Assembly: GCA_020851735.1 (NCBI GenBank) | Contig: JADZCD010000006.1 | Span: 1-64,000, forward strand | Direction of reading: 5' to 3' | From: Phycisphaeraceae bacterium | GTDB taxonomy: Bacteria; Planctomycetota; Phycisphaerae; Phycisphaerales; Phycisphaeraceae | Length of the DNA stretch: 64,000 bases | Shown: piece after piece, positions 1-64,000 of the stretch | Numbering within the stretch: position 1 is the stretch's first letter | How the letters are laid out: each line of letters starts with the position of its first letter | Notes under the pieces: model-generated | What the model was told of the DNA's origin: nothing | Seen by the model: only the letters and a program-made list of their open reading frames with translations | Databases searched by the model: none | Made by a program: the position numbers and the translations under genes

Positions 1-624
1 TACAGCTGACGGGGCAAGGGCCACCCGGAAATGGCCTATTGGGCTTGGCCCAGGCGACAGTGGCAGGTTCTCTCTGCCGTTCACTTCCGTGTAGACACAC
101 GAGCACCAATGTCAGAGGGAAGAAGAATCGGGGTCCGGGTTTCGGGGTCCGGGGGGAAGGCACACAGCACGCTTTGCGATGCTGTGTGGCACCCGAGCCG
201 GGGAGCCGATACGACGGAGCCGAAAAAATCGTCCCTCTATATAGGGGCGTCGTAGCGCTTTTGTGCGCACAAAGCGCACCATGGCGAGGCGTAAGATGAT
301 TGTGGGGCTTGGATTACGTTGCCAATTTTTTGCCAATCGACGGCGAGCAAAGTGTTCGGTTTTGTGCGCGCGGGGGCTGCGAAATTGAGGGCTGGGGCTC
401 TGGGGTGAATCGAGGAGGACCGCCTCGCGGACGAGGCGGCTCACTAAATGCGTGCCTGCTTGCCTCGGTTCTCATAGCCCCGCATGGAAATGCGGGGCCG
501 GTTCGATGTCTTCCGGGCGAAGCCCATGCATATTCGGGGGCCATACCTGGGTGCCTTGATTGCCTTGGGTTGTTTCCCTTCCGGGGGCCGGGGGCCGGGG
601 GCCGGGGTTGAAGATGATGTACAC
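1..624. other. Gene-free left edge with hairpins
   Basis: I see no convincing gene here. Open frames on both strands run straight through hairpins and GC-rich repeats and resemble no family. The stretch holds a hairpin at 161-194, a GGTCCGG/TTCGGGG repeat around 131-155, a palindrome at 421-438 (CGCCTCG arms) and another at 478-497 (CCCCGCAT arms). It looks like a spacer between convergent or tandem units and carries the same kinds of repeats found in other spacers of the window. Confidence 0.6.
161..194. repeat. Hairpin with CACACAGCA arms, copy 1
   Basis: CACACAGCA is followed by a 10-base loop and then TGCTGTGTG, ending in GCACCC. The same arms and the same GCACCC tail recur at 26741-26774 with a different loop. 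The conserved arms with a changing loop suggest a dispersed structured element and not a simple terminator. There is no T tract on either side. Confidence 0.6.
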
Positions 625-650
625 AAAAAAAGCCCCGCAAGGTGCGGGGC
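625..650 (-). terminator. Rho-independent terminator after the GH94 gene
   Basis: Read on the minus strand, this is a GCCCCGC stem with a short loop followed by seven T residues (the A run at 625-631). It lies about 60 bases downstream of the stop codon of the minus-strand GH94 phosphorylase gene. It is the clearest intrinsic terminator in the window. Confidence 0.8.
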
Positions 651-679
651 GGAGTGGAAGTTCTTAGTGTTCGCGAACC

Positions 680-703
680 AGCCCCACGTTTCCACGTGGG
701 GCT
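680..703 (-). terminator. Stem-loop directly after the GH94 stop codon
   Basis: Perfect 10-bp stem (AGCCCCACGT arms) with a 4-base loop, starting 8 bases past the stop at 711. There is no T tract, so it may act as an RNA 3'-end stabiliser ahead of the true terminator at 625-650. A related GGCCCCACCT hairpin lies at 16642-16663. Confidence 0.5.
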
Positions 704-710
704 TAATGAT

Positions 711-3071
711 TCAGACGCCGACTTTCACTTCGACCTTGTGCTTGGCACCGCTGGGGTCGAGGGGCAACAGGTTGCCGGCCACTTTCTGGCCGTCCATCAC
801 GACCTGGACGCCCTTGAGCGAGCGGTCGCGGGTGATGTTCACGTCGTACCAGCTGCCACGGAAGTAGCGGGTGACTTTCACGTTGTCCCACTTGGTCGGC
901 AGGCAGGGGTCGATCAAGAGGCCCTGGTGCGTGCGGCGGACGCCACACATGCGTTCGACCGTCTGGTGCAGGTACCACCCGGCTGACCCGGTGACCCACT
1001 GGCCTTCGATGCGTCCGGGCTTGATGTACTGCGGCCCGTAGTAGCTGTTGGGCAGAACGTAGGGCGTGGCGCCGGAGACGGAAGTCGGATTCACGCGGTT
1101 GCAGGGGTGGATGGTTTCGATCAGTTCCAGGGCGTGATCGGCAGCGCGAATCTTAAGCATGGCGGCGTAAACGAAGGCGTTGGCGTGGACGTACACCGCC
1201 GCGTTTTCGCCGGTGCCGGGGGGCATGCCGGTGATGCGCCCGATGGAGGGGTCCCAAGTGGTAAAGGCAGGCGCGAGAGTGAGGTAGCCGTAGGACACGC
1301 GCAATTCGTTTTCCAGGGCGGCAAGCACCTTGGGGGCGCGCTGGGGGGTGGCGACTTCGCCGATCAGGGCCCAGCTCTGGCTGTTGATAAAGCAGCGGCC
1401 TTCCTTGGCGGTGTGGGTGCCGAGGGGGGATTTATCGTCCTTAAAGCAGCGGACGTACCAGTCGCCGTCCCAGGCGACTTTGTTGATGCGCTTGGCCATT
1501 TCGGTGTGCCACTTGCGGGCGGTCTTGGCCTGGGCGGGCAGCCCGGTGCCTTCGTAAAGCTCGATGAGTTCCAAAAGGGCCCAGCAGAGAGCCTGCCCGA
1601 TCCAGACGCTTTCGCCCACGCCCTTCTCGCCGACCATCGAGAGCGAGTCGTTCCAGTCGCCTTGGTGAATTTTGGGAATGCCGTGCGGCCCGACGTCGGT
1701 GAAGGCTTTTTCGCAGCCCTTTAGGAGGTGTTCCCAGACGGGGCCAATGCCGCCGTCACGGTAGGGAAGCTGGCGGTGGACGTAGGCGGTGTCGCCGGAC
1801 TCTTTGACGTAGTCGTTGGCGGTGTAGCAGAGCCAGAGGGCGCTGTCGGCATAGCGCTTGGGGCTGAAGGGCGCCCACCCGCGGACGCAGAAGCCGTCGC
1901 GCATCTGCCAGGTCATGGCTTCGGAGAGGTTGCTCTTCACGCGGGCGTGATCCCAGTAGGCAGCCCCGTGAGTCTGCTGGATGATGTCGCGGTACCCGCG
2001 CCAGCCCCAGCGGCCCCACCCGGCGCCCAAGGCGACCTGCTGCTTGGTCCAGACGTTGATTAAGCGATTGAGGTTCTGGCTGGGGGTGTCGATGCGTGGG
2101 GAGACCAAGCGGCTGGCGGCGTCGGCGGTGACGCCTTCGATGATCTTGGCTGGGCCGTTGCCCTTTAAGTATTTTTCGATGTAACCGGCGGCTTCGTCCG
2201 GGTTGGCGACGATGCCGGCCAGGAGATTGAGCGTTTTGCTTTCACCGGGGGCGAGGGTGATTTTCTTATGGAAGCAGGAGGCCATCGGCTCGCGCGAGGC
2301 CTGGGCGTTGGGGCAGAGGCCCTCGGCCACGGCGACGGGGTTTTCCAGATTGCTGTATTGGCCCATGAAGGCGTTTTTGGAGCCGGACCAGGAATCGGGG
2401 GTGAAGTCGCCGGCCTGGAAGGCTTTGTAGCGGGGGTGAGGCAAGGCGGGCGCGTTGTTCTGGAAGAACAGGCCGTTGATGTCCTTACGAAATGCCGCCT
2501 GGCAAAAGTGGATGTACCCGTGCGTCGCAGCCCCGCGGAGGGAGACGCGGCCATAGGTAAAGGCGCTGATCTTGCGGGGGCGGTCGGATTCGTTTTTGAC
2601 GGTGACCTGCCAAAGCTCCACGGGGTCGGAACCCATGGGGACGGTGATGTAGAGCGAGCCGCGGATGCCGTCCTTGATGGAGGAGATCTCGGTGTAGCCC
2701 AAACCGACGCGGCACTTGAAATCGGTGGCGCCGGCCTTGGGGAAGGTGGAGACGGACCAGTAATCGCCGGTGTCGTCGTCGCGGAGGTAGACGTAGCGGT
2801 TGTCGTCGCGTTCGAACATGGCGGTCAGGTTCCAGAGGAACGTGACATAGCCTTCGCGGGTGTGGAGCTTGGACCAGCCGCGCCCGAGGTGATCGACGAC
2901 CGAAAGGTAGCGGTCGTTGAAGAGGTAGTTATCCCAGGGCAGGGGGGTGTGCGGCGTGGTGATGACGAATTCGTTGCGGGCGTCATCAAAGTGGCCGTAG
3001 TGGGTCCAGTCTTTGGCGGACTTGGAGCTTCCGGGGGCGGGGGCAGAGGCGGAGGTTTTGGTGGTAGTCAT
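711..3071 (-). CDS. GH94-family glycoside phosphorylase (cellobiose/chitobiose phosphorylase-like)
   Basis: A 786-residue protein, the normal length for GH94. These enzymes split beta-disaccharides with phosphate to give a sugar 1-phosphate. The N-terminal beta-sandwich carries NDRYLSVVD (52-60). The (alpha/alpha)6 barrel carries WGRWGWRGYRD (352-362) and the GDWNDSL motif (471-477), which holds the general-acid Asp of the family. GESVWIG and the later PNSYYGPQ stretch are also typical. I start at ATG 3071, because the longer frame to 3167 only translates the spacer repeat. There is no signal peptide, so it is probably cytoplasmic. Residues 10-16 (APAPGSS) come from a 12-bp repeat that also invades other genes here. 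The substrate cannot be told from sequence alone. A second, diverged GH94 lies at 5697-7994. Confidence 0.88.
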   Translation of the reverse strand: MTTTKTSASAPAPGSSKSAKDWTHYGHFDDARNEFVITTPHTPLPWDNYLFNDRYLSVVDHLGRGWSKLHTREGYVTFLWNLTAMFERDDNRYVYLRDDDTGDYWSVSTFPKAGATDFKCRVGLGYTEISSIKDGIRGSLYITVPMGSDPVELWQVTVKNESDRPRKISAFTYGRVSLRGAATHGYIHFCQAAFRKDINGLFFQNNAPALPHPRYKAFQAGDFTPDSWSGSKNAFMGQYSNLENPVAVAEGLCPNAQASREPMASCFHKKITLAPGESKTLNLLAGIVANPDEAAGYIEKYLKGNGPAKIIEGVTADAASRLVSPRIDTPSQNLNRLINVWTKQQVALGAGWGRWGWRGYRDIIQQTHGAAYWDHARVKSNLSEAMTWQMRDGFCVRGWAPFSPKRYADSALWLCYTANDYVKESGDTAYVHRQLPYRDGGIGPVWEHLLKGCEKAFTDVGPHGIPKIHQGDWNDSLSMVGEKGVGESVWIGQALCWALLELIELYEGTGLPAQAKTARKWHTEMAKRINKVAWDGDWYVRCFKDDKSPLGTHTAKEGRCFINSQSWALIGEVATPQRAPKVLAALENELRVSYGYLTLAPAFTTWDPSIGRITGMPPGTGENAAVYVHANAFVYAAMLKIRAADHALELIETIHPCNRVNPTSVSGATPYVLPNSYYGPQYIKPGRIEGQWVTGSAGWYLHQTVERMCGVRRTHQGLLIDPCLPTKWDNVKVTRYFRGSWYDVNITRDRSLKGVQVVMDGQKVAGNLLPLDPSGAKHKVEVKVGV
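3025..3050. repeat. 12-bp GC repeat inside the GH94 gene
   Basis: On the coding (minus) strand this reads GCCCCCGCCCCCGGAAG, encoding APAPGS near the N terminus. It matches the head of the repeat family found in clpP, flhG, fliO and fliK. It lies before the conserved fold begins, so it is probably tolerated as a flexible tail. Confidence 0.65.
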
Positions 3072-3087
3072 GGTTTTATTTGCATAA

Positions 3088-3200
3088 AGGGTAAGGGGTA
3101 CAGGGTACGGGGTACGGGGTGGGCAAGGCGGGTGACGATGCTTATTCCAGAGCCACAGGGCAGGCATTATTTGCCACCCTGTACCCCGTACCCTGTACCC
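3088..3200. repeat. Inverted pair of GGGTACG heptad arrays
   Basis: The left arm (3088-3123) is a run of 7-bp units of the form GGGTACG/GGGTACA. The right arm (3177-3200) is the reverse complement (CCCTGTA, CCCCGTA). About 50 bases separate them. The pair fills the spacer between the 164-residue protein gene and the GH94 gene, both on the minus strand, and could fold as a large hairpin in a shared transcript. Confidence 0.75.
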
Positions 3201-3207
3201 ACTTTCA

Positions 3208-3702
3208 TCAGGCCTGGGTCATGATGTAGTTGAGGTAATCGGCGGCGCTTTCCATGGGGATCTGGTAGTCCAGGTCGGCTTGGAGGGAAAGCGTGGCGGA
3301 TTTGGATTTGGGGGCGTCGACCTTCACGACGATGTCGACTTGCTTAAAGTCGGCGAAGGAGAGTTCCTCGATGACGAAGTCCTTGCCTTTTTCGAAGGCT
3401 TTGGCGTCGATGGTGATCTTCTTGGCCTTGCCGGCGGGGACGGGGCCCAGGTCCTTGCTGCCGACCTTGACGCGGCTGGCGGCGCTGGCTTTGACGGTCA
3501 ATTCGCAGGAACGGATGCGCCCGGTCTTGGGCAGAACGACGGGGACGCTGAAGACGGCAGGGCCCTGAAACGGGGCGGTGCCCAGATTGCCCTTGCCGAC
3601 CTGGCCTAAGAGGGTTGCGGGTCCGCCTTTGCCGGCCGCGACTTGCGTCTGGGGGCCAAGGGTAACGGTCATCTGCCGATCGGTCATGGTGGATTCGCTC
3701 AC
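3208..3702 (-). CDS. Unrecognised 164-residue protein upstream of a GH94 gene
   Basis: I do not recognise the family. The protein has no signal peptide and no membrane segment. It is rich in Val, Lys, Ala and short alternating patterns that suggest a beta-sandwich (SVPVVLP, IDIVVKVD-like stretches). The C terminus, near SAADYLNYIMTQA, looks helical. The start at 3702 gives MSESTMTDRQM; ATG 3687 is an alternative. It is followed on the same strand, 136 bases later, by the GH94 gene, so the two are probably co-transcribed. Codon usage matches the neighbours, which supports a real gene. A carbohydrate-related accessory role is only a guess from context. Confidence 0.65.
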   Translation of the reverse strand: MSESTMTDRQMTVTLGPQTQVAAGKGGPATLLGQVGKGNLGTAPFQGPAVFSVPVVLPKTGRIRSCELTVKASAASRVKVGSKDLGPVPAGKAKKITIDAKAFEKGKDFVIEELSFADFKQVDIVVKVDAPKSKSATLSLQADLDYQIPMESAADYLNYIMTQA

Positions 3703-4065
3703 GAGGGGACTCCGTAGGGGGGGCGTGTGAGGCGGAAGGGGGGTGGGGTATGGGGTCTAGGGTCGGGGGTATAGGGTAGGGCACTTCCGGGGGGAGGAAG
3801 CTAACTTTTTGGGGGGATAAATGCAAACTTTGCGGAAGTTTGGCGAGGTAGGCTGGGGAGGGGAATAGGACGGAGCGGACGGCCCAGGGATTTCTTCCCT
3901 GGGCTTTAATGCGGATAGCGTCGTACCCCCCGGCAGAGCCGGGGGCTGACATGAAAAGCCAAGGCGAGGCGCGGCTGGGGTGGAGGCTTGACCGGGGTGG
4001 CGGTTGGTTGCATAGTCTGGGCCTCGATCGCCTGTGTTTTGTCGTTTTAGGCAGTGAGGGTGCCG
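3703..4065. other. Divergent intergenic region with arrays and a hairpin
   Basis: This spacer separates the minus-strand GH94 unit from the plus-strand hydrolase, so promoters for both must lie here or close by. I cannot name clear -35/-10 boxes. It holds a degenerate heptad array of GGGGTAT-like units at 3738-3784 and a CCCCCGGC hairpin at 3925-3946, a variant of which recurs at 28111-28141. No gene is visible. Confidence 0.55.
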
Positions 4066-5670
4066 ATGCCAAGTCTATCCACGCCGCAGAACCACCCGGT
4101 GGAGTTCACGTTTACAGCCCAGAAGCCGGTGGAGGACCCGTTTAACCAGGTGGAGCTGAACGCTTTACTGATCGAGCCGGGGGGCAGGCAGAGGCGGGTG
4201 CCGGGGTTCTGGGCGGGGGGGCAGACGTGGAAGGTGCGGCTGAGCGGGCACGAGGTGGGGGAATATCGATTCCAGACGCTGGCCAGCGTGGCAGACGAGG
4301 GGCTGCATCACCAGGAGGGGAAGTTTCAGGTCACGGAGTACAAAGGTGAGAACCCGCTGTATCGGCACGGCCCGGTGCGGGTGAGCGCGAACAAAAGGTA
4401 CTTGGAACACGTGGACGGCAGCCCGTTTTTGTGGCTGGGGGACACGTGGTGGATGGGGTTGACCAAGCGGTTGCCGTGGCCGGGGGATTTTCAGTGGCTG
4501 GCCAGGCATCGGCGGGAACAGGGGTTCACGCTGATCCAGATTGTGGCGGGATTCTGTCCGGACATGGACGCATTCGACCCGCGTGGGGAAGGGGACGGAG
4601 GATTTGCGTGGGAGAAGGATTTTGCGCGGGTGAATCCGGCGTTTTTTGACGCGGTGGAGGGGCGGGTGCGGTGCCTGATTGACGAGGGGCTCTTGCCTTG
4701 CTGGGTGGCGTGCTGGGGGTATTACCTGCTGCGGATGGGCATGGCGCAGGTGAAGAAGCACTGGCGGTATATGATCGCGCGGTGGGGAGCGCTGCCGGGG
4801 GTCTGGTGTCTGGCGGGCGAGGGGGAGATGCCGTGGTACAACTCGACGACGTTTGAGCAGGATCGGCAACTGCAGCGGCACGGGTGGGCCGACGTGGCCA
4901 GCTATGTGAAGTCGATCGACGGGTACGAGCACCCGGTGACGATTCACCCCACGACGTCGTCGAAGGTGCAGATCGTGGACCCGAGCCTGTTGGACCTGGA
5001 CATGCTGCAGACCGGCCACGACGGCTGGCCGAACCTGCCGAACACAGCGCGGAGGGTGATTGAGTCGCGGGCGAACGATCCGCGCATGCCCACCGTCGTT
5101 TCGGAGGTGTGCTACGAGGGGATCATGGAATCCAGTCGGGACGACGCGCAGCGGTATGCGTACTGGTCGAGCATGTTGAGCGGCGCGGGGGGATTTACGT
5201 ATGGGGCCAACGGCATCTGGCAATTCAACAGGGCCAACGACCCGTACGGAGCGTCGCCGCACGGGATGACCTGGGGCGGATTGCCGTGGCGGGAAGCGGC
5301 GATGTTGCCGGGGGCGAAACAGCTCGGGCTGGCGAAAAAACTGCTGGGTCGCTACCCATGGCAGAAGTTTTCGCCGCGGACGGATTGGTTTTCACCGGTG
5401 TATACGCCCACGGAGCCGTATCTGGCTTTCGCGGCAGGGGTGCCGGGCGAGGTACGAATGCTGTACATGTCGGGGACGGGATTCTGGCGGCAGCCGTGGC
5501 TGGCCAAGCATCTGGAGTTGGACGTAAAGTATCGGGCGTTTTTCTTTGATCCGTGCACGGGAGAGGAAATCGCCATCGGGCTGGTGGAGACGGCGAGCGA
5601 TCAGTGGGCGGTGCCCGCCAAGCCGCCGCGGATTCACGATTGGGTGCTGGTACTGGAGAAGGCCAAGTAA
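4066..5670 (+). CDS. Putative glycoside hydrolase, DUF5060/DUF4038 (apiosidase-like, GH140-related)
   Basis: About 534 residues. The N-terminal 90 residues resemble the DUF5060 beta-sandwich (VEFTFTAQKP...GEYRF). Then comes a TIM-barrel of the DUF4038 type: SPFLWLGDTWWMGLTKR, FTLIQIVAGF, NPAFFDAVEGRV and GVWCLAGEGEMPWY, where the Glu residues are candidate catalytic acids. GH140-type enzymes release apiose or other side-chain sugars, but the substrate here is unknown. ATG 4066 is preferred because GAGGG sits 5 bases before it; GTG 4054 is an in-frame alternative. There is no signal peptide. The gene is followed 26 bases later by a GH94 gene, so they probably form an operon. Confidence 0.75.
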   Translation: MPSLSTPQNHPVEFTFTAQKPVEDPFNQVELNALLIEPGGRQRRVPGFWAGGQTWKVRLSGHEVGEYRFQTLASVADEGLHHQEGKFQVTEYKGENPLYRHGPVRVSANKRYLEHVDGSPFLWLGDTWWMGLTKRLPWPGDFQWLARHRREQGFTLIQIVAGFCPDMDAFDPRGEGDGGFAWEKDFARVNPAFFDAVEGRVRCLIDEGLLPCWVACWGYYLLRMGMAQVKKHWRYMIARWGALPGVWCLAGEGEMPWYNSTTFEQDRQLQRHGWADVASYVKSIDGYEHPVTIHPTTSSKVQIVDPSLLDLDMLQTGHDGWPNLPNTARRVIESRANDPRMPTVVSEVCYEGIMESSRDDAQRYAYWSSMLSGAGGFTYGANGIWQFNRANDPYGASPHGMTWGGLPWREAAMLPGAKQLGLAKKLLGRYPWQKFSPRTDWFSPVYTPTEPYLAFAAGVPGEVRMLYMSGTGFWRQPWLAKHLELDVKYRAFFFDPCTGEEIAIGLVETASDQWAVPAKPPRIHDWVLVLEKAK

Positions 5671-5696
5671 GACCGAATACAGGAAAGGTATTTTCG

Positions 5697-7994
5697 ATGA
5701 CGTATCGCTATGCGTTCACAGCCGATTCGCGCGAGTGCTGGCTGGATTCGCCGGAACCCAATCGCCCGTTTCACAACATGCTCTTTAACCGCAGCTATTT
5801 CACCATGATCGACCACACGGGCTGCGGGGCAGGGCGGTATCTAAAGGCCCACGCCAAGGGTTGGTATACGAGCAACATTATTAAGGGCGAGCGGATTCTC
5901 TACGTCCGCGATGACGAAAGCGGGCAGTTTTTTTCGGTCGGCTTCTGGCCGACGTACCGGAAGTTGCAGTCCTTCCGCTGCGGAGCGGGGCTGGGGTATC
6001 AGATCATCGAAAATCAGACGCTGGACTTGAAGGTGACCTGGCGGATCTTCGTGCCCGCGGGCGACGATCCGCTGGAAGTCTGGGACGTGCGGGTGGCGGA
6101 CGCATCGCGGCGACCCCGGAAGGTGAGCTTGTTTACGTACGGGGAGATGCACTGCGACGGGACGGATTCGTACACCGGGTCGCTGTCGCGGATCGCACGG
6201 TTTTATCCTCAGGTTAACGGGGTCATGGTGTGGCAGGGGTCGCAGACGTTTGAGGAGATTGATTTTCCGCTGCACAACGGGTTTATCACAGCGGATCGCC
6301 CCGCGGTGGGGGCGGACCCGAACATGCGCGTCTTTATCGGCCTGCGGCGGACGGTGATTAATCCGCTGGCAGTGGAAACGGGGCGATGCAACGGGCGGCA
6401 CGCGTCGATGCAGACCGCCACGATCAGCCTGCACGTGCCGATGCAAGTCCAGGCCGGCGGGCAGGAGGACACGCGCTTTCTGGTGGGGGCGTGCTTCGAC
6501 GAGCAGACGATTCGCCAGCGGCGGGAGAAATACCTGGGGGGGAACCTGGACGGCTGCGCGATTTTTGACGCCCTGGCGGCTGATCGGGCGGGGATGATGG
6601 CCAACATCCAGCTGCGCACGCCGGACGCTTCGATTGATCACATGATCAACGTCTGGGCGAAGCAGCAGATTCACTTTGGGGCGACGTGGTGCCGATGGGG
6701 ATGGTTCGGGTATCGGGACATCGTGCAGCAGACCCAGGGGGTGCTGACGCAGGACGCGGGGCTGGCGCGGGCGGCGCTCTTGAAATCGGCGGCCCATCAG
6801 TACAACGACGGTTTTGCCTTGCGCGGGTACAACCCGATCGACCCGATGCGCTACGCGGACAGCGCGCAGTGGATGATCTCGGCGGTGACGGAATACATCA
6901 AGGAAACGGGCGATCTGGCGATGGCCAGGGAAGTCGTGCCCTATTTTGATGGCGGGCAGGACAGCGTATACGGGCATCTGCTTAAGGCGATGGAACGGCT
7001 GCACACGGATCGGGGGGCGCATGGATTGTGTTTGATTTTCTTCGGCGACTGGAACGATTCGCTGACGGCGGCGGGGCGCAAGGGCAAGGGGGAAAGCGTG
7101 TGGCTGTCGATGGCGTTCTGCCGGGACGCGATATTGATGGCGGAACTGGCTGAACAGCTGGGAAAGGCGGAGGACGCCAAGCGGATGCGGGCCTGGCACG
7201 CGGAAATGGCGGAGAATTTGAACAAGCACGCGTGGGATGGGCAGTGGTATCTGTGCGCGCTGGACGATGACGGCAAGCCCATTGGATCGGCAGGCAATGA
7301 GGAAGGGAAGATCTTCCTGAACATGCAGAGCTGGGCGCAATTGGGGAAGGTGGCGGACGACGGGCGGTTTAACACGGCGTGGGCGGCGTGCCAAAAACAT
7401 CTGGATTCAGGCTGGGGACTGACGCTTAACTGGCCGACGTACACCAAGCCGCAGGCGAATATCGGCAGGTTGGCGTATCTGCGGCCGGGCATTTGCGAAA
7501 ACGGCAGCGTGTACACGCATGGCAATGCGTTCATGTTCCTGGCGCTGTTGGAGCGCGGGCAGGCGGACGAGGCGTGGGCGGTGTGGCAGGGCGTGCACCC
7601 GGGCAATCCCAAGCGCCCGGTGGCGAATCCGCCGTTGGTTTTTGTCAACGGGTACTTCGGCCCGGACAACGACATTGAAGTCGGACGGGCGGAGCACATG
7701 TGGGTGACCGGGTCGGCGGCGTGGATGTTCATGGCGGTGGTGGAATTCATGCTGGGGCTGCGAAGGACATACGCGGGGCTGGTGATTCGACCTTGCCTGC
7801 CGAGCAGTTGGGAAGGGGCGGCGATCACGCGTGTGTATCGGGGCTCGACGTATCGGGTGACGATGACTAAGCCCAAGGGGAAAGTGGGCGTGAAGGTCAA
7901 GGCGATCACGGTGGACGGCAAGGCGCATCCGGTGAATGAGCCGCTGCCGATGGACGGAAGGGAGCATGAGGTGAAGGTGGCGGTGGAGGGGTAG
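5697..7994 (+). CDS. Second GH94-family glycoside phosphorylase
   Basis: A 765-residue paralogue of the enzyme at 711-3071. It keeps the NRSYFTMIDH stretch (31-40), RWGWFGYRDIVQQTQG (333-348) and the acid-bearing FGDWNDSL (449-456), followed by KGKGESVWLS. ATG 5697 is the start: AGGAAAGG lies 8 bases upstream. The two paralogues differ widely in the loops lining the active site (for example around residues 180-240), so they probably act on different acceptors or chain lengths. It lacks a secretion signal. It follows the DUF4038 hydrolase closely, which fits a hydrolase releasing a disaccharide that is then phosphorolysed inside the cell. Confidence 0.88.
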   Translation: MTYRYAFTADSRECWLDSPEPNRPFHNMLFNRSYFTMIDHTGCGAGRYLKAHAKGWYTSNIIKGERILYVRDDESGQFFSVGFWPTYRKLQSFRCGAGLGYQIIENQTLDLKVTWRIFVPAGDDPLEVWDVRVADASRRPRKVSLFTYGEMHCDGTDSYTGSLSRIARFYPQVNGVMVWQGSQTFEEIDFPLHNGFITADRPAVGADPNMRVFIGLRRTVINPLAVETGRCNGRHASMQTATISLHVPMQVQAGGQEDTRFLVGACFDEQTIRQRREKYLGGNLDGCAIFDALAADRAGMMANIQLRTPDASIDHMINVWAKQQIHFGATWCRWGWFGYRDIVQQTQGVLTQDAGLARAALLKSAAHQYNDGFALRGYNPIDPMRYADSAQWMISAVTEYIKETGDLAMAREVVPYFDGGQDSVYGHLLKAMERLHTDRGAHGLCLIFFGDWNDSLTAAGRKGKGESVWLSMAFCRDAILMAELAEQLGKAEDAKRMRAWHAEMAENLNKHAWDGQWYLCALDDDGKPIGSAGNEEGKIFLNMQSWAQLGKVADDGRFNTAWAACQKHLDSGWGLTLNWPTYTKPQANIGRLAYLRPGICENGSVYTHGNAFMFLALLERGQADEAWAVWQGVHPGNPKRPVANPPLVFVNGYFGPDNDIEVGRAEHMWVTGSAAWMFMAVVEFMLGLRRTYAGLVIRPCLPSSWEGAAITRVYRGSTYRVTMTKPKGKVGVKVKAITVDGKAHPVNEPLPMDGREHEVKVAVEG

Positions 7995-8125
7995 GAGTTG
8001 GGAGTTGGGAGTTGGGAGTTAGGGGAAGGCAATACGCGGCGATCTTCCGGGGGCGATCTTCCGGGGGGCGATCGCCCGCAAAGCGTTGCATCCCTGACTC
8101 CTAAATCCCAATTCCTAACTCCTTG
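7994..8125. repeat. Inverted pair of GGGAGTT heptad arrays with a GATCTTCCGGGGGC core
   Basis: Left arm 7994-8024 has four units of GGGAGTT/GGGAGTTA. Right arm 8094-8125 is the degenerate reverse complement (AACTCC, AATTCC units). Between them lie two 14-bp units GATCTTCCGGGGGC and a GGCGATCGCC palindrome. The left arm starts at the stop codon of the GH94 gene, so it lies right at the 3' end of that message. Confidence 0.75.
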
Positions 8126-8202
8126 TTTCATCCTCAATCTTTACTTTTGGGGCTGGTCCGCTACCATCCGTCCCCCAGCGCCACGTAGACGGGAGAATTC
8201 TT

Positions 8203-9918
8203 ATGCGCGTCCGCTGGAACTCACTGGGTAAATTTGAATACGAAAACGGCAAGACCTTTGTCCCGTACGGAGGGGTCTATGCTAATTTTCTGGAAATTCA
8301 CAAGGCGGGGATCAGGCCGGACCGCAAACGCCTGGACCAGGGCAAGGCGGATTGGTACGCCCAGGGGATTCTGGAATTTTCCGCGGCGACGGACGACGAG
8401 CTGCGGCAGTGGCTGGGGTATTTGAAGAAGGAGGGGATGAACTTCACGCGCATGTTCTGCCGGGGAGAGATGCGCCCGACGCAGGACCCGCTGGACATCG
8501 GCGGAAAGGTGAATCCGGGGCTGTGGGGGAAGATCAAGCATTACCTGGATTTGCACGCCCAGATGGGGATGCACGTGCATTTTGTGGCGTGCCAGGAGCC
8601 GCGCTGCAGCGTGTATATGGGTGAAGAGGTGCTGCGCGAACGGGCGCTGCCGCACTATGGCCCGGGGGAGATGGCCACACTGGCCCCCCACTGCCGGCGG
8701 TGGCTGGACCCCAAGACGCCGCGGGCGACGTATGAAAATTATTTCACCGATCCGGATGTGCTTAAGTGTCATCTGGATTATCTGACGGACTTGGCTAAGC
8801 ATTTAAAGGATCACCCGGCGCTGTTGAGTCTGGAGATTTACAACGAGAGCCAGTGGGGCTCGTTTCATTGGAATGTCCACGATCAGGAACTGGCGTGGTC
8901 CAAGGCGATCATTGAGCACATGCATAAGGTGTTTCCGGGGGTGCCGGCGTGCATGTCGATCGCGGGGTTCGGCATCGCGGCCCATGACGGGTTGCTGTGG
9001 TCCGAGCGGGTGCCGATGGACTTTTTCAGCCCGCACGCGTATCCGCTGCTGGCGGGGGTGTCGGCCCGGGCGGACTTCGCGATGCTGACCGACGCGATTT
9101 TGAATTACACGCAGACGGAGCGCCCGACGTTCATGGGGGAATGGGACCCGGGGACGTTTCCGACCGACGAGCCGGCGCGGCTGCTGACGCGCGACGTGGC
9201 GTGGCTGAGTGTGCTGTCCAATTGCCCGGGATTCGGCATGTGGATGTGCCGGGGGTACGGGGAATTTGAGCTGGCCCGGCAGATCATGGAGGGGATTGAC
9301 TTTGCCCACTTTAAGCCCAAGGAGCCGATGCTGACGGTGGACATCAGCCAGCAGGCGGCGTTCTTCCACGGCATTGAAAAGAAGCCGGGCGAGTGCTGCC
9401 ACCTGCCGGAGGACGTGTGGTGTCCGCACCGCGACAGCGACAAGGTGCACCGCTATTGCGTGAAGATGCAGAGCGAGGAATTGCAGGACATTTTTAACTT
9501 CGCCCGGTTCGCGCTGATCCGGGGGGTGAGTTATCGCTTTACGCGGCACCCCCGGAAGTTCGCATCGACGTGGAAATTAGAGCACATCGGGACGCATCAC
9601 CTGGAGAAGATTCGTCGCCCGCTGGTGCCGACCGAGCGGTGCGCGCAGCTGAAGTACCTGTCGGCGGCGGATGACAGCGTGCACGTGGCGTATGTGCGGA
9701 ACGGCTTGCCGTGCGGGTTTAATCACCAGGCGGGGCGGTGCAAGGGGCCGGCGCATCCGGTGACGATCGACACGGATTTGGACGGCGGGCTGGAGTATGA
9801 GCTGGAGATATGGAACCTGGACACGCACCAGTGTGAGAAGCGGACGGTGGCGGCGAAGGGGAGGATTGATCTGGGGGTGACGGCGGATGATTTTGCCCTC
9901 GTATTTCGCAAGCACTAA
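8203..9918 (+). CDS. Clan GH-A glycoside hydrolase (GH5-like TIM barrel)
   Basis: A 571-residue protein. Two motifs fit a retaining clan GH-A enzyme: LEIYNES (acid/base Glu 215 after Asn 214) and MGEWDPG (nucleophile Glu 313), about 98 residues apart, as expected. Further barrel strands are seen at VPYGGVYANF, MNFTRMFCRGEM and MDFFSPHAYP. The C-terminal 130 residues are probably a beta domain. There is no signal peptide, so intracellular action on short glycosides is likely. ATG 8203 is preceded by GGGAGAA. The gene follows the GH94 gene after a repeat-filled 208-base spacer. The exact GH family cannot be assigned by eye. Confidence 0.75.
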   Translation: MRVRWNSLGKFEYENGKTFVPYGGVYANFLEIHKAGIRPDRKRLDQGKADWYAQGILEFSAATDDELRQWLGYLKKEGMNFTRMFCRGEMRPTQDPLDIGGKVNPGLWGKIKHYLDLHAQMGMHVHFVACQEPRCSVYMGEEVLRERALPHYGPGEMATLAPHCRRWLDPKTPRATYENYFTDPDVLKCHLDYLTDLAKHLKDHPALLSLEIYNESQWGSFHWNVHDQELAWSKAIIEHMHKVFPGVPACMSIAGFGIAAHDGLLWSERVPMDFFSPHAYPLLAGVSARADFAMLTDAILNYTQTERPTFMGEWDPGTFPTDEPARLLTRDVAWLSVLSNCPGFGMWMCRGYGEFELARQIMEGIDFAHFKPKEPMLTVDISQQAAFFHGIEKKPGECCHLPEDVWCPHRDSDKVHRYCVKMQSEELQDIFNFARFALIRGVSYRFTRHPRKFASTWKLEHIGTHHLEKIRRPLVPTERCAQLKYLSAADDSVHVAYVRNGLPCGFNHQAGRCKGPAHPVTIDTDLDGGLEYELEIWNLDTHQCEKRTVAAKGRIDLGVTADDFALVFRKH

Positions 9919-9928
9919 ACTCGATGAC

Positions 9929-10219
9929 ATGTTGACACTGCACGCTTACTTTTGTCCGGTCACAGGCAAGGGACTGGAGTCCCGCGATTGCGTGAGGCGA
10001 GGTCGGCAATTGATCAGCCCGTTTGCGGACCGCAAAGTGGTGTGGTCAGGATGGGTATTTTTATTCGTAAGCGTGTTTCTGCTCCTGGTCTGCATGATGA
10101 TCTTGTCCGATTATTTTGAGTTGCTCTGTCTGATTGGCGCGGCTATTGCGGCATGTTTGGCAATAGTGCGATTTGTGAGGCAGTATCGCGCGATTCGTCG
10201 TCATTCGCAGATTAAGTAA
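9929..10219 (+). CDS. Small predicted membrane protein (96 aa)
   Basis: I do not recognise this one. The N-terminal 30 residues contain a Cys pair (FCPVTGKGLESRDC). Two hydrophobic stretches follow (VVWSGWVFLFVSVFLLLVCM, then LLCLIGAAIAACLAIVRFV), and the tail is basic. ATG 9929 was chosen because the longer frame would overlap the preceding hydrolase gene. It begins 10 bases after that gene, so it may be translated from the same message. The coding signal is modest. Confidence 0.5.
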   Translation: MLTLHAYFCPVTGKGLESRDCVRRGRQLISPFADRKVVWSGWVFLFVSVFLLLVCMMILSDYFELLCLIGAAIAACLAIVRFVRQYRAIRRHSQIK

Positions 10220-10250
10220 CGGGGGAGAGGAAAGTTATGGGGGAGAGACG

Positions 10251-10279
10251 GCGCGGCGATCTGCGATCGCCCGCTAAAC
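10251..10279. repeat. GGCGATC hairpin ending in CCGCTAAAC
   Basis: GCGGCGATC, a 3-base loop, then GATCGCCCGC followed by TAAAC. Related copies with other stems lie at 15620-15647 and 35291-35319, all ending in GCTAAAC; a degenerate one is at 8070-8085. The spread of one tail with changing stems suggests a dispersed hairpin family. Confidence 0.55.
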
Positions 10280-10456
10280 GACAAGATTTGGGGGTGGAAT
10301 TGGCAGGGTGGGGGGAAGAGAGAGTTAAGCGGGGCGGCGTACTTGACAAGGACGCCGGCAACGAGGATAAGGGCCGATTCTGCCGACGGAAAAGGGTTAT
10401 TTTGGCCCCATGAGCCGCGGCGCCCCGCCTCGATCATCCACGAAAGGATTTATACC

Positions 10457-11500
10457 GTGAGTAAGATGCTGGCAGCCGTACTGCACGATTTTGACAAGCT
10501 GGTCCTGGAAGACGTGCCCATGCCGACGCCCAAGGAACCGGGCGACGTGGTGGTGAAGATCGTCTCCACGGGCATTTGCGCCACGGACTACAAGGCGATC
10601 AAGGGCATTCGGCGGAACGTGAAGTTTCCGTTCATTCCGGGGCATGAGCCGGCGGGCATCGTGGCGGCGATCGGCCCGGGGGTGGTGCATTTTAAGGAAG
10701 GCGACGAGGTGATCTGTCAGCCTTCGGGTTATTGCGGGTACTGCAAGCACTGCCGGGTGGGCAACACGCACTATTGCGATCACGCGTTCACGACCGGCGG
10801 CGACGGCCCGGAGGACGTCTGGGCGGGGTCGTTCGCGCAGTACATGCGGACGAAGGAACAGTGCCTGTTCGCCAAGCCGAAGAATATTTCGTTCGAGGCG
10901 GCGGGGCTGACCGAGCCGCTGTCGGGGGCGTGGAAGGGCGTGGTGCAATACAGCCAGATGCGGCTGGCCGACGACACGGTGGTGATCGGGGTGGGGTCGA
11001 TCGGGCTGTTGTGCATGATGGTGGCCAAGGCGGCGGGGGCGGGGCGGCTGATCGCCATTGACCCTTCGGCCCATGCGCGGCAGATGGCGCTGAAGCTCGG
11101 GGCGACGCACGCGATTGATCCGTTTGACGGGGACACCAAGCGGAAGGTTTATGACATTATTCCCGACGGCCCGGATTTTGTGATCGAAGCGGCTGGGCCG
11201 ATCCAGGCGGTGAAGCTGATGGTGTCGCTGTTGCGGCGGGGGACGAAGTGGAACGTGTTCGGCATCACGACGCACGAGAAGTTTGAACTCGACGGCGGGC
11301 TGACGCACTTCTTGGAAGCGCGCATGGACGCGAGCTTCGGGACGACGCCGTTGGCGATGCAGAACGCGATTCGGCTGATGGAAACGGGGCTGGTGGACAC
11401 GCAGAAGATCATTACCCACAAGTTCCCGCTGACGAAGATCCACGAGGGTCTGGAGATGATGGCCAGCCCCAATTCCAACAAGGTGTGCATCCTGCCATGA
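10457..11500 (+). CDS. Zinc-dependent alcohol/polyol dehydrogenase (MDR family)
   Basis: A 347-residue medium-chain dehydrogenase. The catalytic zinc ligand Cys 41 lies in TGICATDYKAI, followed by GHEPAG. A cluster of Cys residues in CGYCKHCRVGNTHYC binds structural zinc. VVIGVGSIGLLCM is the Rossmann nucleotide-binding loop. Members oxidise sugars or polyols with NAD(P). The start is GTG 10457 with GAAAGGA 8 bases upstream; ATG 10466 is a fallback. Its stop overlaps the start of the following SDR gene (ATGA), so the two are translationally coupled and probably act in the same sugar-oxidation route. The neighbouring phosphorylases and hydrolases suggest their substrate comes from that pathway. 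Confidence 0.85.
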   Translation: MSKMLAAVLHDFDKLVLEDVPMPTPKEPGDVVVKIVSTGICATDYKAIKGIRRNVKFPFIPGHEPAGIVAAIGPGVVHFKEGDEVICQPSGYCGYCKHCRVGNTHYCDHAFTTGGDGPEDVWAGSFAQYMRTKEQCLFAKPKNISFEAAGLTEPLSGAWKGVVQYSQMRLADDTVVIGVGSIGLLCMMVAKAAGAGRLIAIDPSAHARQMALKLGATHAIDPFDGDTKRKVYDIIPDGPDFVIEAAGPIQAVKLMVSLLRRGTKWNVFGITTHEKFELDGGLTHFLEARMDASFGTTPLAMQNAIRLMETGLVDTQKIITHKFPLTKIHEGLEMMASPNSNKVCILP

Positions 11501-12285
11501 TTCCCCTGAAACCCTCCAATCCGCCGCCGGCCATACCGACGGTGCAGGAATTTACCGGCAAGGTGGCGCTGGTGACCGGCGGCAGCGACGGCATCGGCAA
11601 GGGCATCGTGGCGGCGCTGGTGAGCGTGGGCGTGCACACGTTTTTCTGCGGGCGGCGCGAGGACGTGGGGCAGGCGACGCAGAAGGAGCTGGGCGAGAAG
11701 GCCCACTTTATCGCCTGCAACGTGCGCGAGCCCAAGCAGATCAGCGCGCTGGTGGAACAGGCGGGGCATTTAAAGGGACACATTGATTACCTGGTGAACA
11801 ATGTGGCCATGGACCCGAATATTCCGGTGGCCAACGTGACGCTGGAAAAGTTCATGGAGGTTTTCGAGACCAATCTCCGCTCGTATTACCTGACGACGCA
11901 AGACGCGCTGCCGTACCTGGAAAAGGGCCAGGGCAAGGCGATGGTGAATCTGGGCACGACGAATTACATGAAGGGCATTCCGGGGATGACGGCTTACAAC
12001 GCGACCAAGAGCGGGATTGTGGGCTTTACGCGGTCGCTGGCGCGGGAGCTGGGGCCGGCGGGGATTCGGGTGAACATGATCTCGCCGGGCTGGACGGTGA
12101 CGGAAAAGCAGCTCCGCCAGGGCATGGACGACGGGGCGGGGCGGTACCTGATCGACACGCAATGCGTGAAGGAATTGATGTATCCGGAGCACATCGCGTC
12201 GGCGACGCTGTTTCTGTTATCCAAGGCGGCGACGGGCGTGAGCGGGCAGAATCTGATTGTGGATGGCGGGCAGGTGGTGCAGTAG
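11497..12285 (+). CDS. Short-chain dehydrogenase/reductase (SDR)
   Basis: A 262-residue classical SDR. TGGSDGIGKG (27-36) binds NAD(P), and YNATK (167-171) holds the catalytic Tyr and Lys. Two usual features are changed: the NNAG motif reads NNVA (101-104), and the catalytic Ser 13 residues before Tyr appears to be Thr 154 (LGTTNY). Thr may still serve in catalysis. The C-terminal IVDGG is standard. The start ATG overlaps the stop of the zinc dehydrogenase gene. It is probably a sugar or polyol dehydrogenase acting with its neighbour. Confidence 0.82.
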   Translation: MIPLKPSNPPPAIPTVQEFTGKVALVTGGSDGIGKGIVAALVSVGVHTFFCGRREDVGQATQKELGEKAHFIACNVREPKQISALVEQAGHLKGHIDYLVNNVAMDPNIPVANVTLEKFMEVFETNLRSYYLTTQDALPYLEKGQGKAMVNLGTTNYMKGIPGMTAYNATKSGIVGFTRSLARELGPAGIRVNMISPGWTVTEKQLRQGMDDGAGRYLIDTQCVKELMYPEHIASATLFLLSKAATGVSGQNLIVDGGQVVQ

Positions 12286-12304
12286 GGATGGGGTCTGGGG
12301 GGAC

Positions 12305-12415
12305 GAGGATCGGGTTCCGGGGATCGGATTCCGGGGATCGGATTCCGGGGGGGAAAACTTTCGCGGGGGGCGCACAACTGTGTTGTTGGGGCCAACCGCG
12401 GGCTTCTGCCCGCGG
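12305..12415. repeat. 14-bp CCGGGGATCGGATT array and CCGCGGGC hairpin
   Basis: At 12305-12350, about three units of CCGGGGATCGGATT occur, a double-heptad version of the other arrays. At 12396-12415 there is a CCGCGGGC...GCCCGCGG hairpin followed by CTATT. The same hairpin and tail recur at 28213-28237. The stretch lies between convergent genes, so the hairpin may serve as a bidirectional terminator. Confidence 0.6.
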
Positions 12416-12470
12416 CTATTGTTGTTGGGAATAAGTTGTTGTCTTTTCCCCAACGCCTAATCCGCTGCTC

Positions 12471-13490
12471 CTACTGGCAGCAGGAGCAGGGAAGTTGGGA
12501 TTCGATCCACTGGGCGACTTTTTGAGGGTCGGCCGGATCGTCGATCTTGGGCACGCCTAACCACTGCCATTCCTGGGTGAATTGGTATTGCTCGCCGACT
12601 TTGAGTTTGAATTCGGGGGAGACAGGCTCGACTTCGATAAAGTCCGGGGCGATCCAGGGGACGAAGTGGCTGGCATCGTAGTGGGGATAGGGGCCATCTT
12701 TGGAAAGGGGGAAGCGGAGGAGCATGACGCCGGCGGGTTGGCCGTCGCGGTCGGCGGTGACGATGCCGATCCACCCGGATTGGAGGTTGATCTCCAGGCC
12801 CGCGCCTTTTTGCGTGCCGGGGCGGAGGACCAAGTAGTCCCCCACGGCCGTCAGGCGGTCGGCGGGTTCGACGGTGGTGCCGTCGCGGTTTTTCCAGCCG
12901 GCGGGGAAGGCGGGCGATTTTTTGGCTTTGACGATCAGGTAGCCGCCCTTGAGGGGCATCATGGCGCGTTCGGTGACGGTCCAGCCGGCCTGTTCGTCGC
13001 CGCTGACGCGCTGGACGGCGAAGGTGTAGGTGAGCTTCTTGCCGTCGGCGGAAAGTTCGTAGTGTTTGGAGGCGGACAGGCCCAGGTCCTGGTTTTCGGG
13101 GCTCTGCATTTTGACGCTGCGCGGGGAAGACTCCACGACTTGCCAGGGGTGCAGCCAGAGACCGGGCCATTGGTTGCGGCCGTCGCTGGTGCGCTTGATA
13201 TCGGTGGCGTTGCCGTCCCAGGGCATCCAGGGGACGTCGGAGGGCAGTTGCTTGCCGTCGAGGTTGGGGTCCTGGCGCAAGATGTTGCCGGCACCGAAAT
13301 CGACGACGCTTAGGCGGCCGGCCCAGGCGGGTATGGCCACGACCTGCGTATCGGCCACTTGCAGTTGCACGCAGCCGTCGAAACCGCGGTGGGTCATGAT
13401 TGTTTCCTCACTGCCGACTGCCCCGGCGGACATGACGGTGACAGCCACGATGATTGCCAGTTGGGACCAGGGGCGGCCTAGACGTTTCAT
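12471..13490 (-). CDS. Secreted DUF4380-like protein
   Basis: A 339-residue protein with a clear signal peptide: MKRLGRPWSQLAIIVAVTVM, then a probable cut near GAVGSEE. The mature part is beta-rich, with GGRL-like turns (AWAGRLSVVDFGAGNILR), WLHPWQ and WIGIVTADRDGQPAGVMLL. It resembles DUF4380 and, more distantly, aldose-epimerase-like sandwich proteins; that link is from memory and not secure. The C terminus has an odd cluster (PCSCCQ). ATG 13490 was chosen for its AGGAG upstream. It is convergent with the SDR gene. Role unknown, probably periplasmic. Confidence 0.65.
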   Translation of the reverse strand: MKRLGRPWSQLAIIVAVTVMSAGAVGSEETIMTHRGFDGCVQLQVADTQVVAIPAWAGRLSVVDFGAGNILRQDPNLDGKQLPSDVPWMPWDGNATDIKRTSDGRNQWPGLWLHPWQVVESSPRSVKMQSPENQDLGLSASKHYELSADGKKLTYTFAVQRVSGDEQAGWTVTERAMMPLKGGYLIVKAKKSPAFPAGWKNRDGTTVEPADRLTAVGDYLVLRPGTQKGAGLEINLQSGWIGIVTADRDGQPAGVMLLRFPLSKDGPYPHYDASHFVPWIAPDFIEVEPVSPEFKLKVGEQYQFTQEWQWLGVPKIDDPADPQKVAQWIESQLPCSCCQ

Positions 13491-13850
13491 CGAAAAATCT
13501 CCTGGTAAAGCGCGGGCTCTGACCGTGGTTGGGACAAGGGCCATGATAATCCCCGGGAGGCCAAGAAGGAAAGCGGCGCTTTCTCCTGGAATGAGCGCAG
13601 CGGCGGCGGGACTATCCTGGATCAGGATGCGCCTGACGCGGATTGCGGCAATCGCGCAGGCTAAAGCCCGCCCGCTCCCGCAAGTTGGACCCGGCCGACG
13701 GAGCGGCCGGGCTTTTCTCGTTATGCCTGCGGTATCTCCACCTTGCGCATGACGCTGAATAAAACCAAAGGAATTAGAGGGCCATAGGGGGTCGGCTGGG
13801 GCCGGCGGATGACAGTTTTAACGGGCGAGACGCCCGTTCGTTCGGCCGGG
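13491..13850. other. Intergenic region with two hairpins
   Basis: No gene is seen. A strong hairpin at 13690-13711 (CCCGGCCG arms) is followed on the plus strand by CTTTTCTCG and has the shape of a rho-independent terminator, although the nearest plus-strand gene ends at 12285. A smaller palindrome, CGGGCGAGACGCCCG, lies at 13819-13833 just beyond the protease stop codon and could end the htrA message. Confidence 0.5.
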
Positions 13851-15434
13851 TTAATTGTTCGGCAGTTGCAGGAGCACCACGCGGGAGTGGCCTTCGACGG
13901 AGATGCGCAGGCGGACGCCTTTGGCCAGGTCCTGTTTCTTAAGGGCTTGGACGAAGGTATCGATGGAGTCCACCGGTTCGCTCATCACCTGGGTGATGAT
14001 CATGCCGCGGCGGATGCCGCCGGCCCAGGCGGCGGAGCCTTCGCGCACGGAGCGGACCAGGACGCCGGGGACGAAATCCAGGCCGGTCTGTTCGGCCACG
14101 TCCTCGGTCATTTTGGACAAGGCCTGGAAGCCGAGCTTGGGCAGGACCTGGTCCTGGGGAGCTTGTTCTTCCTCTTCCTGGGGAGCGCGTTTGCCAAGGC
14201 GGGCGGGTTTGGCTTCGTCCTCCAATTCGCCTAAGACGACGGAGATTTTGATTTCCTTACCGGCGCGGACGAGGGTCAGCTCGACTTTTTCGCCCGGGGG
14301 CATGGCGGCGATGGATTCGCGGACCCATTCGGAATTTTCGGCGGGTTTGCCGTTGACGTGGGTGATGATGTCATCGGCCTGGATGCCCGCTTCGCCGGCG
14401 GGGCCATCCTTGCGCAGGTCGGTCACCAGGACGCCTTTACCGGAGAACCCGTAGGTCTGGGCGAGCTGGGCGGACATGTCATCGATGTATACGCCCAGGT
14501 AGCCGCGGGTGACTTTGCCTTTTTCAATCAGCTGATCGACGACTTTGACCACCATGTCCGAGGGGATGGCAAAGCCGATGCCTGCGAAGCCGCCGGTGCG
14601 GGTGGCGATGGCGGAGTTCATGCCCACGACCTGTCCGTAAATGTTGGTCAGGGGACCACCGGAGTTGCCGGGATTGATCGCGGCGTCGGTCTGGATGTAA
14701 TTTTCATAGCCCTGCTGCTGCTGGAGCAGGCCGACCTGCCGGCCCTTGGCCGAGACGATGCCCTGGCTCATGGAAAACTCGTTGCCGAAGGGCGAGCCGA
14801 AGGCGAAGACCAGTTCGCCCTGCTCCACTTCCGCGCGGGAGACTTCGGCGGGCTGGAGATTGTCGCTTTCGATCTTGAGCACGGCCACGTCGGTCTTGCG
14901 ATCGGTGCCGGTGAGCACGGCGTCGTGCTCGGTGCCGTCAACGAACTTGACCACGATGCGGTCGGCGTCCTCGACCACGTGGTAATTGGTGACGATGTGG
15001 CCGGCCTGGTCATAGACCCAGCCGGAGCCGTTGCCGCTGGGGCGGGGCACGTTGTACTGGTCCATCGACTCGTCCTCTTCGTCCTTATCCCTGGGCTGGG
15101 CGCGGGGGTCGCTGTCGCGGAAGCCCGGGGGCGTGGGGCCAAAGAACCATTCCTGCAGATCCTGCATGCGGCGGCGGGGGTCGTCGGCGCGATTGCGTTT
15201 CTGAAAGACTTCCACGTGCACGACGCTGGGCTCGACGACCTTGGCGACTTTGCGGAAGGCTTCGCTTAACGCGGCTAAGCCGGAATCGCCGGTGAGGTCG
15301 TTGCGGATGGCGGTCAGGCGGGCATCGGTCTGGGCCGCGGCGACTTTGGAGGTCAGGCTGGGGCTGAGGATCAGCAGGGCCAGCATGACGGCGGCGAACA
15401 TGGCGCTGAAGGCAATCCAACGAGTTTTAGGCAT
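13851..15434 (-). CDS. HtrA/DegP-type periplasmic serine protease
   Basis: A 527-residue S1C protease. It has an N-terminal membrane or signal segment (residues 6-34), then a trypsin-like domain with the complete triad: His 152 in TNYHVV, Asp 182 in KTDVAVL and Ser 258 in NPGNSGGPL. Two PDZ domains follow, at about 310-400 (GYLGVYI) and 430-520 (VRSVREGSAAWAGG). These enzymes degrade or refold damaged envelope proteins. An acidic insert at 105-128 (RDKDEEDESMD) precedes the protease core. The start ATG has GGGAG upstream. It stands alone on the minus strand. Confidence 0.92.
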   Translation of the reverse strand: MPKTRWIAFSAMFAAVMLALLILSPSLTSKVAAAQTDARLTAIRNDLTGDSGLAALSEAFRKVAKVVEPSVVHVEVFQKRNRADDPRRRMQDLQEWFFGPTPPGFRDSDPRAQPRDKDEEDESMDQYNVPRPSGNGSGWVYDQAGHIVTNYHVVEDADRIVVKFVDGTEHDAVLTGTDRKTDVAVLKIESDNLQPAEVSRAEVEQGELVFAFGSPFGNEFSMSQGIVSAKGRQVGLLQQQQGYENYIQTDAAINPGNSGGPLTNIYGQVVGMNSAIATRTGGFAGIGFAIPSDMVVKVVDQLIEKGKVTRGYLGVYIDDMSAQLAQTYGFSGKGVLVTDLRKDGPAGEAGIQADDIITHVNGKPAENSEWVRESIAAMPPGEKVELTLVRAGKEIKISVVLGELEDEAKPARLGKRAPQEEEEQAPQDQVLPKLGFQALSKMTEDVAEQTGLDFVPGVLVRSVREGSAAWAGGIRRGMIITQVMSEPVDSIDTFVQALKKQDLAKGVRLRISVEGHSRVVLLQLPNN

Positions 15435-15619
15435 GGTGGTCGCTCCCTAGACGAGGCAATTCGTAAGCTTATGTATCCAACCTCGCCCCAAGGGCAGGGG
15501 ACTGGATAATTCCTTATTACGTGTTCTACAACCACAGGTTCGTTTTGTCCGGGGGGTGGGTGATATTTGGCGCCGTTATTCTAAACCCAACACCGGCCCC
15601 ACGTTCTATGTAGGGCGGG

Positions 15620-15647
15620 GACGCGGTTCTGCGAACCGCCGCTAAAC
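15620..15647. repeat. CGCGGTTC hairpin ending in CCGCTAAAC
   Basis: GCGGTTC, loop TGC, GAACCGC, followed by CGCTAAAC. It shares the tail and design of the hairpins at 10251-10279 and 35291-35319 but with a different stem. It lies between panB and htrA, downstream of panB on the minus strand. Confidence 0.5.
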
Positions 15648-15702
15648 TCTTCAATTCCTGGCCCGCCGCCCTAATCCTAAACAGCAACCCTCCCACTCCT
15701 TT

Positions 15703-16554
15703 TTATTCGCCGACTTTGTAGGGGTGATCGTCCAGCAGATATCGGCCGGACTCGGCCAAGTCCACCCATTTTTCCACGGCCTGCTGGATTTCCTGCCCGA
15801 CGTGGCCCAAGACGGGGGAGAAGGGAGCGTGCCAGTCGGTTAAGCCCAGGACGTCGTGGAGCACGACGACGTGGCCATGACAGTCAGGCCCGGCGCCGCA
15901 GCCGACGACGGGAATGATGGATTCCTCCGGCTGACCGGGGGCGGCGACGGCGGCGATGACCTGGCGGGAGACTTCGGCGGGGACGGCTTCGAGGAGGAGC
16001 ATGACGGCGCCGTTCTGGACTAAGGCGCGGGCTTCGGCGACGGTGCGTTGGACGTCGGCGGCGGAGTGATAGACGGTGCGATAGCGGCCGTGGGCTAAGC
16101 GCTGCTGGGGGCGGGAGCCTAAGTGGGCGACGACGGGCACGCCGGCGGAGCTAAGGCGCTTAACGAGGGGGGCGAAGGATTCGTCGACTTCCATTTTGAC
16201 CACGTCGGCGCCGCCTTCGGTGAGGAAGCGCATGGCGTGGGCGATGGCGGCGTCGTCGCCGCACTGGTAGCTGCCGAAGGGCATGTCGGCCATGACGAAG
16301 GCCTGGGGCGCGCCGCGGCGGACGGCGGCGGTGAGGGTGACCATGAAATCCAAGGAAACGGGAAGGGTGTTTTCGTGCCCGAGGACGAATTGGGCGGCGG
16401 TGTCGCCGACGAGGAACGTGCGCAGGCCGGCCTTCCAGAGCCAGGCGGCGGTGGCGGCGTCGTAGCAGGTGAGCATGGCGAAGCGCTGCTGATCGCGGAC
16501 CCAGCGGCGGAGGGTGCTTAAGCGAATGCGCTGATTGGCGGGGGTGTGTGGCAT
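15703..16554 (-). CDS. panB: 3-methyl-2-oxobutanoate hydroxymethyltransferase (pantothenate synthesis)
   Basis: A 283-residue protein that transfers a hydroxymethyl group to ketoisovalerate, the first committed step to pantothenate and CoA. Visible motifs are MLTCYDAATA, LVGDTAAQFVLGHENTLPV, VMADMPFGSYQ and VKMEVDES (Lys and Glu of the active site), then VVAHLGSRPQQ and LLLEAVPAE (catalytic Glu). The usual GDSLG motif reads GDTAA, so the sequence is somewhat divergent, but metal- and substrate-binding positions are kept. It stands between htrA and the ABC exporter with no panC in view. Confidence 0.8.
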   Translation of the reverse strand: MPHTPANQRIRLSTLRRWVRDQQRFAMLTCYDAATAAWLWKAGLRTFLVGDTAAQFVLGHENTLPVSLDFMVTLTAAVRRGAPQAFVMADMPFGSYQCGDDAAIAHAMRFLTEGGADVVKMEVDESFAPLVKRLSSAGVPVVAHLGSRPQQRLAHGRYRTVYHSAADVQRTVAEARALVQNGAVMLLLEAVPAEVSRQVIAAVAAPGQPEESIIPVVGCGAGPDCHGHVVVLHDVLGLTDWHAPFSPVLGHVGQEIQQAVEKWVDLAESGRYLLDDHPYKVGE

Positions 16555-16641
16555 AGGGGAACAATTATACGGCGGGGAGCGGAAGGGGTGGGTTTTGGGA
16601 AGCTCTTGGGCAAATTGGCGGTCGAGGCAAGGCCAAGACCG

Positions 16642-16668
16642 GCCCCACCTTTCCAGGTGGGGCTTTCG
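16642..16668. repeat. GCCCCACCT hairpin after the ABC exporter
   Basis: A 9-bp stem GCCCCACCT / AGGTGGGGC with loop TTCC, some 20 bases past the stop of the minus-strand ABC gene. It resembles the stem-loop at 680-703 in loop and sequence. It may stabilise or end the ABC transcript. On the plus strand it is followed by only three T residues. Confidence 0.5.
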
Positions 16669-16683
16669 CAGTCCCCGGAAGGG

Positions 16684-18570
16684 TCAGTCCAGTTCGCCTT
16701 CGCTGGCGCGGACGAATTGGCGGTAGAGGTGGGCGTAGGTGCCGCCGGTGGCCAGGAGGTCCAAGTGGGAGCCGCGCTCGATGATGCGGCCGTGGTCGAG
16801 GACCAGGACGACGCTGGCGTGGCGGATGGTGCTTAAGCGGTGGGCGACGACGAAGCTGGTGCGTCCGGCCAGGAGGATGGAGAGGGCTTTCTGGATGCGG
16901 GCCTCGGTCATGGTGTCCACGGCGCTGGTGGCTTCGTCGAGGATCAGGATGCGCGGGTCGGCGAGCAGGGCGCGGGCGAAGCAGATCAGCTGGCGCTGGC
17001 CGAGGGAGACGTTCTTGCCGCTCTCGCCGACTTCGGTGGCAAAGCCTTCGGGCAGGGCTTGGAGGATGTCCAGGCAATCGAGCTTGCGGGCGGCGTCGAC
17101 GACTTCCTCGTCGGGGGCGGAGGGTTTGCCGACGCGGATGTTGTCCATCACGGAGCCGGCGAAGAGAAAGTTCATCTGCAGGACGATGCCCATCTGCCGG
17201 TGCAGGGACGGGGAGGTGATGCGGCGGATTTCCTGGCCGTCGATGAGCAGGCGGCCGGCGCAGGGGAGGTAGAACTTGGAGATCAGGTTGATGATGGTGG
17301 TCTTGCCGCTGCCGGTGTGCCCGACCAAGGCGACGGTCTGCCCGGGCTCGGCGATGAAGCTGACTTCCTTTAAGACCGGGCGGCCCGGCTCGTACCAGAA
17401 GGTTAAGTCCTCAAACTCCACGCGTCCGGCGATGGGCGGAAGGTCCAGGGCCTGGGGGTCGTCGGTCCATTCGGGGGGGGTGTCCAGGAGGCGGAAGACG
17501 CGCTCGGCGCCGGCCATGGCCATCAGGGCCGAGTCGTACATGTTGCCGATGACCACCACGGGGGTGAAGAAAAGCTGGGCCATGAAGAAGAAGCCCACCA
17601 CGGCGCCGACGAGGGCTTCGCGTTCTGCGGTGGTCTGGGCGAAGTAGAAGATCTGCGCGCCGGCGGCTAAGAGCATCACGCTGATGAACAGCGGGCGGAC
17701 GAATTCCAGCAGGGGCAGGAAGACGCCGCGGGTGCGGGAGGCGTAGACGTTGTACTGGGAGTGGTCCTGGACTAAGTCGCCGAAGATCTCGGCGTTAACG
17801 TCCTGGCGGACGTAGCCCTGGGTGACACGGATGCCGTGGACGGATTCGGCAAGCATGGCGGTGACGCGGCTGAAGGATTCCTGGATGTCGCGGTAGGCGG
17901 AGCTTAAGAGGGGGTGGAAGTGGCGGTGAATGCGCCAGAGGATCGGGGCCAGGGCGACCAGGACCAGGAACAGGGCCCAGTCGTACCAGAGCATGAAGAC
18001 GGCGGAGAAGAACATCTGCCCGGCCTGCACCAGGCTGATGAACAGGACGTCCTGCACGCCGGAGCGGACGGTTTCCACGTCGCTGTTCATGCGGCTGATG
18101 ATGCGTCCGAGCTTGGTTTTGTTAAAGAAGCTCATGGGCATGCGCTGCAGATGCGCGAAGATTTCGCGGCGCATGTCGTAGACGATCGATTCGCCCAGCT
18201 CCAGCGAGAGGCGGGAGCGGAAATAGTGGTTGACGTGGGTCCAGAGGGACAGGGCGGCAAAACCGGCCACGCCCCAGGTCAGGGCGTGAAAGATCGCGGT
18301 GTAGCTGGCGGTTCCGCCGGCTAAAGCCTGCAATTCGCCGCGGCGGATGGGCCCGTTGATGACCAGCGTGGCGACCCAGGCCACGGTGGGCAGCTGGATG
18401 GAGCGGACGAGCACGGCGGCGATCAGCCAATTGCGCTGGCGGCGGTAGGGCTTAAAGTAGCTCCACATGCGGCGGATGAGGCGCATGTCCAGGGGGCGGC
18501 GCTCGATCTCGCGATCCTGATCGCGGCGGATCTGGGTGAGCGTGCGGGTGTTGGCGGTGATCTGGCCCAT
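16684..18570 (-). CDS. ABC exporter half-transporter, subunit 2
   Basis: A 628-residue fusion of a six-helix membrane domain (about 50-340) and an ATPase domain (about 380-620). Walker A is GHTGSGKTT, the signature is VSLGQRQLICFARAL in place of LSGGQ, Walker B is ILILDEATSAVD, and the switch His is in AHRLST. The degenerate signature together with an intact partner is the usual pattern of heterodimeric exporters with one weak ATP site. Its start overlaps the stop of the upstream subunit by one base (TAATG). Such pairs export lipids, drugs or peptides; the cargo is not evident. Confidence 0.9.
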   Translation of the reverse strand: MGQITANTRTLTQIRRDQDREIERRPLDMRLIRRMWSYFKPYRRQRNWLIAAVLVRSIQLPTVAWVATLVINGPIRRGELQALAGGTASYTAIFHALTWGVAGFAALSLWTHVNHYFRSRLSLELGESIVYDMRREIFAHLQRMPMSFFNKTKLGRIISRMNSDVETVRSGVQDVLFISLVQAGQMFFSAVFMLWYDWALFLVLVALAPILWRIHRHFHPLLSSAYRDIQESFSRVTAMLAESVHGIRVTQGYVRQDVNAEIFGDLVQDHSQYNVYASRTRGVFLPLLEFVRPLFISVMLLAAGAQIFYFAQTTAEREALVGAVVGFFFMAQLFFTPVVVIGNMYDSALMAMAGAERVFRLLDTPPEWTDDPQALDLPPIAGRVEFEDLTFWYEPGRPVLKEVSFIAEPGQTVALVGHTGSGKTTIINLISKFYLPCAGRLLIDGQEIRRITSPSLHRQMGIVLQMNFLFAGSVMDNIRVGKPSAPDEEVVDAARKLDCLDILQALPEGFATEVGESGKNVSLGQRQLICFARALLADPRILILDEATSAVDTMTEARIQKALSILLAGRTSFVVAHRLSTIRHASVVLVLDHGRIIERGSHLDLLATGGTYAHLYRQFVRASEGELD

Positions 18571-20528
18571 TACGCCGGCTCTCCTACGCCCAGCAGCCGG
18601 CGGCTTTCGGCGTCGGCGATCTGCAGACGCGCGGCCCGCAGGTACGGGCCCTTGAGGTTCATCAGTTCCTCATGCGTGCCCCGCTGAACGATGCGGCCCT
18701 GCTCGAGGACCAGGATCAGATCGGCCCGGCGCAAGGTGCTTAAGCGGTGGGCCACGACGAAGGTGGTGCGGCCCTGCATGGCGTTGTCCATGGCGGTGAG
18801 GATTTCGTGTTCGGTTTCCGGGTCCACGGCGCTGGTGGCGTCGTCAAGCAGAAGGATCGGCGGCTGGAGCAGGATGGCGCGGGCGATGGCCAGGCGCTGG
18901 CGCTGCCCGCCGGAGAGGTCGCAGCCGTGCTCGCCGATGACCGTTTCGTAGCCGTGGGGCAGGTCCTGGATGAAGTCGTGGGCGGCGGCGATCTTGGCGG
19001 CCTCGATGATCTGTTTGGCGGTGGCTTCCGGATGCCCGAAGGCGATGTTGGACGCCACGGTATTGCTGAAAAGGAAGCTTTCCTGGAAGACCAGGCCGAC
19101 GTTGCGGCGCAGGTCGTCGACGTCCAGCTGCTTGAGGTCCGTGCCGTCGATTTTCACCCGGCCGGCGACGGGATCGTAGAAGCGGGGAATGAGGCTTAAG
19201 AGCGTGCTCTTGCCGGACCCGGTGGCGCCTAAGATGGCGACGCATTGGCCGGGGGCGATGTCGAAGTTGACGTCCTGGAGCACCGCGTCGCCGGGCTGAT
19301 AGGCGAAGGAGACGTTCTCGAAGGTTACGCGGCCCTGGGCGCGGTCCAGGGGCACGGGTTTGGGGGGGCTTTGAATTTCCACGGGCGTGTCGAGAACTTC
19401 AAACACGCGATGGGCGGCGGTTAAGCTGTGCTGGATGGTGTTGGTGATGTTGGCCAGTTGGTTGACCTGGGAGGAAAACCCGCCCAAAAGGCCCATGAAA
19501 ACGACCAGGCCCTGCCCGAGGGTGAAGCGCGGGTCGGTGATCACCAGGTAGCCGCCGAAGCCCAGGAGCACGGCGGTGTTCATGCTGGAGATGCCCTCGA
19601 TGGTGGGCACAAAGAGGCTGGTTAAGCGGAAGATTTTGCGCTGCTGCCAGCGGATGCGGCGGCTGGCGCGGCGGAATTTTTCGCTTTCGCGCTCCTGGCG
19701 GCCGAAGCACTTGACCACGTGCATGCCCTGCACGTTTTCGGACAGCACCAGCACCAGGGCGTCCCACAGCTGGCGGGCCTGGCGATACCAGGGGCGGACG
19801 GCTCGGGAAAAGAGGACGGAACAGAGCCACATCAGGGGCGTGGCGGCCATGCAGGCCAGGGCGAGGGTCAGGTGCGTCTTGAGCATGTAGGTGGCGTAGA
19901 CCACCAGGGTCAGGACGGTGACGATCACCTGGATGACCACGTTGTCGATGAACATGCGGGCGGCCTGGACGTCGCCGGTGACGCGGTTGATGATCGACCC
20001 GCTGCTGGAGGCGTCGAAGAAGCGGAAGCTAAGACGCTGAAGCTTGTCGTAGACGTCCTTGCGCAGCTGCACGACGATCTGCTGGGTGAGCAAGGCGGAT
20101 TGATAGATGGTGGCGAAGCGCAAAAAGGCTGTGCCCACGGCCACCAGGAGCATGAGGGCGGAGATAAGGCCCAACACCGCCAGCGGGGGCCAGGCGGCGG
20201 GCGGCGCGAAATTCCACGGCCAATGCGGGACGCGCACGGCGGGATTGATCGCGTGACGCATCGCGTCCAACGCCAGGCCGAAGGCGGTTAAGCCCACCAA
20301 ACCCACGGCCGGCGAGGCTAATTGCAGAACTAACAGGCCCAGACAACCCCGACGATAACGCCAAGTTAACTTCAGCAACCGACTGGCCAACCGCCAATTT
20401 CCCCCGCCCCCGGAAGTGCCGGCGGAAGCGCCGGCGGTTTTACTGTCGGACTTACCGCTACCGGAGCGCGGGCTGGATGAGCCATTCCAGTTGGTGCCCC
20501 GCTCGCGTTGTTTTTGTTTGCTTGTCAC
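18570..20528 (-). CDS. ABC exporter half-transporter, subunit 1
   Basis: A 652-residue partner with an intact ATPase domain: GATGSGKST (Walker A), LSGGQRQRLAIARAI (signature), ILLLDDATSAVD (Walker B) and AHRLST. The membrane domain spans about 50-360. The first 45 residues are disordered and Ser/Gly-rich (GASAGTSGGGGNW); part of this tail is encoded by the 12-bp GC repeat, read here in the opposite orientation, giving Thr-Ser-Gly. GTG 20528 is the start; the conserved region begins near NWRLASRLLKL, so a later start cannot be excluded. It forms a two-gene unit with the downstream subunit. Confidence 0.88.
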   Translation of the reverse strand: MTSKQKQRERGTNWNGSSSPRSGSGKSDSKTAGASAGTSGGGGNWRLASRLLKLTWRYRRGCLGLLVLQLASPAVGLVGLTAFGLALDAMRHAINPAVRVPHWPWNFAPPAAWPPLAVLGLISALMLLVAVGTAFLRFATIYQSALLTQQIVVQLRKDVYDKLQRLSFRFFDASSSGSIINRVTGDVQAARMFIDNVVIQVIVTVLTLVVYATYMLKTHLTLALACMAATPLMWLCSVLFSRAVRPWYRQARQLWDALVLVLSENVQGMHVVKCFGRQERESEKFRRASRRIRWQQRKIFRLTSLFVPTIEGISSMNTAVLLGFGGYLVITDPRFTLGQGLVVFMGLLGGFSSQVNQLANITNTIQHSLTAAHRVFEVLDTPVEIQSPPKPVPLDRAQGRVTFENVSFAYQPGDAVLQDVNFDIAPGQCVAILGATGSGKSTLLSLIPRFYDPVAGRVKIDGTDLKQLDVDDLRRNVGLVFQESFLFSNTVASNIAFGHPEATAKQIIEAAKIAAAHDFIQDLPHGYETVIGEHGCDLSGGQRQRLAIARAILLQPPILLLDDATSAVDPETEHEILTAMDNAMQGRTTFVVAHRLSTLRRADLILVLEQGRIVQRGTHEELMNLKGPYLRAARLQIADAESRRLLGVGEPA

Positions 20529-20606
20529 GTCAGTACTTCCCCCCCCGGCCCCCGGAAGTAGCCCCGGAAGCGACCCCGGAAGCGACCCTCCGGGCAGCAG
20601 TCCCCG
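20401..20606. repeat. 12-bp CCCCGGAAG repeats at the ABC gene start and upstream
   Basis: Units at 20401-20440 lie in the ABC N-terminal coding region. A run at 20538-20606 lies just upstream of its GTG start, with CCCCGGAAG spaced by 3-4 bases at least three times. This places repeat copies on both sides of the start codon. Confidence 0.65.
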
Positions 20607-20808
20607 CGGGGTTGTGCCGTTCCGGAAAGTGATGGTTCGGTAACGACGCGGTTAAGGATCGTTACGAATTGGCGGATATCTTATCGTTTCCTGCTCTGCC
20701 CTGCGTAACGGGGGAGAAATCCACCCGTGGAGGCTGGCCAGGCGCGCGGTGCGTAAGAGCCTGTTTACATGGTGGGCGGTAACATGTGCGGCGGTTGGAG
20801 ATTTGCTC

Positions 20809-21357
20809 ATGCCTATGGCGATATGCGTTTATTGTTCGTCGTCGAATGCGGTGGAAGCGCACTTTGTGGCGGCGGCGCAGCAGCTCGGCCAGGAGATGGC
20901 GCGGAGCGGGCACACGCTGATTTACGGCGGGGGCGACATCGGCCTGATGGGCGCGCTGGCCCGCGCGATGCACCAACATGGGGGGCGGGTGATCGGGGTG
21001 ATTCCGCATTTTATGAATCAGCCCGGCATTGTTTACGAAGCGGCGGACGAGTTGATCCTGGCGGACAACATGCGGCAGCGCAAGGACATCATGGAACAGC
21101 GGGCGGATGCGTTCGTGGCCTTGCCGGGGGGCATCGGCACGCTGGAGGAACTGGCGGAGATCATCACGCTCAAGCAGCTGCATCAACATCAGAAACCGAT
21201 TGTGATTCTCAACACCAAGGGGTTTTACGATCCGTTGCTGGCTTTCCTGCGGCAGTTGACGGACCTGAAGTTTGCCAAGCCCAGCTTTCACCAGCACTAC
21301 CGCACGGCGGCAAACCCGCATGAAGTGCTGAGCATGCTGGCGGAACCGGGCACTTAA
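20809..21357 (+). CDS. LOG-family phosphoribohydrolase (TIGR00730)
   Basis: A 182-residue Rossmann protein. The family signature is PGGIGTLEE (106-114), with GGGDIGLMGALA (40-51) before it. LOG proteins split nucleoside 5'-monophosphates of cytokinin type, or other nucleotides, into base and ribose 5-phosphate; older annotations call them lysine decarboxylase. ATG 20809 has GGAG 8 bases upstream, and the longer frame runs through spacer. The gene stands alone and its physiological substrate here is unknown. Confidence 0.85.
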   Translation: MPMAICVYCSSSNAVEAHFVAAAQQLGQEMARSGHTLIYGGGDIGLMGALARAMHQHGGRVIGVIPHFMNQPGIVYEAADELILADNMRQRKDIMEQRADAFVALPGGIGTLEELAEIITLKQLHQHQKPIVILNTKGFYDPLLAFLRQLTDLKFAKPSFHQHYRTAANPHEVLSMLAEPGT

Positions 21358-21393
21358 ACCAGCGCAACCAAGACCTGATGACAGAAATACGAT

Positions 21394-21510
21394 TAACCGC
21401 CATGACGCCAAGGACGCCAAGTTCTGGAAAGTCATGAAGCAACGATATTCTGGCTTAGACTATTAATCTTGGCTGTTTTCTCGGCGCTCTTGGCGACTTG
21501 GCGGTTCGAT
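21394..21510. repeat. CGCCAAG inverted-array element, copy 1
   Basis: Left arm 21395-21421 has 9-bp units of CGCCAAGGA type. Right arm 21479-21507 is the reverse complement (CTTGGCGAC units). The left arm is identical over 27 bases to that of the copy at 37766-37792, and the loops share a CATGAAGC stretch. This marks a dispersed element of about 115 bp and not chance periodicity. Confidence 0.75.
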
Positions 21511-21637
21511 TTATTAGGGTTCCAGGTGTTTGTGCGGGCCTGGCCAAACGGTTTGACGGGCGGGCGCGCGGCCCGTAATTTCGGGTATCATCGACCTGGA
21601 GAACAGCCAAAAACTTCTACCTCTGCGAGGAATAAAT

Positions 21638-22819
21638 ATGCCTGCCGACGCCAAGATTTTCTTTAAGCAACGCGTGATGACCCCCGGCCCGACCGACGTG
21701 CCTCCGGCCGTGCTGCTGGAGATGGCGCAGCCGATCATCCACCACCGCACCAAGCAGTTCCAGGCGATTTTTGTGCAGATGACCGGCAGGTTGGCCAACC
21801 TGTTTCGCACCAAGGGTACGGTGCTGACGCTGGCGGGTTCGGGCACGACGGCGTTTGAGTCGGCGATGATTTCGCTGGCTAAGCCGGGGTCGAAGGTTAT
21901 CACCATCGCGGGCGGGAAGTTCGGCGAACGGTGGCAGGACATTTACGATCAGTACGCGCCGTCGCTGCAGGTGGAGAACATCAAGATCAACGTGCCGTGG
22001 GGCCAGGCGGTGACGGCCCAGCAGGTCGCCGACGCGTTGGCGGCCAATCCGACGGCCAGCGTGGTGGCGCTGGTGCATTCAGAAACGTCCACGGCCACGG
22101 CGTGCGATCTAAAAGCGATCGCGCAGGTGGTGAGCAAGAGCAACGCGGTGCTGATCGCTGACTCGATCACCGGCGTGGGGGCGCTGCCGATGAGCATGGA
22201 CGAATGGGGCGTGGACTGCGTGGTGACGGGCTCGCAGAAGGCGCTGATGCTCCCGCCGGGGTTGGGATTTGTGGCCCTGGGCGCCCGGGCGCAGGAGAGG
22301 CTAAAGGAAGTCAAGGCGGGGGCGTATTACAACCTGGACCTGCGGCGGTGGGTGAAGGCCATGGCGGATAACGATCTGCCGTTCACCGCGCCGGTGAGCT
22401 TGATCCGCGGTCAAAACGTGGCGCTGGAACTCATTGAAAAGGAAGGGTTGGAAACGATCTGGGGCCGCGTGGCAAAACTGGCGACGGCGAGCCGGGCGGC
22501 GTTTGCGGCCATGGGACTGAAGCTGATCAGCGCAAGCCCCAGCGATTCGGTGACAGGCGTGTTTTATCCGGCCGGGGTGGAGGACTCGAAATTCCGCGGG
22601 GCGTTGCGGGATAAGTACGGACTGCACGTGGCTGGCGGACAGGATGGGCGCGGCGCGAAGTGGAAGACGAGCATTCTGCGCATCAGCCACATGGGCTATG
22701 TGGACGCGGGCGACACGCTGGCGGTGCTGGCGGCGATTGAAGCGGAGCTGCGCACCTTAGGCCAGAAGATCGATCCGGGCTGCGCGTTGGCGGCGGCGGC
22801 GAAGGTGCTGGCGGGGTGA
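21638..22819 (+). CDS. PLP-dependent aminotransferase, alanine-glyoxylate/serine-pyruvate family
   Basis: A 393-residue class V aminotransferase. TPGPTDVPPAVL is the typical start. TLAGSGTTAFESA contacts the phosphate. ADSITGVGALP holds the Asp that pairs with the pyridine ring. The PLP lysine is in TGSQKALMLPPG. Members convert serine or alanine with glyoxylate or pyruvate, and some act as phosphoserine aminotransferases in serine synthesis; substrate choice cannot be settled by eye. A GCGAGG lies upstream of ATG 21638. The last 15 bases of the gene (encoding VLAG and the stop) are part of a 32-bp repeat found again at the end of the gene at 24830-25399. Confidence 0.85.
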   Translation: MPADAKIFFKQRVMTPGPTDVPPAVLLEMAQPIIHHRTKQFQAIFVQMTGRLANLFRTKGTVLTLAGSGTTAFESAMISLAKPGSKVITIAGGKFGERWQDIYDQYAPSLQVENIKINVPWGQAVTAQQVADALAANPTASVVALVHSETSTATACDLKAIAQVVSKSNAVLIADSITGVGALPMSMDEWGVDCVVTGSQKALMLPPGLGFVALGARAQERLKEVKAGAYYNLDLRRWVKAMADNDLPFTAPVSLIRGQNVALELIEKEGLETIWGRVAKLATASRAAFAAMGLKLISASPSDSVTGVFYPAGVEDSKFRGALRDKYGLHVAGGQDGRGAKWKTSILRISHMGYVDAGDTLAVLAAIEAELRTLGQKIDPGCALAAAAKVLAG

Positions 22820-22836
22820 GATATTCACCACGGAGA
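22805..22836 (+). repeat. 32-bp direct repeat, left copy
   Basis: Begins GTGCTGGCGGGGTGAG and ends CACCACGGAGA. It is identical over 32 bases to 25385-25416. It covers the end of the aminotransferase gene and the first bases of a CACGGAG array. The two copies lie exactly 2580 bases apart and bracket the DUF2330/HExxH gene pair. Confidence 0.9.
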
Positions 22837-22843
22837 CACCAAG
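22827..22843 (+). repeat. Left arm of a split CACGGAG element
   Basis: The 17-base stretch ACCACGGAGACACCAAG is matched exactly by its reverse complement at 24677-24693. Elsewhere in the window (25399-25510) the two arms of such an element lie within 110 bases of each other. Here the DUF2330 gene lies between them. Confidence 0.8.
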
Positions 22844-22954
22844 CATACCGGACAGAGGGAGCCTGGAAGACGGAGGCTGGATGGGGCAACATTGTCTTCT
22901 TGGTTCAATGAGCTTGCGGTATTGTGTTTTCATCTCGATGAACGGAGACTCGGC

Positions 22955-24529
22955 ATGGGTTGCACGCAGCGCGTCGTCGTCTTCCTGCTGCTGGGCTTGC
23001 TGATGCCGGCGACCTCCTGCCTGGCCGACGGCAAAGTCTTCGCCACCGAAGCGATCCAGACGAGCATCCCCCGTCAGCAGGCTCTGCTCTGCTACCGCAA
23101 CGGCGTCGAGACCCTGGCCATCCAGACGGAGTTCGTCGGCAAGGGAAGTGAATTCGCCTGGGTCGTGCCCCTGCCCACGCCCCCGGAGGTGACGCCGACC
23201 ACGACGGGCTTGTTCCCGACGATCGACGCGCTGCTTGTGCGCGAGCTGCGAACAAGCCCGCCCTACGCCAGTGTCGTGGCGGCCCTTGTAGCCTGCGTCG
23301 TGCTGATGAATGTTCACGCGGTCAACGTTCGAATTGCGGCGGGACTGGTGATCATCGTCATTCTGTTAGCCATCAGCGTCTTTACACCCTCTCTCGGCCG
23401 TGCGGGTGGGCCCGTCGCGGCTGGGGCTACGCTCCTGGACCGTAAACCCATCGGCTCTTACGACGTGGCGACGCTGACCGGCTCAGACTCCAAGCAAGTG
23501 GTGCAATGGCTCGCCGGCCACGGCTTTAAGGTGCCGCCCGAGGTGATTCCCGGCTTGGACCACTACATCCAGAAGGGCTGGTGCTTCGTGGCCGCTCGGT
23601 TGCGCACGGATGCCGTGAGCGATCAGCCGATGACGCCGCACCCGCTGGTCTTTCGATTCAAGGCCAGCGAGGCGATCTATCCGATGTATCTGACCACCCT
23701 GGCCAACAGCCAGCCGCTGCGCCTGGACCTCTACGTGCTGGGGGATCGCCAGGCGGAGGCGAAAGATCTCCGCACGGTTCAGACCCGATTCGCCCTCTAT
23801 GACTCGTCCGAGCCGAGTGAGCACAAAGCACGTTTGCCAGTGGATACTGAGTTCCCGGTGGCACATCCGTCCCTACTTCAGATCGCTGATCACGCCCCCT
23901 ACTTGACTCACCTGTCCACCACCATCCAGGCCGGCGAATTGAGCGACGACGTCGAGCTGAGCTGGCGACGATTCGAGCTGTATCAACCGACGCTCTACAC
24001 GTACAGAGCCCGCAGACTGCTGGCGATGGATGCGGCGCTAACCCTTCTGATCATCGGCAGCCTTGTGGTCTATCTGCTGACGCTCGACGGCAAGATCGCC
24101 CGGGCGAAGGCACCGAGGTTCTACGGCGTAGTCCTATTCGTCGCCCTGGTCCTCGCCGTGACGATGTGGATGGCCCTCCCCGCCGCCGCGGCCGGACATG
24201 CCCGCTGGTACCACAGGTCACTGCGGCCGCGCACCCTCTACATTGTTCAAGAGACGATCCAGCCAGCCATCGCTGAAGTGATGAAGTCAGATCCATCCCT
24301 GCAGATCGACTACGAGTGGCTCCACCGTTTCTTGTTCACTGAGGAAGGAGCCACCCTACCTCCTCAAAGTGTCCTCGAACGCCCGCTCCGTGAGGAGGAT
24401 TCCCCGGCAGGCTTCAATCTTCGCACGACGGACGAGGGCTTCGAGCTGGTTGGCTTCGATCGCGTTGGCCGCCCTGATGTGGTGGCCTTCCGTGTGCCCG
24501 CCACCCCGACGACGCAACCGGCTGAGTAA
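22955..24529 (+). CDS. DUF2330-like membrane protein
   Basis: A 524-residue protein with an N-terminal signal segment (VVVFLLLGLLMP) ending in ATSCLADG; a lipoprotein cut at Cys or a normal cut after Ala are both possible. The next 100 residues match the DUF2330 pattern: DGKVF, QQALLCYRNGVETLAIQTEF and FAWVVPLPTPPEV. A hydrophobic stretch follows at about 110-140 and two more near 350-410. ATG 22955 was chosen for the signal peptide and the CGGAG upstream. The function of DUF2330 is unknown. The gene uses few of the TTA Leu codons common in its neighbours and is bracketed by repeats, which together suggest acquisition or movement. Confidence 0.7.
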   Translation: MGCTQRVVVFLLLGLLMPATSCLADGKVFATEAIQTSIPRQQALLCYRNGVETLAIQTEFVGKGSEFAWVVPLPTPPEVTPTTTGLFPTIDALLVRELRTSPPYASVVAALVACVVLMNVHAVNVRIAAGLVIIVILLAISVFTPSLGRAGGPVAAGATLLDRKPIGSYDVATLTGSDSKQVVQWLAGHGFKVPPEVIPGLDHYIQKGWCFVAARLRTDAVSDQPMTPHPLVFRFKASEAIYPMYLTTLANSQPLRLDLYVLGDRQAEAKDLRTVQTRFALYDSSEPSEHKARLPVDTEFPVAHPSLLQIADHAPYLTHLSTTIQAGELSDDVELSWRRFELYQPTLYTYRARRLLAMDAALTLLIIGSLVVYLLTLDGKIARAKAPRFYGVVLFVALVLAVTMWMALPAAAAGHARWYHRSLRPRTLYIVQETIQPAIAEVMKSDPSLQIDYEWLHRFLFTEEGATLPPQSVLERPLREEDSPAGFNLRTTDEGFELVGFDRVGRPDVVAFRVPATPTTQPAE

Positions 24530-24829
24530 CGGTAAAGGCCAGCCGATTCCTCGGGTCCGACGTAGGGTACGCATCCTGCGTGCCGATGCATGAAAACCAT
24601 GGCAGGCAGGACGCCTGCCCTACGATTTCTTCGTGGCCTTCGTGGTTTTTCTTGCTCAGCCTCTTCTTTTGTCGCCCTTGGTGTCTCCGTGGTCAATTGG
24701 ATTTTCACCGCAGAGGTAGGCGTAGGCGTAGAGAAACATCGAGAAATAATACTTGTCCAATCGTCCCGGCGATGTCGTCTCAACGCGCTCTGTGCGCGAC
24801 GACGAGCGCGACTGGGTCAGGGAGTGGTG
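24530..24829. other. Spacer with GGCAGG hairpin and right arm of CACGGAG element
   Basis: Contains the palindrome GGCAGGCAGGACGCCTGCC at 24601-24619, an array of CTTCGTGGC units at 24628-24645, and at 24677-24711 the arm CTTGGTGTCTCCGTGGT leading into ATTTTCACCG. The same ending GGTCAATTG-ATTTTCACCG appears at 25489-25508. No gene is seen here; the longer frame of the next gene through this stretch is not credible. Confidence 0.65.
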
Positions 24830-25399
24830 ATGGGACAGCGAATTCACACATGCTTGTTGCTCATCGGTCTGGCCGGCCTTTCCTGGCTGGGCATGATGGC
24901 GGTGCATGAAGCGGGACACGTCGGGGCTGCGTGGCTTACGGGCGGAACGATCGAGCGCGTTGTTTTTCACCCGCTGGCGTTTTCGCGCACGGACGTGTAC
25001 CCCAATCCCCATCCTCTGATCGTGGTATGGGCTGGGCCCACGGTCGGCGTGGGGCTGCCTGTCATCGCAGCGGGACTGCTGTGGGGGCACCGTCGGCCGG
25101 GGTGGGCTATGGCGGTTTTCCATGCTGGTTTCTGCTTAATCGCCAACGGAGCGTACATCGGCGCAGGCGTGGTTGACCCTGTTGGCGATGCGATGGACAT
25201 GATCAGGCTTGGGTCGCCAAGATGGCTGCTGTTGGTATTTGGCCTAGGCAGTGTGATGGCCGGCATCTGGTGCTGGCATAAAGTCAGTCCGGCGCTGGGC
25301 GTCGGCCGAGGGGCCAGGCCAGTTCGAGCGAGTCAGGCGTATGCTCTGTTTGCGGTGGCGATCGTGGTGTTTGTATTGGGCTGCGTGCTGGCGGGGTGA
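24830..25399 (+). CDS. Predicted membrane protein with HExxH zinc-protease motif (M50-like)
   Basis: A 189-residue protein with about five hydrophobic segments. HEAGH (26-30) inside the first or second helix is the zinc-binding motif of intramembrane M50-type proteases, but I do not see a convincing second motif (the NxxPxxxxDG type); VVDPVGDAMDM at about 113-123 might supply the Asp. ATG 24830 has GGAG 5 bases upstream. It could be an intramembrane protease or an inactive relative. Its last four codons and stop (VLAG) coincide with the 32-bp repeat also found at the end of the aminotransferase gene. Confidence 0.6.
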   Translation: MGQRIHTCLLLIGLAGLSWLGMMAVHEAGHVGAAWLTGGTIERVVFHPLAFSRTDVYPNPHPLIVVWAGPTVGVGLPVIAAGLLWGHRRPGWAMAVFHAGFCLIANGAYIGAGVVDPVGDAMDMIRLGSPRWLLLVFGLGSVMAGIWCWHKVSPALGVGRGARPVRASQAYALFAVAIVVFVLGCVLAG

Positions 25400-25416
25400 G
25401 ATATTCACCACGGAGA
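25385..25416 (+). repeat. 32-bp direct repeat, right copy
   Basis: Identical to 22805-22836. It includes the 3' end of the HExxH gene and the start of the CACGGAG array at 25400. See the left copy for the geometry. Confidence 0.9.
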
Positions 25417-25745
25417 ACACAGAGAACACGGGGCATGATTCATAAGCAGGACTCCTGGATTGGCTCCGTGGTCTCCGTGAACTCCGTGGTCAATTGAATT
25501 TTCACCGCCGAGAGCGCCGTCTTCGACCCTGAGGCTGAGTCTTGGGCTCAGCCCCGAAGGGAGGACGCGGAGATTTAGCCGCAGATAAACGCAGATGAAC
25601 GCAGATCAAACCAAGACTTTTCGTACCTGACACTTGATGGTGTCAGGCTCTGTATATCTGCGTTCATCTGCGTTTATCTGCGGCTTATTTTTTGCCTTTC
25701 TCTGCGTTCTCGGCGGCCTCGGCGTCCTCGGCGGTGAATGTTTTT
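25400..25745. repeat. Stacked and nested inverted arrays (CACGGAG, CGCAGATAAA, CCGCCGAG)
   Basis: Three array families share this gene-free stretch. CACGGAGAA units at 25404-25430 pair with CTCCGTGGT units at 25467-25493. A CCGCCGAG arm at 25502-25520 pairs with CTCGGCGGC units at 25707-25736. Nested inside the latter is a third pair, 10-bp CGCAGATAAA units at 25577-25606 and their complement at 25654-25684. At its centre is the small hairpin CCTGACAC...GTGTCAGG (25626-25647). No gene is seen. Confidence 0.75.
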
Positions 25746-26516
25746 TTAGATTGGCGCGCCTTGGGGGAAGCGGTCCTGGGCGGTAAAGCCGGCGAGGATT
25801 CGGCCGGGCGCGGGGTCGAAGATGGCGTGGTCCACGGGGACGCCGGTGGCAAAGAGCAGGCCGAAGCGCCCGCCCTTTTGGCCGACCTGTTCGCCGGCGG
25901 TGCCGGGCTTGCCGGCCAGGCCCGCTTCGGCGCAGCAGGCAAAGCAGCGGCCGGCGTCGGCGGGACTGATGTAAAAATTCTGGGCCCCCTGGTGCCGCCG
26001 AATATGCTCCACCGCGGCCGCGTCGCGCGGCATCCAGCCTAAGCGCACGGCCAGGACGGACAGGCCGTGGGCGTGGGCGTACATGCGGCCCATTTCCTCG
26101 GCTAAGAATTTTGAGAGAGCGTAATGATTGGTCGGGGCGGCGCCATGTTCGATGCGCAGGAGGCTGTCTTGCTGGTGGATGCCGCTGACGACCTGCATGC
26201 TGCTGGCCAAAACGACGCGGGCCAGGCCGGCCGCGCGGGCGGCTTCCATTACGTAATAGAGGCCCAGGTAATTGTTGGGCAAAATGGCGGTGACAAAATC
26301 GCCCATGTCCGGCTGGGCGGCTAAGTGCACCAGGGCTTGGCGGTCGGCCATGGCTTTCGTGACTAAGTCAAAATCGGTGATCGATCCGACGAAGTTTTCC
26401 GGCAGGCGGGAGTTTTCTTTCAGGTCCAGGCCACGCACGTGATGGCCGCGGGCGAGAAGTTCGGCGCAAACGGCGCGCCCCACGGCTCCGGCGGATCCAG
26501 TGACTAAGACGTTCAT
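25746..26516 (-). CDS. NAD-dependent epimerase/dehydratase-type SDR (uronate dehydrogenase-like)
   Basis: A 256-residue extended-type SDR. VTGSAGAVGRAV (5-16) is the glycine-rich NAD loop, VLASSMQVVSG holds the catalytic Ser, and YALSKFLAEEMGR the Tyr and Lys. The short length and the HLAAQPD motif resemble uronate dehydrogenases, which oxidise glucuronate or galacturonate, but sugar epimerase activity is equally possible. ATG 26516 has GAGG-type bases upstream; longer frames run through a repeat. The nearby iron alcohol dehydrogenase and aldehyde dehydrogenase, all on the minus strand, may belong to one catabolic set. Confidence 0.72.
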   Translation of the reverse strand: MNVLVTGSAGAVGRAVCAELLARGHHVRGLDLKENSRLPENFVGSITDFDLVTKAMADRQALVHLAAQPDMGDFVTAILPNNYLGLYYVMEAARAAGLARVVLASSMQVVSGIHQQDSLLRIEHGAAPTNHYALSKFLAEEMGRMYAHAHGLSVLAVRLGWMPRDAAAVEHIRRHQGAQNFYISPADAGRCFACCAEAGLAGKPGTAGEQVGQKGGRFGLLFATGVPVDHAIFDPAPGRILAGFTAQDRFPQGAPI

Positions 26517-26824
26517 ACCCCTGCCTCGCGTCATAAGTAAATAACCGCCAAGTCGCCAAGAACGCCAAGAGAACACCCAAAATGGATGTGCCTGCGGAAC
26601 GAATCATGGCATGATTCCACGAGCCTTGGCGTCGCCGGCACGGAGGATGATTCTATCCGTTCGCAGAGCGTGGGGAAGGATTGATTGAAACAAGCAAGAC
26701 AATCGCCCGGGAATTCCGCCCCTGGTTTTTGGCGAAACCGCACACAGCAGCCTTCGGCCTGCTGTGTGGCACCCAAAACCTGCATACCCCCGGCGCCCCG
26801 GATGAGGGACAACCTGCACGGCGG
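26517..26824. other. Spacer with CGCCAAG arm and CACACAGCA hairpin
   Basis: No gene is seen. A left-type CGCCAAG array (26542-26572) stands here without a good right partner. The hairpin at 26741-26774 repeats the one at 161-194. Together they separate the iron alcohol dehydrogenase gene from the epimerase-like gene. Confidence 0.55.
26741..26774. repeat. Hairpin with CACACAGCA arms, copy 2
   Basis: CACACAGCAG, CCTTCGGC, CTGCTGTGTG, then GCACCC. Same outer arms and tail as at 161-194, with a stable TTCG loop. It lies about 50 bases past the stop of the minus-strand iron alcohol dehydrogenase gene. Confidence 0.6.
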
Positions 26825-28051
26825 CTAGAACGCCTGCTGGTACAACGCGACGATCTGGGCGGCGTTGGGCACGCGGGGATTGTTCTGCGGGCTGCCGGAG
26901 GCCAGGGCGTCTTCAGCCATCTTGCCGACCTGGGCGTCGAATTTCTCCCGCGGCACGCCCTTACACTGACCTAAGCGCGGCACGGCCAGGTCGTGGTTGA
27001 GTTTTTCCAGGGCGTCGACGAGTTTGGCGCAGGCGGTTTGTTCGGTGTCGATCGGGCTGGCGACGCCCATGGTCCGCGCCACGGCGGCATAGCGATGTTG
27101 GGCCCGGGCGGCTTCGATGCCGTCGCCGGCGATCGACCAGCGGGTGACGGTGGGCAGGAGCACGGCGTTGGACAGGCCATGCGGGAGGTGGAAGACGGCG
27201 CCGATGGGCCGACTCATGCCGTGGACGAGGCAGACGGAGGCGTTGGCGAAGGCCATGCCGCCCTGACAGGCGGCCAGCATCATGCCTTCGCGGGCGACTT
27301 CGTGGGTCGGCTGGGCATAGGCGTGCTGAAGGTGCTTGGCACAGAGGCTGATGCAGGAGAGGGCGATGGGGTCGGTCAGGCCGCTGGCTTTGCGGGAGAC
27401 GTAGGCTTCGATGCCGTGGGTGAGGGTGTCGACGCCGACGGCGGCGGTGAGGGCGGGGGGCATGGTCATGGTGAGCTTGTAGTCAACGACGGCAGCGCGA
27501 GGCAGAAGCAGGGCGTCGAGCATCATCATTTTTTCCTGACGCTCGGTGTCGGTGATCACGGCGACTTTGGTGACTTCGCTGCCGGTGCCGGCGGTGGTGG
27601 GGACGGCGATCAGACCCGGCAACTGCGAGGTGTTGATTTTGGCCGGCGCGGCGGCTTCGGTGAATTTGTGATAGCCCTTGTATTGCCGCATGGGTTCGGG
27701 GAAGGCGGACAAGAGGGCGATGACCTTGGCGCAGTCCAAGGCGCTGCCGCCGCCTAGGGCGACGATGGCCTGGGCTTGGGCGTGGCGCAGGGCGGTCAGG
27801 CCGGCGCGGACGTTTTCGTCGGTCGGATCGGGCTGCACGTCGGCGAAGACGGCTACTTCTAACCCGGCGGCGCGCAGGGAGGATTCCATCTTGCCGGCCA
27901 CGCCCATCCGCACCAGGCCGGGGTCGGTGACCAGCAGGACGCGGGAGGCGCCCCAGCGCCTGGCGATTGGGCCGGCCTGATCGCTGGCACCGCCGCCGAC
28001 GAGGATGGTGGAAGGTACGTTGAATTGCGATGCGACTGCGGGCACGGTCAT
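26825..28051 (-). CDS. Iron-containing alcohol dehydrogenase
   Basis: A 408-residue group III dehydrogenase. GGGSALDCAK (100-109) is the NAD-binding signature and VPTTAGTGSEVT the typical loop. The metal ligands are expected in HGIEAYVSRKA and in CLVHGMSRPIGAVFHLPHGLSNA, where both conserved His residues are present. Such enzymes reduce or oxidise simple alcohols, lactaldehyde or semialdehydes. It lies between an aldehyde dehydrogenase and an epimerase-like SDR on the same strand but with repeat-filled spacers of about 270-310 bases, so joint transcription is uncertain. Confidence 0.88.
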   Translation of the reverse strand: MTVPAVASQFNVPSTILVGGGASDQAGPIARRWGASRVLLVTDPGLVRMGVAGKMESSLRAAGLEVAVFADVQPDPTDENVRAGLTALRHAQAQAIVALGGGSALDCAKVIALLSAFPEPMRQYKGYHKFTEAAAPAKINTSQLPGLIAVPTTAGTGSEVTKVAVITDTERQEKMMMLDALLLPRAAVVDYKLTMTMPPALTAAVGVDTLTHGIEAYVSRKASGLTDPIALSCISLCAKHLQHAYAQPTHEVAREGMMLAACQGGMAFANASVCLVHGMSRPIGAVFHLPHGLSNAVLLPTVTRWSIAGDGIEAARAQHRYAAVARTMGVASPIDTEQTACAKLVDALEKLNHDLAVPRLGQCKGVPREKFDAQVGKMAEDALASGSPQNNPRVPNAAQIVALYQQAF

Positions 28052-28317
28052 GATGCGCTCCTCTGTCCCCCTGCCGATCTTTGATACCGGTATCTTCGCT
28101 AAAACCCGTACCCCCCGGCACCCCCGGAACAGCCGGGGGCTGATATTGATTTCTGAGGCTGGCCCTGCTTTTCCATGTGGGGCGGTGACGCGCGGTAGTT
28201 CGATTAGTCCAACCGCGGGCTTCCGCCCGCGGCTATTTCCCGTGGAAATCGGATGCCTTTCCTTAGGCTCTCATCCCTAATTCCCAACTCCTGATTCCTG
28301 ACTCCCCCCCCCACTGC
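28052..28317. repeat. Spacer with three repeat types
   Basis: Holds a CCCCCGGC hairpin at 28111-28141 (compare 3925-3946), a GCCCTGC/CATGTGGGGC imperfect hairpin near 28161-28183, the CCGCGGGC hairpin with CTATT tail at 28213-28237 (compare 12396-12420) and a degenerate TCCCTAATTCCCAACTCC heptad array at 28270-28306 that abuts the end of the aldehyde dehydrogenase gene. No gene is seen. Confidence 0.6.
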
Positions 28318-29808
28318 TTACCAGCCTTGGGTTCTTCGATATTCGCTGTCCCAGCGGGAGAGGACGACCTTTTGGCGGGTGTAGAACATCACGCCTTCGT
28401 GGCCCTGGACGTGGAGGTCGCCGAAGAAGCTGCGACCCCAGCCGGAGAAGGAGAACAGGGCCATGGGCGCGGGCACGCCGACGTTCACGCCGATCATCCC
28501 GCACTGAATGCCCAGGGAAAACTCGCGGGCGTGACGGCCGCTGGTGGTGAAGATCGACGCGCCGTTGCCGTAGGGGCTGCGATTGGCCCAGGCGAGGGCT
28601 TCTTGCAGGTTTTGGGGGCGCATCATCGAGAGGACGGGCCCGAAGATTTCGTCCGCGGCAAGCTTCGATCCCGGCTGCACGTTGTCGAAGAGCGTGGGCC
28701 CGACGAAGTAGCCTTCGCTGGGCAGGCTGCCGGGTAATTTTCGCCCGTCGCGGACGAGCTGGGCGCCTTCTTTTTGGCCCAGGTCCAGGTAGGACAGGAT
28801 GCGCTGTTTGGCGGGCGCGTCGATGACCGGGCCCATCTGGGCGGAAGGGTCGGCCGAGGTGTCGGCGACCTTCAGGGCGTCGATGGCTTCGGCGACGCGT
28901 TTCTGGACGGCGCTGGCGGTTTCGCCCACGCCCATGAGAATTGAACCGGCCATGCATCGCTGCCCGGCGCAGCCGAAGGCGGCGCCCATGACGGCGCGCA
29001 GGGTGGAGTCCGGCTCGGCGTCGGGCATGACCACCATCACGTTCTTGGCGCCGCCGGCCGCCTGCACGCGCTTGCCGTGCTGGGTGCCGAGGACGTAAAC
29101 GTGTTCGGCGATTTTCGTGGAGCCCACGAAGCTGAGCGCGACGATGCCCGGATGCGTGCAGAGGGCGTCGACCACCGCCCGCCCGCCGTGCACGACGTTG
29201 AGCACGCCTTCGGGGAACCCGGCGGCAAGGAATAATTCGGCCAGGCGATTGGCGGTCAGGGGCACTTTTTCGCTGGGTTTTAAGATAAACGTGTTGCCGC
29301 AGGCGATGGCGATGGGGAACATCCACATGGGGACCATGGCGGGGAAATTGTAGGGCGTGATGCCGGCGCAGACGCCGATGGGCTCGCGCATGGTGACGCC
29401 GTCGATCTGATCGGCCACGCGGGGGAGGCTTTCGCCTTTGGCCAGTTCGCCGATGCCGCAGGCCAGTTCGACGACTTCCACGCCCCGGCGCACGTCGCCG
29501 CGGGATTCGTCGAGGGTCTTGCCGTTCTCCAAGGTGACGATCTTGGCCAGTTCCTCAAAATGTTCCTCCAGCAGGGCGCGGTACTTGAACATATACCCGG
29601 CGCGTTTGGTGGGCGGGGTGACGGACCAGGAGGCGAATGCCTTTTGCGCGGCTTGGACGGCGGCGTCCACGTCGGCGGGCCCGCCCAGGGGCACGCGGGC
29701 GATCAACTGTCCGCGCGAGGGATTGAAGATCGACCCGAACTCGGCGACGGTGGGGTGGACCCACTGCTTGCCGATGAGCATGGGGACTTCTTGGATGGTC
29801 GTGGTCAT
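28318..29808 (-). CDS. mmsA: Methylmalonate-semialdehyde dehydrogenase (CoA-acylating)
   Basis: A 496-residue aldehyde dehydrogenase of the MmsA/IolA type. It converts methylmalonate or malonate semialdehyde to propionyl- or acetyl-CoA in valine or inositol breakdown. Typical features are ITPYNFPAMVPMWMFPIA, GSTKIAEHVY and the catalytic-Cys motif FGCAGQRCMA; then come DEIFGPVLS and the family C terminus SFFGDLHVQGHEGVMFYTRQK. The length fits the family exactly. The other inositol or valine genes are not in the window, so which pathway it serves is open. Confidence 0.92.
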   Translation of the reverse strand: MTTTIQEVPMLIGKQWVHPTVAEFGSIFNPSRGQLIARVPLGGPADVDAAVQAAQKAFASWSVTPPTKRAGYMFKYRALLEEHFEELAKIVTLENGKTLDESRGDVRRGVEVVELACGIGELAKGESLPRVADQIDGVTMREPIGVCAGITPYNFPAMVPMWMFPIAIACGNTFILKPSEKVPLTANRLAELFLAAGFPEGVLNVVHGGRAVVDALCTHPGIVALSFVGSTKIAEHVYVLGTQHGKRVQAAGGAKNVMVVMPDAEPDSTLRAVMGAAFGCAGQRCMAGSILMGVGETASAVQKRVAEAIDALKVADTSADPSAQMGPVIDAPAKQRILSYLDLGQKEGAQLVRDGRKLPGSLPSEGYFVGPTLFDNVQPGSKLAADEIFGPVLSMMRPQNLQEALAWANRSPYGNGASIFTTSGRHAREFSLGIQCGMIGVNVGVPAPMALFSFSGWGRSFFGDLHVQGHEGVMFYTRQKVVLSRWDSEYRRTQGW

Positions 29809-29965
29809 TTTTTTACTCCCGCCCCCCCAAGGCCGCGATTTCCGCGGCTAGCCAGCTTGATAGTATCCCCCCCCCACTGCTCCCTCCCCCTTTCCGTCAG
29901 GACCGGGCATCCTATCACATCACGCGTATCTAACGCATTCAACCATCTTGCTCTATCCTGTGGGG

Positions 29966-30880
29966 ATGCTGCCTGGACTTTTGCTGCTCTTTTTGTGGAC
30001 GGGGTTGATCGTGGGCGCGCTTTGGACGCTGGGGTTGTATTACCGTCTGACGCATCCGTACCGGCGCACCACTGGCTGGGCGCTGGCGAATGACTTGCCG
30101 ACGGACCCGGGGGATCTGGGGCTGGCGTATCGGGAGGTTCAATTTCAATTGCCCGACGGCCACGCGGCCCCGGGGTGGTTGATCGCGGGCAAGGATGCGA
30201 CCGGCCCGGTGCTGGTGGTTTCGCATGGCTGGGGCGACAGCCGCTACGGCCTGCTGCCGCGCTTACCGCTTTGGGCTGATTTGTTTTCCAGCGTATTGCT
30301 CTATGACCTGCGGGGGCACGGGGACAGCGACGCGCGGGCGTCGTTTGCCGGCCCGCCGGAGGTTGAGGATCTAAAGGCTATTCTTGGACAGCTGGGGGAG
30401 CACCTAAAGGAGTCCGGTCCGGTTGTTCTGATGGGCTTATCCATGGGGGCGACGATTTCGCTGATGGCGGCGGCGCAGGATGGCGGGGCGGCGGGACCGG
30501 CGGCGCTGATCGCCGAGGGAATTTATCGCTATCGCCTGGCACCGGTGGCGGCTTATCTGCGGCGGCGACGGTGGCCGACGTTCCCGTTTTTGAAATTGAT
30601 CGGCTGCTACCTGCGTTTACGACCCGGCCGATTCAGCCTGACGGATCGCCTGCCGTTTGCCGAGAAATTACGCTGCCCGGCACTATTTCTGCATGGCAGG
30701 CTGGACCCGATCTGTCCTGTGGCTGACGCGCTGGCGATGGCGGAGGCGGCCGGCCGGCGCTGGGCGCAGAGCGGCGTGGTGATTTTCGCGGACGCCGGTC
30801 ACCTGGATCTGGCTGAGCTGGATCCGGATTCATACGCGGCAGCCCTGCGGGATTTTCTGGGCAAGGTGAAAAGGGCCTGA
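29966..30880 (+). CDS. Membrane-anchored alpha/beta hydrolase
   Basis: About 304 residues. An N-terminal helix (GLLLLFLWTGLIVGALWTLG) probably anchors it to the membrane. The hydrolase fold follows: VLVVSHGWGDSR (oxyanion region), LLYDLRGHGDSD, the nucleophile elbow MGLSMGAT, the acid in HGRLDPICP and the His in AGHLDL. It resembles YqkD/bem46-type proteins of unknown substrate. ATG 29966 is used; a TTG at 29948 is in frame. It is followed 33 bases later by deoC on the same strand. Confidence 0.75.
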   Translation: MLPGLLLLFLWTGLIVGALWTLGLYYRLTHPYRRTTGWALANDLPTDPGDLGLAYREVQFQLPDGHAAPGWLIAGKDATGPVLVVSHGWGDSRYGLLPRLPLWADLFSSVLLYDLRGHGDSDARASFAGPPEVEDLKAILGQLGEHLKESGPVVLMGLSMGATISLMAAAQDGGAAGPAALIAEGIYRYRLAPVAAYLRRRRWPTFPFLKLIGCYLRLRPGRFSLTDRLPFAEKLRCPALFLHGRLDPICPVADALAMAEAAGRRWAQSGVVIFADAGHLDLAELDPDSYAAALRDFLGKVKRA

Positions 30881-30913
30881 CACTTTCGCCTGAGCACGGG
30901 GGTTGTTATTTCT

Positions 30914-31612
30914 ATGGCTATGGACATTGCCTGCCGCATCGACCACACGTTGTTAAAGCCTGAAGCGACGGCTGAGGACGTTAAGCGCATCGTCGCCGAG
31001 GCCATGGCCCACGGGTTTGCCAGCGTGTGCGTGAATCCTGTCTTTACCGGGCTGGTGGGGCGACTGCTTAAGGGCTCGGCGGTGAAGAACTGCGCGGTGA
31101 TCGGCTTTCCCTTGGGCGCGCACAAGGCGACGGTCAAGGCGATGGAGGCGGTGGCGGCGGTCAAAGAGGGGGCGGAGGAACTGGACATCGTGGCCCATCT
31201 GCCGCTGGTGCTGGCTAAGGACCTGGCGGGCATCAGGGGGGAACTGGCCGAGATCGTGCCGCTGGCCAAGGCGGCTAATCCCAAGGTGGTGATCAAGGTG
31301 ATCGTGGAGTCGGCGCTGTTGGCGCTTAACGTGGAACCGGCGGAGGCTGAGGAGCGGATCGCTGTCGCCTGCCGGGCGGTGAAGCAGGCGGGGTGCGAAT
31401 ACATCAAGACGTCCACGGGATTTCACCCGGCGGGGGGAGCGACGGCGCAGGCGGTGGGCTGGATGAAAAAGCATGCCGACGGGCTGCGCGTCAAGGCTTC
31501 GGGGGGCATACGCAGCTATGCCGACGCCCAGGCGATGATGGCGGCGGGGGCGGACCGTCTAGGTTGCTCCGCCGGGGTGGCGATCGTGCAGGAGGCGTTG
31601 GGGCGAAAGTAG
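30914..31612 (+). CDS. deoC: Deoxyribose-phosphate aldolase
   Basis: A 232-residue class I aldolase. It cleaves 2-deoxyribose 5-phosphate to glyceraldehyde 3-phosphate and acetaldehyde in nucleoside salvage. The Schiff-base Lys 165 lies in YIKTSTGF and the partner Lys 194 in VKASGGIR. VCVNPVF near residue 38 and Asp 91 in ELDIV are conserved. ATG 30914 has no strong Shine-Dalgarno; ATG 30920 is two codons on. It probably shares a message with the hydrolase upstream. Confidence 0.92.
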   Translation: MAMDIACRIDHTLLKPEATAEDVKRIVAEAMAHGFASVCVNPVFTGLVGRLLKGSAVKNCAVIGFPLGAHKATVKAMEAVAAVKEGAEELDIVAHLPLVLAKDLAGIRGELAEIVPLAKAANPKVVIKVIVESALLALNVEPAEAEERIAVACRAVKQAGCEYIKTSTGFHPAGGATAQAVGWMKKHADGLRVKASGGIRSYADAQAMMAAGADRLGCSAGVAIVQEALGRK

Positions 31613-31665
31613 AAACAGCCGGGGGCCGGGCGGCCTTGGTTGGTTACTCGAAACCGGGCACTTAA

Positions 31666-32511
<846 letters not shown>

Positions 32512-32612
32512 CCCCCCCCCGGAAGATAAGCCCGCCCCCGGAAGGTGCCTCCCACCTCCGGAAGGTAACCACCGGAAGATAATCGCGCGGAACATGATCG
32601 CCCGGAAAGTGG
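32512..32612. repeat. CCCCGGAAG repeat run between kdsA and the HIT gene
   Basis: Six or so CCGGAAG(G/A)T cores in about 100 bases, spaced irregularly at 12-25 bases, starting right at the kdsA stop codon. This is the non-coding form of the family seen inside clpP, flhG and fliK. Confidence 0.7.
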
Positions 32613-32663
32613 ATTCCGCCTTACCTGCATGAATCGCTCGCCTGAACCTGGAGGCCCAGACCC

Positions 32664-33086
32664 ATGCCCACCCTCTTTACCAAAATCATCAACGGGGAAC
32701 TGCCGGCACGTTTTGTTTACAAGGACGATCTGGTGGTGGCGTTTCTGACGGTCGCGCCGCTCAAGCCCGGGCACACGCTGGTGGTGCCGCGGGCGGAAGT
32801 GGACCACTGGATTAATCTGGAGCCGGCGGTGGCGCAGCACTTGATGGTGGTGGCGCAAGCGGTGGGGAAGGCGATTCAGAAGGCGTTTAAGCCCGCCAAG
32901 ATCGGGCTGACGGTGCTGGGGCTGGAGGTGCCGCACGTGCACCTGCACTTAGTGCCCATCCAGCGGGAAGCGGACATGCACATGGCCAATCAGAACCGCA
33001 ACCCCGACCCGGCGGACATGGACCGCGCGGCCGAGGCGATTCGGCGCGAACTAAAGGCGGCCGGCGTGGCCGGCGTGAGTTCCTGA
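32664..33086 (+). CDS. HIT-family nucleotide hydrolase/transferase
   Basis: A 140-residue histidine-triad protein. The catalytic triad stretch HVHLHLVP is at about 92-99, preceded by FLTVAPLKPGHTLVVP, both standard. HIT proteins split nucleoside phosphoramidates or dinucleotides. CTGGAGG lies 9 bases before ATG 32664. The gene follows kdsA after a repeat-filled gap and ends in a CGCCAAG element. Confidence 0.88.
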   Translation: MPTLFTKIINGELPARFVYKDDLVVAFLTVAPLKPGHTLVVPRAEVDHWINLEPAVAQHLMVVAQAVGKAIQKAFKPAKIGLTVLGLEVPHVHLHLVPIQREADMHMANQNRNPDPADMDRAAEAIRRELKAAGVAGVSS

Positions 33087-33106
33087 CGCTCCGTACCCGA
33101 CAAAAC

Positions 33107-33200
33107 GAACCGCCAAGTCGCCAAGAACGCCCAAAAAACAACTGCGACAAGTTGAGGCCATAGAACCGCAGCCTCAAGACTGTTCGTCACTTGGCGTTAC
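33107..33200. repeat. CGCCAAG inverted-array element, copy 3
   Basis: Left arm 33109-33132 with CCGCCAAGT, CGCCAAGAA units; right arm near 33187-33198 is short and degenerate (CACTTGGCG). It sits between the convergent HIT and Fur-family genes, where it may act as a shared 3'-end hairpin. Confidence 0.55.
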
Positions 33201-33226
33201 GACCGTCCATTCGTGGTGCGCAGCGC

Positions 33227-33685
33227 TCAGCTGGCCTTGTGAAACTGGCCGACCAGCTCGATCTGGACCAGTTGGATCTTGAAGCCCATCTGGTGTTCGA
33301 GCTCGCGCAGAACGCTGGGGGAGATCTGTTCCAGCAGCTTGCTGCTGAAATCCTTGGGCACGTCGGCCACCACGCCGGTGCGGCTGCAGCGCAGGTGCAG
33401 GTGGTTTTCCACGGTGGCGTCGTAACGGGCCGACCCACCGCCGCGCTTGGCGGACCCGCCGCTGGGCAGACGCAGGGCCAGGCCCGCGTCGCAGAGGGCT
33501 TCGAGGGTGTTGTACACCGTGGCCAGGCTCAGCCCCTGCAACCGGGGGCTGACCATGTGAAACAAGTCGTCGGCGGTGGGATGCGACTTGGTCGCCTCCA
33601 GCGCTTCGTAGATCGCCCGTCTTTGCTGGGTAAACCGTAATCCTCGCTGGGTGAACAGCGATCGAATCTGCTTTGTCTTTTCCAT
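33227..33685 (-). CDS. Fur-family transcription regulator (PerR/Zur-like)
   Basis: A 152-residue protein. The winged-helix domain has LRFTQQRRAIYEAL, HPTADDLF and LSLATVYNTLEAL (recognition helix). The metal-binding hinge reads ARYDATVENHLHLRC, with the HxH pair. The two CxxC motifs that hold structural zinc in many Fur proteins are missing; only a lone Cys remains (RCSRTG). Which metal or peroxide signal it senses cannot be told. The start at 33685 has few purines upstream. The AT-rich region beyond it may hold its promoter and own operator, but I find no clear palindrome. Confidence 0.85.
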   Translation of the reverse strand: MEKTKQIRSLFTQRGLRFTQQRRAIYEALEATKSHPTADDLFHMVSPRLQGLSLATVYNTLEALCDAGLALRLPSGGSAKRGGGSARYDATVENHLHLRCSRTGVVADVPKDFSSKLLEQISPSVLRELEHQMGFKIQLVQIELVGQFHKAS

Positions 33686-34098
33686 GGGTGTTTAACTACA
33701 TAAAAAAGTTCAAGGGTCCACCATCCACACACTACGCTGTCCCGGCCACCGGAAAAACGTCCACCAACGACCACCCCAGGAAGCCTCCGAAAAGCCCGAA
33801 AATCACCAGATACCTACGACCCGAAAAGTCCCCTTGAATCTCGCCCTCTCCCTCAACTCGATCGCCTGACCACAATGCAGTGATACCGTCTTGCTAATTT
33901 TCCACCACCGAGCCATACCTGGGCATTCGTCGTTTAAAAGCTAGGGTTAAAGCAGATCAGGTCAATACGCCGCAATCCAAGAATTATTACATTTTAAACT
34001 CTACACTATTTTTTTCAAATGTCAGCCTAGTTTATCTTAAAATCTTTTTACTTTACTTCCCCATTGCCGACAAATCCTCGCTGGATTACCATCGCCTT
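33686..34098. other. AT-rich divergent intergenic region
   Basis: This 413-base stretch separates the minus-strand Fur gene from the plus-strand purM-like gene. From about 33885 to 34075 it is strikingly AT-rich for this genome, with runs such as CTATTTTTTTC and CTTAAAATC. Promoters for both genes probably lie here. I could not fix -35/-10 pairs and see no gene, tRNA or riboswitch fold. Confidence 0.5.
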
Positions 34099-35184
34099 AT
34101 GCCCGCTGACGATGGCACAATATCTGCTGAACTTTGTTCGGCAAATTTTGCTAATCAGTTTTCCCCAAATTCCCCACTTGCCGACATTATCGCCCAGCAG
34201 GTCCGGCGGACGTTCAACCCCAGGGTTCTGGATCTGGACGGTTTTGCCTCTTTTCGTCTGGACTACAACGAAAAGCTCTTTCAACGCAATTACCGCGACC
34301 CGGTGCTGATCTCCTGCGCCCGCAGGCTGGGAGCCAAGGCTCGCCTGGCTGCCCAGCTAGGCTGCTACGACACCATCGGCCAGGATGCCGTGGCGTTGAC
34401 GGTCAACGACCTGGTCGCCCGCGGCGCAGAGCCGCTGTTTCTACAGGACACGCTGGCGTGCCAGGGGCTGAATCAGGCTCAGATCGCGTCCCTGGTGCAG
34501 GGGATAGCGGAGGGCTGCCAGCAGGCGGGCTGTGCTTTATTGGGCGGCCAGACGCAGGCCTCGGTGCATAATCTAAGGCCCGGGCAATTCGATCTGGTGG
34601 CATTTGCCGTCGGCGTAAGCTCGCTGAGGCGGCTGATTCAGCCCGAAAGGTCGCTGGTGGGCGACGTGGTCTTAGGGCTGGCGTCCACGGGCCTGCACGC
34701 CACGGGCTACGGCAAAGCGTTGGCGATTCTCCAGGAGGCGGGCCTGCCGCTGGATCAGCCGTGCGCAGAGCTGGACGACCCGCGATCGTTGGGGCAGATT
34801 CTGCTGACGCCCTCGCGAATTTACGCCCGGGCGATTCTGTCCGCGTTGAATGCGTACAGCGTCAAGCGGCCGGTGTCGGCGATGGCCAACGTCGGTAGGG
34901 GCGGCCTGGGGGGCTGTCTGGCTGGGCTGCTTAAGGGCACGAATCTGGACCTGAAGCTGGATGCCGGGACATGGGCGCCGCCGGCGCTTTTTCAGCTCTT
35001 AGGCAAGTGCGGGCAATGGTCCACGCAGCAGATGTTTTCGTCCTTTAACATGGGCGTGGGGTTTGTGCTGCTGGTGCGGCCGCATTTCGTGGCGGCGCTG
35101 GCGCAGAAGCTGCGGCGGCGCGGGGAGAAAGTTTTCCGCTTAGGAAAATTGACCCGCGGCGCCGGCCAAGTCCTGCTGGCCTAG
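34099..35184 (+). CDS. purM: Phosphoribosylaminoimidazole synthetase-like protein (PurM/AIRS family)
   Basis: A 361-residue PurM-fold protein. Motifs of AIR synthetase are seen: YDTIGQDAVALTVNDLVARGAEPLFLQDTLACQGL (34-residue block at about 94-128), LLGGQTQ, GLASTGLHATGYGKAL, LLTPSRIYARAIL and MFSSFNMGVGF. PurM closes the ring of FGAM to AIR in purine synthesis using ATP. The first 60 residues differ from the common FGAM-binding start, so another member of the AIRS superfamily is possible. ATG 34099 follows AT-rich spacer. No other purine gene is adjacent. Confidence 0.8.
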   Translation: MPADDGTISAELCSANFANQFSPNSPLADIIAQQVRRTFNPRVLDLDGFASFRLDYNEKLFQRNYRDPVLISCARRLGAKARLAAQLGCYDTIGQDAVALTVNDLVARGAEPLFLQDTLACQGLNQAQIASLVQGIAEGCQQAGCALLGGQTQASVHNLRPGQFDLVAFAVGVSSLRRLIQPERSLVGDVVLGLASTGLHATGYGKALAILQEAGLPLDQPCAELDDPRSLGQILLTPSRIYARAILSALNAYSVKRPVSAMANVGRGGLGGCLAGLLKGTNLDLKLDAGTWAPPALFQLLGKCGQWSTQQMFSSFNMGVGFVLLVRPHFVAALAQKLRRRGEKVFRLGKLTRGAGQVLLA

Positions 35185-35597
35185 ACTGCCCTGTCGATCG
35201 TTAAGTCAGACCCGGACGCATGGGGGGATGGACGTGTTTTTTTGTCTTGTGCGGGCTTGGGGGGGGAGCTTCCGGGGGAGCTTCCGGGGGACGCGGCGAT
35301 CTACGATCGCCCGCTAAACTTGCCGGGTGGGGACATCAACGCCCGGAGTGATGACTGGCCACGATCATGTTGTCCGCAGGCCGCAGCGGTGTTGCGTATG
35401 GGCAACATACCGGCGTGACCACGCTCAGGGCCAACGGCAGCCTTGCCGCCGCGTATAATTCGTAAGGCTATTTTTAACAGATATTTACAAAAAGAAGGTC
35501 AAGATAACCAGTTTGGCACGCGGGCTGGCAAGGGCCTTGTGATAGCATGGGTAGTCGCGGCATTGCTCCCACCCCCGCGGCTAGGGAGAAAGCACCC
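35185..35597. other. Intergenic region with GGGGGAGCTTCC repeats and a hairpin
   Basis: No gene is seen. Two GGGGGAGCTTCC units lie at 35265-35291, followed directly by the GGCGATC hairpin ending in CCGCTAAAC (35291-35319). The rest, about 280 bases before the coiled-coil gene, shows no feature beyond AT-rich bases near 35465-35495 that may belong to a promoter. Confidence 0.5.
35265..35319. repeat. GGGGGAGCTTCC units followed by a GGCGATC hairpin
   Basis: Two units of the 12-bp family (35265-35291) lie head to tail, and the next bases form GCGGCGATC-TAC-GATCGCCCGC with TAAAC tail (35291-35319). At 8041-8085 the same two element types also lie side by side, so they may be one composite element. 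Confidence 0.6.
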
Positions 35598-35894
35598 ATG
35601 GATGAACAGACCTTCCAAACTAAACTGACCGAACTGATGGGCGAGATTTCCGCTCTGCCCAAAGATGAACGCGAAAAATTGACCGAAATCGCCAAGCAGA
35701 CCCAGGCCCGTCATGCCAAGCTTCGCAAGACCGTATCCGACCTTCAGGAGAGCCTGGACTACCTGCGACTTTCGATCAAATATCTGGTCTTCGACCTGGA
35801 AGCCACCCGCCGGGAAAACTCCTGCCTGCGCAAGATGCTTGAAGAAAAGCAGACCGGCAGCGACGAAGGCTATGACCAGGAAGATCGGGCCTAA
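35598..35894 (+). CDS. Small coiled-coil protein (98 aa)
   Basis: A short helical protein, almost free of Gly and Pro after residue 18. Heptad patterning runs from about 20 to 85 (IAKQTQARHAKL, VSDLQESLDYLRLSI), ending in an acidic tail. The stretch LDYLRLSIKYLVFDLEATRR looks tightly conserved in style, and I believe similar small proteins occur in other planctomycetes, but that is recollection. ATG 35598 has GGGAG upstream. No function can be assigned. It stands alone, upstream of clpP. Confidence 0.65.
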   Translation: MDEQTFQTKLTELMGEISALPKDEREKLTEIAKQTQARHAKLRKTVSDLQESLDYLRLSIKYLVFDLEATRRENSCLRKMLEEKQTGSDEGYDQEDRA

Positions 35895-36300
35895 GAACAA
35901 CCAACCACGTTTTCCTGTTCGCTTTGACTCCGCCCTGTTCCACGGAAAAACCAACCCCGTTGATGCGAGCCGCTCTCCCGCGGCTCGTATCATTTTCACC
36001 CCCCCCCGGAAGTGACCCCCCAAGTGAACCCGGAAGTGAACCCGCAAGCAGCGAATTGCGAGTGACGAATGGCGAATGAAACCCAGGGGCAGGACTAACG
36101 ATGGGGGAATGGGCAGAAGGATTGTATTCGGCATTCGGCATTTCCCGAACGCAGCCCCGCATCCCCCCCACTTTCGAGCCTGGCGCAGGCGGCAGTGTCC
36201 CTTGGCCGACAATTTGGCGATTTTCTCCTAAGCCCCCGGCTGGCTATCATTGGGCCCACGTTGTCAGTCCCCTTTTGATTGTGGAGACGGAACCTAAACG
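35895..36300. other. Intergenic region upstream of clpP with mixed arrays
   Basis: No gene is seen. At 36000-36050 there is a run of CCCGGAAGTGAA units (12-13 bp), followed at once by GCGAATTGCGAGTGACGAAT, a degenerate CGAATGG heptad array. The 12-bp run lies 300 bases before the clpP start, inside which another copy of the same family occurs. A clpP promoter must be here but I cannot place it. Confidence 0.5.
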
Positions 36301-37044
36301 ATGACTACGCCCTTCAACTCCCACACCCCCGCCCCCGCCCCCGGAAGTGCCCCCGGAATGACCCCCGGAATCATCCACGCCATGGCCTCCGGAATGGCTG
36401 CTGGTATCGATCCCCGCATGGACCCACGCTTCCCGATGAGCATGCCTCCCGGCGGCGGCGGCTACCAGCGCTATCGGGAAATGACCATCGACGAGATGCT
36501 GCTGGAGAACCGGGTGATCTTTTTGGTCGGCGAAATCAACTACTCCTCGGCCACGGGCGTGATCATGCGTCTGCTGCACCTGCAGAGCCAAAAGCGCGAC
36601 GTGGACATCAACCTGTACATCAATTCTCCGGGCGGGGCGGTGGATGACACGCTGGCGATCTATGACACCATGCGCTTTTTGTCCTGCGACGTGGCGACGT
36701 ACTGCATCGGCAAGGCCATGAGCGGCGGGGCACTGGTGCTGGCCTCGGGCGCCAAGGGCAAGCGCTACATCCTGCCCCACGCCAAGGTGATGATCCACCA
36801 GCCCTACGGCGGGGTGTTCGGGCAGACCACGGATGTGAAGATCCAGGCGGAGGAAATCCTCAAGTCCAAGCGGCAGCTCAACGAAATCCTCGCGGAACAC
36901 ACCGGCAAGCCGTTGGAACAGGTGGAAAAGGATTCCGAACGCGATCGCTACTTCTCCGCCCAGGAAGCCAAGGAATACGGCCTGGTGGACGAAGTGCTCG
37001 GCAAGGGCCAGGTGCCCAGCGGCGACGCGACGAATCACATTTAA
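36301..37044 (+). CDS. clpP: ATP-dependent Clp protease proteolytic subunit
   Basis: A 247-residue ClpP, about 50 longer than usual. The catalytic Ser 141 lies in GKAMSGGALVL, His 166 in VMIHQP and the Asp in ERDRYFSAQEAKEYGLVD. The conserved core begins at about 61 (MTIDEMLLENRVIFLVGEI). The N-terminal 60 residues are low complexity; residues 10-20 (PAPAPGSAPGM) come from the 12-bp repeat. ATG 36301 has GGAGACGGA 9 bases upstream. A start at Met 61 would give a normal length, so the tail may be a propeptide, cleaved during maturation, or it may not be made at all. Confidence 0.9.
   Translation: MTTPFNSHTPAPAPGSAPGMTPGIIHAMASGMAAGIDPRMDPRFPMSMPPGGGGYQRYREMTIDEMLLENRVIFLVGEINYSSATGVIMRLLHLQSQKRDVDINLYINSPGGAVDDTLAIYDTMRFLSCDVATYCIGKAMSGGALVLASGAKGKRYILPHAKVMIHQPYGGVFGQTTDVKIQAEEILKSKRQLNEILAEHTGKPLEQVEKDSERDRYFSAQEAKEYGLVDEVLGKGQVPSGDATNHI
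36326..36372. repeat. 12-bp GC repeat inside clpP
   Basis: Coding strand reads GCCCCCGCCCCCGGAAGTG followed by CCCCCGGAATGA units, encoding APAPGSAPGMTPG. It has the same head as the copies in flhG and fliO. Confidence 0.75.
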
Positions 37045-37105
37045 CGGGTAAGAGAAATCTCGGGACGGACATGTGACCCCGGCTGCGCCTGGGGCTGAAT
37101 CATTC

Positions 37106-37142
37106 TTTCCCTAATCCCTAACCCCTAATCCCCAACCCCTTC
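37106..37142. repeat. CCCTAAT/CCCCAAC heptad array
   Basis: Five 7-bp units (CCCTAAT, CCCTAAC, CCCTAAT, CCCCAAC) ending 6 bases short of the stop of the minus-strand DUF1802 gene. It matches, in reverse, the array between fliP and fliQ at 48331-48370. Confidence 0.7.
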
Positions 37143-37147
37143 CTCAA

Positions 37148-37708
37148 TTACCCCACCGCTTGTTGCACGCGGGCGAGAATATCGGCCAGGGCCTTGTCGG
37201 TCAGCACGGGCGTGGCGCCGGCGTCGTCCACGGTGTGTTCCTTGGCCAGGGGCACCCAGCTGCGGCAGCCGCCGTAGGCTTGGATGTTGGGAATCGTTTG
37301 GGGCTTAGCCAGACGGAACACGCGCAGGGCCAGGAGAAACAGCGGGCGATCCGGTTTGTAGTTAAAGCGCATGTCCACCTGCTGGGGCGAATAAGGGTGC
37401 AGGTCGTCGAGAGGTTCCAAGCACGCGCGATTGGGCAGGCTCCAGATGCCGGCCGCCTCGGCCACGGCGTGGAAGGTGATGGAAGGCGGCTCGGCAAGAA
37501 TCTGCACCCGCGGTTGCAGGGGCGGCTTAATCATGGCTGGCTGCTGATGGGCCCAGGAGGGAAAAAGCGCGAAGCGCGGATACTCCAATTCAAAACGGCC
37601 CGGCCCGGAGGGTTCGTGGATGCCGCCCTTGCGCAGGAGCAGGCCATAGGAGCCCTCCAAAAGGAGATCGCAGATCACCGCCCATTCTTTTAAGGCTACG
37701 TTGAGCAT
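37148..37708 (-). CDS. DUF1802-family protein
   Basis: A 186-residue protein. ALKEWAVICDLLLEGSYGLLLRKGGIHE at the N terminus is the DUF1802 pattern, followed by YPRFALFPSWAHQQP and, later, CRSWVPL. No catalytic residues are known for the family. ATG 37708 was chosen since the conserved start begins there; a longer frame runs into a CGCCAAG element. It is convergent with clpP and its role is unknown. Confidence 0.75.
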   Translation of the reverse strand: MLNVALKEWAVICDLLLEGSYGLLLRKGGIHEPSGPGRFELEYPRFALFPSWAHQQPAMIKPPLQPRVQILAEPPSITFHAVAEAAGIWSLPNRACLEPLDDLHPYSPQQVDMRFNYKPDRPLFLLALRVFRLAKPQTIPNIQAYGGCRSWVPLAKEHTVDDAGATPVLTDKALADILARVQQAVG

Positions 37709-37756
37709 ACGCAGATTGTAGGCGGGGATTATTAAAGCCGATTGCGAGCCCCAATT

Positions 37757-37880
37757 AAAACCGCTAACCGCCATGACGCCAAGGACGCCAAGCTCTAGAA
37801 GGCCATGAAGCGGCAATTCTTGCTGCCACAATCATTCCCCACGACGGTTTCTTGGCGCTCTTGGCGCCTTGGCGGTTCAT
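37757..37880. repeat. CGCCAAG inverted-array element, copy 4
   Basis: Left arm 37766-37792 is identical over 27 bases to 21395-21421. Right arm 37850-37878 has CTTGGCGCT, CTTGGCGCC, TTGGCGG. The loop shares CATGAAGC with the first copy. It separates the argS and DUF1802 genes. Confidence 0.78.
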
Positions 37881-37915
37881 GGGGTTAGGAGCTGAAAGGC
37901 CACGGCGGAAAAAAA

Positions 37916-39667
37916 CTACATGCGTTCGATGGTGGCAATGCCCAGCAAGTCCAGGCCTTTTTGCAAGGTGCGGGCGGTCACGCTGCTTAAGGCCAGGCGG
38001 CTGTCGCGCACGGCGGGGGAATCGGCGGTGAGCACCGGGCACTTTTCGTAGAACTGGTGATAGAGCGAGGCCAGGTCGTAGAGGTAGCCGCACAAGCGGC
38101 TGGGCTCCAGCGCCTGGGCCACGGAGTCGATCACGGCGGGCAGTTGCAGGAGCTTTAACGCCAGGCTGCGCTCGACGGGATCGGTAAAGACAATCGGATA
38201 GCCGGCCGCGGCCTGGGGGTCGAGACTGCCCTTGCGGAAGATCGCCTGGATGCGGACGTAGGCGTTCTGCAGGTACGGGGCGGTGTTGCCGTCGAAGTTG
38301 AGCATGCGGTCCCAGTCGAAGACGTAGTCCTTCACGCGGTCGATGGCCAAATCGCCGTACTTCACAGCCCCGATGCCCACGGCGTGGGCGATCTGTTGTT
38401 TCTCGTCGGCGGAAAGGCTGGGGTTTTTTTCCTCGATGATGCGCCGGGCGCGTTCCTCAGCCTCATCCAGCAGGTCGGCCAATTTAGCGGCGCCGCCCTC
38501 GCGGGTTTTGAACGGTTTGTTGTCCTTGCCCAGGATGGTGCCGAAGGGCACGTGCTCAGCCCGCACATTGCCTTGGAGCCAGCCGGCCAGTTCGGCGGTC
38601 TTAAAGACCATCGCAAAATGCTGAGCCTGACGGGCGTCGGTGACGTAGATCAGGCGCGTGCCTTTAAGATCGTCCACGCTGTGGCGGAGCGTGGCCAGGT
38701 CGGTGGTGGCGTAGAGGAAGCCGCCGTCGCTCTTGCGGATGATCATGGCTGCGGGATTGCCGTCGCGGTCGAGGAACCCGGGGGGGAAGACGCACAGGGC
38801 GCCCTGGCTCTCGACGGCCAGACCCTTGGCGTGTAATTCCTCAACGGTCGGGGCGAGCAGGTCGTTGTAGAAGCTTTCGCCGCGGATGTCGTCGTCGGTT
38901 AAGAGCACGCCCAGGCGCGCGTAGGCGGTGCGGAAGTGTTTGAGGGACTCCTCGGTCAGGGCCTTCCAGATGGCGACGCTGGTGGGATCGCCGGCCTGGA
39001 GCGCCACGACGCGCTTGCGGGCCCGCTCGGCAAAGGCCGGCTCGGCGTCGAAGCGTGATTTGGCCTGCTGATAGAGGGAGTTAAGGTCCTCGATCGGCCG
39101 GGATGACGCGGCGGTCCAGCCCTGGTCCAGCAGGTGCTCAAGCAGCATGCCGAACTGCGTGCCCCAGTCGCCTAAGTGATTCTGCCGGGCGACCTGATGG
39201 CCCAGGAACATCAGCACGCGGGCCAGGGCGTCGCCGATGCAGGTCGAGCGGATGTGGTGGACGTGCATTTCCTTGGCGACGTTGGGGGCGCTGTAATCCA
39301 GGACGACTTTTTCCGGCTGGGCTGCGGGGGCCACGCCCAGGCGCGGGTCGACGAGCATGGCGGCGGTCTGACGCTGGAGAAAATCGGCGGCCAAGCGCAG
39401 GTTGATGAAACCGGGCCCGGCGACCTCGGCGGAGGCGACGACGCCGGCGGCGGTGTGGGCCAGCTGGGCGGTGATGGCCAGGGCCAGGTCGCGGGGCTTT
39501 TGGCCCAGTTTCTTGGCCAGGCTCATGGCCAGGTTGGCCTGGTAATCGCCCAGCTGAGGATTGGCGGTCGGACGCACCTGGGGATCGACGTCGGCCGGCG
39601 CGGAGGGCACGGCGGCGCGCAGGGCGGCGACCAGGCAGGATTCTAGAAGGTGCAGGGTGTCAGGCAT
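37916..39667 (-). CDS. argS: Arginyl-tRNA synthetase
   Basis: A 583-residue class I enzyme that charges tRNA-Arg. It has the N-terminal tRNA D-loop domain (NPQLGDYQANLAM), the signature block SAPNVAKEMHVHHIRST (127-143), NHLGDWGTQFGMLLEHLL, YATTDLA and YVTDARQAQHF, and the C-terminal anticodon domain ending YEKCPVL...ARTLQKGLDLLGI. The HIGH motif reads HVHH at 135-138: the normally fixed Gly is His. The KMSKS region (GKDNKPFKTREGG) is of the ArgRS type. ATG 39667 was chosen by family length. It lies downstream of the flagellar sigma gene with a 225-base spacer. Confidence 0.92.
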   Translation of the reverse strand: MPDTLHLLESCLVAALRAAVPSAPADVDPQVRPTANPQLGDYQANLAMSLAKKLGQKPRDLALAITAQLAHTAAGVVASAEVAGPGFINLRLAADFLQRQTAAMLVDPRLGVAPAAQPEKVVLDYSAPNVAKEMHVHHIRSTCIGDALARVLMFLGHQVARQNHLGDWGTQFGMLLEHLLDQGWTAASSRPIEDLNSLYQQAKSRFDAEPAFAERARKRVVALQAGDPTSVAIWKALTEESLKHFRTAYARLGVLLTDDDIRGESFYNDLLAPTVEELHAKGLAVESQGALCVFPPGFLDRDGNPAAMIIRKSDGGFLYATTDLATLRHSVDDLKGTRLIYVTDARQAQHFAMVFKTAELAGWLQGNVRAEHVPFGTILGKDNKPFKTREGGAAKLADLLDEAEERARRIIEEKNPSLSADEKQQIAHAVGIGAVKYGDLAIDRVKDYVFDWDRMLNFDGNTAPYLQNAYVRIQAIFRKGSLDPQAAAGYPIVFTDPVERSLALKLLQLPAVIDSVAQALEPSRLCGYLYDLASLYHQFYEKCPVLTADSPAVRDSRLALSSVTARTLQKGLDLLGIATIERM

Positions 39668-39761
39668 GGGAAGAAGGTTGTATCGCCGGGCGTGGCCGGA
39701 TGCAAAAAAGCAATGCCAAACCGGCCCGGCGATTGCGGACGGGGCTGAGAAACAAAGGCAC

Positions 39762-39870
39762 CCAGGCATGGCGATGCCTGGGGCTTGTTCAAGGCAAATG
39801 GGATTTGTTCAAGGCAAATGGGGCTAGTTCAAGACAAACAGGGCAATCCACGGATGCGATCCGTGGGGTT
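39762..39870. repeat. Three 20-bp tandem units between two hairpins
   Basis: Hairpin CCCAGGCAT...ATGCCTGGG at 39762-39780, then three units built on TTGTTCAAGGCAAATGGG (39784-39843, about 20 bp each, the third degenerate), then hairpin CCACGGATGCGATCCGTGG at 39850-39868. The block directly follows the end of the sigma factor gene on the minus strand, so it could form the 3' end of the flagellar operon message. The left hairpin has no T tract. Confidence 0.65.
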
Positions 39871-39892
39871 TGGCGGCTGTACCACCTAACCC

Positions 39893-40708
39893 TTACGCTT
39901 CGGTCTGGGCCTGGAGTTCCTTGGAGCGGTGCTGGAGCTGGGCTTTTAGGCGGGCGAGGATGGACGAGTGCATCTGGCTGACGCGGGATTCGGACAGGTC
40001 CAGGGTGATGCCGATTTCCTTCATGGTCATCTGTTCGTAGTAGTAGAGCACGACGATCAGGCGTTCGGCCCGGGAGAGGCCCTTGGTGATCAGGTCGCGC
40101 AGGTCGTCGCGCTGCACGGCGGAGAAGGGGTTGACCTGCTTGGGGTCTTCCAGCACGTCGATTTCGCGGACGTCCTTGTTGGAGTCGGTCTCGAACCACT
40201 TGCGATTCAGCGAGACCACGCCCACGGCGCCGGCGTCCTTGCGGATCTTGGAGAACTCGTCGCGGGAAAGATTCATGCGGTTGGCCACTTCCTCGTCGGT
40301 GGGTTTGCGGCCGAACTGTTTTTCCAGGCTCTTGCGGGCGTGATCCACCTGGCTGGTGCGGGAGCGGACCAGGCGGGGCACCCAGTCCATGGAACGCAGC
40401 TCATCCAGAATCGCGCCGCGGATGCGCGGGGCGCAATAGGTTTCAAACTTCACGCCGCGTTCCATGTCGAAAGCCTCGATGGCGTCCATGAGGCCGAAGA
40501 TCCCGGCGCTCATCAGGTCCTCAACGTCCACTTCGTCGGGTAATTTGGTGTGAATTCGTTCGGCGTTGTATTTGACCAGGTGCAGGTAATGTTCCATCAG
40601 GCGGTTGCGCAGATCCTCGGAAGGCGCTTTCTTGTAGTCGCTCCACACGCGATCAATGGTGATCTTGTCGACTCGCGGGGGAACGATGATGGGTCTAGCG
40701 CGCGCCAT
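39893..40708 (-). CDS. fliA: Flagellar sigma factor (sigma-28, FliA/WhiG type)
   Basis: A 271-residue sigma factor with regions 2, 3 and 4 and no region 1. LVKYNAERIHTKLP and EVDVEDLMSAGIFGLMDAIEAFD form region 2; GVKFETYCAPRIRGAILDELRSMDWVPR matches FliA/WhiG precisely; YYYEQMTMKEIGITLDLSESRVSQMHS is the region 4 helix-turn-helix. AAGGAG lies 5 bases before ATG 40708. It directs RNA polymerase to late flagellar genes; a matching promoter is seen upstream of motA. It is the last flagellar gene of the cluster. Confidence 0.93.
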   Translation of the reverse strand: MARARPIIVPPRVDKITIDRVWSDYKKAPSEDLRNRLMEHYLHLVKYNAERIHTKLPDEVDVEDLMSAGIFGLMDAIEAFDMERGVKFETYCAPRIRGAILDELRSMDWVPRLVRSRTSQVDHARKSLEKQFGRKPTDEEVANRMNLSRDEFSKIRKDAGAVGVVSLNRKWFETDSNKDVREIDVLEDPKQVNPFSAVQRDDLRDLITKGLSRAERLIVVLYYYEQMTMKEIGITLDLSESRVSQMHSSILARLKAQLQHRSKELQAQTEA

Positions 40709-40804
40709 GGTCCACTCCTTGACCAATGACCAACGACAATCTGCCTACTCCCCCACAGACCTAAGCCAGACTTCAGGCAGGGGAGTTGCCTGAAGCTGGA
40801 CAAC

Positions 40805-41125
40805 CTATGCCGCTTCCAGCGTTCCGTCGTCCTTGGCGGGAGCATGGGAAGCAGCGTCCACGGACGGCATCGTCACCGCCTCCCCACCCCGAGGAGGCAG
40901 CGGATACTTTTTCTTGTGGGCGTCGATTTCGATCTGCACGGCGTGCGCGGCCACGCCTCCGAACACGCGCCCGACGGCATAGCAGACGCCCATGCACACC
41001 AAGGCGCGCCAGATGATCGTGACCGTCGGATTGTCCACCGCCCAACCGACAACCATGGCGGCGACAAAGCCGATCAGGGCGAAGCAAGATGCTATGACTT
41101 TAGCAGGTATGGCTGAGCACTCCAT
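40805..41125 (-). CDS. Small membrane protein of the flagellar locus (106 aa)
   Basis: Two hydrophobic helices (VIASCFALIGFVAAMVVGWAV and IIWRALVCMGVCYAVGRVFG), then a soluble tail with HAVQIEIDAHKKKYPLPPRGG. I do not recognise a named family. It lies between flhG and the sigma gene on the same strand, so it is probably co-expressed with the flagellar regulators. ATG 41125 is the only good start. The spacer to flhG (157 bases) shows nothing clear. Confidence 0.6.
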   Translation of the reverse strand: MECSAIPAKVIASCFALIGFVAAMVVGWAVDNPTVTIIWRALVCMGVCYAVGRVFGGVAAHAVQIEIDAHKKKYPLPPRGGEAVTMPSVDAASHAPAKDDGTLEAA

Positions 41126-41282
41126 TGCTCAAAAGAAAGCCAGATCCGTTGGCTATAGGCCCTGACCAGATCGGGGGTGATTTTATTTTCACCCCATGAC
41201 ATCCGAAACATTCCAAACGATTCCCCCTGATTTCTGGACATGATCCTCCCAAGAGAATCACGAGCCGGATACTCATATTTTT

Positions 41283-42368
41283 TTACACCAAGGGATTACG
41301 TTTGTCAATCCACCAATGAGTCAAACGATGCCAAATTCCCATATCGCGCGGTTCGGCCGCATGGCGGTCCATGCGGTGGGCAAGTTGACCGATGCATAAG
41401 CTCGCCTCGCAGCGCGGGTTTTCCAGTACAAACGGAACCCGTCGGCGCACGGCCAGGGATACCCGCGCGTCGAGCATCACGTGCCCGGCAAAGCGCGGCG
41501 TGAGCTTGAGGAACCGCCGGCAGACCGCGTCCAAGCGGGTGAAGACCGCGATGGCTTCGTCGGAAGAGCGAACCATGTTCACGAGGATCCGGAAGTCGGC
41601 GTCGGGCCGGCGGCGGTAGACGGACTTGATCACCGCGTAGGCGTCGGTAATCGCGGTAGGCTCGGGAGTTGTCACCACCAGTTGCTGGTCGGCGGCGGCC
41701 ACGAACGACAGCACGTTGGGACTGACGCCCGCGCCGGTGTCGAAGATCAGCAGGTCGGCCTGCTCTTCGAGCTGGCGGAGCTGTTCAACGAGCCGCACGC
41801 GTTCGAGTTCGCCTAAGGCGGCGATCTGGGACAGGCCCGAAGCGCCGGGCAAAAGACGAAAACCTCCGGGAGCGTCGATAAGGATTTGCCCTATGGTCTT
41901 GCGGCCCGCCACGACGTGGGCGAGGCTGGCCGAGGGGGCCAGGTTGCACAGCACGTCGGCGTTGGCGGTGCCCAAGTCGGCGTCCACCAGGATCACCCGC
42001 CGGCCCATCTGGGCGAGCCGGATGGCCAGGTTCACCGCCATGGAGGACTTGCCCACCCCCCCCTTGCCGGAGGTGATCGCCACCACGCGGGCCAGAGTCT
42101 GCCCGCGCAGCGGCGAAGTAACGCTAACGATTCGAGATTGACCAGCCAGCGGCGGCGAACGGTGTCCAGCGGATACTGCCGCCGAGGCATGCGATCCTAA
42201 GACCGAACCAGTCCCAGCCGCCATTGTCGGCCCAGACCCGGACGAGCTTCCGGGGTTTCCGGGGGTACCGGGGTTTCCGGGGACACTTCCGGGGGCACTT
42301 CCGGGGGCGGGGGTGGGGGTGGATTCGGTCACCATACGTCTTAGGGCTTCCGCCTGATCGGTCATCAT
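41283..42368 (-). CDS. flhG: Flagellar number regulator, MinD-like ATPase
   Basis: A 361-residue ParA/MinD ATPase. The deviant Walker A is SGKGGVGKSS (about 100-109); VILVDADLGTANADVL follows, and LLIFDTGAG is Walker B. FlhG limits flagellar number and acts with the GTPase FlhF, encoded just upstream with an ATGA overlap. Residues 15-45 (TESTPTPAPGSAPGSVPG...) are a low-complexity linker made entirely by the 12-bp repeat. The first 12 residues (MMTDQAEALRRM) look like the DQAxxLR FlhF-activating helix found in FlhG proteins. The repeat therefore sits between this helix and the ATPase. Confidence 0.92.
   Translation of the reverse strand: MMTDQAEALRRMVTESTPTPAPGSAPGSVPGNPGTPGNPGSSSGSGPTMAAGTGSVLGSHASAAVSAGHRSPPLAGQSRIVSVTSPLRGQTLARVVAITSGKGGVGKSSMAVNLAIRLAQMGRRVILVDADLGTANADVLCNLAPSASLAHVVAGRKTIGQILIDAPGGFRLLPGASGLSQIAALGELERVRLVEQLRQLEEQADLLIFDTGAGVSPNVLSFVAAADQQLVVTTPEPTAITDAYAVIKSVYRRRPDADFRILVNMVRSSDEAIAVFTRLDAVCRRFLKLTPRFAGHVMLDARVSLAVRRRVPFVLENPRCEASLCIGQLAHRMDRHAAEPRDMGIWHRLTHWWIDKRNPLV
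42244..42318. repeat. 12-bp GC repeat inside flhG
   Basis: On the coding strand, GCCCCCGCCCCCGGAAGTG then CCCCCGGAAGTG, CCCCGGAAA and CCCCGGTAC units, about 75 bases in all. This is the longest in-frame copy and encodes a P-G-S/N-rich linker. Confidence 0.8.
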
Positions 42369-43687
42369 TCTGCACCCACCTCTCCGAGCACCATGGCTGC
42401 CAGACGGTCAGCCCGGCCGACTTCGATATCGTGGGGCACTTCCTGGCCGGTGGTGATGTAGCTTAGGCGTTTGTTGACCTTGCGGGCCACGTTGAACAGA
42501 ACGCCGAAACTGACCGCCTCGTCCAGTTTGGTGAGGATGATACTGTCCGTACGGATGCGTGAGAAGCGCTCAATGGCGTCAAAAATGGCCGGTTGGGAAC
42601 AAGTTGAAGAAAGAACCAGGTGAACTTCGTGAGGTTGGGCAGCTTGGAGAGAGGCCTGGAGCTGATCGAGGCGTTTATCGTCGCGCTGGCTGCGCCCGGC
42701 GGTATCCATCAAAAGGATATCGCAAGGCCGGGGCTTGGACACCAGATCGTGCAGCTGTTGCAGGTTGGTCGGCACGTGCAGGGGCACGCCGATGATGTCG
42801 GCATAGGTTTTGAGCTGATCGACCGCGGAGATGCGGTAAGTGTCAAGCGTGATCAATTCCACGCGTTTTTGCTGTTTGAGCTTGAACTGGGCGGCCAGCT
42901 TGGCGATGGTGGTGGTTTTGCCCACGCCGGTGGGCCCGACGAAGGCGACGGTGCGTGGTCGGCCGTCGGGCGCGGTGCCGGGCACGATGCCCTGGTCGTC
43001 GGCCGCGATGAGGCTGGCCACCTGCTGACGCAAAATGCGGCGGACGATCGCCGGGTCCGCCAACTGGTGGTTGGATAGTTCCTGGCGGGCCTTGCGGACG
43101 ACTTCCTCGGCCAGTTCCTCAGCCACTTCCTGCTGCAACAGGCGCAGGTATTCGTCAAAGAGCGACCCGGGCAGGTCCGCGGGGGGCGCGGCCGTCGGCG
43201 AAGGGCTGCACTGGCGACGCATGACCGAAGCCACCATGCGTTTGACCGCCTGGACTTCCTGGGCCAGTTGATCGTGCGGCAGGCGCTGATCGCTCGCGGG
43301 CGCCACGGGCAGGGGCTGAACGGGCAAGGCGGCCGGCGGCGGCGGATTGTTGCGGGCCAATTCGGCCTTGGCCAGGGCGTAGGTGCGGCGGATCAGATCG
43401 CCGGCCGAGGGTTGCTGGGCCAGGGAATTGGCGGAATTGGCCGGTAAAGCCTGGACGGCGGGGGGATTGGAGGCAGGCGGCGCGGCAATCGGCAGTTTCA
43501 AGCGCGGGTGCCCGACGCGCTGGCCCACGCCGGCGGTAACCTCAACGACCGTGTGCGCCCTAAAGCCCAGAAATCCCCCTCGTTTGTAGGTGCGGGTGTG
43601 CAGGATGACGGCGTGGGGACCAAGCTGCTGACGCACCAGCGCCAGGGCGTCAGCCAGGGAACCCGCGGTGAACATTTTGAGTTTCAA
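42365..43687 (-). CDS. flhF: Flagellar placement GTPase, SRP-type
   Basis: A 440-residue SRP54-family GTPase. G1 is GPTGVGKTTTIAKLAAQF, DTYRISAVDQLKTYA follows, G3 is DTAGRSQRD and G4 is TKLDEA. The N-terminal part starts with MKLKMFTAGSLADALALVRQ, standard for FlhF, then a Pro/Ala-rich linker. FlhF marks the site of flagellum assembly. The start overlaps the stop of flhA and the stop overlaps the start of flhG (ATGA both times), so all three are coupled. Confidence 0.93.
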   Translation of the reverse strand: MKLKMFTAGSLADALALVRQQLGPHAVILHTRTYKRGGFLGFRAHTVVEVTAGVGQRVGHPRLKLPIAAPPASNPPAVQALPANSANSLAQQPSAGDLIRRTYALAKAELARNNPPPPAALPVQPLPVAPASDQRLPHDQLAQEVQAVKRMVASVMRRQCSPSPTAAPPADLPGSLFDEYLRLLQQEVAEELAEEVVRKARQELSNHQLADPAIVRRILRQQVASLIAADDQGIVPGTAPDGRPRTVAFVGPTGVGKTTTIAKLAAQFKLKQQKRVELITLDTYRISAVDQLKTYADIIGVPLHVPTNLQQLHDLVSKPRPCDILLMDTAGRSQRDDKRLDQLQASLQAAQPHEVHLVLSSTCSQPAIFDAIERFSRIRTDSIILTKLDEAVSFGVLFNVARKVNKRLSYITTGQEVPHDIEVGRADRLAAMVLGEVGAE

Positions 43688-45891
43688 CGCACAGATCCTT
43701 CCAATGCTCGTGGCTCGGACTTGCCGGTTTCAAGTTGGACTAAGCCAAGGGACTCGACTTCCACGCCCTTGGAGATTTCGTTGTAGCCTAAGACCGCGGC
43801 GTTGGGCAGGTGCGGCTCGAGCAGGCGGCGCACCTGGGCCCGGACCTGCGGCGACGCCAGCACCACGGGCTGATGGCCGGCCTGGATCAAGCGCTGCAGT
43901 TCGCGGATGATCGCGGACGTGACCCGGGCCGCCACCGCCGGGGGCATGGACATGGTCGTGCCGTCGGCCGCGCGTTCGATAAACGACACGATCTGGTCTT
44001 CCAGGGCCGGATCCAGGCTGACGCAATAAAGCTTGGGCGCGGCCAGGAGCGGGCCGTCGTCCTCGCCCAGCGTCCGCTGATCGGTGGGGACGACCATTTC
44101 CACGTACTGATTGCAGATGGTCCGGCGCAGGGCATTGCGGACGTATTCGGTGAGCACTTCCAGATCGCGGGTGCGCGGGGACCAGTCGCCCAGGGTTTCC
44201 ACGATGGTCTCCATGTCGCGGATCGGCACCCTTTCGCGGAGCAGATTCTGCAGAACCTTCTGAATATCGCCGCGCTTGAGCAGGGGCGTTTCGCCGCCGA
44301 GCACTTCCTCGACGAGTTTGGGGCTCTTGGACTTAAGCTGCTCGATAAGGTTGTTGGTTTCCTCGCGGGTGAGCAGTTCGTAGGCGTGATTCTTGACCAC
44401 TTCGGTGACGTGGGTGGCCAGCACGCTGGTGGCGTCGACCACGGTGTAATTCAGTGATTCGGCCCGCTGTTTCTGCCCCTGATCGATCCAGAACGCCTCG
44501 AGCCCGAAGGCGGGCTCGCGGGTGCGCCGGCCCGCCAGAGACTCGGCGGCCAGACCGGAATCCATGGCCAGGAACTGCGTGGGATAGACCACCCCGCGGG
44601 CCAGGGCGTTGCCGCGGATCTTGATCTGATAGTCGTGGGCCTGCAACTGCATGTTGTCGCGGATGCGCACCGGCGGCATGACCAGCCCCAGTTCGGCCGC
44701 CAGCTGCCGACGGATCATGGAAATGCGTTCGAGCAGGTCCCCGCCCTGGGAGGCATCGACCAGCTTGACCAACGCGTAACCGACCTCCAGCTCCATGGCG
44801 TCGACGGCCATGACCTGTTCGACCGGCGGGGGCGCGGGCTTGTCCTTGGCGGCGGTCTGGCGGACGGACTCGGTCTTCTGGCGTTTCTCAGCCGAGCGCA
44901 CCAGCCAGGCGCCGACCCCCATGGCCGAAGCCAGCGAGAGCATGGGCAGGGCGGGCAGACCGGTGAACGCCATGAGCGTTAAGAAGCCGGAGGTAATGGC
45001 CAGGGAACGCCAGCGCCCGGTCAGCTGGGTGGTGATGGCGGTGCCTAAGTCTTCCCGTCCCGAGGAGCGGGTGACGATCAGGCCGGCGCCGATGGATATC
45101 ACAAACGCGGGCAACTGGGACACCAGCCCGTCGCCGATGGTCAGTTTGGTGAAGACTTCCAGCGACTGGGCGAAGCCCCAGCCTTTGTCGAAGAAGCCGA
45201 CGGCAAAACCGCCGACCACGTTGATGAGGGTGATGATGATGGCGGCGATGGCGTCGCCGCGGACGAACTTGGCGGCACCGTCCATGGCCCCGTAGAAATC
45301 CGCTTCCTGGGCGATGGCTTCGCGGCGGCGGCGGGCTTCGCCTTCGTTGATCAGGCCGGCGTTGAGGTCCGCGTCGATGGCCATCTGCTTGCCGGGCATG
45401 GCGTCGAGGGTAAAGCGGGCGGCCACTTCCGAGATGCGGGTGGAGCCTTTGGTGATGACCACGAACTGCACCACGATCAGAATCAGGAACAGGATGACTC
45501 CGACCACCAGGTTGCCGCTGGTGACGAAGGAAGCGAAGGCCTCGATGACCTTGCCGGCCACGCCGATGGCCTGCTCGGGGGTATCGGCGTCGGCGGCCAG
45601 GATCAGACGCGTGGTGGCGATGTTCAGCACCAGCCGATACAGCGTGGTGCACAGGAGCAGGGACGGAAACACCGAGAAATCCAGGGGCGATTCCACGTAG
45701 ATGGTCGTCAGCAGGATCATGGCCGCCAGGGCCAGGTTGGCGGCGATGAGCATGTCCATCATCACCGGCGGCAGGGGCACGACGATGACGGCCAGCAGCC
45801 CCACCACGGCGATGGGCACAAAGAACGCCTGATATTGATTCAGGCGGTTGAGCCAGGGAGGAAAAATGAACTTGGCGCTGGGCTCAGCCAT
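43684..45891 (-). CDS. flhA: Flagellar export gate protein FlhA
   Basis: A 735-residue protein, about 35 longer than typical. Eight membrane helices occupy roughly residues 20-330. The cytoplasmic loop contains the FHIPEP-type motifs (KGSTRISEVAARFTLDAMPGKQMAIDADLNAG region, about 150-180). The C-terminal soluble ring domain starts near VMAVDAMELEVGYAL. An extra stretch near 335-360 (EKRQKTESVRQTAAKDKPAPPP) accounts for some of the length. It forms the export gate with FlhB, FliP, FliQ and FliR. It is coupled to flhF by overlap and preceded by a 117-base spacer after flhB. Confidence 0.95.
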   Translation of the reverse strand: MAEPSAKFIFPPWLNRLNQYQAFFVPIAVVGLLAVIVVPLPPVMMDMLIAANLALAAMILLTTIYVESPLDFSVFPSLLLCTTLYRLVLNIATTRLILAADADTPEQAIGVAGKVIEAFASFVTSGNLVVGVILFLILIVVQFVVITKGSTRISEVAARFTLDAMPGKQMAIDADLNAGLINEGEARRRREAIAQEADFYGAMDGAAKFVRGDAIAAIIITLINVVGGFAVGFFDKGWGFAQSLEVFTKLTIGDGLVSQLPAFVISIGAGLIVTRSSGREDLGTAITTQLTGRWRSLAITSGFLTLMAFTGLPALPMLSLASAMGVGAWLVRSAEKRQKTESVRQTAAKDKPAPPPVEQVMAVDAMELEVGYALVKLVDASQGGDLLERISMIRRQLAAELGLVMPPVRIRDNMQLQAHDYQIKIRGNALARGVVYPTQFLAMDSGLAAESLAGRRTREPAFGLEAFWIDQGQKQRAESLNYTVVDATSVLATHVTEVVKNHAYELLTREETNNLIEQLKSKSPKLVEEVLGGETPLLKRGDIQKVLQNLLRERVPIRDMETIVETLGDWSPRTRDLEVLTEYVRNALRRTICNQYVEMVVPTDQRTLGEDDGPLLAAPKLYCVSLDPALEDQIVSFIERAADGTTMSMPPAVAARVTSAIIRELQRLIQAGHQPVVLASPQVRAQVRRLLEPHLPNAAVLGYNEISKGVEVESLGLVQLETGKSEPRALEGSVR

Positions 45892-46008
45892 CCATGGCCT
45901 TTACGAAAAAAGTTTGGTCATCCTGACCATCAACCCGTCACAAGATAACCGGACGCAAAAAAATGTGTAAGGACGCCATGAAGATTTGTGCATAATTTGT
46001 TTACGAGC

Positions 46009-47079
46009 TCATGCCGAGCGCCGTCCGCTCAGCCGATACACGTAGGCGAGGATCTCCGCCACCGTCGCATAGAACGAGGCGGGGATCTCCTGGCCGACCT
46101 CCACCGACCGGTATAAAGCCCGCGCCAGCTCCTGGCGTTCGACGATGGGAATGCCGTGAATGACGGCCAATTGGCGAATGCGCATGGCCAGGAAGTCGGC
46201 TCCCTTGGCGACGACCTTGGGCGCGGTCATTTTTTTCGAGTCGTATTGCAGGGCGACGGCGAAATGCGTGGGGTTGGTGACGATCACGTCGGCCTTGGGC
46301 ACCGCCTGGTTGATGCGCTGCATGGCCAACTGGCGGGCCACCCGGAAACGGCGCTGCTTGATCAGCGGGTCCCCTTCCATGCGCTTGAATTCCTCGCGGA
46401 TCTCCTGTTTGGTCATGCGCAAATCGCGTTCACGCTGAAAACGCTGGTAGAGGTAGTCGATCAGGCCCAAAAGCAGCAGGAGCAGGGCTAATTTCACGCC
46501 CAGCCAGAAGACGATCTCGGCCGCGGCCCCGAAGATGGCCATCGGCGGCAGGGCGGCTAAGCCGATGATGGTCTGCAAGTCGCCGTAAATCACCCAGCAG
46601 GCCACGGAGGCGATCAGAAACAGCTTGGCCACGCTCATGCCCAGGCGAACGGCCGAACGGGCATCGAACAGATTCCGCAACCCGCGCAGGGGCGAGAGCT
46701 TGGCCAAATTCAGTTGCAGGGGGCGCGAAGTCAGAAGAAAGCCGACCTGGGCGATGCCGGCCAGCACCGCCACCGCCGCCAAGGCCAACACCAGCGGGCC
46801 CGCGGCCGACATGACCGCTTGCACGCAATAAAACAGCAGGCTGGGAACGTCGTCGGCCCGGGTGGGATTGTCCGTCGAAGCGCCCGCCAGGAGGGTGGCA
46901 AAGGACAGGCGCATGGAGCCCATGATTCGCAGGCCCAGCATGTAAAGCAGAAAGATGGCTGACAAAAGGGCGATGGCCGCCTGCAGATCGACGCTGCGGG
47001 CGACGTTGCCTTCGTTGCGGGCCTCCTCGCGGCGGCGTGCCGTCGGGGATTCGGTCCTTTCCTGATCGTTTTCCGCCAT
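46009..47079 (-). CDS. flhB: Flagellar export switch protein FlhB
   Basis: A 356-residue protein with four membrane helices (about 30-210) and a C-terminal cytoplasmic domain. The self-cleavage site NPTH lies in VIVTNPTHFAVALQYD. After the last helix, REEFKRMEGDPLIKQRRR-type sequence is typical. FlhB switches export from hook to filament substrates together with FliK. ATG 47079 gives MAENDQERTESPTARRREEAR, the usual basic start; GTG 47088 is less likely. Confidence 0.95.
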   Translation of the reverse strand: MAENDQERTESPTARRREEARNEGNVARSVDLQAAIALLSAIFLLYMLGLRIMGSMRLSFATLLAGASTDNPTRADDVPSLLFYCVQAVMSAAGPLVLALAAVAVLAGIAQVGFLLTSRPLQLNLAKLSPLRGLRNLFDARSAVRLGMSVAKLFLIASVACWVIYGDLQTIIGLAALPPMAIFGAAAEIVFWLGVKLALLLLLLGLIDYLYQRFQRERDLRMTKQEIREEFKRMEGDPLIKQRRFRVARQLAMQRINQAVPKADVIVTNPTHFAVALQYDSKKMTAPKVVAKGADFLAMRIRQLAVIHGIPIVERQELARALYRSVEVGQEIPASFYATVAEILAYVYRLSGRRSA

Positions 47080-47110
47080 GACAGACACTCAACAAAAAGA
47101 GCCGCAAAAA

Positions 47111-48043
47111 CTAGTGACCTAAATACGTGGCGATGTCGCGCAGGGTGGACTGCATGATCTGGATGAACACCTCCGCCTTGACCACCACCATGGCGGAGAG
47201 CAGGCCGAGCCCCACGACAATGCGCACCGGGAAACCGATGCTCAGGATGTTCATCTGCGGAATGGTGCGGGCGATAAAGCCCATGGCCAGGGTTTCCAGA
47301 AACACCAGACAAAGCAGCGGCGCCGAGACGCGCAGGGCCAATTCAAACATGGAGCCTAACAGGGCGACCATCAATTCCATCAGCCGGCCGTCGGCCCGGA
47401 AACCGCCTAAGGGAATGGCGTGAAACGAGTCGACCAGCGTGCCCAGCAGGACGCGATGCCCGTTTAAGAGCAGAAAAACCGCCAAGGCCAGGGTAAAGAA
47501 GAACTGGCCGACGATGCCGGATTCTTCTTCCAGGTCGGGGTTGTACACGCCGCCTAAACCGAACCCCAGCTGCTGATCGATGATCTTGCCGGAGATCTGC
47601 ATCCCCACCAGCGGCAGGTTGGACCCAAAGCCGATGATCAGCCCGATCAATAATTCGCAGGCCACCAAAGGCAGCAAATGCCAGAGCGACAGACCGCGGT
47701 CGAGCACCGCGGAAATCGACGTCGCCGCCACCGATTGGCTTAGCGGGGGCAGAATCGTCGGCTCAAGCAGGCCCTGGCTCCGAGCCAAAGCCGGCTGGAC
47801 CTGCAGACCCGTCCCGGCAGCGGTGGCCGGCGGCTCTAAAAGCATGGGATAAATGCAGAGGGAAAGCACGAAAACCAGGAGAATCTTGACCCGGACGGGA
47901 ATCGACACGCTGCCGAAAACCGGGGCGAGGAAAAAGATCCCCGACAAACGGAAAAAGACCAATGCCCAGGCGGGCAGGTGGTGGAGAAGTTGGACAAATC
48001 CTAACGGCAAAAAGACGTCTCCCAGGCAAGGTAAGAGAGCCAA
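47111..48043 (-). CDS. fliR: Flagellar export protein FliR
   Basis: About 300 residues with several membrane helices. FLAPVFGSVSIPVRVKILL is the FliR hallmark; later QLGFGLGGVYNP and MNILSIGFPVRIVVGL are also typical. The start is uncertain: no ATG fits. TTG 48043 opens the frame, and TTG 48010, preceded by GGGAGA 7 bases away, fits the family start (LPLGFVQLLHHLPAWALVFFR) better. A Pro/Gln-rich loop near 85-105 is an insertion. It is part of the FliP5Q4R1 export channel. Confidence 0.9.
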   Translation of the reverse strand: MALLPCLGDVFLPLGFVQLLHHLPAWALVFFRLSGIFFLAPVFGSVSIPVRVKILLVFVLSLCIYPMLLEPPATAAGTGLQVQPALARSQGLLEPTILPPLSQSVAATSISAVLDRGLSLWHLLPLVACELLIGLIIGFGSNLPLVGMQISGKIIDQQLGFGLGGVYNPDLEEESGIVGQFFFTLALAVFLLLNGHRVLLGTLVDSFHAIPLGGFRADGRLMELMVALLGSMFELALRVSAPLLCLVFLETLAMGFIARTIPQMNILSIGFPVRIVVGLGLLSAMVVVKAEVFIQIMQSTLRDIATYLGH

Positions 48044-48066
48044 CCGTCACCGCGCGAGGCCTCCGC

Positions 48067-48324
48067 TTAGCCGGCGCCGCTGAACATGCGGGCGGAAAAA
48101 TCCAAAAGCATCCTGGCCACCCAGGGCGTTAAGAGAACCGCCACCAGGCCCATGCCCAGAATTTTGGGCACGAAGCTGAGCGTCTGCTCCTGAATCTGCG
48201 TGACCGCCTGGAGAATGCTGATAAACAGGCCGATGACCAGCCCTGCCAGCAAAATCGGCGTGCTGAGCATCAGCATGACCAGCAGCGATTCTCGCACAAT
48301 GTCCGTGGCTTGATCGAAAGACAT
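48067..48324 (-). CDS. fliQ: Flagellar export protein FliQ
   Basis: An 85-residue protein with two membrane helices (LLVMLMLSTPILLAGLVIGL and ILGMGLVAVLLTPWVARML) and the FliQ signature LQAVTQIQEQTLSFVPK. The length is normal. Upstream of its ATG, on the minus strand, there is no Shine-Dalgarno; the 46-base gap to fliP is filled by a heptad array. It may depend on translation continuing from fliP. Confidence 0.95.
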   Translation of the reverse strand: MSFDQATDIVRESLLVMLMLSTPILLAGLVIGLFISILQAVTQIQEQTLSFVPKILGMGLVAVLLTPWVARMLLDFSARMFSGAG

Positions 48325-48330
48325 GGCAAT

Positions 48331-48370
48331 TGGGGGTTGGGGGTTAGGGGTTGGGGATTAGGGGTTAGGG
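48331..48370. repeat. GGGGTTA heptad array between fliP and fliQ
   Basis: Five to six units of GGGGTTG/GGGGTTA/GGGGATTA starting at the base after the fliP stop codon and ending 6 bases before the fliQ start. It occupies the whole spacer of two otherwise tightly linked operon genes. Confidence 0.8.
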
Positions 48371-49324
48371 TCAGCCCGTCATGACGGGTACGACGTGGGA
48401 AAAACTATTAAGCAGGTTGCCGGCCACGAGCCGCCAACCATCCACCAGCACGAAAAGCAACAGCTTAAAGGGCAGACTGATGAGCACCGGCGGGAGCATG
48501 AGCATGCCCATGCTGATCAGCACGCTGGAGATCACCATGTCGATAATCAGGAAGGGCAGGTATAGCCTAAAGCCCATCAGGAAGGACACCTTCAACTCGC
48601 TGAGCAGAAACGCCGGGATCAGCGAAAGCATGTCCACGTCCTGGCGCTGCAGCTTTTCGGGGGCGGTGGTGTCCACGCCGCGATAGTTGAGCACCAGATA
48701 CAGATCGTCCTCGTTGCCGGCATATTCGATCTGGCTGAACATGAAATCCCGCAACGGCTGGCGGGCCCGCGCCCAGGCGTCCAACTGGCTGATCTGCCCC
48801 GCCTGCAGGGGAGTGAGCGATTCGGTGTTGATCCGGTCAAACGTCGGGCCCATCACCAACAGGGTCATGAACAGCGCCAGGCCCACGATCACCTGGCTGG
48901 GAGGCAGCGATTGGGTGCCGATGGCCTGACGCAGCAGGGCCAGGACGATGACGATGCGGGTGAAGCTGGTGCACATGACCAGGAGCGAAGGCGCCAGCGT
49001 CAGCACCGTCATCAGCACCAGGATGGACAGCGTGGAGCTTAAGGCCCCGTCCGGGCGCGCCGGCGAGGCGGCCGTGGGAGTGGAGCCGCCGCCCGAGAGC
49101 GTGTCCAGGGCCCGCGAAGCGTTCTGCACGATGGAAATCGGGTTGGCCAAGTCCACAGCCTGGGGCGAATTGGCCTGCGCCTGGGGTTGAGACGGCGATT
49201 GATTGTTCTGGGCCCGGCAGGGAGCGCTGCCAAACGTCAGTCCCACAACCAGCAAGATCATCCCCAGGCGGAGATGGCTGGCCGCGGCGCGGTTTCTGCC
49301 GAAGTTGGGCGACGCGAACGTCAT
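48371..49324 (-). CDS. fliP: Flagellar export protein FliP
   Basis: A 317-residue protein with a signal peptide (LGMILLVVGLTFGSAPCRA), a low-complexity stretch (Gln/Ser/Ala, 40-90) and the conserved core from SSTLSILVLMTVLTLAPSL onward. TSFTRIVIVLALLRQAIGTQSLPPSQVIVGLALFMT and the C-terminal FLIIDMVISSVLISMGMLMLPPVLISLPFKLLLFVLVDGW are diagnostic. The periplasmic insert before the core is longer than usual. The start overlaps the fliO stop by an ATGA. Confidence 0.95.
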   Translation of the reverse strand: MTFASPNFGRNRAAASHLRLGMILLVVGLTFGSAPCRAQNNQSPSQPQAQANSPQAVDLANPISIVQNASRALDTLSGGGSTPTAASPARPDGALSSTLSILVLMTVLTLAPSLLVMCTSFTRIVIVLALLRQAIGTQSLPPSQVIVGLALFMTLLVMGPTFDRINTESLTPLQAGQISQLDAWARARQPLRDFMFSQIEYAGNEDDLYLVLNYRGVDTTAPEKLQRQDVDMLSLIPAFLLSELKVSFLMGFRLYLPFLIIDMVISSVLISMGMLMLPPVLISLPFKLLLFVLVDGWRLVAGNLLNSFSHVVPVMTG

Positions 49325-50214
49325 CAGGCACGGACTCCCTTGCGAAGCCTGGAGGCCAGATCGCCCGCGGCACTTTTCCGCGGGACGGACACCGCCGCCA
49401 CCGCCGACGCGGAGACCTGGGGCACCGCATCCACCGAACTCGACGCCGGGCCGGCCGGCCCCCGACCGATGCGGCTGATGCGGGCCAAGAGCGAAGACAG
49501 GTGTTCGCGGGCGCGATCCGTGCGGATCTCCGTCACGTCGCCGCCCTCGTCCACCTGGCGATGTTTGCGGTCGAAATCCGTACCCAGATGCTGCATTAAG
49601 TTGGAAAAACCGCGGGACATGCTGTGCGGCCCCTGGCGGGCGTGGGCGGCCAGCAGATCCGCGATTTCCTCAGGCTGATCGATGTCCGCCAGGCTGGCTA
49701 AGCCCTGTGGCGATTGGCCGACCACCAGAATGCGGTGGCCTAAGCGCACAAAAATCACGTGGCAGCGCGGAGCGATGCTCACCCGGCCGAGCACTTCGAC
49801 CATGGCGTTGGCCGCGCCGGCCGGGGCGGCGTTGTTTCCCAAGCGTCGCAAGCCCGAGCGGGCGGCGAAAACCAGCGCGATCACCACGCCCAAGGCGCCG
49901 AGCGTCTGCAGAACCCAGGGAGTTTGTCCCGACAAGGCCGACCCCGACGAAGACGCCCGCCCCGCCCCGGCCGCGGACGAGCGCATGATGGGCAACTGCT
50001 CCTGGTCCACGCCCGAAGCAGCCGGGGCCGATACCGCCGCCGCACCAGGCGCAGCCGTGGCAATCGAACTTCCAGAATTTCCGGGGGTGCTTCCGGGGGC
50101 GACACTTCCGGGGGCGGGGGCGGGGGGAGATTGGGCGCTTGCGGGGAGGGCGAAAGCCAAAAGCAGCAAGCAAGCGCGGAGAGAACGATGGAAAAACAGG
50201 GGGAATTGCAGCAT
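49324..50214 (-). CDS. fliO: Flagellar protein FliO-like
   Basis: A 296-residue protein. It has a signal segment (SLRACLLLLAFALPASA), a Pro/Gly/Ser-rich linker made by the 12-bp repeat (SPPAPAPGSVAPGSTPG), one membrane helix (VLQTLGALGVVIALVFAARS), then the FliO domain (MVEVLGRVSIAPRCHVIFVRLGHRILVVGQSPQGLASLADI). The tail of about 110 residues is charged and probably disordered. FliO helps assemble the FliP complex. It is a recognisable but long member. ATG 50214 is used; a GTG start at 50268 is possible but precedes the signal peptide. Confidence 0.8.
   Translation of the reverse strand: MLQFPLFFHRSLRACLLLLAFALPASAQSPPAPAPGSVAPGSTPGNSGSSIATAAPGAAAVSAPAASGVDQEQLPIMRSSAAGAGRASSSGSALSGQTPWVLQTLGALGVVIALVFAARSGLRRLGNNAAPAGAANAMVEVLGRVSIAPRCHVIFVRLGHRILVVGQSPQGLASLADIDQPEEIADLLAAHARQGPHSMSRGFSNLMQHLGTDFDRKHRQVDEGGDVTEIRTDRAREHLSSLLARISRIGRGPAGPASSSVDAVPQVSASAVAAVSVPRKSAAGDLASRLRKGVRA
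50068..50130. repeat. 12-bp GC repeat inside fliO
   Basis: On the coding strand, GCCCCCGCCCCCGGAAGTG then GCCCCCGGAAGC and CCCCCGGAAAT units. It lies right after the signal peptide in a non-conserved part of the protein. Confidence 0.75.
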
Positions 50215-50304
50215 GGGGCCATCCTGGCCATCGGGCCGACAAAAAGGGAAGATCGGCTTGCGGGGCACATCCTGCGCCCCGTGGAAAGCAATCAGATCAT
50301 TTCA

Positions 50305-50766
50305 TCAAGTCGTCTGGGTTTGTACCTCCTGGCGGGCGGCGGCGGTGGCCTGTTCTTCCAGATCCGCCACGATTTCACTGATACGAATGCAGAAGTTGTC
50401 ATTGAGCACGAGCACTTCGCCGCGGGCCACCAGGCGATTGTTGACGTACACGTCCACCGGGTCGCCCGCCAGCTTGTCGAGTTCCACGACGCTGCCGCCG
50501 GACAGCTTTAAGACATCTTCAACGATCATCTCCGTCCGGCCCAGCTCGACCATGACCTGCAGCTCGACGTCGCCGAGCAGATCAATGGTGGTGGCGTGGG
50601 CCTCGGATGTGGCGGCCGACATTCCCGCCGCCGGCGTCACTTGCTCGGCGACATTTTGAATATCGCGAATAGAAGCCTGCGCTTCCGCCAGGGCTTCCTC
50701 GACGAGCTTTTCGGTTTCCGCGTTTTGGGGAGCAGGAGCGTTCGTCGGTTCTTTGTCGGGTGCCAT
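50305..50766 (-). CDS. fliN: Flagellar motor switch protein FliN
   Basis: A 153-residue protein. The C-terminal SpoA domain is standard: [46 protein letters not shown]. The first 60 residues are an acidic, Ala/Glu-rich helix. It builds the C-ring that sets rotation direction. It follows fliL directly (62-base gap) where fliM would be expected. There is no CheC-type domain, so it is FliN and not FliY. Confidence 0.92.
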
Positions 50767-50828
50767 CCGTGGCTCTTTTCTTTAGGTTGGAGCGTCGAGC
50801 CCCATATGCCAAACACTTCCCGCGCAGA

Positions 50829-51356
50829 CTACTGTAACTGAAATTCCGTGAATTTGCGGATCACAATCTGATCCACAATGGCCTTGCCTTCCGTGTCGCG
50901 TCCTAGGCGCTGTTCCAGGCGCGCCTGGATCTGGCGTTTGACCGTCGCCAAAGTGGACTCATTAAGTTCCGAACGGTCCGCCCGGCTGATGATCTGGCGG
51001 ATGTCCTCGGTGATCTGAGCCTTGGAGCTTTCGATGACCTTGCTCGTCTTTTCCTGGTGCCGGCGTTGAACAACGATCAGCACGTCCGCGTCGTAGACAA
51101 AAGTTTTGCCCGTGCGCGTGTTGGGAAACTTATCGGACACCAGGGGGATCTCCACCAGACGGGTTTCGTCCAGCTGGGGATCAGGCTCCGCGGAGTGGGC
51201 CTCGGCGGGCTTGGGGCCACCCATGAGCATATAAGTGACGCCCACGGTGGCGATTTCTAAGACAACTATTGCAATGACAAGCACTAACGTCTTGCTTGAC
51301 TTAGCAGCCGGCTGCTGTTCTTGGGTCTGATCGGGGGCAGGAGTTTGCTCAGCCAT
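50829..51356 (-). CDS. fliL: Flagellar stator-associated protein FliL
   Basis: A 175-residue protein with a cytoplasmic Gln/Pro-rich start, one helix (TLVLVIAIVVLEIATVGVTYML) and a periplasmic domain ending in AIVDQIVIRKFTEFQLQ, the typical FliL C terminus. FliL surrounds the stator and supports torque. It lies downstream of motB. Confidence 0.9.
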   Translation of the reverse strand: MAEQTPAPDQTQEQQPAAKSSKTLVLVIAIVVLEIATVGVTYMLMGGPKPAEAHSAEPDPQLDETRLVEIPLVSDKFPNTRTGKTFVYDADVLIVVQRRHQEKTSKVIESSKAQITEDIRQIISRADRSELNESTLATVKRQIQARLEQRLGRDTEGKAIVDQIVIRKFTEFQLQ

Positions 51357-51380
51357 AGGTCCACCTTACGTTCCGCAGGT

Positions 51381-52130
51381 TCATTCACTGTCCAACTGAC
51401 GGAATTCATCGACCAAAGCTTGGTCGACCATGATTTCCACCCGCCGATTCGGTGTTTGTCCCGCCTGGTCGTAGACCCGCTTGACTAAGGGTTCCCGGTC
51501 GGCACAGGCCACCAGCCGCAGGCGTTCGGCCGGGATGCCGATCGCGGTGCTGGTCATAAAGTCGCGGACGGCCCGGGCCCTTTCGAAACTAAGCAGGTCC
51601 AGATCCGCCAGCGTCCCCCCCTGGGCCCCTTCCATGCTGGAGGTGTGGCCGCGGATTTCGACGATGTTGTTATAGCCGCGGATCAGCTGGGCGACCTTCG
51701 TCAGATCCTGGCGGGCTTGCGCGGACAGCTCCGTGGAACGTTCGAGAAAAACGATTCGGCCGCCGACGATGTAGCTTTGGCCCTTGCGGACCACGGTAAC
51801 CTCCTGTTCGCGTCCCTCCTGGCCGGGGTCCGTGGTACTGGCTTTTAAGGGCTTGTTCTTCTGCTGCTGCGTCGCCACGGTCTGGAGGATCTTCAGCAGG
51901 CTGCTGTGCTGGGGATCGTCCTTGCTCGGCGAGGGTCCGCCGCCGATGCCCTCCATGCCAAAGGCCTTTTGAATCTGGTCGACGATTTCTTTGTAGCTGT
52001 CGTCCTTCTTCAATTCGCTTAAGGCGGCCAACAGAATGAAGAAGCACAGCAACAGGGACATCATGTCGCCGTAGGTCAAAACCCACTCCGGAGCGCCGCC
52101 GGCGGCCTGCTTGGGTTTTTTGATGCCCAT
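51381..52130 (-). CDS. motB: Motor stator protein MotB (OmpA-like)
   Basis: A 249-residue protein. GGAPEWVLTYGDMMSLLLCFFILL carries the helix with the proton-binding Asp (TYGDMMSLLL). The C-terminal OmpA-like peptidoglycan-binding domain has VEIRGHTSSMEGAQGG, SFERARAVRDFM, RLRLVACADREP and PNRRVEIMV. It anchors the stator to the cell wall. It is encoded 46 bases after motA. Confidence 0.94.
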   Translation of the reverse strand: MGIKKPKQAAGGAPEWVLTYGDMMSLLLCFFILLAALSELKKDDSYKEIVDQIQKAFGMEGIGGGPSPSKDDPQHSSLLKILQTVATQQQKNKPLKASTTDPGQEGREQEVTVVRKGQSYIVGGRIVFLERSTELSAQARQDLTKVAQLIRGYNNIVEIRGHTSSMEGAQGGTLADLDLLSFERARAVRDFMTSTAIGIPAERLRLVACADREPLVKRVYDQAGQTPNRRVEIMVDQALVDEFRQLDSE

Positions 52131-52176
52131 GGCTGAGTCCTATGGAAAAAAGGCCGGCCGGAACTCCCTGCCTCCG

Positions 52177-52959
52177 CTAGGCGGCCTGGCGTTCTTCGTC
52201 GTCGCGTGATTTGCGCAACGAAGGAGGCAAGAAAGTCATCAGTTTCTTTTCCACGATGCGCGGGTTGTCCCCGCTTTGAATGGCCATGACGCCCTTGAGA
52301 ATGATGGTTTTGTTGAGGATTTCCTCGGCCGAGCGGCGGGCCAGGCGGTCGGCCATCGGCAAGGCGAAGCTGTTGGCGATCAGGGCCCCGTACAACGTGG
52401 TGAGAATCGCCACCGCCATGCCCGGGCCGATCATCGACGGATCGCTCATGTTGCGAAGCATGATCACCAAGCCTACGAGAGTTCCGATCATGCCGTAGGC
52501 CGGGGCGTACTTGGCCAAGGTGTCGAAAAGCGCCTTGCCCTGGTCGTGGCGGTCAATGATGTTCTCTAATTCATTGGTCAGCACGGATTCGATCAGTTCC
52601 GGATCGGTGCCGTCGATGGCCATCTGAATGCCGTGGACCACGAAGGTGTCTTCGATGTCCTTGATGACATTCTCCAGGGACAGGATGCCGTCGCGGCGGG
52701 CGATCTCGGCATAATAAACCATGTCGGTAATGAGATTGCCGGGCGCTTGGGACTTATGAAAAAGCAGCTGGCGCAGGATGGCGAAGATGCTCTTGACGTT
52801 TTCCATCGGGAAGGCAAAAAACATCATGGTGACCGAAGCGCCAAACACCAGGATGGAACTGGCCACGTCCCAATAGGCAATGATACTGCCGCCGCTGAGC
52901 AAGGCCCAGACGATGATGATCCAGGTCCCGAAAAATCCGAACAGTAGCCCCAAATCCAT
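52177..52959 (-). CDS. motA: Motor stator protein MotA
   Basis: A 260-residue protein with four membrane helices. The cytoplasmic loop includes RRDGILSLENVIKDIED and the C-terminal half has KYAPAYGMIGTLVGLVIMLRNM, the MotA/ExbB signature. With MotB it forms the ion channel that drives the flagellum. A sigma-28-like promoter lies about 40-70 bases upstream. Confidence 0.94.
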   Translation of the reverse strand: MDLGLLFGFFGTWIIIVWALLSGGSIIAYWDVASSILVFGASVTMMFFAFPMENVKSIFAILRQLLFHKSQAPGNLITDMVYYAEIARRDGILSLENVIKDIEDTFVVHGIQMAIDGTDPELIESVLTNELENIIDRHDQGKALFDTLAKYAPAYGMIGTLVGLVIMLRNMSDPSMIGPGMAVAILTTLYGALIANSFALPMADRLARRSAEEILNKTIILKGVMAIQSGDNPRIVEKKLMTFLPPSLRKSRDDEERQAA

Positions 52960-53202
52960 CGCGCAGCCCTGTTTTAGATCAGAGAACGAGCCTGTGGTTT
53001 CTTATCGGTCCAAAGGGGTCGAAAATTTTAAGAGAAGTCAGGGGAAAAACGCCCGGACGCCGGACATCGCAAAGGCTTAAATCGCCGGAAGTTGAGAATA
53101 TCTCCGCCGGGGCGATCCCCCCTCGGCCGCGGCGGCTGAGCATTCCTGGAAAAACGCCATGGCCAACCGGCCCCTGAATCGCACGTTCCGGCCGCACGTA
53201 AG
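52960..53202 (-). other. Spacer between flbD and motA
   Basis: A 243-base stretch, the longest untranslated gap inside the flagellar operon. It holds the promoter at 53002-53030; the rest shows no gene, hairpin or array that I can recognise. Confidence 0.5.
53002..53030 (-). promoter_or_regulatory. Sigma-28-type promoter for motA
   Basis: Read on the minus strand: TAAAATTT (-35, consensus TAAAGTTT) with TAAA at 53030-53027, and ACCGATAA (-10, consensus GCCGATAA) at 53009-53002. The gap from TAAA to the -10 element is 17 bases, against the usual 15 or so. Transcription would begin near 52995, about 36 bases before the motA ATG. A sigma-28 gene is present in the same cluster. Confidence 0.55.
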
Positions 53203-53400
53203 CTACGTCGGGGGGAACAGATAGCGCAGGCACCGGCCGTATTCGATCACCAGGCGCACCACGTCCTGCATGTTCTCGCGGACAATCACGTGATCGCCGT
53301 TGATCAGGGTGATCGTGGTGTCGGGGTTTTCCTCCACCGAGCGGATCAGCTCGGCGTTGAGGACAAAGCGCTTATGGTTGAGGCGCGTCAGCGTGATCAT
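53203..53400 (-). CDS. flbD: Flagellar protein FlbD/SwrD family
   Basis: A 65-residue protein: MITLTRLNHKRFVLNAELIRSVEENPDTTI... followed by LINGDHVIVRENMQDVVRLVIEYGR. This is the short FlbD (SwrD) family found between flgE and motA in Firmicutes-like flagellar operons; in Bacillus it raises flagellar power. It begins 11 bases after the flgE stop. Confidence 0.88.
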   Translation of the reverse strand: MITLTRLNHKRFVLNAELIRSVEENPDTTITLINGDHVIVRENMQDVVRLVIEYGRCLRYLFPPT

Positions 53401-53411
53401 GGCCGGTTAAA

Positions 53412-55124
53412 TCAACGAATGGTGTTCAGCAGTTCCTGGATCAGCTGGTCGGAGGTGGTGATGATGCGCGACGAGGCGGAGAACCCGGTGGAGGCGTTGA
53501 TCAGGTTGATGAACTCCTCGGAAAGGTCCACGTTGGACATTTCCACCGCCTGGCCCTGAATGGTGCCCGAGCCGTTCTGGCTGGGCATGACGATGCTGGG
53601 CGTGCCGCTGTTAAGCGACTGGTTGTAGATGTTGCCGCCTTCCTCCACCAGGCCGGCGTTGTTGGGGAACATCGCCAGCATGATCCGGCCCAGCAGCTTT
53701 TCCTTGCCGTTGCTGAAGTAGCCGGTGATCTCCCCGTCGGCGCTGACCGCGAAGGTATTCAATTCGCCGGCCGGGGCGCCGTCCAGGGCGCTGCCGGTGA
53801 ACGTCGGCGACTGCGAGCCTAAGTCCAGGGCCCGCATGCTGGCGTCGAAGTTAAGCCGGATGGTCAGCGGCGTGGCGGCCGGAGTGTTGTCGCGATCGAT
53901 CAGAATGGTGCCGCCGGTGTTGGACACGAAATTGCCGTAGCTGTCAAAGCTCAGCGTGCCGTTGGAAACCACCCGATCCAGATCGCTGTCGTCCTCGCTC
54001 TGCACGTAATAGCGCCACGTCGAGCCGGCGTCGGCGTCTTCCAGCACGGCGATGACGTCCAGATTCACGTCGCTGCCGATGCTGTCATACACGCTGAAGC
54101 TGGTGCGCACCGATTCGCCGTTGGCGGTCTGCGTTTTGGCCCAGCCTAAGCTTAAGGGGGTTCCGCCGACGGTAACGTTGGCGTTGCTGAGCGTCAGGTC
54201 GTTGTGCTGCCCGCTGTTGCCGGTGACGACGATCTCGCCGGAGCCGTTGATCGTCACCCCGCCGGCGACGGAGGTGTCGATGCCCAGGATGTCGGTGAGG
54301 AAATCCAGGAAATCCTGCACGGTGGTGCCGTTGGCGTCGGCGTCGCCGCTGGCCACGGCGGCCACTTCAAAGGTGTGGGAGGTCAGCTCGACGGTGCCTT
54401 CCTGGTTATCCCGGCCTTTTTGCACGCCGCTGACGGTGATGATGTCGTTGGCCGCCAGGACCGGCGAGCCGCCGGCCGTGGTGTAGAGGGAGGTCAGAAG
54501 GGTGGTGCCCAAAGCCGCGGTGGTGGCGGCGGCATCGGAGTAAATGGCGTCGGTCTGATTAATCGAACCTTGCGTGGCCACGACGCCCTTGGAATTAAGG
54601 CTGCCGCGCATCAGGGCGCTGGAGCTGGCTTCGGCCAGGGGCAGGCCCTTGGGAATCATGATGTTGGTCAGCACGCCCTCGACGACGTTGTAGCTGGAAT
54701 CGATGCCGAAACCCTGGACCTTGTTGCCGTTGGGCGTGACCAGGTTGTATTCGCTGTCGAGCTTGAAGTTGCCGGCCCGGGTGTAGCGGCGGGCTCCGTT
54801 GACGTCGATGATGTAAAAGCCGTCACCGTTGATGGCCATCTCCGTGTCCACGCCGGTGCCCTGCCACGTGCCGGCCTTGAAGTTGCGGGCGATTTCCCCC
54901 ACCCGCGCCCCCATGCCTACCTGCGAGGCGTTGCGCCCGCCGCTGTTGGTCGAGGGCCCGGACGCGGGCTTGAGCGTCTGGGCGATCTGGGTTTCAAAGC
55001 GCATGCGGCTGGTCTTAAACGCCACCGTGTTGACGTTGGCGATGTTGTTGCCCGCCACGTTGATCCATTCGGAGTTGACGTTCATGCCGGTTAAGCCGGT
55101 GAACAAGGCGCCATTGAGTCCCAT
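53412..55124 (-). CDS. flgE: Flagellar hook protein FlgE
   Basis: A 570-residue rod/hook family protein. The N terminus MGLNGALFTGLTGMNVNSEWINVAGNNIANVNTVAFK and the C terminus (SNVDLSEEFINLINASTGFSASSRIITTSDQLIQELLNTIR) form the conserved D0 helices, and FSVSADGEI-type strands occur in D1. The middle (residues 190-320) is a variable, Thr/Gly-rich surface domain, which makes the protein longer than enteric FlgE. It forms the flexible hook. Confidence 0.95.
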   Translation of the reverse strand: MGLNGALFTGLTGMNVNSEWINVAGNNIANVNTVAFKTSRMRFETQIAQTLKPASGPSTNSGGRNASQVGMGARVGEIARNFKAGTWQGTGVDTEMAINGDGFYIIDVNGARRYTRAGNFKLDSEYNLVTPNGNKVQGFGIDSSYNVVEGVLTNIMIPKGLPLAEASSSALMRGSLNSKGVVATQGSINQTDAIYSDAAATTAALGTTLLTSLYTTAGGSPVLAANDIITVSGVQKGRDNQEGTVELTSHTFEVAAVASGDADANGTTVQDFLDFLTDILGIDTSVAGGVTINGSGEIVVTGNSGQHNDLTLSNANVTVGGTPLSLGWAKTQTANGESVRTSFSVYDSIGSDVNLDVIAVLEDADAGSTWRYYVQSEDDSDLDRVVSNGTLSFDSYGNFVSNTGGTILIDRDNTPAATPLTIRLNFDASMRALDLGSQSPTFTGSALDGAPAGELNTFAVSADGEITGYFSNGKEKLLGRIMLAMFPNNAGLVEEGGNIYNQSLNSGTPSIVMPSQNGSGTIQGQAVEMSNVDLSEEFINLINASTGFSASSRIITTSDQLIQELLNTIR

Positions 55125-55193
55125 CGATAACTCCCTTCAACGGAAGATGGATCAGCCGGCCGCGGGTCTGCCGCGACCACCGATCCCGGCTGT

Positions 55194-55553
55194 CTAAGAG
55201 GCGGTGCTAAGCTGCCCGCCGGTACGTAGGTTTCGGACGGATGGATTCTCGATGCTGTTGAACGAGGACAAGTCGGCCAACGGGCTGGCCTGCGGGCTCT
55301 TCGCCGCAGCCTCGGAAAAATCGCCCTGAGCGGACAAAGCAGCGTCGCCGCCCGCTCCACCCCCCGTACCCCCGGAAACCGCGGAAGACTGGTAGCGTGC
55401 CTCGGCCAGCAGCGAATCGAAGCTGCGCTGCTCGATGGGGCTGGCCAGCTCCTGGGCCGATACGCCCGGCAATTGCCGCGGCGAAGGGGCCGGCGAACCG
55501 GTCGGGCGAACCGCCGGTTCAAGCATGCGCAGGAGCAGGGAAGAATCAGCCAC
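55194..55553 (-). CDS. Unnamed flagellar-operon protein between flgD and flgE
   Basis: A 119-residue, Ser/Ala/Pro-rich protein without a signal peptide or membrane helix. The stretch SPIEQRSFDSLLAEARYQSS is the only likely helix. In Firmicutes a short protein is encoded at the same place (flagellar operon protein of the TIGR02530 type); a match is plausible from position, but the sequence is too short and biased to be sure. It may be a hook-assembly helper. Confidence 0.55.
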   Translation of the reverse strand: MADSSLLLRMLEPAVRPTGSPAPSPRQLPGVSAQELASPIEQRSFDSLLAEARYQSSAVSGGTGGGAGGDAALSAQGDFSEAAAKSPQASPLADLSSFNSIENPSVRNLRTGGQLSTAS

Positions 55554-55574
55554 CAGCGAACTCCATTAAAAACA

Positions 55575-56165
55575 TCACGAACCGGACAATGCTGACGCCA
55601 AGTCACCAGGGAAGGTCGTGCTCTTGATCAACTCGCCGAGGGTCTGCCTGGGATGCACGTTGCCGGCGGCCTGGCTGTCGTCGGAGGTCTGGTCTTCAGC
55701 CGCCAGGGCCTGGGCCACCTGGGTCACGTTGTCGAACGGCAGCAGCTTGCCGGTGTCCAGTTCCAGGGAAACCACGCCCTGATCGACGCGCACGGAGGTC
55801 ACCAGGCCGCTGACGGAATTATTGTCGCTGTCCTTGCCCGCCACCTCCCGGCCGATCAACTGCCCGGCCGAGGACAGCTGGCTCTGCAGCACCAGCGAAT
55901 TGAGCTTATCGATCAAGGAAGTCTGGCTGTCCTTGTTGGTGTCCACCAGCTCGGTGAGCTTGTCCTGGAGGAGCATCTGGCTTTCGACGTTGCGCAGGCT
56001 CGAGAGCTGCTCCAAAAGCTTACTGCTGTCCTGGGGATTGAACGGGTCCTGCTGGCGAAGCTCGGTGACCAGAATCTTGACGAACTGGTCGGACGAGATG
56101 TTGCCGAACCCGCTGATTTTGTTGGTCACCGACCCGCTGCTGGATCCGACGGCACTGGTGGACAT
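55575..56165 (-). CDS. flgD: Flagellar hook-capping protein FlgD
   Basis: A 196-residue protein. The N-terminal signature reads SSDQFVKILVTELRQQDPFNPQDSSKLLEQLSSLRNVESQMLL, which is diagnostic. The C-terminal half (GREVAGKDSDNNSVSGLVTSVRVDQGVVSLELDTG) forms the capping beta domain, with a slightly longer acidic end than usual. It lies between fliK and flgE as in Firmicutes operons. Confidence 0.93.
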   Translation of the reverse strand: MSTSAVGSSSGSVTNKISGFGNISSDQFVKILVTELRQQDPFNPQDSSKLLEQLSSLRNVESQMLLQDKLTELVDTNKDSQTSLIDKLNSLVLQSQLSSAGQLIGREVAGKDSDNNSVSGLVTSVRVDQGVVSLELDTGKLLPFDNVTQVAQALAAEDQTSDDSQAAGNVHPRQTLGELIKSTTFPGDLASALSGS

Positions 56166-56203
56166 GGGAGAAAACTCCTTGGAATCACAGCCTCGGCGTC
56201 CGG

Positions 56204-58258
56204 TCAGGCGGTGGCGTTGAGCAGAGCACTGTCAAAGTCCGACGCTTCGCCCGGCGGGGTCTGCCGCTCGGACGACTGCTGCCGCTGCTGGAAAAACTCC
56301 CCGCGGCTGCGGCTGCCGTCGTCGCCGGCGTCGTTGGACTGCGGCTGACCCTGAAAGTCCATTGGTGTGGAGGACATGGTCTGCACCCCAAGTCGCTCGA
56401 CAAACAAGCCATGCCCCTGCAGGGCTTGGCGGAGTTCACCTAACTGCTGAACCAGCAATTGGCGTGCCGATTCGTGCTGGGTCATCAGGTTAGCGCGTAC
56501 CGAGCCCTCGGAAAGATCCAACTGGATGCGCACAAGGCCCAGCTCCGGCGGGGACAATCGCAAGGTGACCGCGCCGCCCTTCTGGCTTAAAGCCGCCTGC
56601 AAACCGCGCGTCACCCGGCTTAGGTTCAACTGCGCAGCCGGGTCCTCGGCTTCGCTATTTACATCATTTAATGAAATTGGATTTCCCTGCGTCGCAGCCG
56701 ACGTTCCGCCCGGCGTCAACGAGGCCAAAAGCGCAGGACTTGCAGGCTCCGACAGCGCAGGATTTACCGCGCCAAAGTTATTCGGAACCGTGCCGGCCGA
56801 TGTATCCGCCCAGGCCGGCGTGGCGAAAACCGCGATGGGCGGCGCCGGTTTATCCGTGGAACCTAAGAGACTGGCCAGGGACGCCACGCTCGAACCCTGC
56901 TTGCCGGATGCCCCGGAATCCGCGGCGTCAGCGGATGACACATCGGCGTCCGCGTCAAAAAACAACGACCAATCCGCCGCGACGGCCGGGGCGGCATCAG
57001 ACTTGGACACCTGCCCCACGCTCGCCTCGGCCAAGCCGGCCTTCTGTCCCTTGCCCGCGACCGAGGAATTTCCCAGCCCGGCGGTCTGATTGTTCTTCCC
57101 CGCTGCGTTCGCCTTAACCGCCACGCCTGCGTCACTGCCAAACAACCCCAGCACCCCGGCCGAAGTCGCCGTGCCAGCCGCGGAGTCTGGATTCGCCGCA
57201 GCCTCGGCGGTCTTGGCTGCTGTCTTGGAATCACCCTCCGCAACAGCCTGAGCAGACGCCGCCACTTGCGCGAGATTCAAGTCCTGGTCCGCTTCCATCG
57301 CCAGACCGTGCGCAGCCAACCAGCTGGAAGTGGCTTGCGCTGCTTCCGCCAGCTCGATTTCCAGAGCCTGTCCCGCCGCCGAATCCGCTGCGCCGGCCTG
57401 ATCGGTTGTGGACGAAACCGATGGTTTGAGCATCGCCGTCAAGTCCGTTGCGTCGCTGCTCCAAGCAGCCTCATCGCCCGCCGACGCGGAAAACAATCCG
57501 CCGGCCCCGGCGAAGTATTCCTGGCTTGTTTTTTCACTTCCCCCCGCTTCGGTCCCGTCTCCTCCCGCTGCGCCAAGATCGCTTAGCGTAAGTCCGCCCT
57601 GCGCACGCGCGAGGGTCGCTGACAAATCAGGCCCCCCCTCGATCGCCTGCCCGCTGCCATCCGTTTTTGCCGTGGATGACAAAGCATTTCCAGAGCCGGC
57701 GTCCGCTTCCCCTGTGCTGCCCGAAGATTGCGCTGATGCTAATTCGCCCTCATCCGAACCTAAGGAGCTGCCAGGGCCTCCGCTTTCTTGGTTGCTTCCG
57801 AGGTCACTTCCGGGGTCACTTCCGGGGGCGGGGGCGCTTCCGGGGGAGCTTCCGGGGTCGAGCTTAGGGGAGAGGGCGTCTAATTCCGCGGGGGTTGTTT
57901 CCGTGACGTCAGCGGGTCTGTCGGCCACGAAGTTTTCCCGCCACGCCGGCAAGGTCTCCGGTTCTCCAGCTGCCTGCCTGGAGGAAGCTGCGTTCGATTT
58001 TTCGCTTAGTCGTTTGCCGCGCGGGCTTAGGCTGGCTGAACCATCGCGATCGGCTGATTTTCTGGCCGGGGCGGTCTCGGACGCGGCAGACTGGTTTTGC
58101 GCCGGCGTCGAGGAAGCGTCCGCCGCCTGGCGGAATGATTCGGCAAAGGAGCTATCCGCCTGGCGCATAGCCGCGGAGCGCTGGGCCTGGCGAGCGCCGA
58201 CCGCCGCGGCCGGGCGTGACGCCAGCAGGGAAAGCAGGGATTCGTTGGTCGAAGCCAT
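56204..58258 (-). CDS. fliK: Flagellar hook-length control protein FliK
   Basis: A 684-residue protein, longer than most FliK proteins (about 400-500). Residues 1-560 are Ala/Ser/Gly/Asp-rich and low in hydrophobic order. The conserved C-terminal domain is GAVTLRLSPPELGLVRIQLDLSEGSVRANL...LLVQQLGELRQALQGHGL. A stretch at about 130-165 (DPGSSPGSAPAPGSDPGSD) is encoded by the 12-bp repeat. FliK sets hook length and triggers the FlhB switch; the long ruler region could affect hook length. The start overlaps the motE stop. Confidence 0.9.
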   Translation of the reverse strand: MASTNESLLSLLASRPAAAVGARQAQRSAAMRQADSSFAESFRQAADASSTPAQNQSAASETAPARKSADRDGSASLSPRGKRLSEKSNAASSRQAAGEPETLPAWRENFVADRPADVTETTPAELDALSPKLDPGSSPGSAPAPGSDPGSDLGSNQESGGPGSSLGSDEGELASAQSSGSTGEADAGSGNALSSTAKTDGSGQAIEGGPDLSATLARAQGGLTLSDLGAAGGDGTEAGGSEKTSQEYFAGAGGLFSASAGDEAAWSSDATDLTAMLKPSVSSTTDQAGAADSAAGQALEIELAEAAQATSSWLAAHGLAMEADQDLNLAQVAASAQAVAEGDSKTAAKTAEAAANPDSAAGTATSAGVLGLFGSDAGVAVKANAAGKNNQTAGLGNSSVAGKGQKAGLAEASVGQVSKSDAAPAVAADWSLFFDADADVSSADAADSGASGKQGSSVASLASLLGSTDKPAPPIAVFATPAWADTSAGTVPNNFGAVNPALSEPASPALLASLTPGGTSAATQGNPISLNDVNSEAEDPAAQLNLSRVTRGLQAALSQKGGAVTLRLSPPELGLVRIQLDLSEGSVRANLMTQHESARQLLVQQLGELRQALQGHGLFVERLGVQTMSSTPMDFQGQPQSNDAGDDGSRSRGEFFQQRQQSSERQTPPGEASDFDSALLNATA
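57795..57868. repeat. 12-bp GC repeat inside fliK
   Basis: On the coding strand: CCCCGGAAGCTC, CCCCGGAAGCGC, then the head GCCCCCGCCCCCGGAAGTG, then CCCCGGAAGTGA. About 70 bases, in frame, encoding DPGSSPGSAPAPGSDPGS-type sequence. Confidence 0.8.
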
Positions 58259-58977
58259 CAGCGCGTGGTTCCTTCGGTGGCTGCGGAGGCTGGCAGCAGC
58301 TCGACGCCGCGGCCGCGGAGCATCTGCATCAGATCCGTGGCGGTCTTGGTTTCCTCGGTGGTCTTGAATTCCTTGATCACGCCGGCCGCTTTGCGCGGCG
58401 ACATGGCCGCCAGATAAGCGACGACCTGCTCGGTCTTATTTTCCGCGATCAGGGCCCGGAACATGTCCTTGGTCTGTTTGGGCTTCAACTGCTCGTAGAG
58501 CTGAACCGTCTGCTGGAAATCCTGGTCATTGCGCAGGGCAGCCTCGCGGGTGAGGGCCTCTTCCAGGGCCTTGCGGTCGGCCGCGTTGCGGTTTTTCTGC
58601 TCATCCAGCAGCTGGCGGGCCATTTCCACCTGGCGTTGCAGGGCCCGGATGTCCTCGCGCAAGCGCTGGCTGCGCAGGACTTCGAGCTGTTCCTGCTCGT
58701 TCTGCTGGGCCAGTTGTTCGGTGGGTGTTCGCGGTCCCTGGGCGACCTGCTGCTGGTATTGCGCCTGGTCCTTTTCCTCTTTGGCCTTGCGGGCGGCTTC
58801 CTGGGCCTGCAATTTTTGCGCTTCCTCCTCCAGGGGAGTCGGCGTGACGATGGCCACGATCTGATGCAGGCGGTCGCGGGAGAGTCGGCCGGTGAGATAG
58901 AGATAGCCGCCAAAGGCGCAAAGGCCCAGGAAATTGACGATCAACACAATGGCCAAGGCGTTCCAGAAGGCTTTCAC
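58258..58977 (-). CDS. MotE-like protein (YlxF family)
   Basis: A 239-residue protein with one N-terminal membrane helix (ALAIVLIVNFLGLCAFGGYLYL), a long Gln/Glu/Lys coiled coil (75-180) and a C-terminal MgtE-N-like helical domain (YLAAMSPRKAAGVIKEF). This is the pattern of MotE/YlxF, a protein linked to stator function and always found between fliJ and fliK. The gene overlaps fliJ by 4 bases and its stop overlaps the fliK start. Confidence 0.78.
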   Translation of the reverse strand: MKAFWNALAIVLIVNFLGLCAFGGYLYLTGRLSRDRLHQIVAIVTPTPLEEEAQKLQAQEAARKAKEEKDQAQYQQQVAQGPRTPTEQLAQQNEQEQLEVLRSQRLREDIRALQRQVEMARQLLDEQKNRNAADRKALEEALTREAALRNDQDFQQTVQLYEQLKPKQTKDMFRALIAENKTEQVVAYLAAMSPRKAAGVIKEFKTTEETKTATDLMQMLRGRGVELLPASAATEGTTR

Positions 58978-59435
58978 GAACGCTGCTCCGTCAGTATCAG
59001 GCGGGCGTGGCGTTGCATCGTGATTTCATCCAGTTCCGCGGTCTCGCGGCGGAGCTGGGCGGCAAGCCACTGCTCGTACTGACGCTGACGTAGCAATTCC
59101 AATGCCTGGCGATCGCGGGTGGCCTTGAGCAACAGCTCGCGGGCCATCTGGATCGCCTTTTCCAGGCGGACCATGTCCAGCACAATCGCCTGGGCCCGCT
59201 GGGCCAACTGCCCGCTGTAGCGGGCGAAGCCCCCCACTCCTTCCAGGTCCACCTTGCCCACCAGACTGCCCGCCAACTGGTGCTTGGCGTCGGTGATGCC
59301 GGTCTGCATCTGGCGAATCTGGTTCTGATAGATCATTTTCTGCCGAAGCAGCTTGGCCAGATCGCGCTGCCGCTGGTCCTCGATGGCCTGGCGGTGCTGG
59401 AGCAAGGGTTGAAGCGTAAATCGAAAGGCAGCCAC
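58974..59435 (-). CDS. fliJ: Flagellar export chaperone FliJ
   Basis: A 153-residue, almost wholly helical protein. MAAFRFTLQPLLQHRQAIEDQRQRDLAKLLRQK is a typical FliJ start; a coiled coil continues to the end. FliJ links the FliI ATPase ring to the FlhA gate. It lies between fliI and motE with a 93-base gap to fliI. Confidence 0.88.
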   Translation of the reverse strand: MAAFRFTLQPLLQHRQAIEDQRQRDLAKLLRQKMIYQNQIRQMQTGITDAKHQLAGSLVGKVDLEGVGGFARYSGQLAQRAQAIVLDMVRLEKAIQMARELLLKATRDRQALELLRQRQYEQWLAAQLRRETAELDEITMQRHARLILTEQRS

Positions 59436-59528
59436 TTGGGAACACCTTATGCAGTCTTCAAAACACGCTCAGAGCCAAGCAGTCCAAACTTTCGACACCC
59501 CATCAAACGACCGGCCGGACGCCCCGGG

Positions 59529-60920
59529 CTAGCGATTGCGCCCCGGTCCCGGCGGGGGAGCCGGGCGCTGGCGGGACATCTGTTTCCGCAGATTCTCGAT
59601 CTGAATGTTCAGCGCCAGCAGCTGCTGGCCGGTGCGGGCGAAATCAGCCGTGCCCTGCACCTCGTGCCGACCCTGCTGGAGAAACTGATCGATGGCCGGC
59701 TTGGCGGCGATGGCCAAATCGAAGTCCGAATTGGACCCCGAGGCGTAAGCCCCGATGTTCAAGAGGTCCTCGACCTGGTGATAGGCGCTCAGCAGGCGGA
59801 TCACCTGATCGCGGGCCGCCCGGTGTTCGCGGGAGATCACGTCGTCGGCCACACGGCTGATGGACGCCAATACGTCGATGGCCGGCCAGTGCGCCTGCTG
59901 GGCCAGGCGGCGGGAAAGCTGGATGTGACCGTCCAGAATGCCGCGGGACGCGTCCGCCACGGGATCGGTCAACTCATCGCCTTCGGTGAGCACCGCGAAC
60001 AGGCCGGTGATCGATCCCTGGTTAGTCCGCCCGCAGCGTTCGAGCAAGGTGGGCAGAATGGCAAACACGCTGGGCGGATACCCGCGCGTGGTCGGCGGTT
60101 CGCCGGCCGACAGGCCGACCTGGCGCTGGGCCTGGCAGAAGCGCGTCAGGGAATCCATGATCAGCAGGACGTCCAGCCCCTCCTGCCGGAAATACTCCGC
60201 CACCGCCGTCGCCAAAAGGGCCGCCCGAATGCGCCGGACCGCCGGCTCATCGCTGGTGGCGCAAACGACCACGCTGCGGGCCAGGCCGTCCGGGCCTAAG
60301 TGATGATCCACGAAGTCGCGCACCTCACGCCCGCGCTCGCCCACCAGAGCGATCACCGAAACATCCGCGGCCGTATGCCGGGCCATCATGCCCAGCAGGG
60401 TGCTCTTGCCCAAGCCGGGCGAAGCGAAAATGCCGATACGCTGGCCGCGCCCTAAGCTGGTCATCGCGTCCACCGCCCGGATGCCCACCGCCAGGGGAAC
60501 GTTGATGCTGGGCCTTTCCAGCGGGTCGATGGGCACCGCCGCCAGCGGACGCAGGCTCGTTTGCGTCAGCGGTCCTTTGCCGTCGATCGGTTGCCCTGAC
60601 GCGCTGAGCACCCGCCCGCGCAAGCTGTGTCCGACGCGCACCAACGGCACCGATTGCTCGGACAGCACGCTGTCGCCGCGACGAATGCCCTGCGTGGGCC
60701 CCAAGGGCATCAGCACCGTCTGCTCGTTATTGAATCCGACCACTTCCGCCTCCACCACCGGGCCGTGCCCGCCTTGGGTGAGAATGCGGGTCATCGCGCC
60801 GATGGGCGCCGTCAAGTCCGCCACGTGCACCGCCAAGCCGAGCACCTCGGCGACCGTACCGCGCATCTGCAGCGGGTCAGCTAAGTCAATCGCCGCTATG
60901 GCTTGGTCAAGTAGGGGCAT
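59529..60920 (-). CDS. fliI: Flagellum-specific ATPase FliI
   Basis: A 463-residue F1-beta-like ATPase. The Walker A equivalent is IFASPGLGKSTLLGMMAR; VSVIALVGERGREVRDFV and LLIMDSLTRFCQAQR (Walker B) follow, with the family block GSITGLFAVLTEGDELTDPVADASRGILDGHI. It powers export with FliH and FliJ. The region before ATG 60920 lacks a Shine-Dalgarno: the bases are CT-rich because a heptad array sits there. Confidence 0.95.
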   Translation of the reverse strand: MPLLDQAIAAIDLADPLQMRGTVAEVLGLAVHVADLTAPIGAMTRILTQGGHGPVVEAEVVGFNNEQTVLMPLGPTQGIRRGDSVLSEQSVPLVRVGHSLRGRVLSASGQPIDGKGPLTQTSLRPLAAVPIDPLERPSINVPLAVGIRAVDAMTSLGRGQRIGIFASPGLGKSTLLGMMARHTAADVSVIALVGERGREVRDFVDHHLGPDGLARSVVVCATSDEPAVRRIRAALLATAVAEYFRQEGLDVLLIMDSLTRFCQAQRQVGLSAGEPPTTRGYPPSVFAILPTLLERCGRTNQGSITGLFAVLTEGDELTDPVADASRGILDGHIQLSRRLAQQAHWPAIDVLASISRVADDVISREHRAARDQVIRLLSAYHQVEDLLNIGAYASGSNSDFDLAIAAKPAIDQFLQQGRHEVQGTADFARTGQQLLALNIQIENLRKQMSRQRPAPPPGPGRNR

Positions 60921-60929
60921 GGGGGAAGG

Positions 60930-61132
60930 AAGGAGTTAGGAGTTAGGAGTTGGGGAAAGGCAATGCCGAATGGCGAATGTCGAATGGCGAATGCGACCCG
61001 GCTTCATGTTCCACACTCCAAAGTACGCACATCTTCCATCGTAGCTCGATTGACGTATCCATAGCCCTCTACCCCATCCCCTGGTCCCTGAATCTTGTCT
61101 TTTATTCGCCATTCGTAATTCGTCATTCGCCA
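60930..61132. repeat. GGAGTTA array and inverted CGAATGG arrays between fliH and fliI
   Basis: At 60930-60957, four units of GGAGTTA type; at 60964-60996, four CGAATGG/CGAATGT units; at 61104-61132 their reverse complement (ATTCGCC, ATTCGTA). The right arm runs into the end of fliH: its last codons (Gly, Glu, stop) are read from the repeat. The left arrays end 10 bases from the fliI start codon. Confidence 0.8.
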
Positions 61133-61863
61133 TGATTAGCTTCCGGGGCGTCGGCGGAGTTGGCCGCATCGTCGGGCAGGATCAGCTCCAGCAGCCGGCG
61201 GATCTGGTTGTCGAGGGTGGCGTCGATCGCGCCCTGGCCAAAGTGAATTTCGCAGCCGCCGCGGATCACCGTCTGGTCATTTTGAAGTTTGACGTTCGTC
61301 AGGTGCGCGAACTCCGCCAGCAAATTCGGCAGCGCCTCTTCCAGGGCGGGCCGATCGTCCGGGCAGATCAGCACGGTGACGTCCATGGGCTTCAGCACGT
61401 GGTCCAGGGCGGCCGCCACCTGATCGACGATCACCGTCTTGTCCACGTCGATCACGCGGTGGACCAGGCGTTCGGCAAAGCGCAGGGCGAAATCCAGCAC
61501 GCCCTCGCGGGCCTCGCGTTCGATCAGATCGCGTTGCGCCTGCCACTGGTTGGCCAGGTCGGTCCAGGTTTCCTGGATCTGCCGCAGGCCCTCAGCCGCC
61601 TGCTTAAGCGCCTCGGCCCGGCCCTGGGCGCGACCTTCCTCCAGGCCCTTGGCCATGCCTTCGATGTGCCCTTGTTCCACCGCCTGATCATGGGCGGCGT
61701 TGGCCTGCTGCTGCACCTGGCGCTGGGCCTCGGTGATCAGCCGGCGGGCTTTGTCCTGGGCGGCCGCCACGATGCGTTCGCCCTGGCGGGAAAGGTCGCC
61801 TAAATCCAGCACGATGGCTTCGCGAAGCATGGAGGCGGCCGAATGATTTTTCACTACGGGCAT
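61123..61863 (-). CDS. fliH: Flagellar export ATPase regulator FliH
   Basis: A 246-residue protein. The long helical middle (AAAQDKARRLITEAQRQVQQQ..., 30-120) includes GxxxG-type spacing (GHIEGMAKGLEEGRAQGRAEA, 65-85), typical of FliH. The C-terminal domain has VTVLICPDDRPALEEALP and GGCEIHFGQGAIDATLDNQI. It binds FliI. The final residues NHGE and the stop codon are encoded by the CGAATGG repeat arm, so its true ancestral end may have been changed. Confidence 0.9.
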   Translation of the reverse strand: MPVVKNHSAASMLREAIVLDLGDLSRQGERIVAAAQDKARRLITEAQRQVQQQANAAHDQAVEQGHIEGMAKGLEEGRAQGRAEALKQAAEGLRQIQETWTDLANQWQAQRDLIEREAREGVLDFALRFAERLVHRVIDVDKTVIVDQVAAALDHVLKPMDVTVLICPDDRPALEEALPNLLAEFAHLTNVKLQNDQTVIRGGCEIHFGQGAIDATLDNQIRRLLELILPDDAANSADAPEANHGE

Positions 61864-61893
61864 GGATCACCTTAAGTCGTGCGAACCTGGCAA

Positions 61894-62967
61894 CTAAACG
61901 ACCAACTCCTTGTCGCCGCCGCGGCCGGAGATGATGATCTCCCCGGCATCTTCCAGACGGCGGACAATGTCGACGATGCGCTGCTGGGCGGCTTCCACGT
62001 CGGAGATGCGCACCGGGCCCATGTATTCCATGTCTTCCTGGATCATCTTGGCGGCCCGCTCGGACATGTTGCGGAAGATCTTGGTCTTCAAGTCCTCGCT
62101 GGCGGTCTTCAGGGCCAGGGCCAGCTCTTCGTTGTCCACCTCTTTCAGGACGCCCTGGATGCCGCGATCGTCCACCTGCAGAATATCCTCGAAGACGAAC
62201 ATCAGCCGGCGGATTTCCTCCACCAGGTCCGGGTCCTCGGCTTCCAGGCCCTCCATGATCGTTTTTTCCGTGGTGCGGTCGATCAAATTGAGCATCTCGG
62301 CCACGGAATCCACCCCGCCGATCTTTTCAAACGACTGGGTGAGCATGCTGGCCAGCCGGGCTTCCAGCCCGCGTTCGACTTCCGAAACCACCTCCGGGTT
62401 GGTCTGTTCCATGTTGGCCACGCGCTTGACCACTTCGATCTGCTTGGGCTGCGGCAGCCCGCCGAGAATTTCGGACGCCTTGTGGTAAGGCAGGTGGCTT
62501 AAAATCAACGCGATGGTCTGCGGGTGCTCGTCCTGAATGAACGTCAGGAGGTTCTGCGACTCAGCCTTCTGCAGGAACGAGAAGGGCGTGCGGCGGACCT
62601 GCGTGGAAATCTGCTGCAGAATGCGCTCGGCGATTTTCGGATCCAGGCTGTTGTGCAGCAGCAGGCGGGCGTAATCCAACCCGCCCTCCGAGGCCCAGCT
62701 CTGGGCCAGGGCCATGTGGTAAAACTCGTTGATGACCTGATCGCGCAGATCCTTGGGAATCTGCCCTAGGGACGCCAGCTCGCGGGTGACTTCCTCGATA
62801 GCCTTGTTTTCCATCTGCTTTAAGAGCAGCGTGGCCGCGTCCTTTTCCAGCGACAGGAGCAGGATGGCCGCCTTGCGGATGCCCGGCAGCGCGTTATCGC
62901 CCGAAGGCGGCGGCGGCGGGGGCGGCGGGGGTGAGGCGGCCTGCGGTTTGGCGGGTGTTTCTGCCAT
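61894..62967 (-). CDS. fliG: Flagellar motor switch protein FliG
   Basis: A 357-residue protein with a Pro-rich N-terminal tail (a run of nine Pro at about 14-22), then the FliG N, M and C domains. ILSHLPYHKASEILGGLP and MLNLIDRTTEKTIMEGLEAEDPDLVEEIRRLMFVFEDI match; the torque helix IQGVLKEVDNEELALALKTA carries the charged residues facing MotA. ATG 62967 is used; TTG 62985 is in frame. It lies between fliF and fliH. Confidence 0.95.
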   Translation of the reverse strand: MAETPAKPQAASPPPPPPPPPSGDNALPGIRKAAILLLSLEKDAATLLLKQMENKAIEEVTRELASLGQIPKDLRDQVINEFYHMALAQSWASEGGLDYARLLLHNSLDPKIAERILQQISTQVRRTPFSFLQKAESQNLLTFIQDEHPQTIALILSHLPYHKASEILGGLPQPKQIEVVKRVANMEQTNPEVVSEVERGLEARLASMLTQSFEKIGGVDSVAEMLNLIDRTTEKTIMEGLEAEDPDLVEEIRRLMFVFEDILQVDDRGIQGVLKEVDNEELALALKTASEDLKTKIFRNMSERAAKMIQEDMEYMGPVRISDVEAAQQRIVDIVRRLEDAGEIIISGRGGDKELVV

Positions 62968-63006
62968 GGGTGAAGCAACCCTCAAGGGAATGAGGCATCC
63001 GGGGGA

Positions 63007-64000
63007 TTATTCGTCCGTGCGTACCCAGCGGTTAAGGATGTTGACGGCCTCGATGGGATTGGACTTGACCATCTGGCCGATCTGCTCGGCGATGCGACGC
63101 TGTTCGATTTCCCGTTCGTCCATTTCCAGGCCGGACATGGTGGTTTCCGTGGCCTCGACCTCGCCGATCAGGTCATCCTCCACCGGCAGCGTCGGCGGCA
63201 CGCCCGCCAGTTCCTGGGCCGTGGGCATGGGCGGTTTCTGGGTGGCCTTGCGGACCATCGACAGCATCATGCCCAGCGCCGCCAGCGCCAAGGCGCCCAG
63301 CCCCACGGGCTTGACCCAGCCGCTGCCGACGCCGACGCCGAACACCGCCCCCACCGCGCCGCCCAGCTGGGCCTGCGCCGAACCGGCCGCCGAGGTCACA
63401 AACAGCGTGCTGTCGGGAATCATGTGCACCGTCACCGCCCCCTCAGCCTCGGCGCTGATCAGGGGCTTGACCTGCGATTCGATCTGGGCCAGCTGCGCCG
63501 TCACGATCGGGGTCAGGGCCGCCTCGTCGGGTTCCTTGCCCTGCTCGGCTTCCGGTTTGCCCTGCTGCAAGAGGCGGACGAAAAAGCTCCGCGGCACGTT
63601 GATGGTGGCGTTGATGCGGTTGACCGTGTGCCCCATCTTGCGGGAAAACACCTTGCCGGTCAGCTGCTTTTCGCCGAATTCCGTCTGGCTGGAGGTCTTC
63701 TTCTCGGTGCTGCCGGTGCTGCCGCCGCTGGTGATGTCCAGCCCGGTGTTGGAACGCACGCCCGGCTCGCCGGAGCTGGCCGTGGAGTGCTGTTCGGTTT
63801 CCTCGCTCTGCTCGCTCTTTAAGGGCTCGGATTTTTCGTAGGTGTAGGTTTCCGACTGCTCGCCCTGGGTGGGGTCGATGCGGACGTTGACCGCCACGAT
63901 CACCCCGGGAATGTAAGCCAGCACTTCCTGCAGTTTTTCCTGGTATTTGCGTTCCTGCTGCTGGACAAGCTCCAGCGCCTCGGTGGGCACCTGGTCGTCC
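63007..64000 (-). CDS. fliF: Flagellar MS-ring protein FliF, C-terminal part
   Basis: The gene is cut by the right edge of the window; about 331 codons are seen. Visible parts: LAYIPGVIVAVNVRIDPTQ (ring-building domain), a Ser/Thr/Glu-rich periplasmic loop, KVFSRKMGHTVNRINATINVPRSFFVRLL, the last membrane helix (PVGLGALALAALGMMLSMV) and the FliG-binding tail REIEQRRIAEQIGQMVKSNPIEAVNILNRWVRTDE. Its N terminus and the operon promoter lie outside the window. Confidence 0.93.
   Translation of the reverse strand, partial: DDQVPTEALELVQQQERKYQEKLQEVLAYIPGVIVAVNVRIDPTQGEQSETYTYEKSEPLKSEQSEETEQHSTASSGEPGVRSNTGLDITSGGSTGSTEKKTSSQTEFGEKQLTGKVFSRKMGHTVNRINATINVPRSFFVRLLQQGKPEAEQGKEPDEAALTPIVTAQLAQIESQVKPLISAEAEGAVTVHMIPDSTLFVTSAAGSAQAQLGGAVGAVFGVGVGSGWVKPVGLGALALAALGMMLSMVRKATQKPPMPTAQELAGVPPTLPVEDDLIGEVEATETTMSGLEMDEREIEQRRIAEQIGQMVKSNPIEAVNILNRWVRTDE

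Follow-up and report, generated by a model that had tools for sequence, protein, structure and literature searches.

Intervening sequences (IVSs) of 23S rRNA that carry an S23p open reading frame have been described, for instance in Coxiella burnetii (PMC4990558). Tandem arrays of heptamers are frequent in bacterial intergenic regions and lack an explanation, and in Xanthomonas these arrays often occur as inverted pairs (PMC4692102). The locus presented here contains inverted arrays of this kind. It lies in the window, i.e., the whole analysed stretch of 64,000 nucleotides, which comes from one contig (C6) of a metagenome-assembled genome of 3.56 Mb in 69 contigs.

In this window, a 32-bp sequence is present as two direct copies on the plus strand, at 22805-22836 and at 25385-25416. 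The sequence-only reading had described these copies as identical and as made of a gene end followed by the start of an array, and both statements were borne out. Indeed, identity is exact across the 32 bp, and no third copy was found in the genome when up to three mismatches were allowed. Each copy consists of the last four codons and the stop of the upstream gene (VLAG*), GATA, and the 13-bp sequence TTCACCACGGAGA. The latter is the start of a dispersed CACGGAG-array hairpin element and has 16 exact sites genome-wide. The first 19 bp, instead, are private to these two copies: no other genomic match has fewer than three mismatches, and three further places have exactly three. Scaling from these three places, roughly 1e-4 exact copies would be expected anywhere in the genome, hence a chance origin of the 32-bp match is very unlikely.

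The right copy forms the left edge of an intact hairpin, S2 (25403-25494), located 3' of a gene for an HExxH membrane protein. Its 32-nt CACGGAG/CACAGAG arms are 81% complementary, and it folds as a single hairpin with a short loop (-46.8 kcal/mol, z -4.8). The left copy forms the left edge of a second hairpin, S1, whose left arm ATTCACCACGGAGACACCAAG (22823-22843, plus strand) pairs at 20 of 21 positions with an inverted 21-bp partner at 24677-24697. The 15-mer core of these arms, CACGGAGACACCAAG, is found in the genome only at 22829 (plus strand) and, inverted, at 24677 (minus strand), even at one mismatch. The arms are about 1.83 kb apart, enclose a DUF2330 gene and are not paired locally; unlike S2, the left half of S1 does not form a hairpin by itself. 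Besides this arm pair, the sequence-only reading overlooked a second direct repeat, CTCCGTGGTCAATTGRATTTTCACCGC (31 bp, 94% identity), at 24685-24715 and 25482-25512 on the plus strand, the 27-bp core of which has only these two genomic copies. Its first copy spans the right edge of S1 and its second copy the right edge of S2, i.e., the other edge of the same hairpin together with the start of the next array. As the second repeat marks the opposite edge of the hairpin, both outer edges of one composite were duplicated, as S1 and S2. The spacing between copies is 797 bp for the second repeat versus 2580 bp for the 32-bp repeat, which means that the duplicated unit was the hairpin, placed on either side of the HExxH gene, with the DUF2330 gene inside S1. 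From edge to edge, S2 spans about 128 bp and S1 1.9 kb, because the DUF2330 gene sits between the two arms of S1; the order along the locus is thus aminotransferase, left arm of S1, DUF2330, right arm of S1, HExxH and S2. We therefore interpret the 32-bp repeat, with a probability of about 0.6, as the edge of a duplicated non-coding hairpin element and not as the scar of a 2.58-kb circle.

The arrays of this genome were counted in partial samples of stretches (469 kb; about 0.82 Mb overall) and by genome-wide sequence searches. Most CACGGAG arrays are hairpins of about 60-130 bp with the form TTCACCACGGAGA.CACGGAG..loop..CTCCGTG.TCTCCGTGGTGAA, and about 19 array clusters were present in the 469-kb sample. 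The flanks outside these hairpins vary by site, except for the two copies considered here. A scan of 629 kb of related genomes returned no CACGGAG hairpin, so this exact arm type was amplified in the present lineage. In its terminal inverted repeats and many genomic copies, the class to which S1 and S2 belong is like a MITE-type dispersed hairpin. Other hairpin segments are locally duplicated in the sampled genome at spacings of 0.4-1.5 kb (e.g., L187 1743/3286, L194 16998/17653 and L204 6065/6894), which indicates that this type of event is recurrent here. At L194:16998-17707, a hairpin and its flanks are duplicated on either side of a gene that has matching palindromes and resembles a Y1 (IS200-like) transposase gene. 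This arrangement is reminiscent of a REPIN/RAYT locus, RAYT being the Y1 transposases to which REPINs are linked.

Immediately downstream of S2, a further hairpin with TTCACCGCCGAG arms occupies 25501-25738. It is a hairpin within a hairpin, since the loop of the CGCCGAG hairpin holds a CGCAGAT inverted repeat (25577-25685; 30 bp perfect). Its left arm contains a 45-bp palindromic insert, GTCTTCGACC...GAAGGGAG (about 25519-25563), also found inside arrays of L196, L197 and L200. Other heptamer arrays of the window lie at 3089-3200, 37108-37140 and 48329-48370 (GGGTACG/ACCCTGT, CCCTAAT and GGGGTTA), and the GGGTACG type matches arms that flank an S23 gene at another place in the genome (L286/L205).

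The gene upstream of S1 encodes a class-V aminotransferase (21638-22819, plus strand; Pfam Aminotran_5), whose VLAG* end is the left part of the first repeat copy. Its nearest named relatives belong to Phycisphaera-like planctomycete MAGs. The protein ends in KVLAG, while relatives end at the same place in KVLGA, KVLLT or GVLAGK, hence the aminotransferase end is native. The DUF2330 gene (22955-24529, plus strand; PF10092, E=5e-29) and the HExxH gene (24830-25399, plus strand), an open reading frame with no Pfam match, follow. The C-terminus of the HExxH protein, LGCVLAG, also fits its own family (LGFVVGG in L132, LGLLAGD) and may accordingly be native rather than grafted, although a graft of its last four codons is conceivable.

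The surroundings of the aminotransferase were then compared in 20 genomes of the same family or order. In 7/20, homologues of the genes at 29948, 30914 and/or 31678 lie behind the aminotransferase in the same orientation, and in one relative the next gene starts about 55 bp past the aminotransferase stop. DUF2330, HExxH, SDR, Fe-ADH and ALDH genes, which together with several arrays make up the block at 22820-29947, were found near the aminotransferase in none of the 20 (0/20). Since relatives pass directly from the aminotransferase to these downstream homologues, the region from 22.8 to 29.9 kb represents one or several insertions in this lineage. The sequence-only reading had proposed to look for an empty site in related genomes; the one present in relatives lacks the whole 7.1 kb and not 2.58 kb. 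The "two-gene module" of that reading fared worse: among 50 other family genomes, 15 carry HExxH homologues, at other locations, DUF2330 homologues are present in 5 family genomes, and in no relative examined are the two adjacent to each other or to the aminotransferase. The composition of the block is uniform, the inserted genes being near their neighbours, with a lower GC3 (0.70) for HExxH.

That the repeat reflects either the integration of a circle or the duplication of a segment had also been put forward from the sequence alone; the duplication stands in kind, whereas the circle is not supported. A 2.58-kb circle bearing DUF2330 and HExxH that had entered through one crossover at the 32-bp sequence would account for one direct repeat at each end. 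However, the donor would have needed the aminotransferase end, the second repeat is spaced differently (797 bp), and in relatives the two genes do not occur side by side. Moreover, Pfam and NCBIfam searches of both genes gave no recombinase or transposase, and the open reading frames of the segment with their Pfam matches included no transposase of the kind that a composite transposon or IS insertion would carry. As for a circular cassette, no recombinase such as an integrase was seen by Pfam among the genes inside and no attC-like site by Rfam, for which a scan of 22-30 kb returned nothing convincing and no attC family. Instead of a single terminal direct repeat on an all-or-none unit, the segment has a second, nested repeat with another spacing, and relatives are without 7.1 kb. 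The circle is thus improbable. An assembly artefact could be suspected in a genome of 69 contigs, as 32 bp is near short k-mer lengths, but the flanks of the block, both syntenic with relatives, the uniform composition and the two repeat pairs with different spacings leave this explanation very little weight. Convergent or fortuitous VLAG* gene ends beside a common repeat would be compatible with both ends fitting their protein families; with a match of about 19 bp beyond the element on each side, unique in the genome, such a coincidence is barely credible. Gene conversion between pre-existing hairpins, in which a CACGGAG hairpin stood behind both genes and repair copied one of them with short flanks, benefits from the frequency of these hairpins and from the family-like end of HExxH. 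It would nevertheless require that the right flank with its unique junction was converted too, and, of the 16 exact element starts, no other two have common flanks, which makes it unlikely.

The favoured reading, a lineage-specific insertion region in which a hairpin and its flanks were duplicated around HExxH while DUF2330 occupies the loop of the other copy, appears reasonably probable. Under this scenario, the region behind the aminotransferase would have gained new genes in this lineage. The hairpin behind the aminotransferase would then have been copied with about 19 bp of gene end and the start of the next array, leaving HExxH between S1 and S2, most likely through a switch of template or an unequal recombination event where a fork had stalled in the hairpin array. 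Finally, the DUF2330 gene would have ended up in the loop of S1, splitting its arms. Because the two spacings differ, we infer that the hairpin was duplicated first and that DUF2330 came second; the copying mechanism and a role of the hairpin in gene capture are similarly deduced rather than observed. The interiors of S1 and S2 differ, which may reflect an old copying event or a replacement of the interiors. Excision by recombination across the 32-bp repeat would be possible; a homology of 32 bp is close to the shortest that RecA recombines efficiently, so that frequent excision is not expected. In itself, the 32-bp repeat is a trace of ordinary plasticity of the genome.

The hairpins point to a wider class. 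The sole GxxExxY gene of this genome (PF13366, TIGR04256) lies among CACGGAG hairpins, and the stretch directly upstream of it is similar to the loop found in the solo hairpins. In related genomes, inverted arrays stand close on both sides, with a score of at least 16, of 32/49 GxxExxY genes and of 20/29 genes for S23/IVS proteins (PF05635). Bracketing inverted arrays were found for 2/419 control open reading frames, 0/19 aminotransferases and 0/14 HExxH homologues. The threshold of 16 was set after the first scores had been seen; families and controls lie so far apart that the conclusion is unaffected. When the left flank of one gene was compared with the right flank of another, only 5% and 1% paired, hence each gene copy has its own arms. 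The array unit recurs every 8-10 bp around most GxxExxY genes and every 7-8 bp around S23 genes. Arms of this kind also surround two GxxExxY genes of Bacteroidota plasmids. Among Phycisphaerae relatives (L234-L283, L284-L313), short-unit inverted arrays around GxxExxY and S23/IVS-protein genes vary in sequence from copy to copy.

In this genome, the idea that genes in loops are common was rejected, as few cases were seen in 0.82 Mb: unpaired inverted arms enclose DUF2330, the GxxExxY gene, two S23 genes and a few open reading frames whose status is unclear or which lie between G-rich arrays. At L217:14410-15141, a protein-kinase-like open reading frame between unpaired inverted CCCCTAA arrays may be a further unusual gene enclosed by an array pair.

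S1 and S2 have the inverted arms of short tandem units that characterize one-gene hairpin elements; between them, S1 holds DUF2330 and S2 a short loop, and neither a GxxExxY nor an S23 gene. From the bracketing of such genes in relatives, S2 looks like a gene-less (MITE-like) version of a class in which the loop is often occupied by a GxxExxY or S23/IVS-type gene. More tentatively, and with rather low confidence, intergenic inverted heptamer arrays in general could be the ends of small mobile elements whose usual product is a GxxExxY (PDDEXK-like) or S23/IVS protein; the solo hairpins would be their gene-less derivatives and the loop a gene-capture platform that takes up foreign genes such as DUF2330. 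Inverted pairs flank genes of two unrelated small protein families far more often than control open reading frames, and unit spacing tracks the enclosed gene. Owing to this bracketing, the question of where intergenic heptamer arrays originate can be tested directly, and possible targets of GxxExxY proteins are suggested. A literature search of partial coverage returned no paper in which GxxExxY or S23 genes are connected with heptamer hairpins.

With regard to known systems, the 7-bp tandem arrays between genes recall the heptamer repeats of Xanthomonas and Nostoc (PMC4692102) and of Beggiatoaceae (PMC4679880); in the portions of these reports considered, unlike at the present locus, no gene inside an inverted pair is linked to the arrays. 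As short, dispersed, palindromic intergenic repeats without a transposase of their own, the hairpins are also like MITEs, REPs and REPINs (PMC3733652, PMC3116915), from which they differ by arms made of tandem 7-mers and by a separate gene family (GxxExxY) having the same kind of arms. In contrast to rRNA IVSs (PMC4990558), the elements examined here adjoin protein-coding genes and their arms are arrays of 7-10-bp units; S2 is without an open reading frame and S1 encloses DUF2330. Nevertheless, the class shares with rRNA IVSs (PMC4990558) a long stem whose loop contains one small open reading frame, and the S23 family (PF05635) itself is found here in inverted arrays. S2-like hairpins would seem to be related to one-gene elements that are akin to rRNA IVSs, though gene-less themselves, and S1 would be a member holding an unusual gene.
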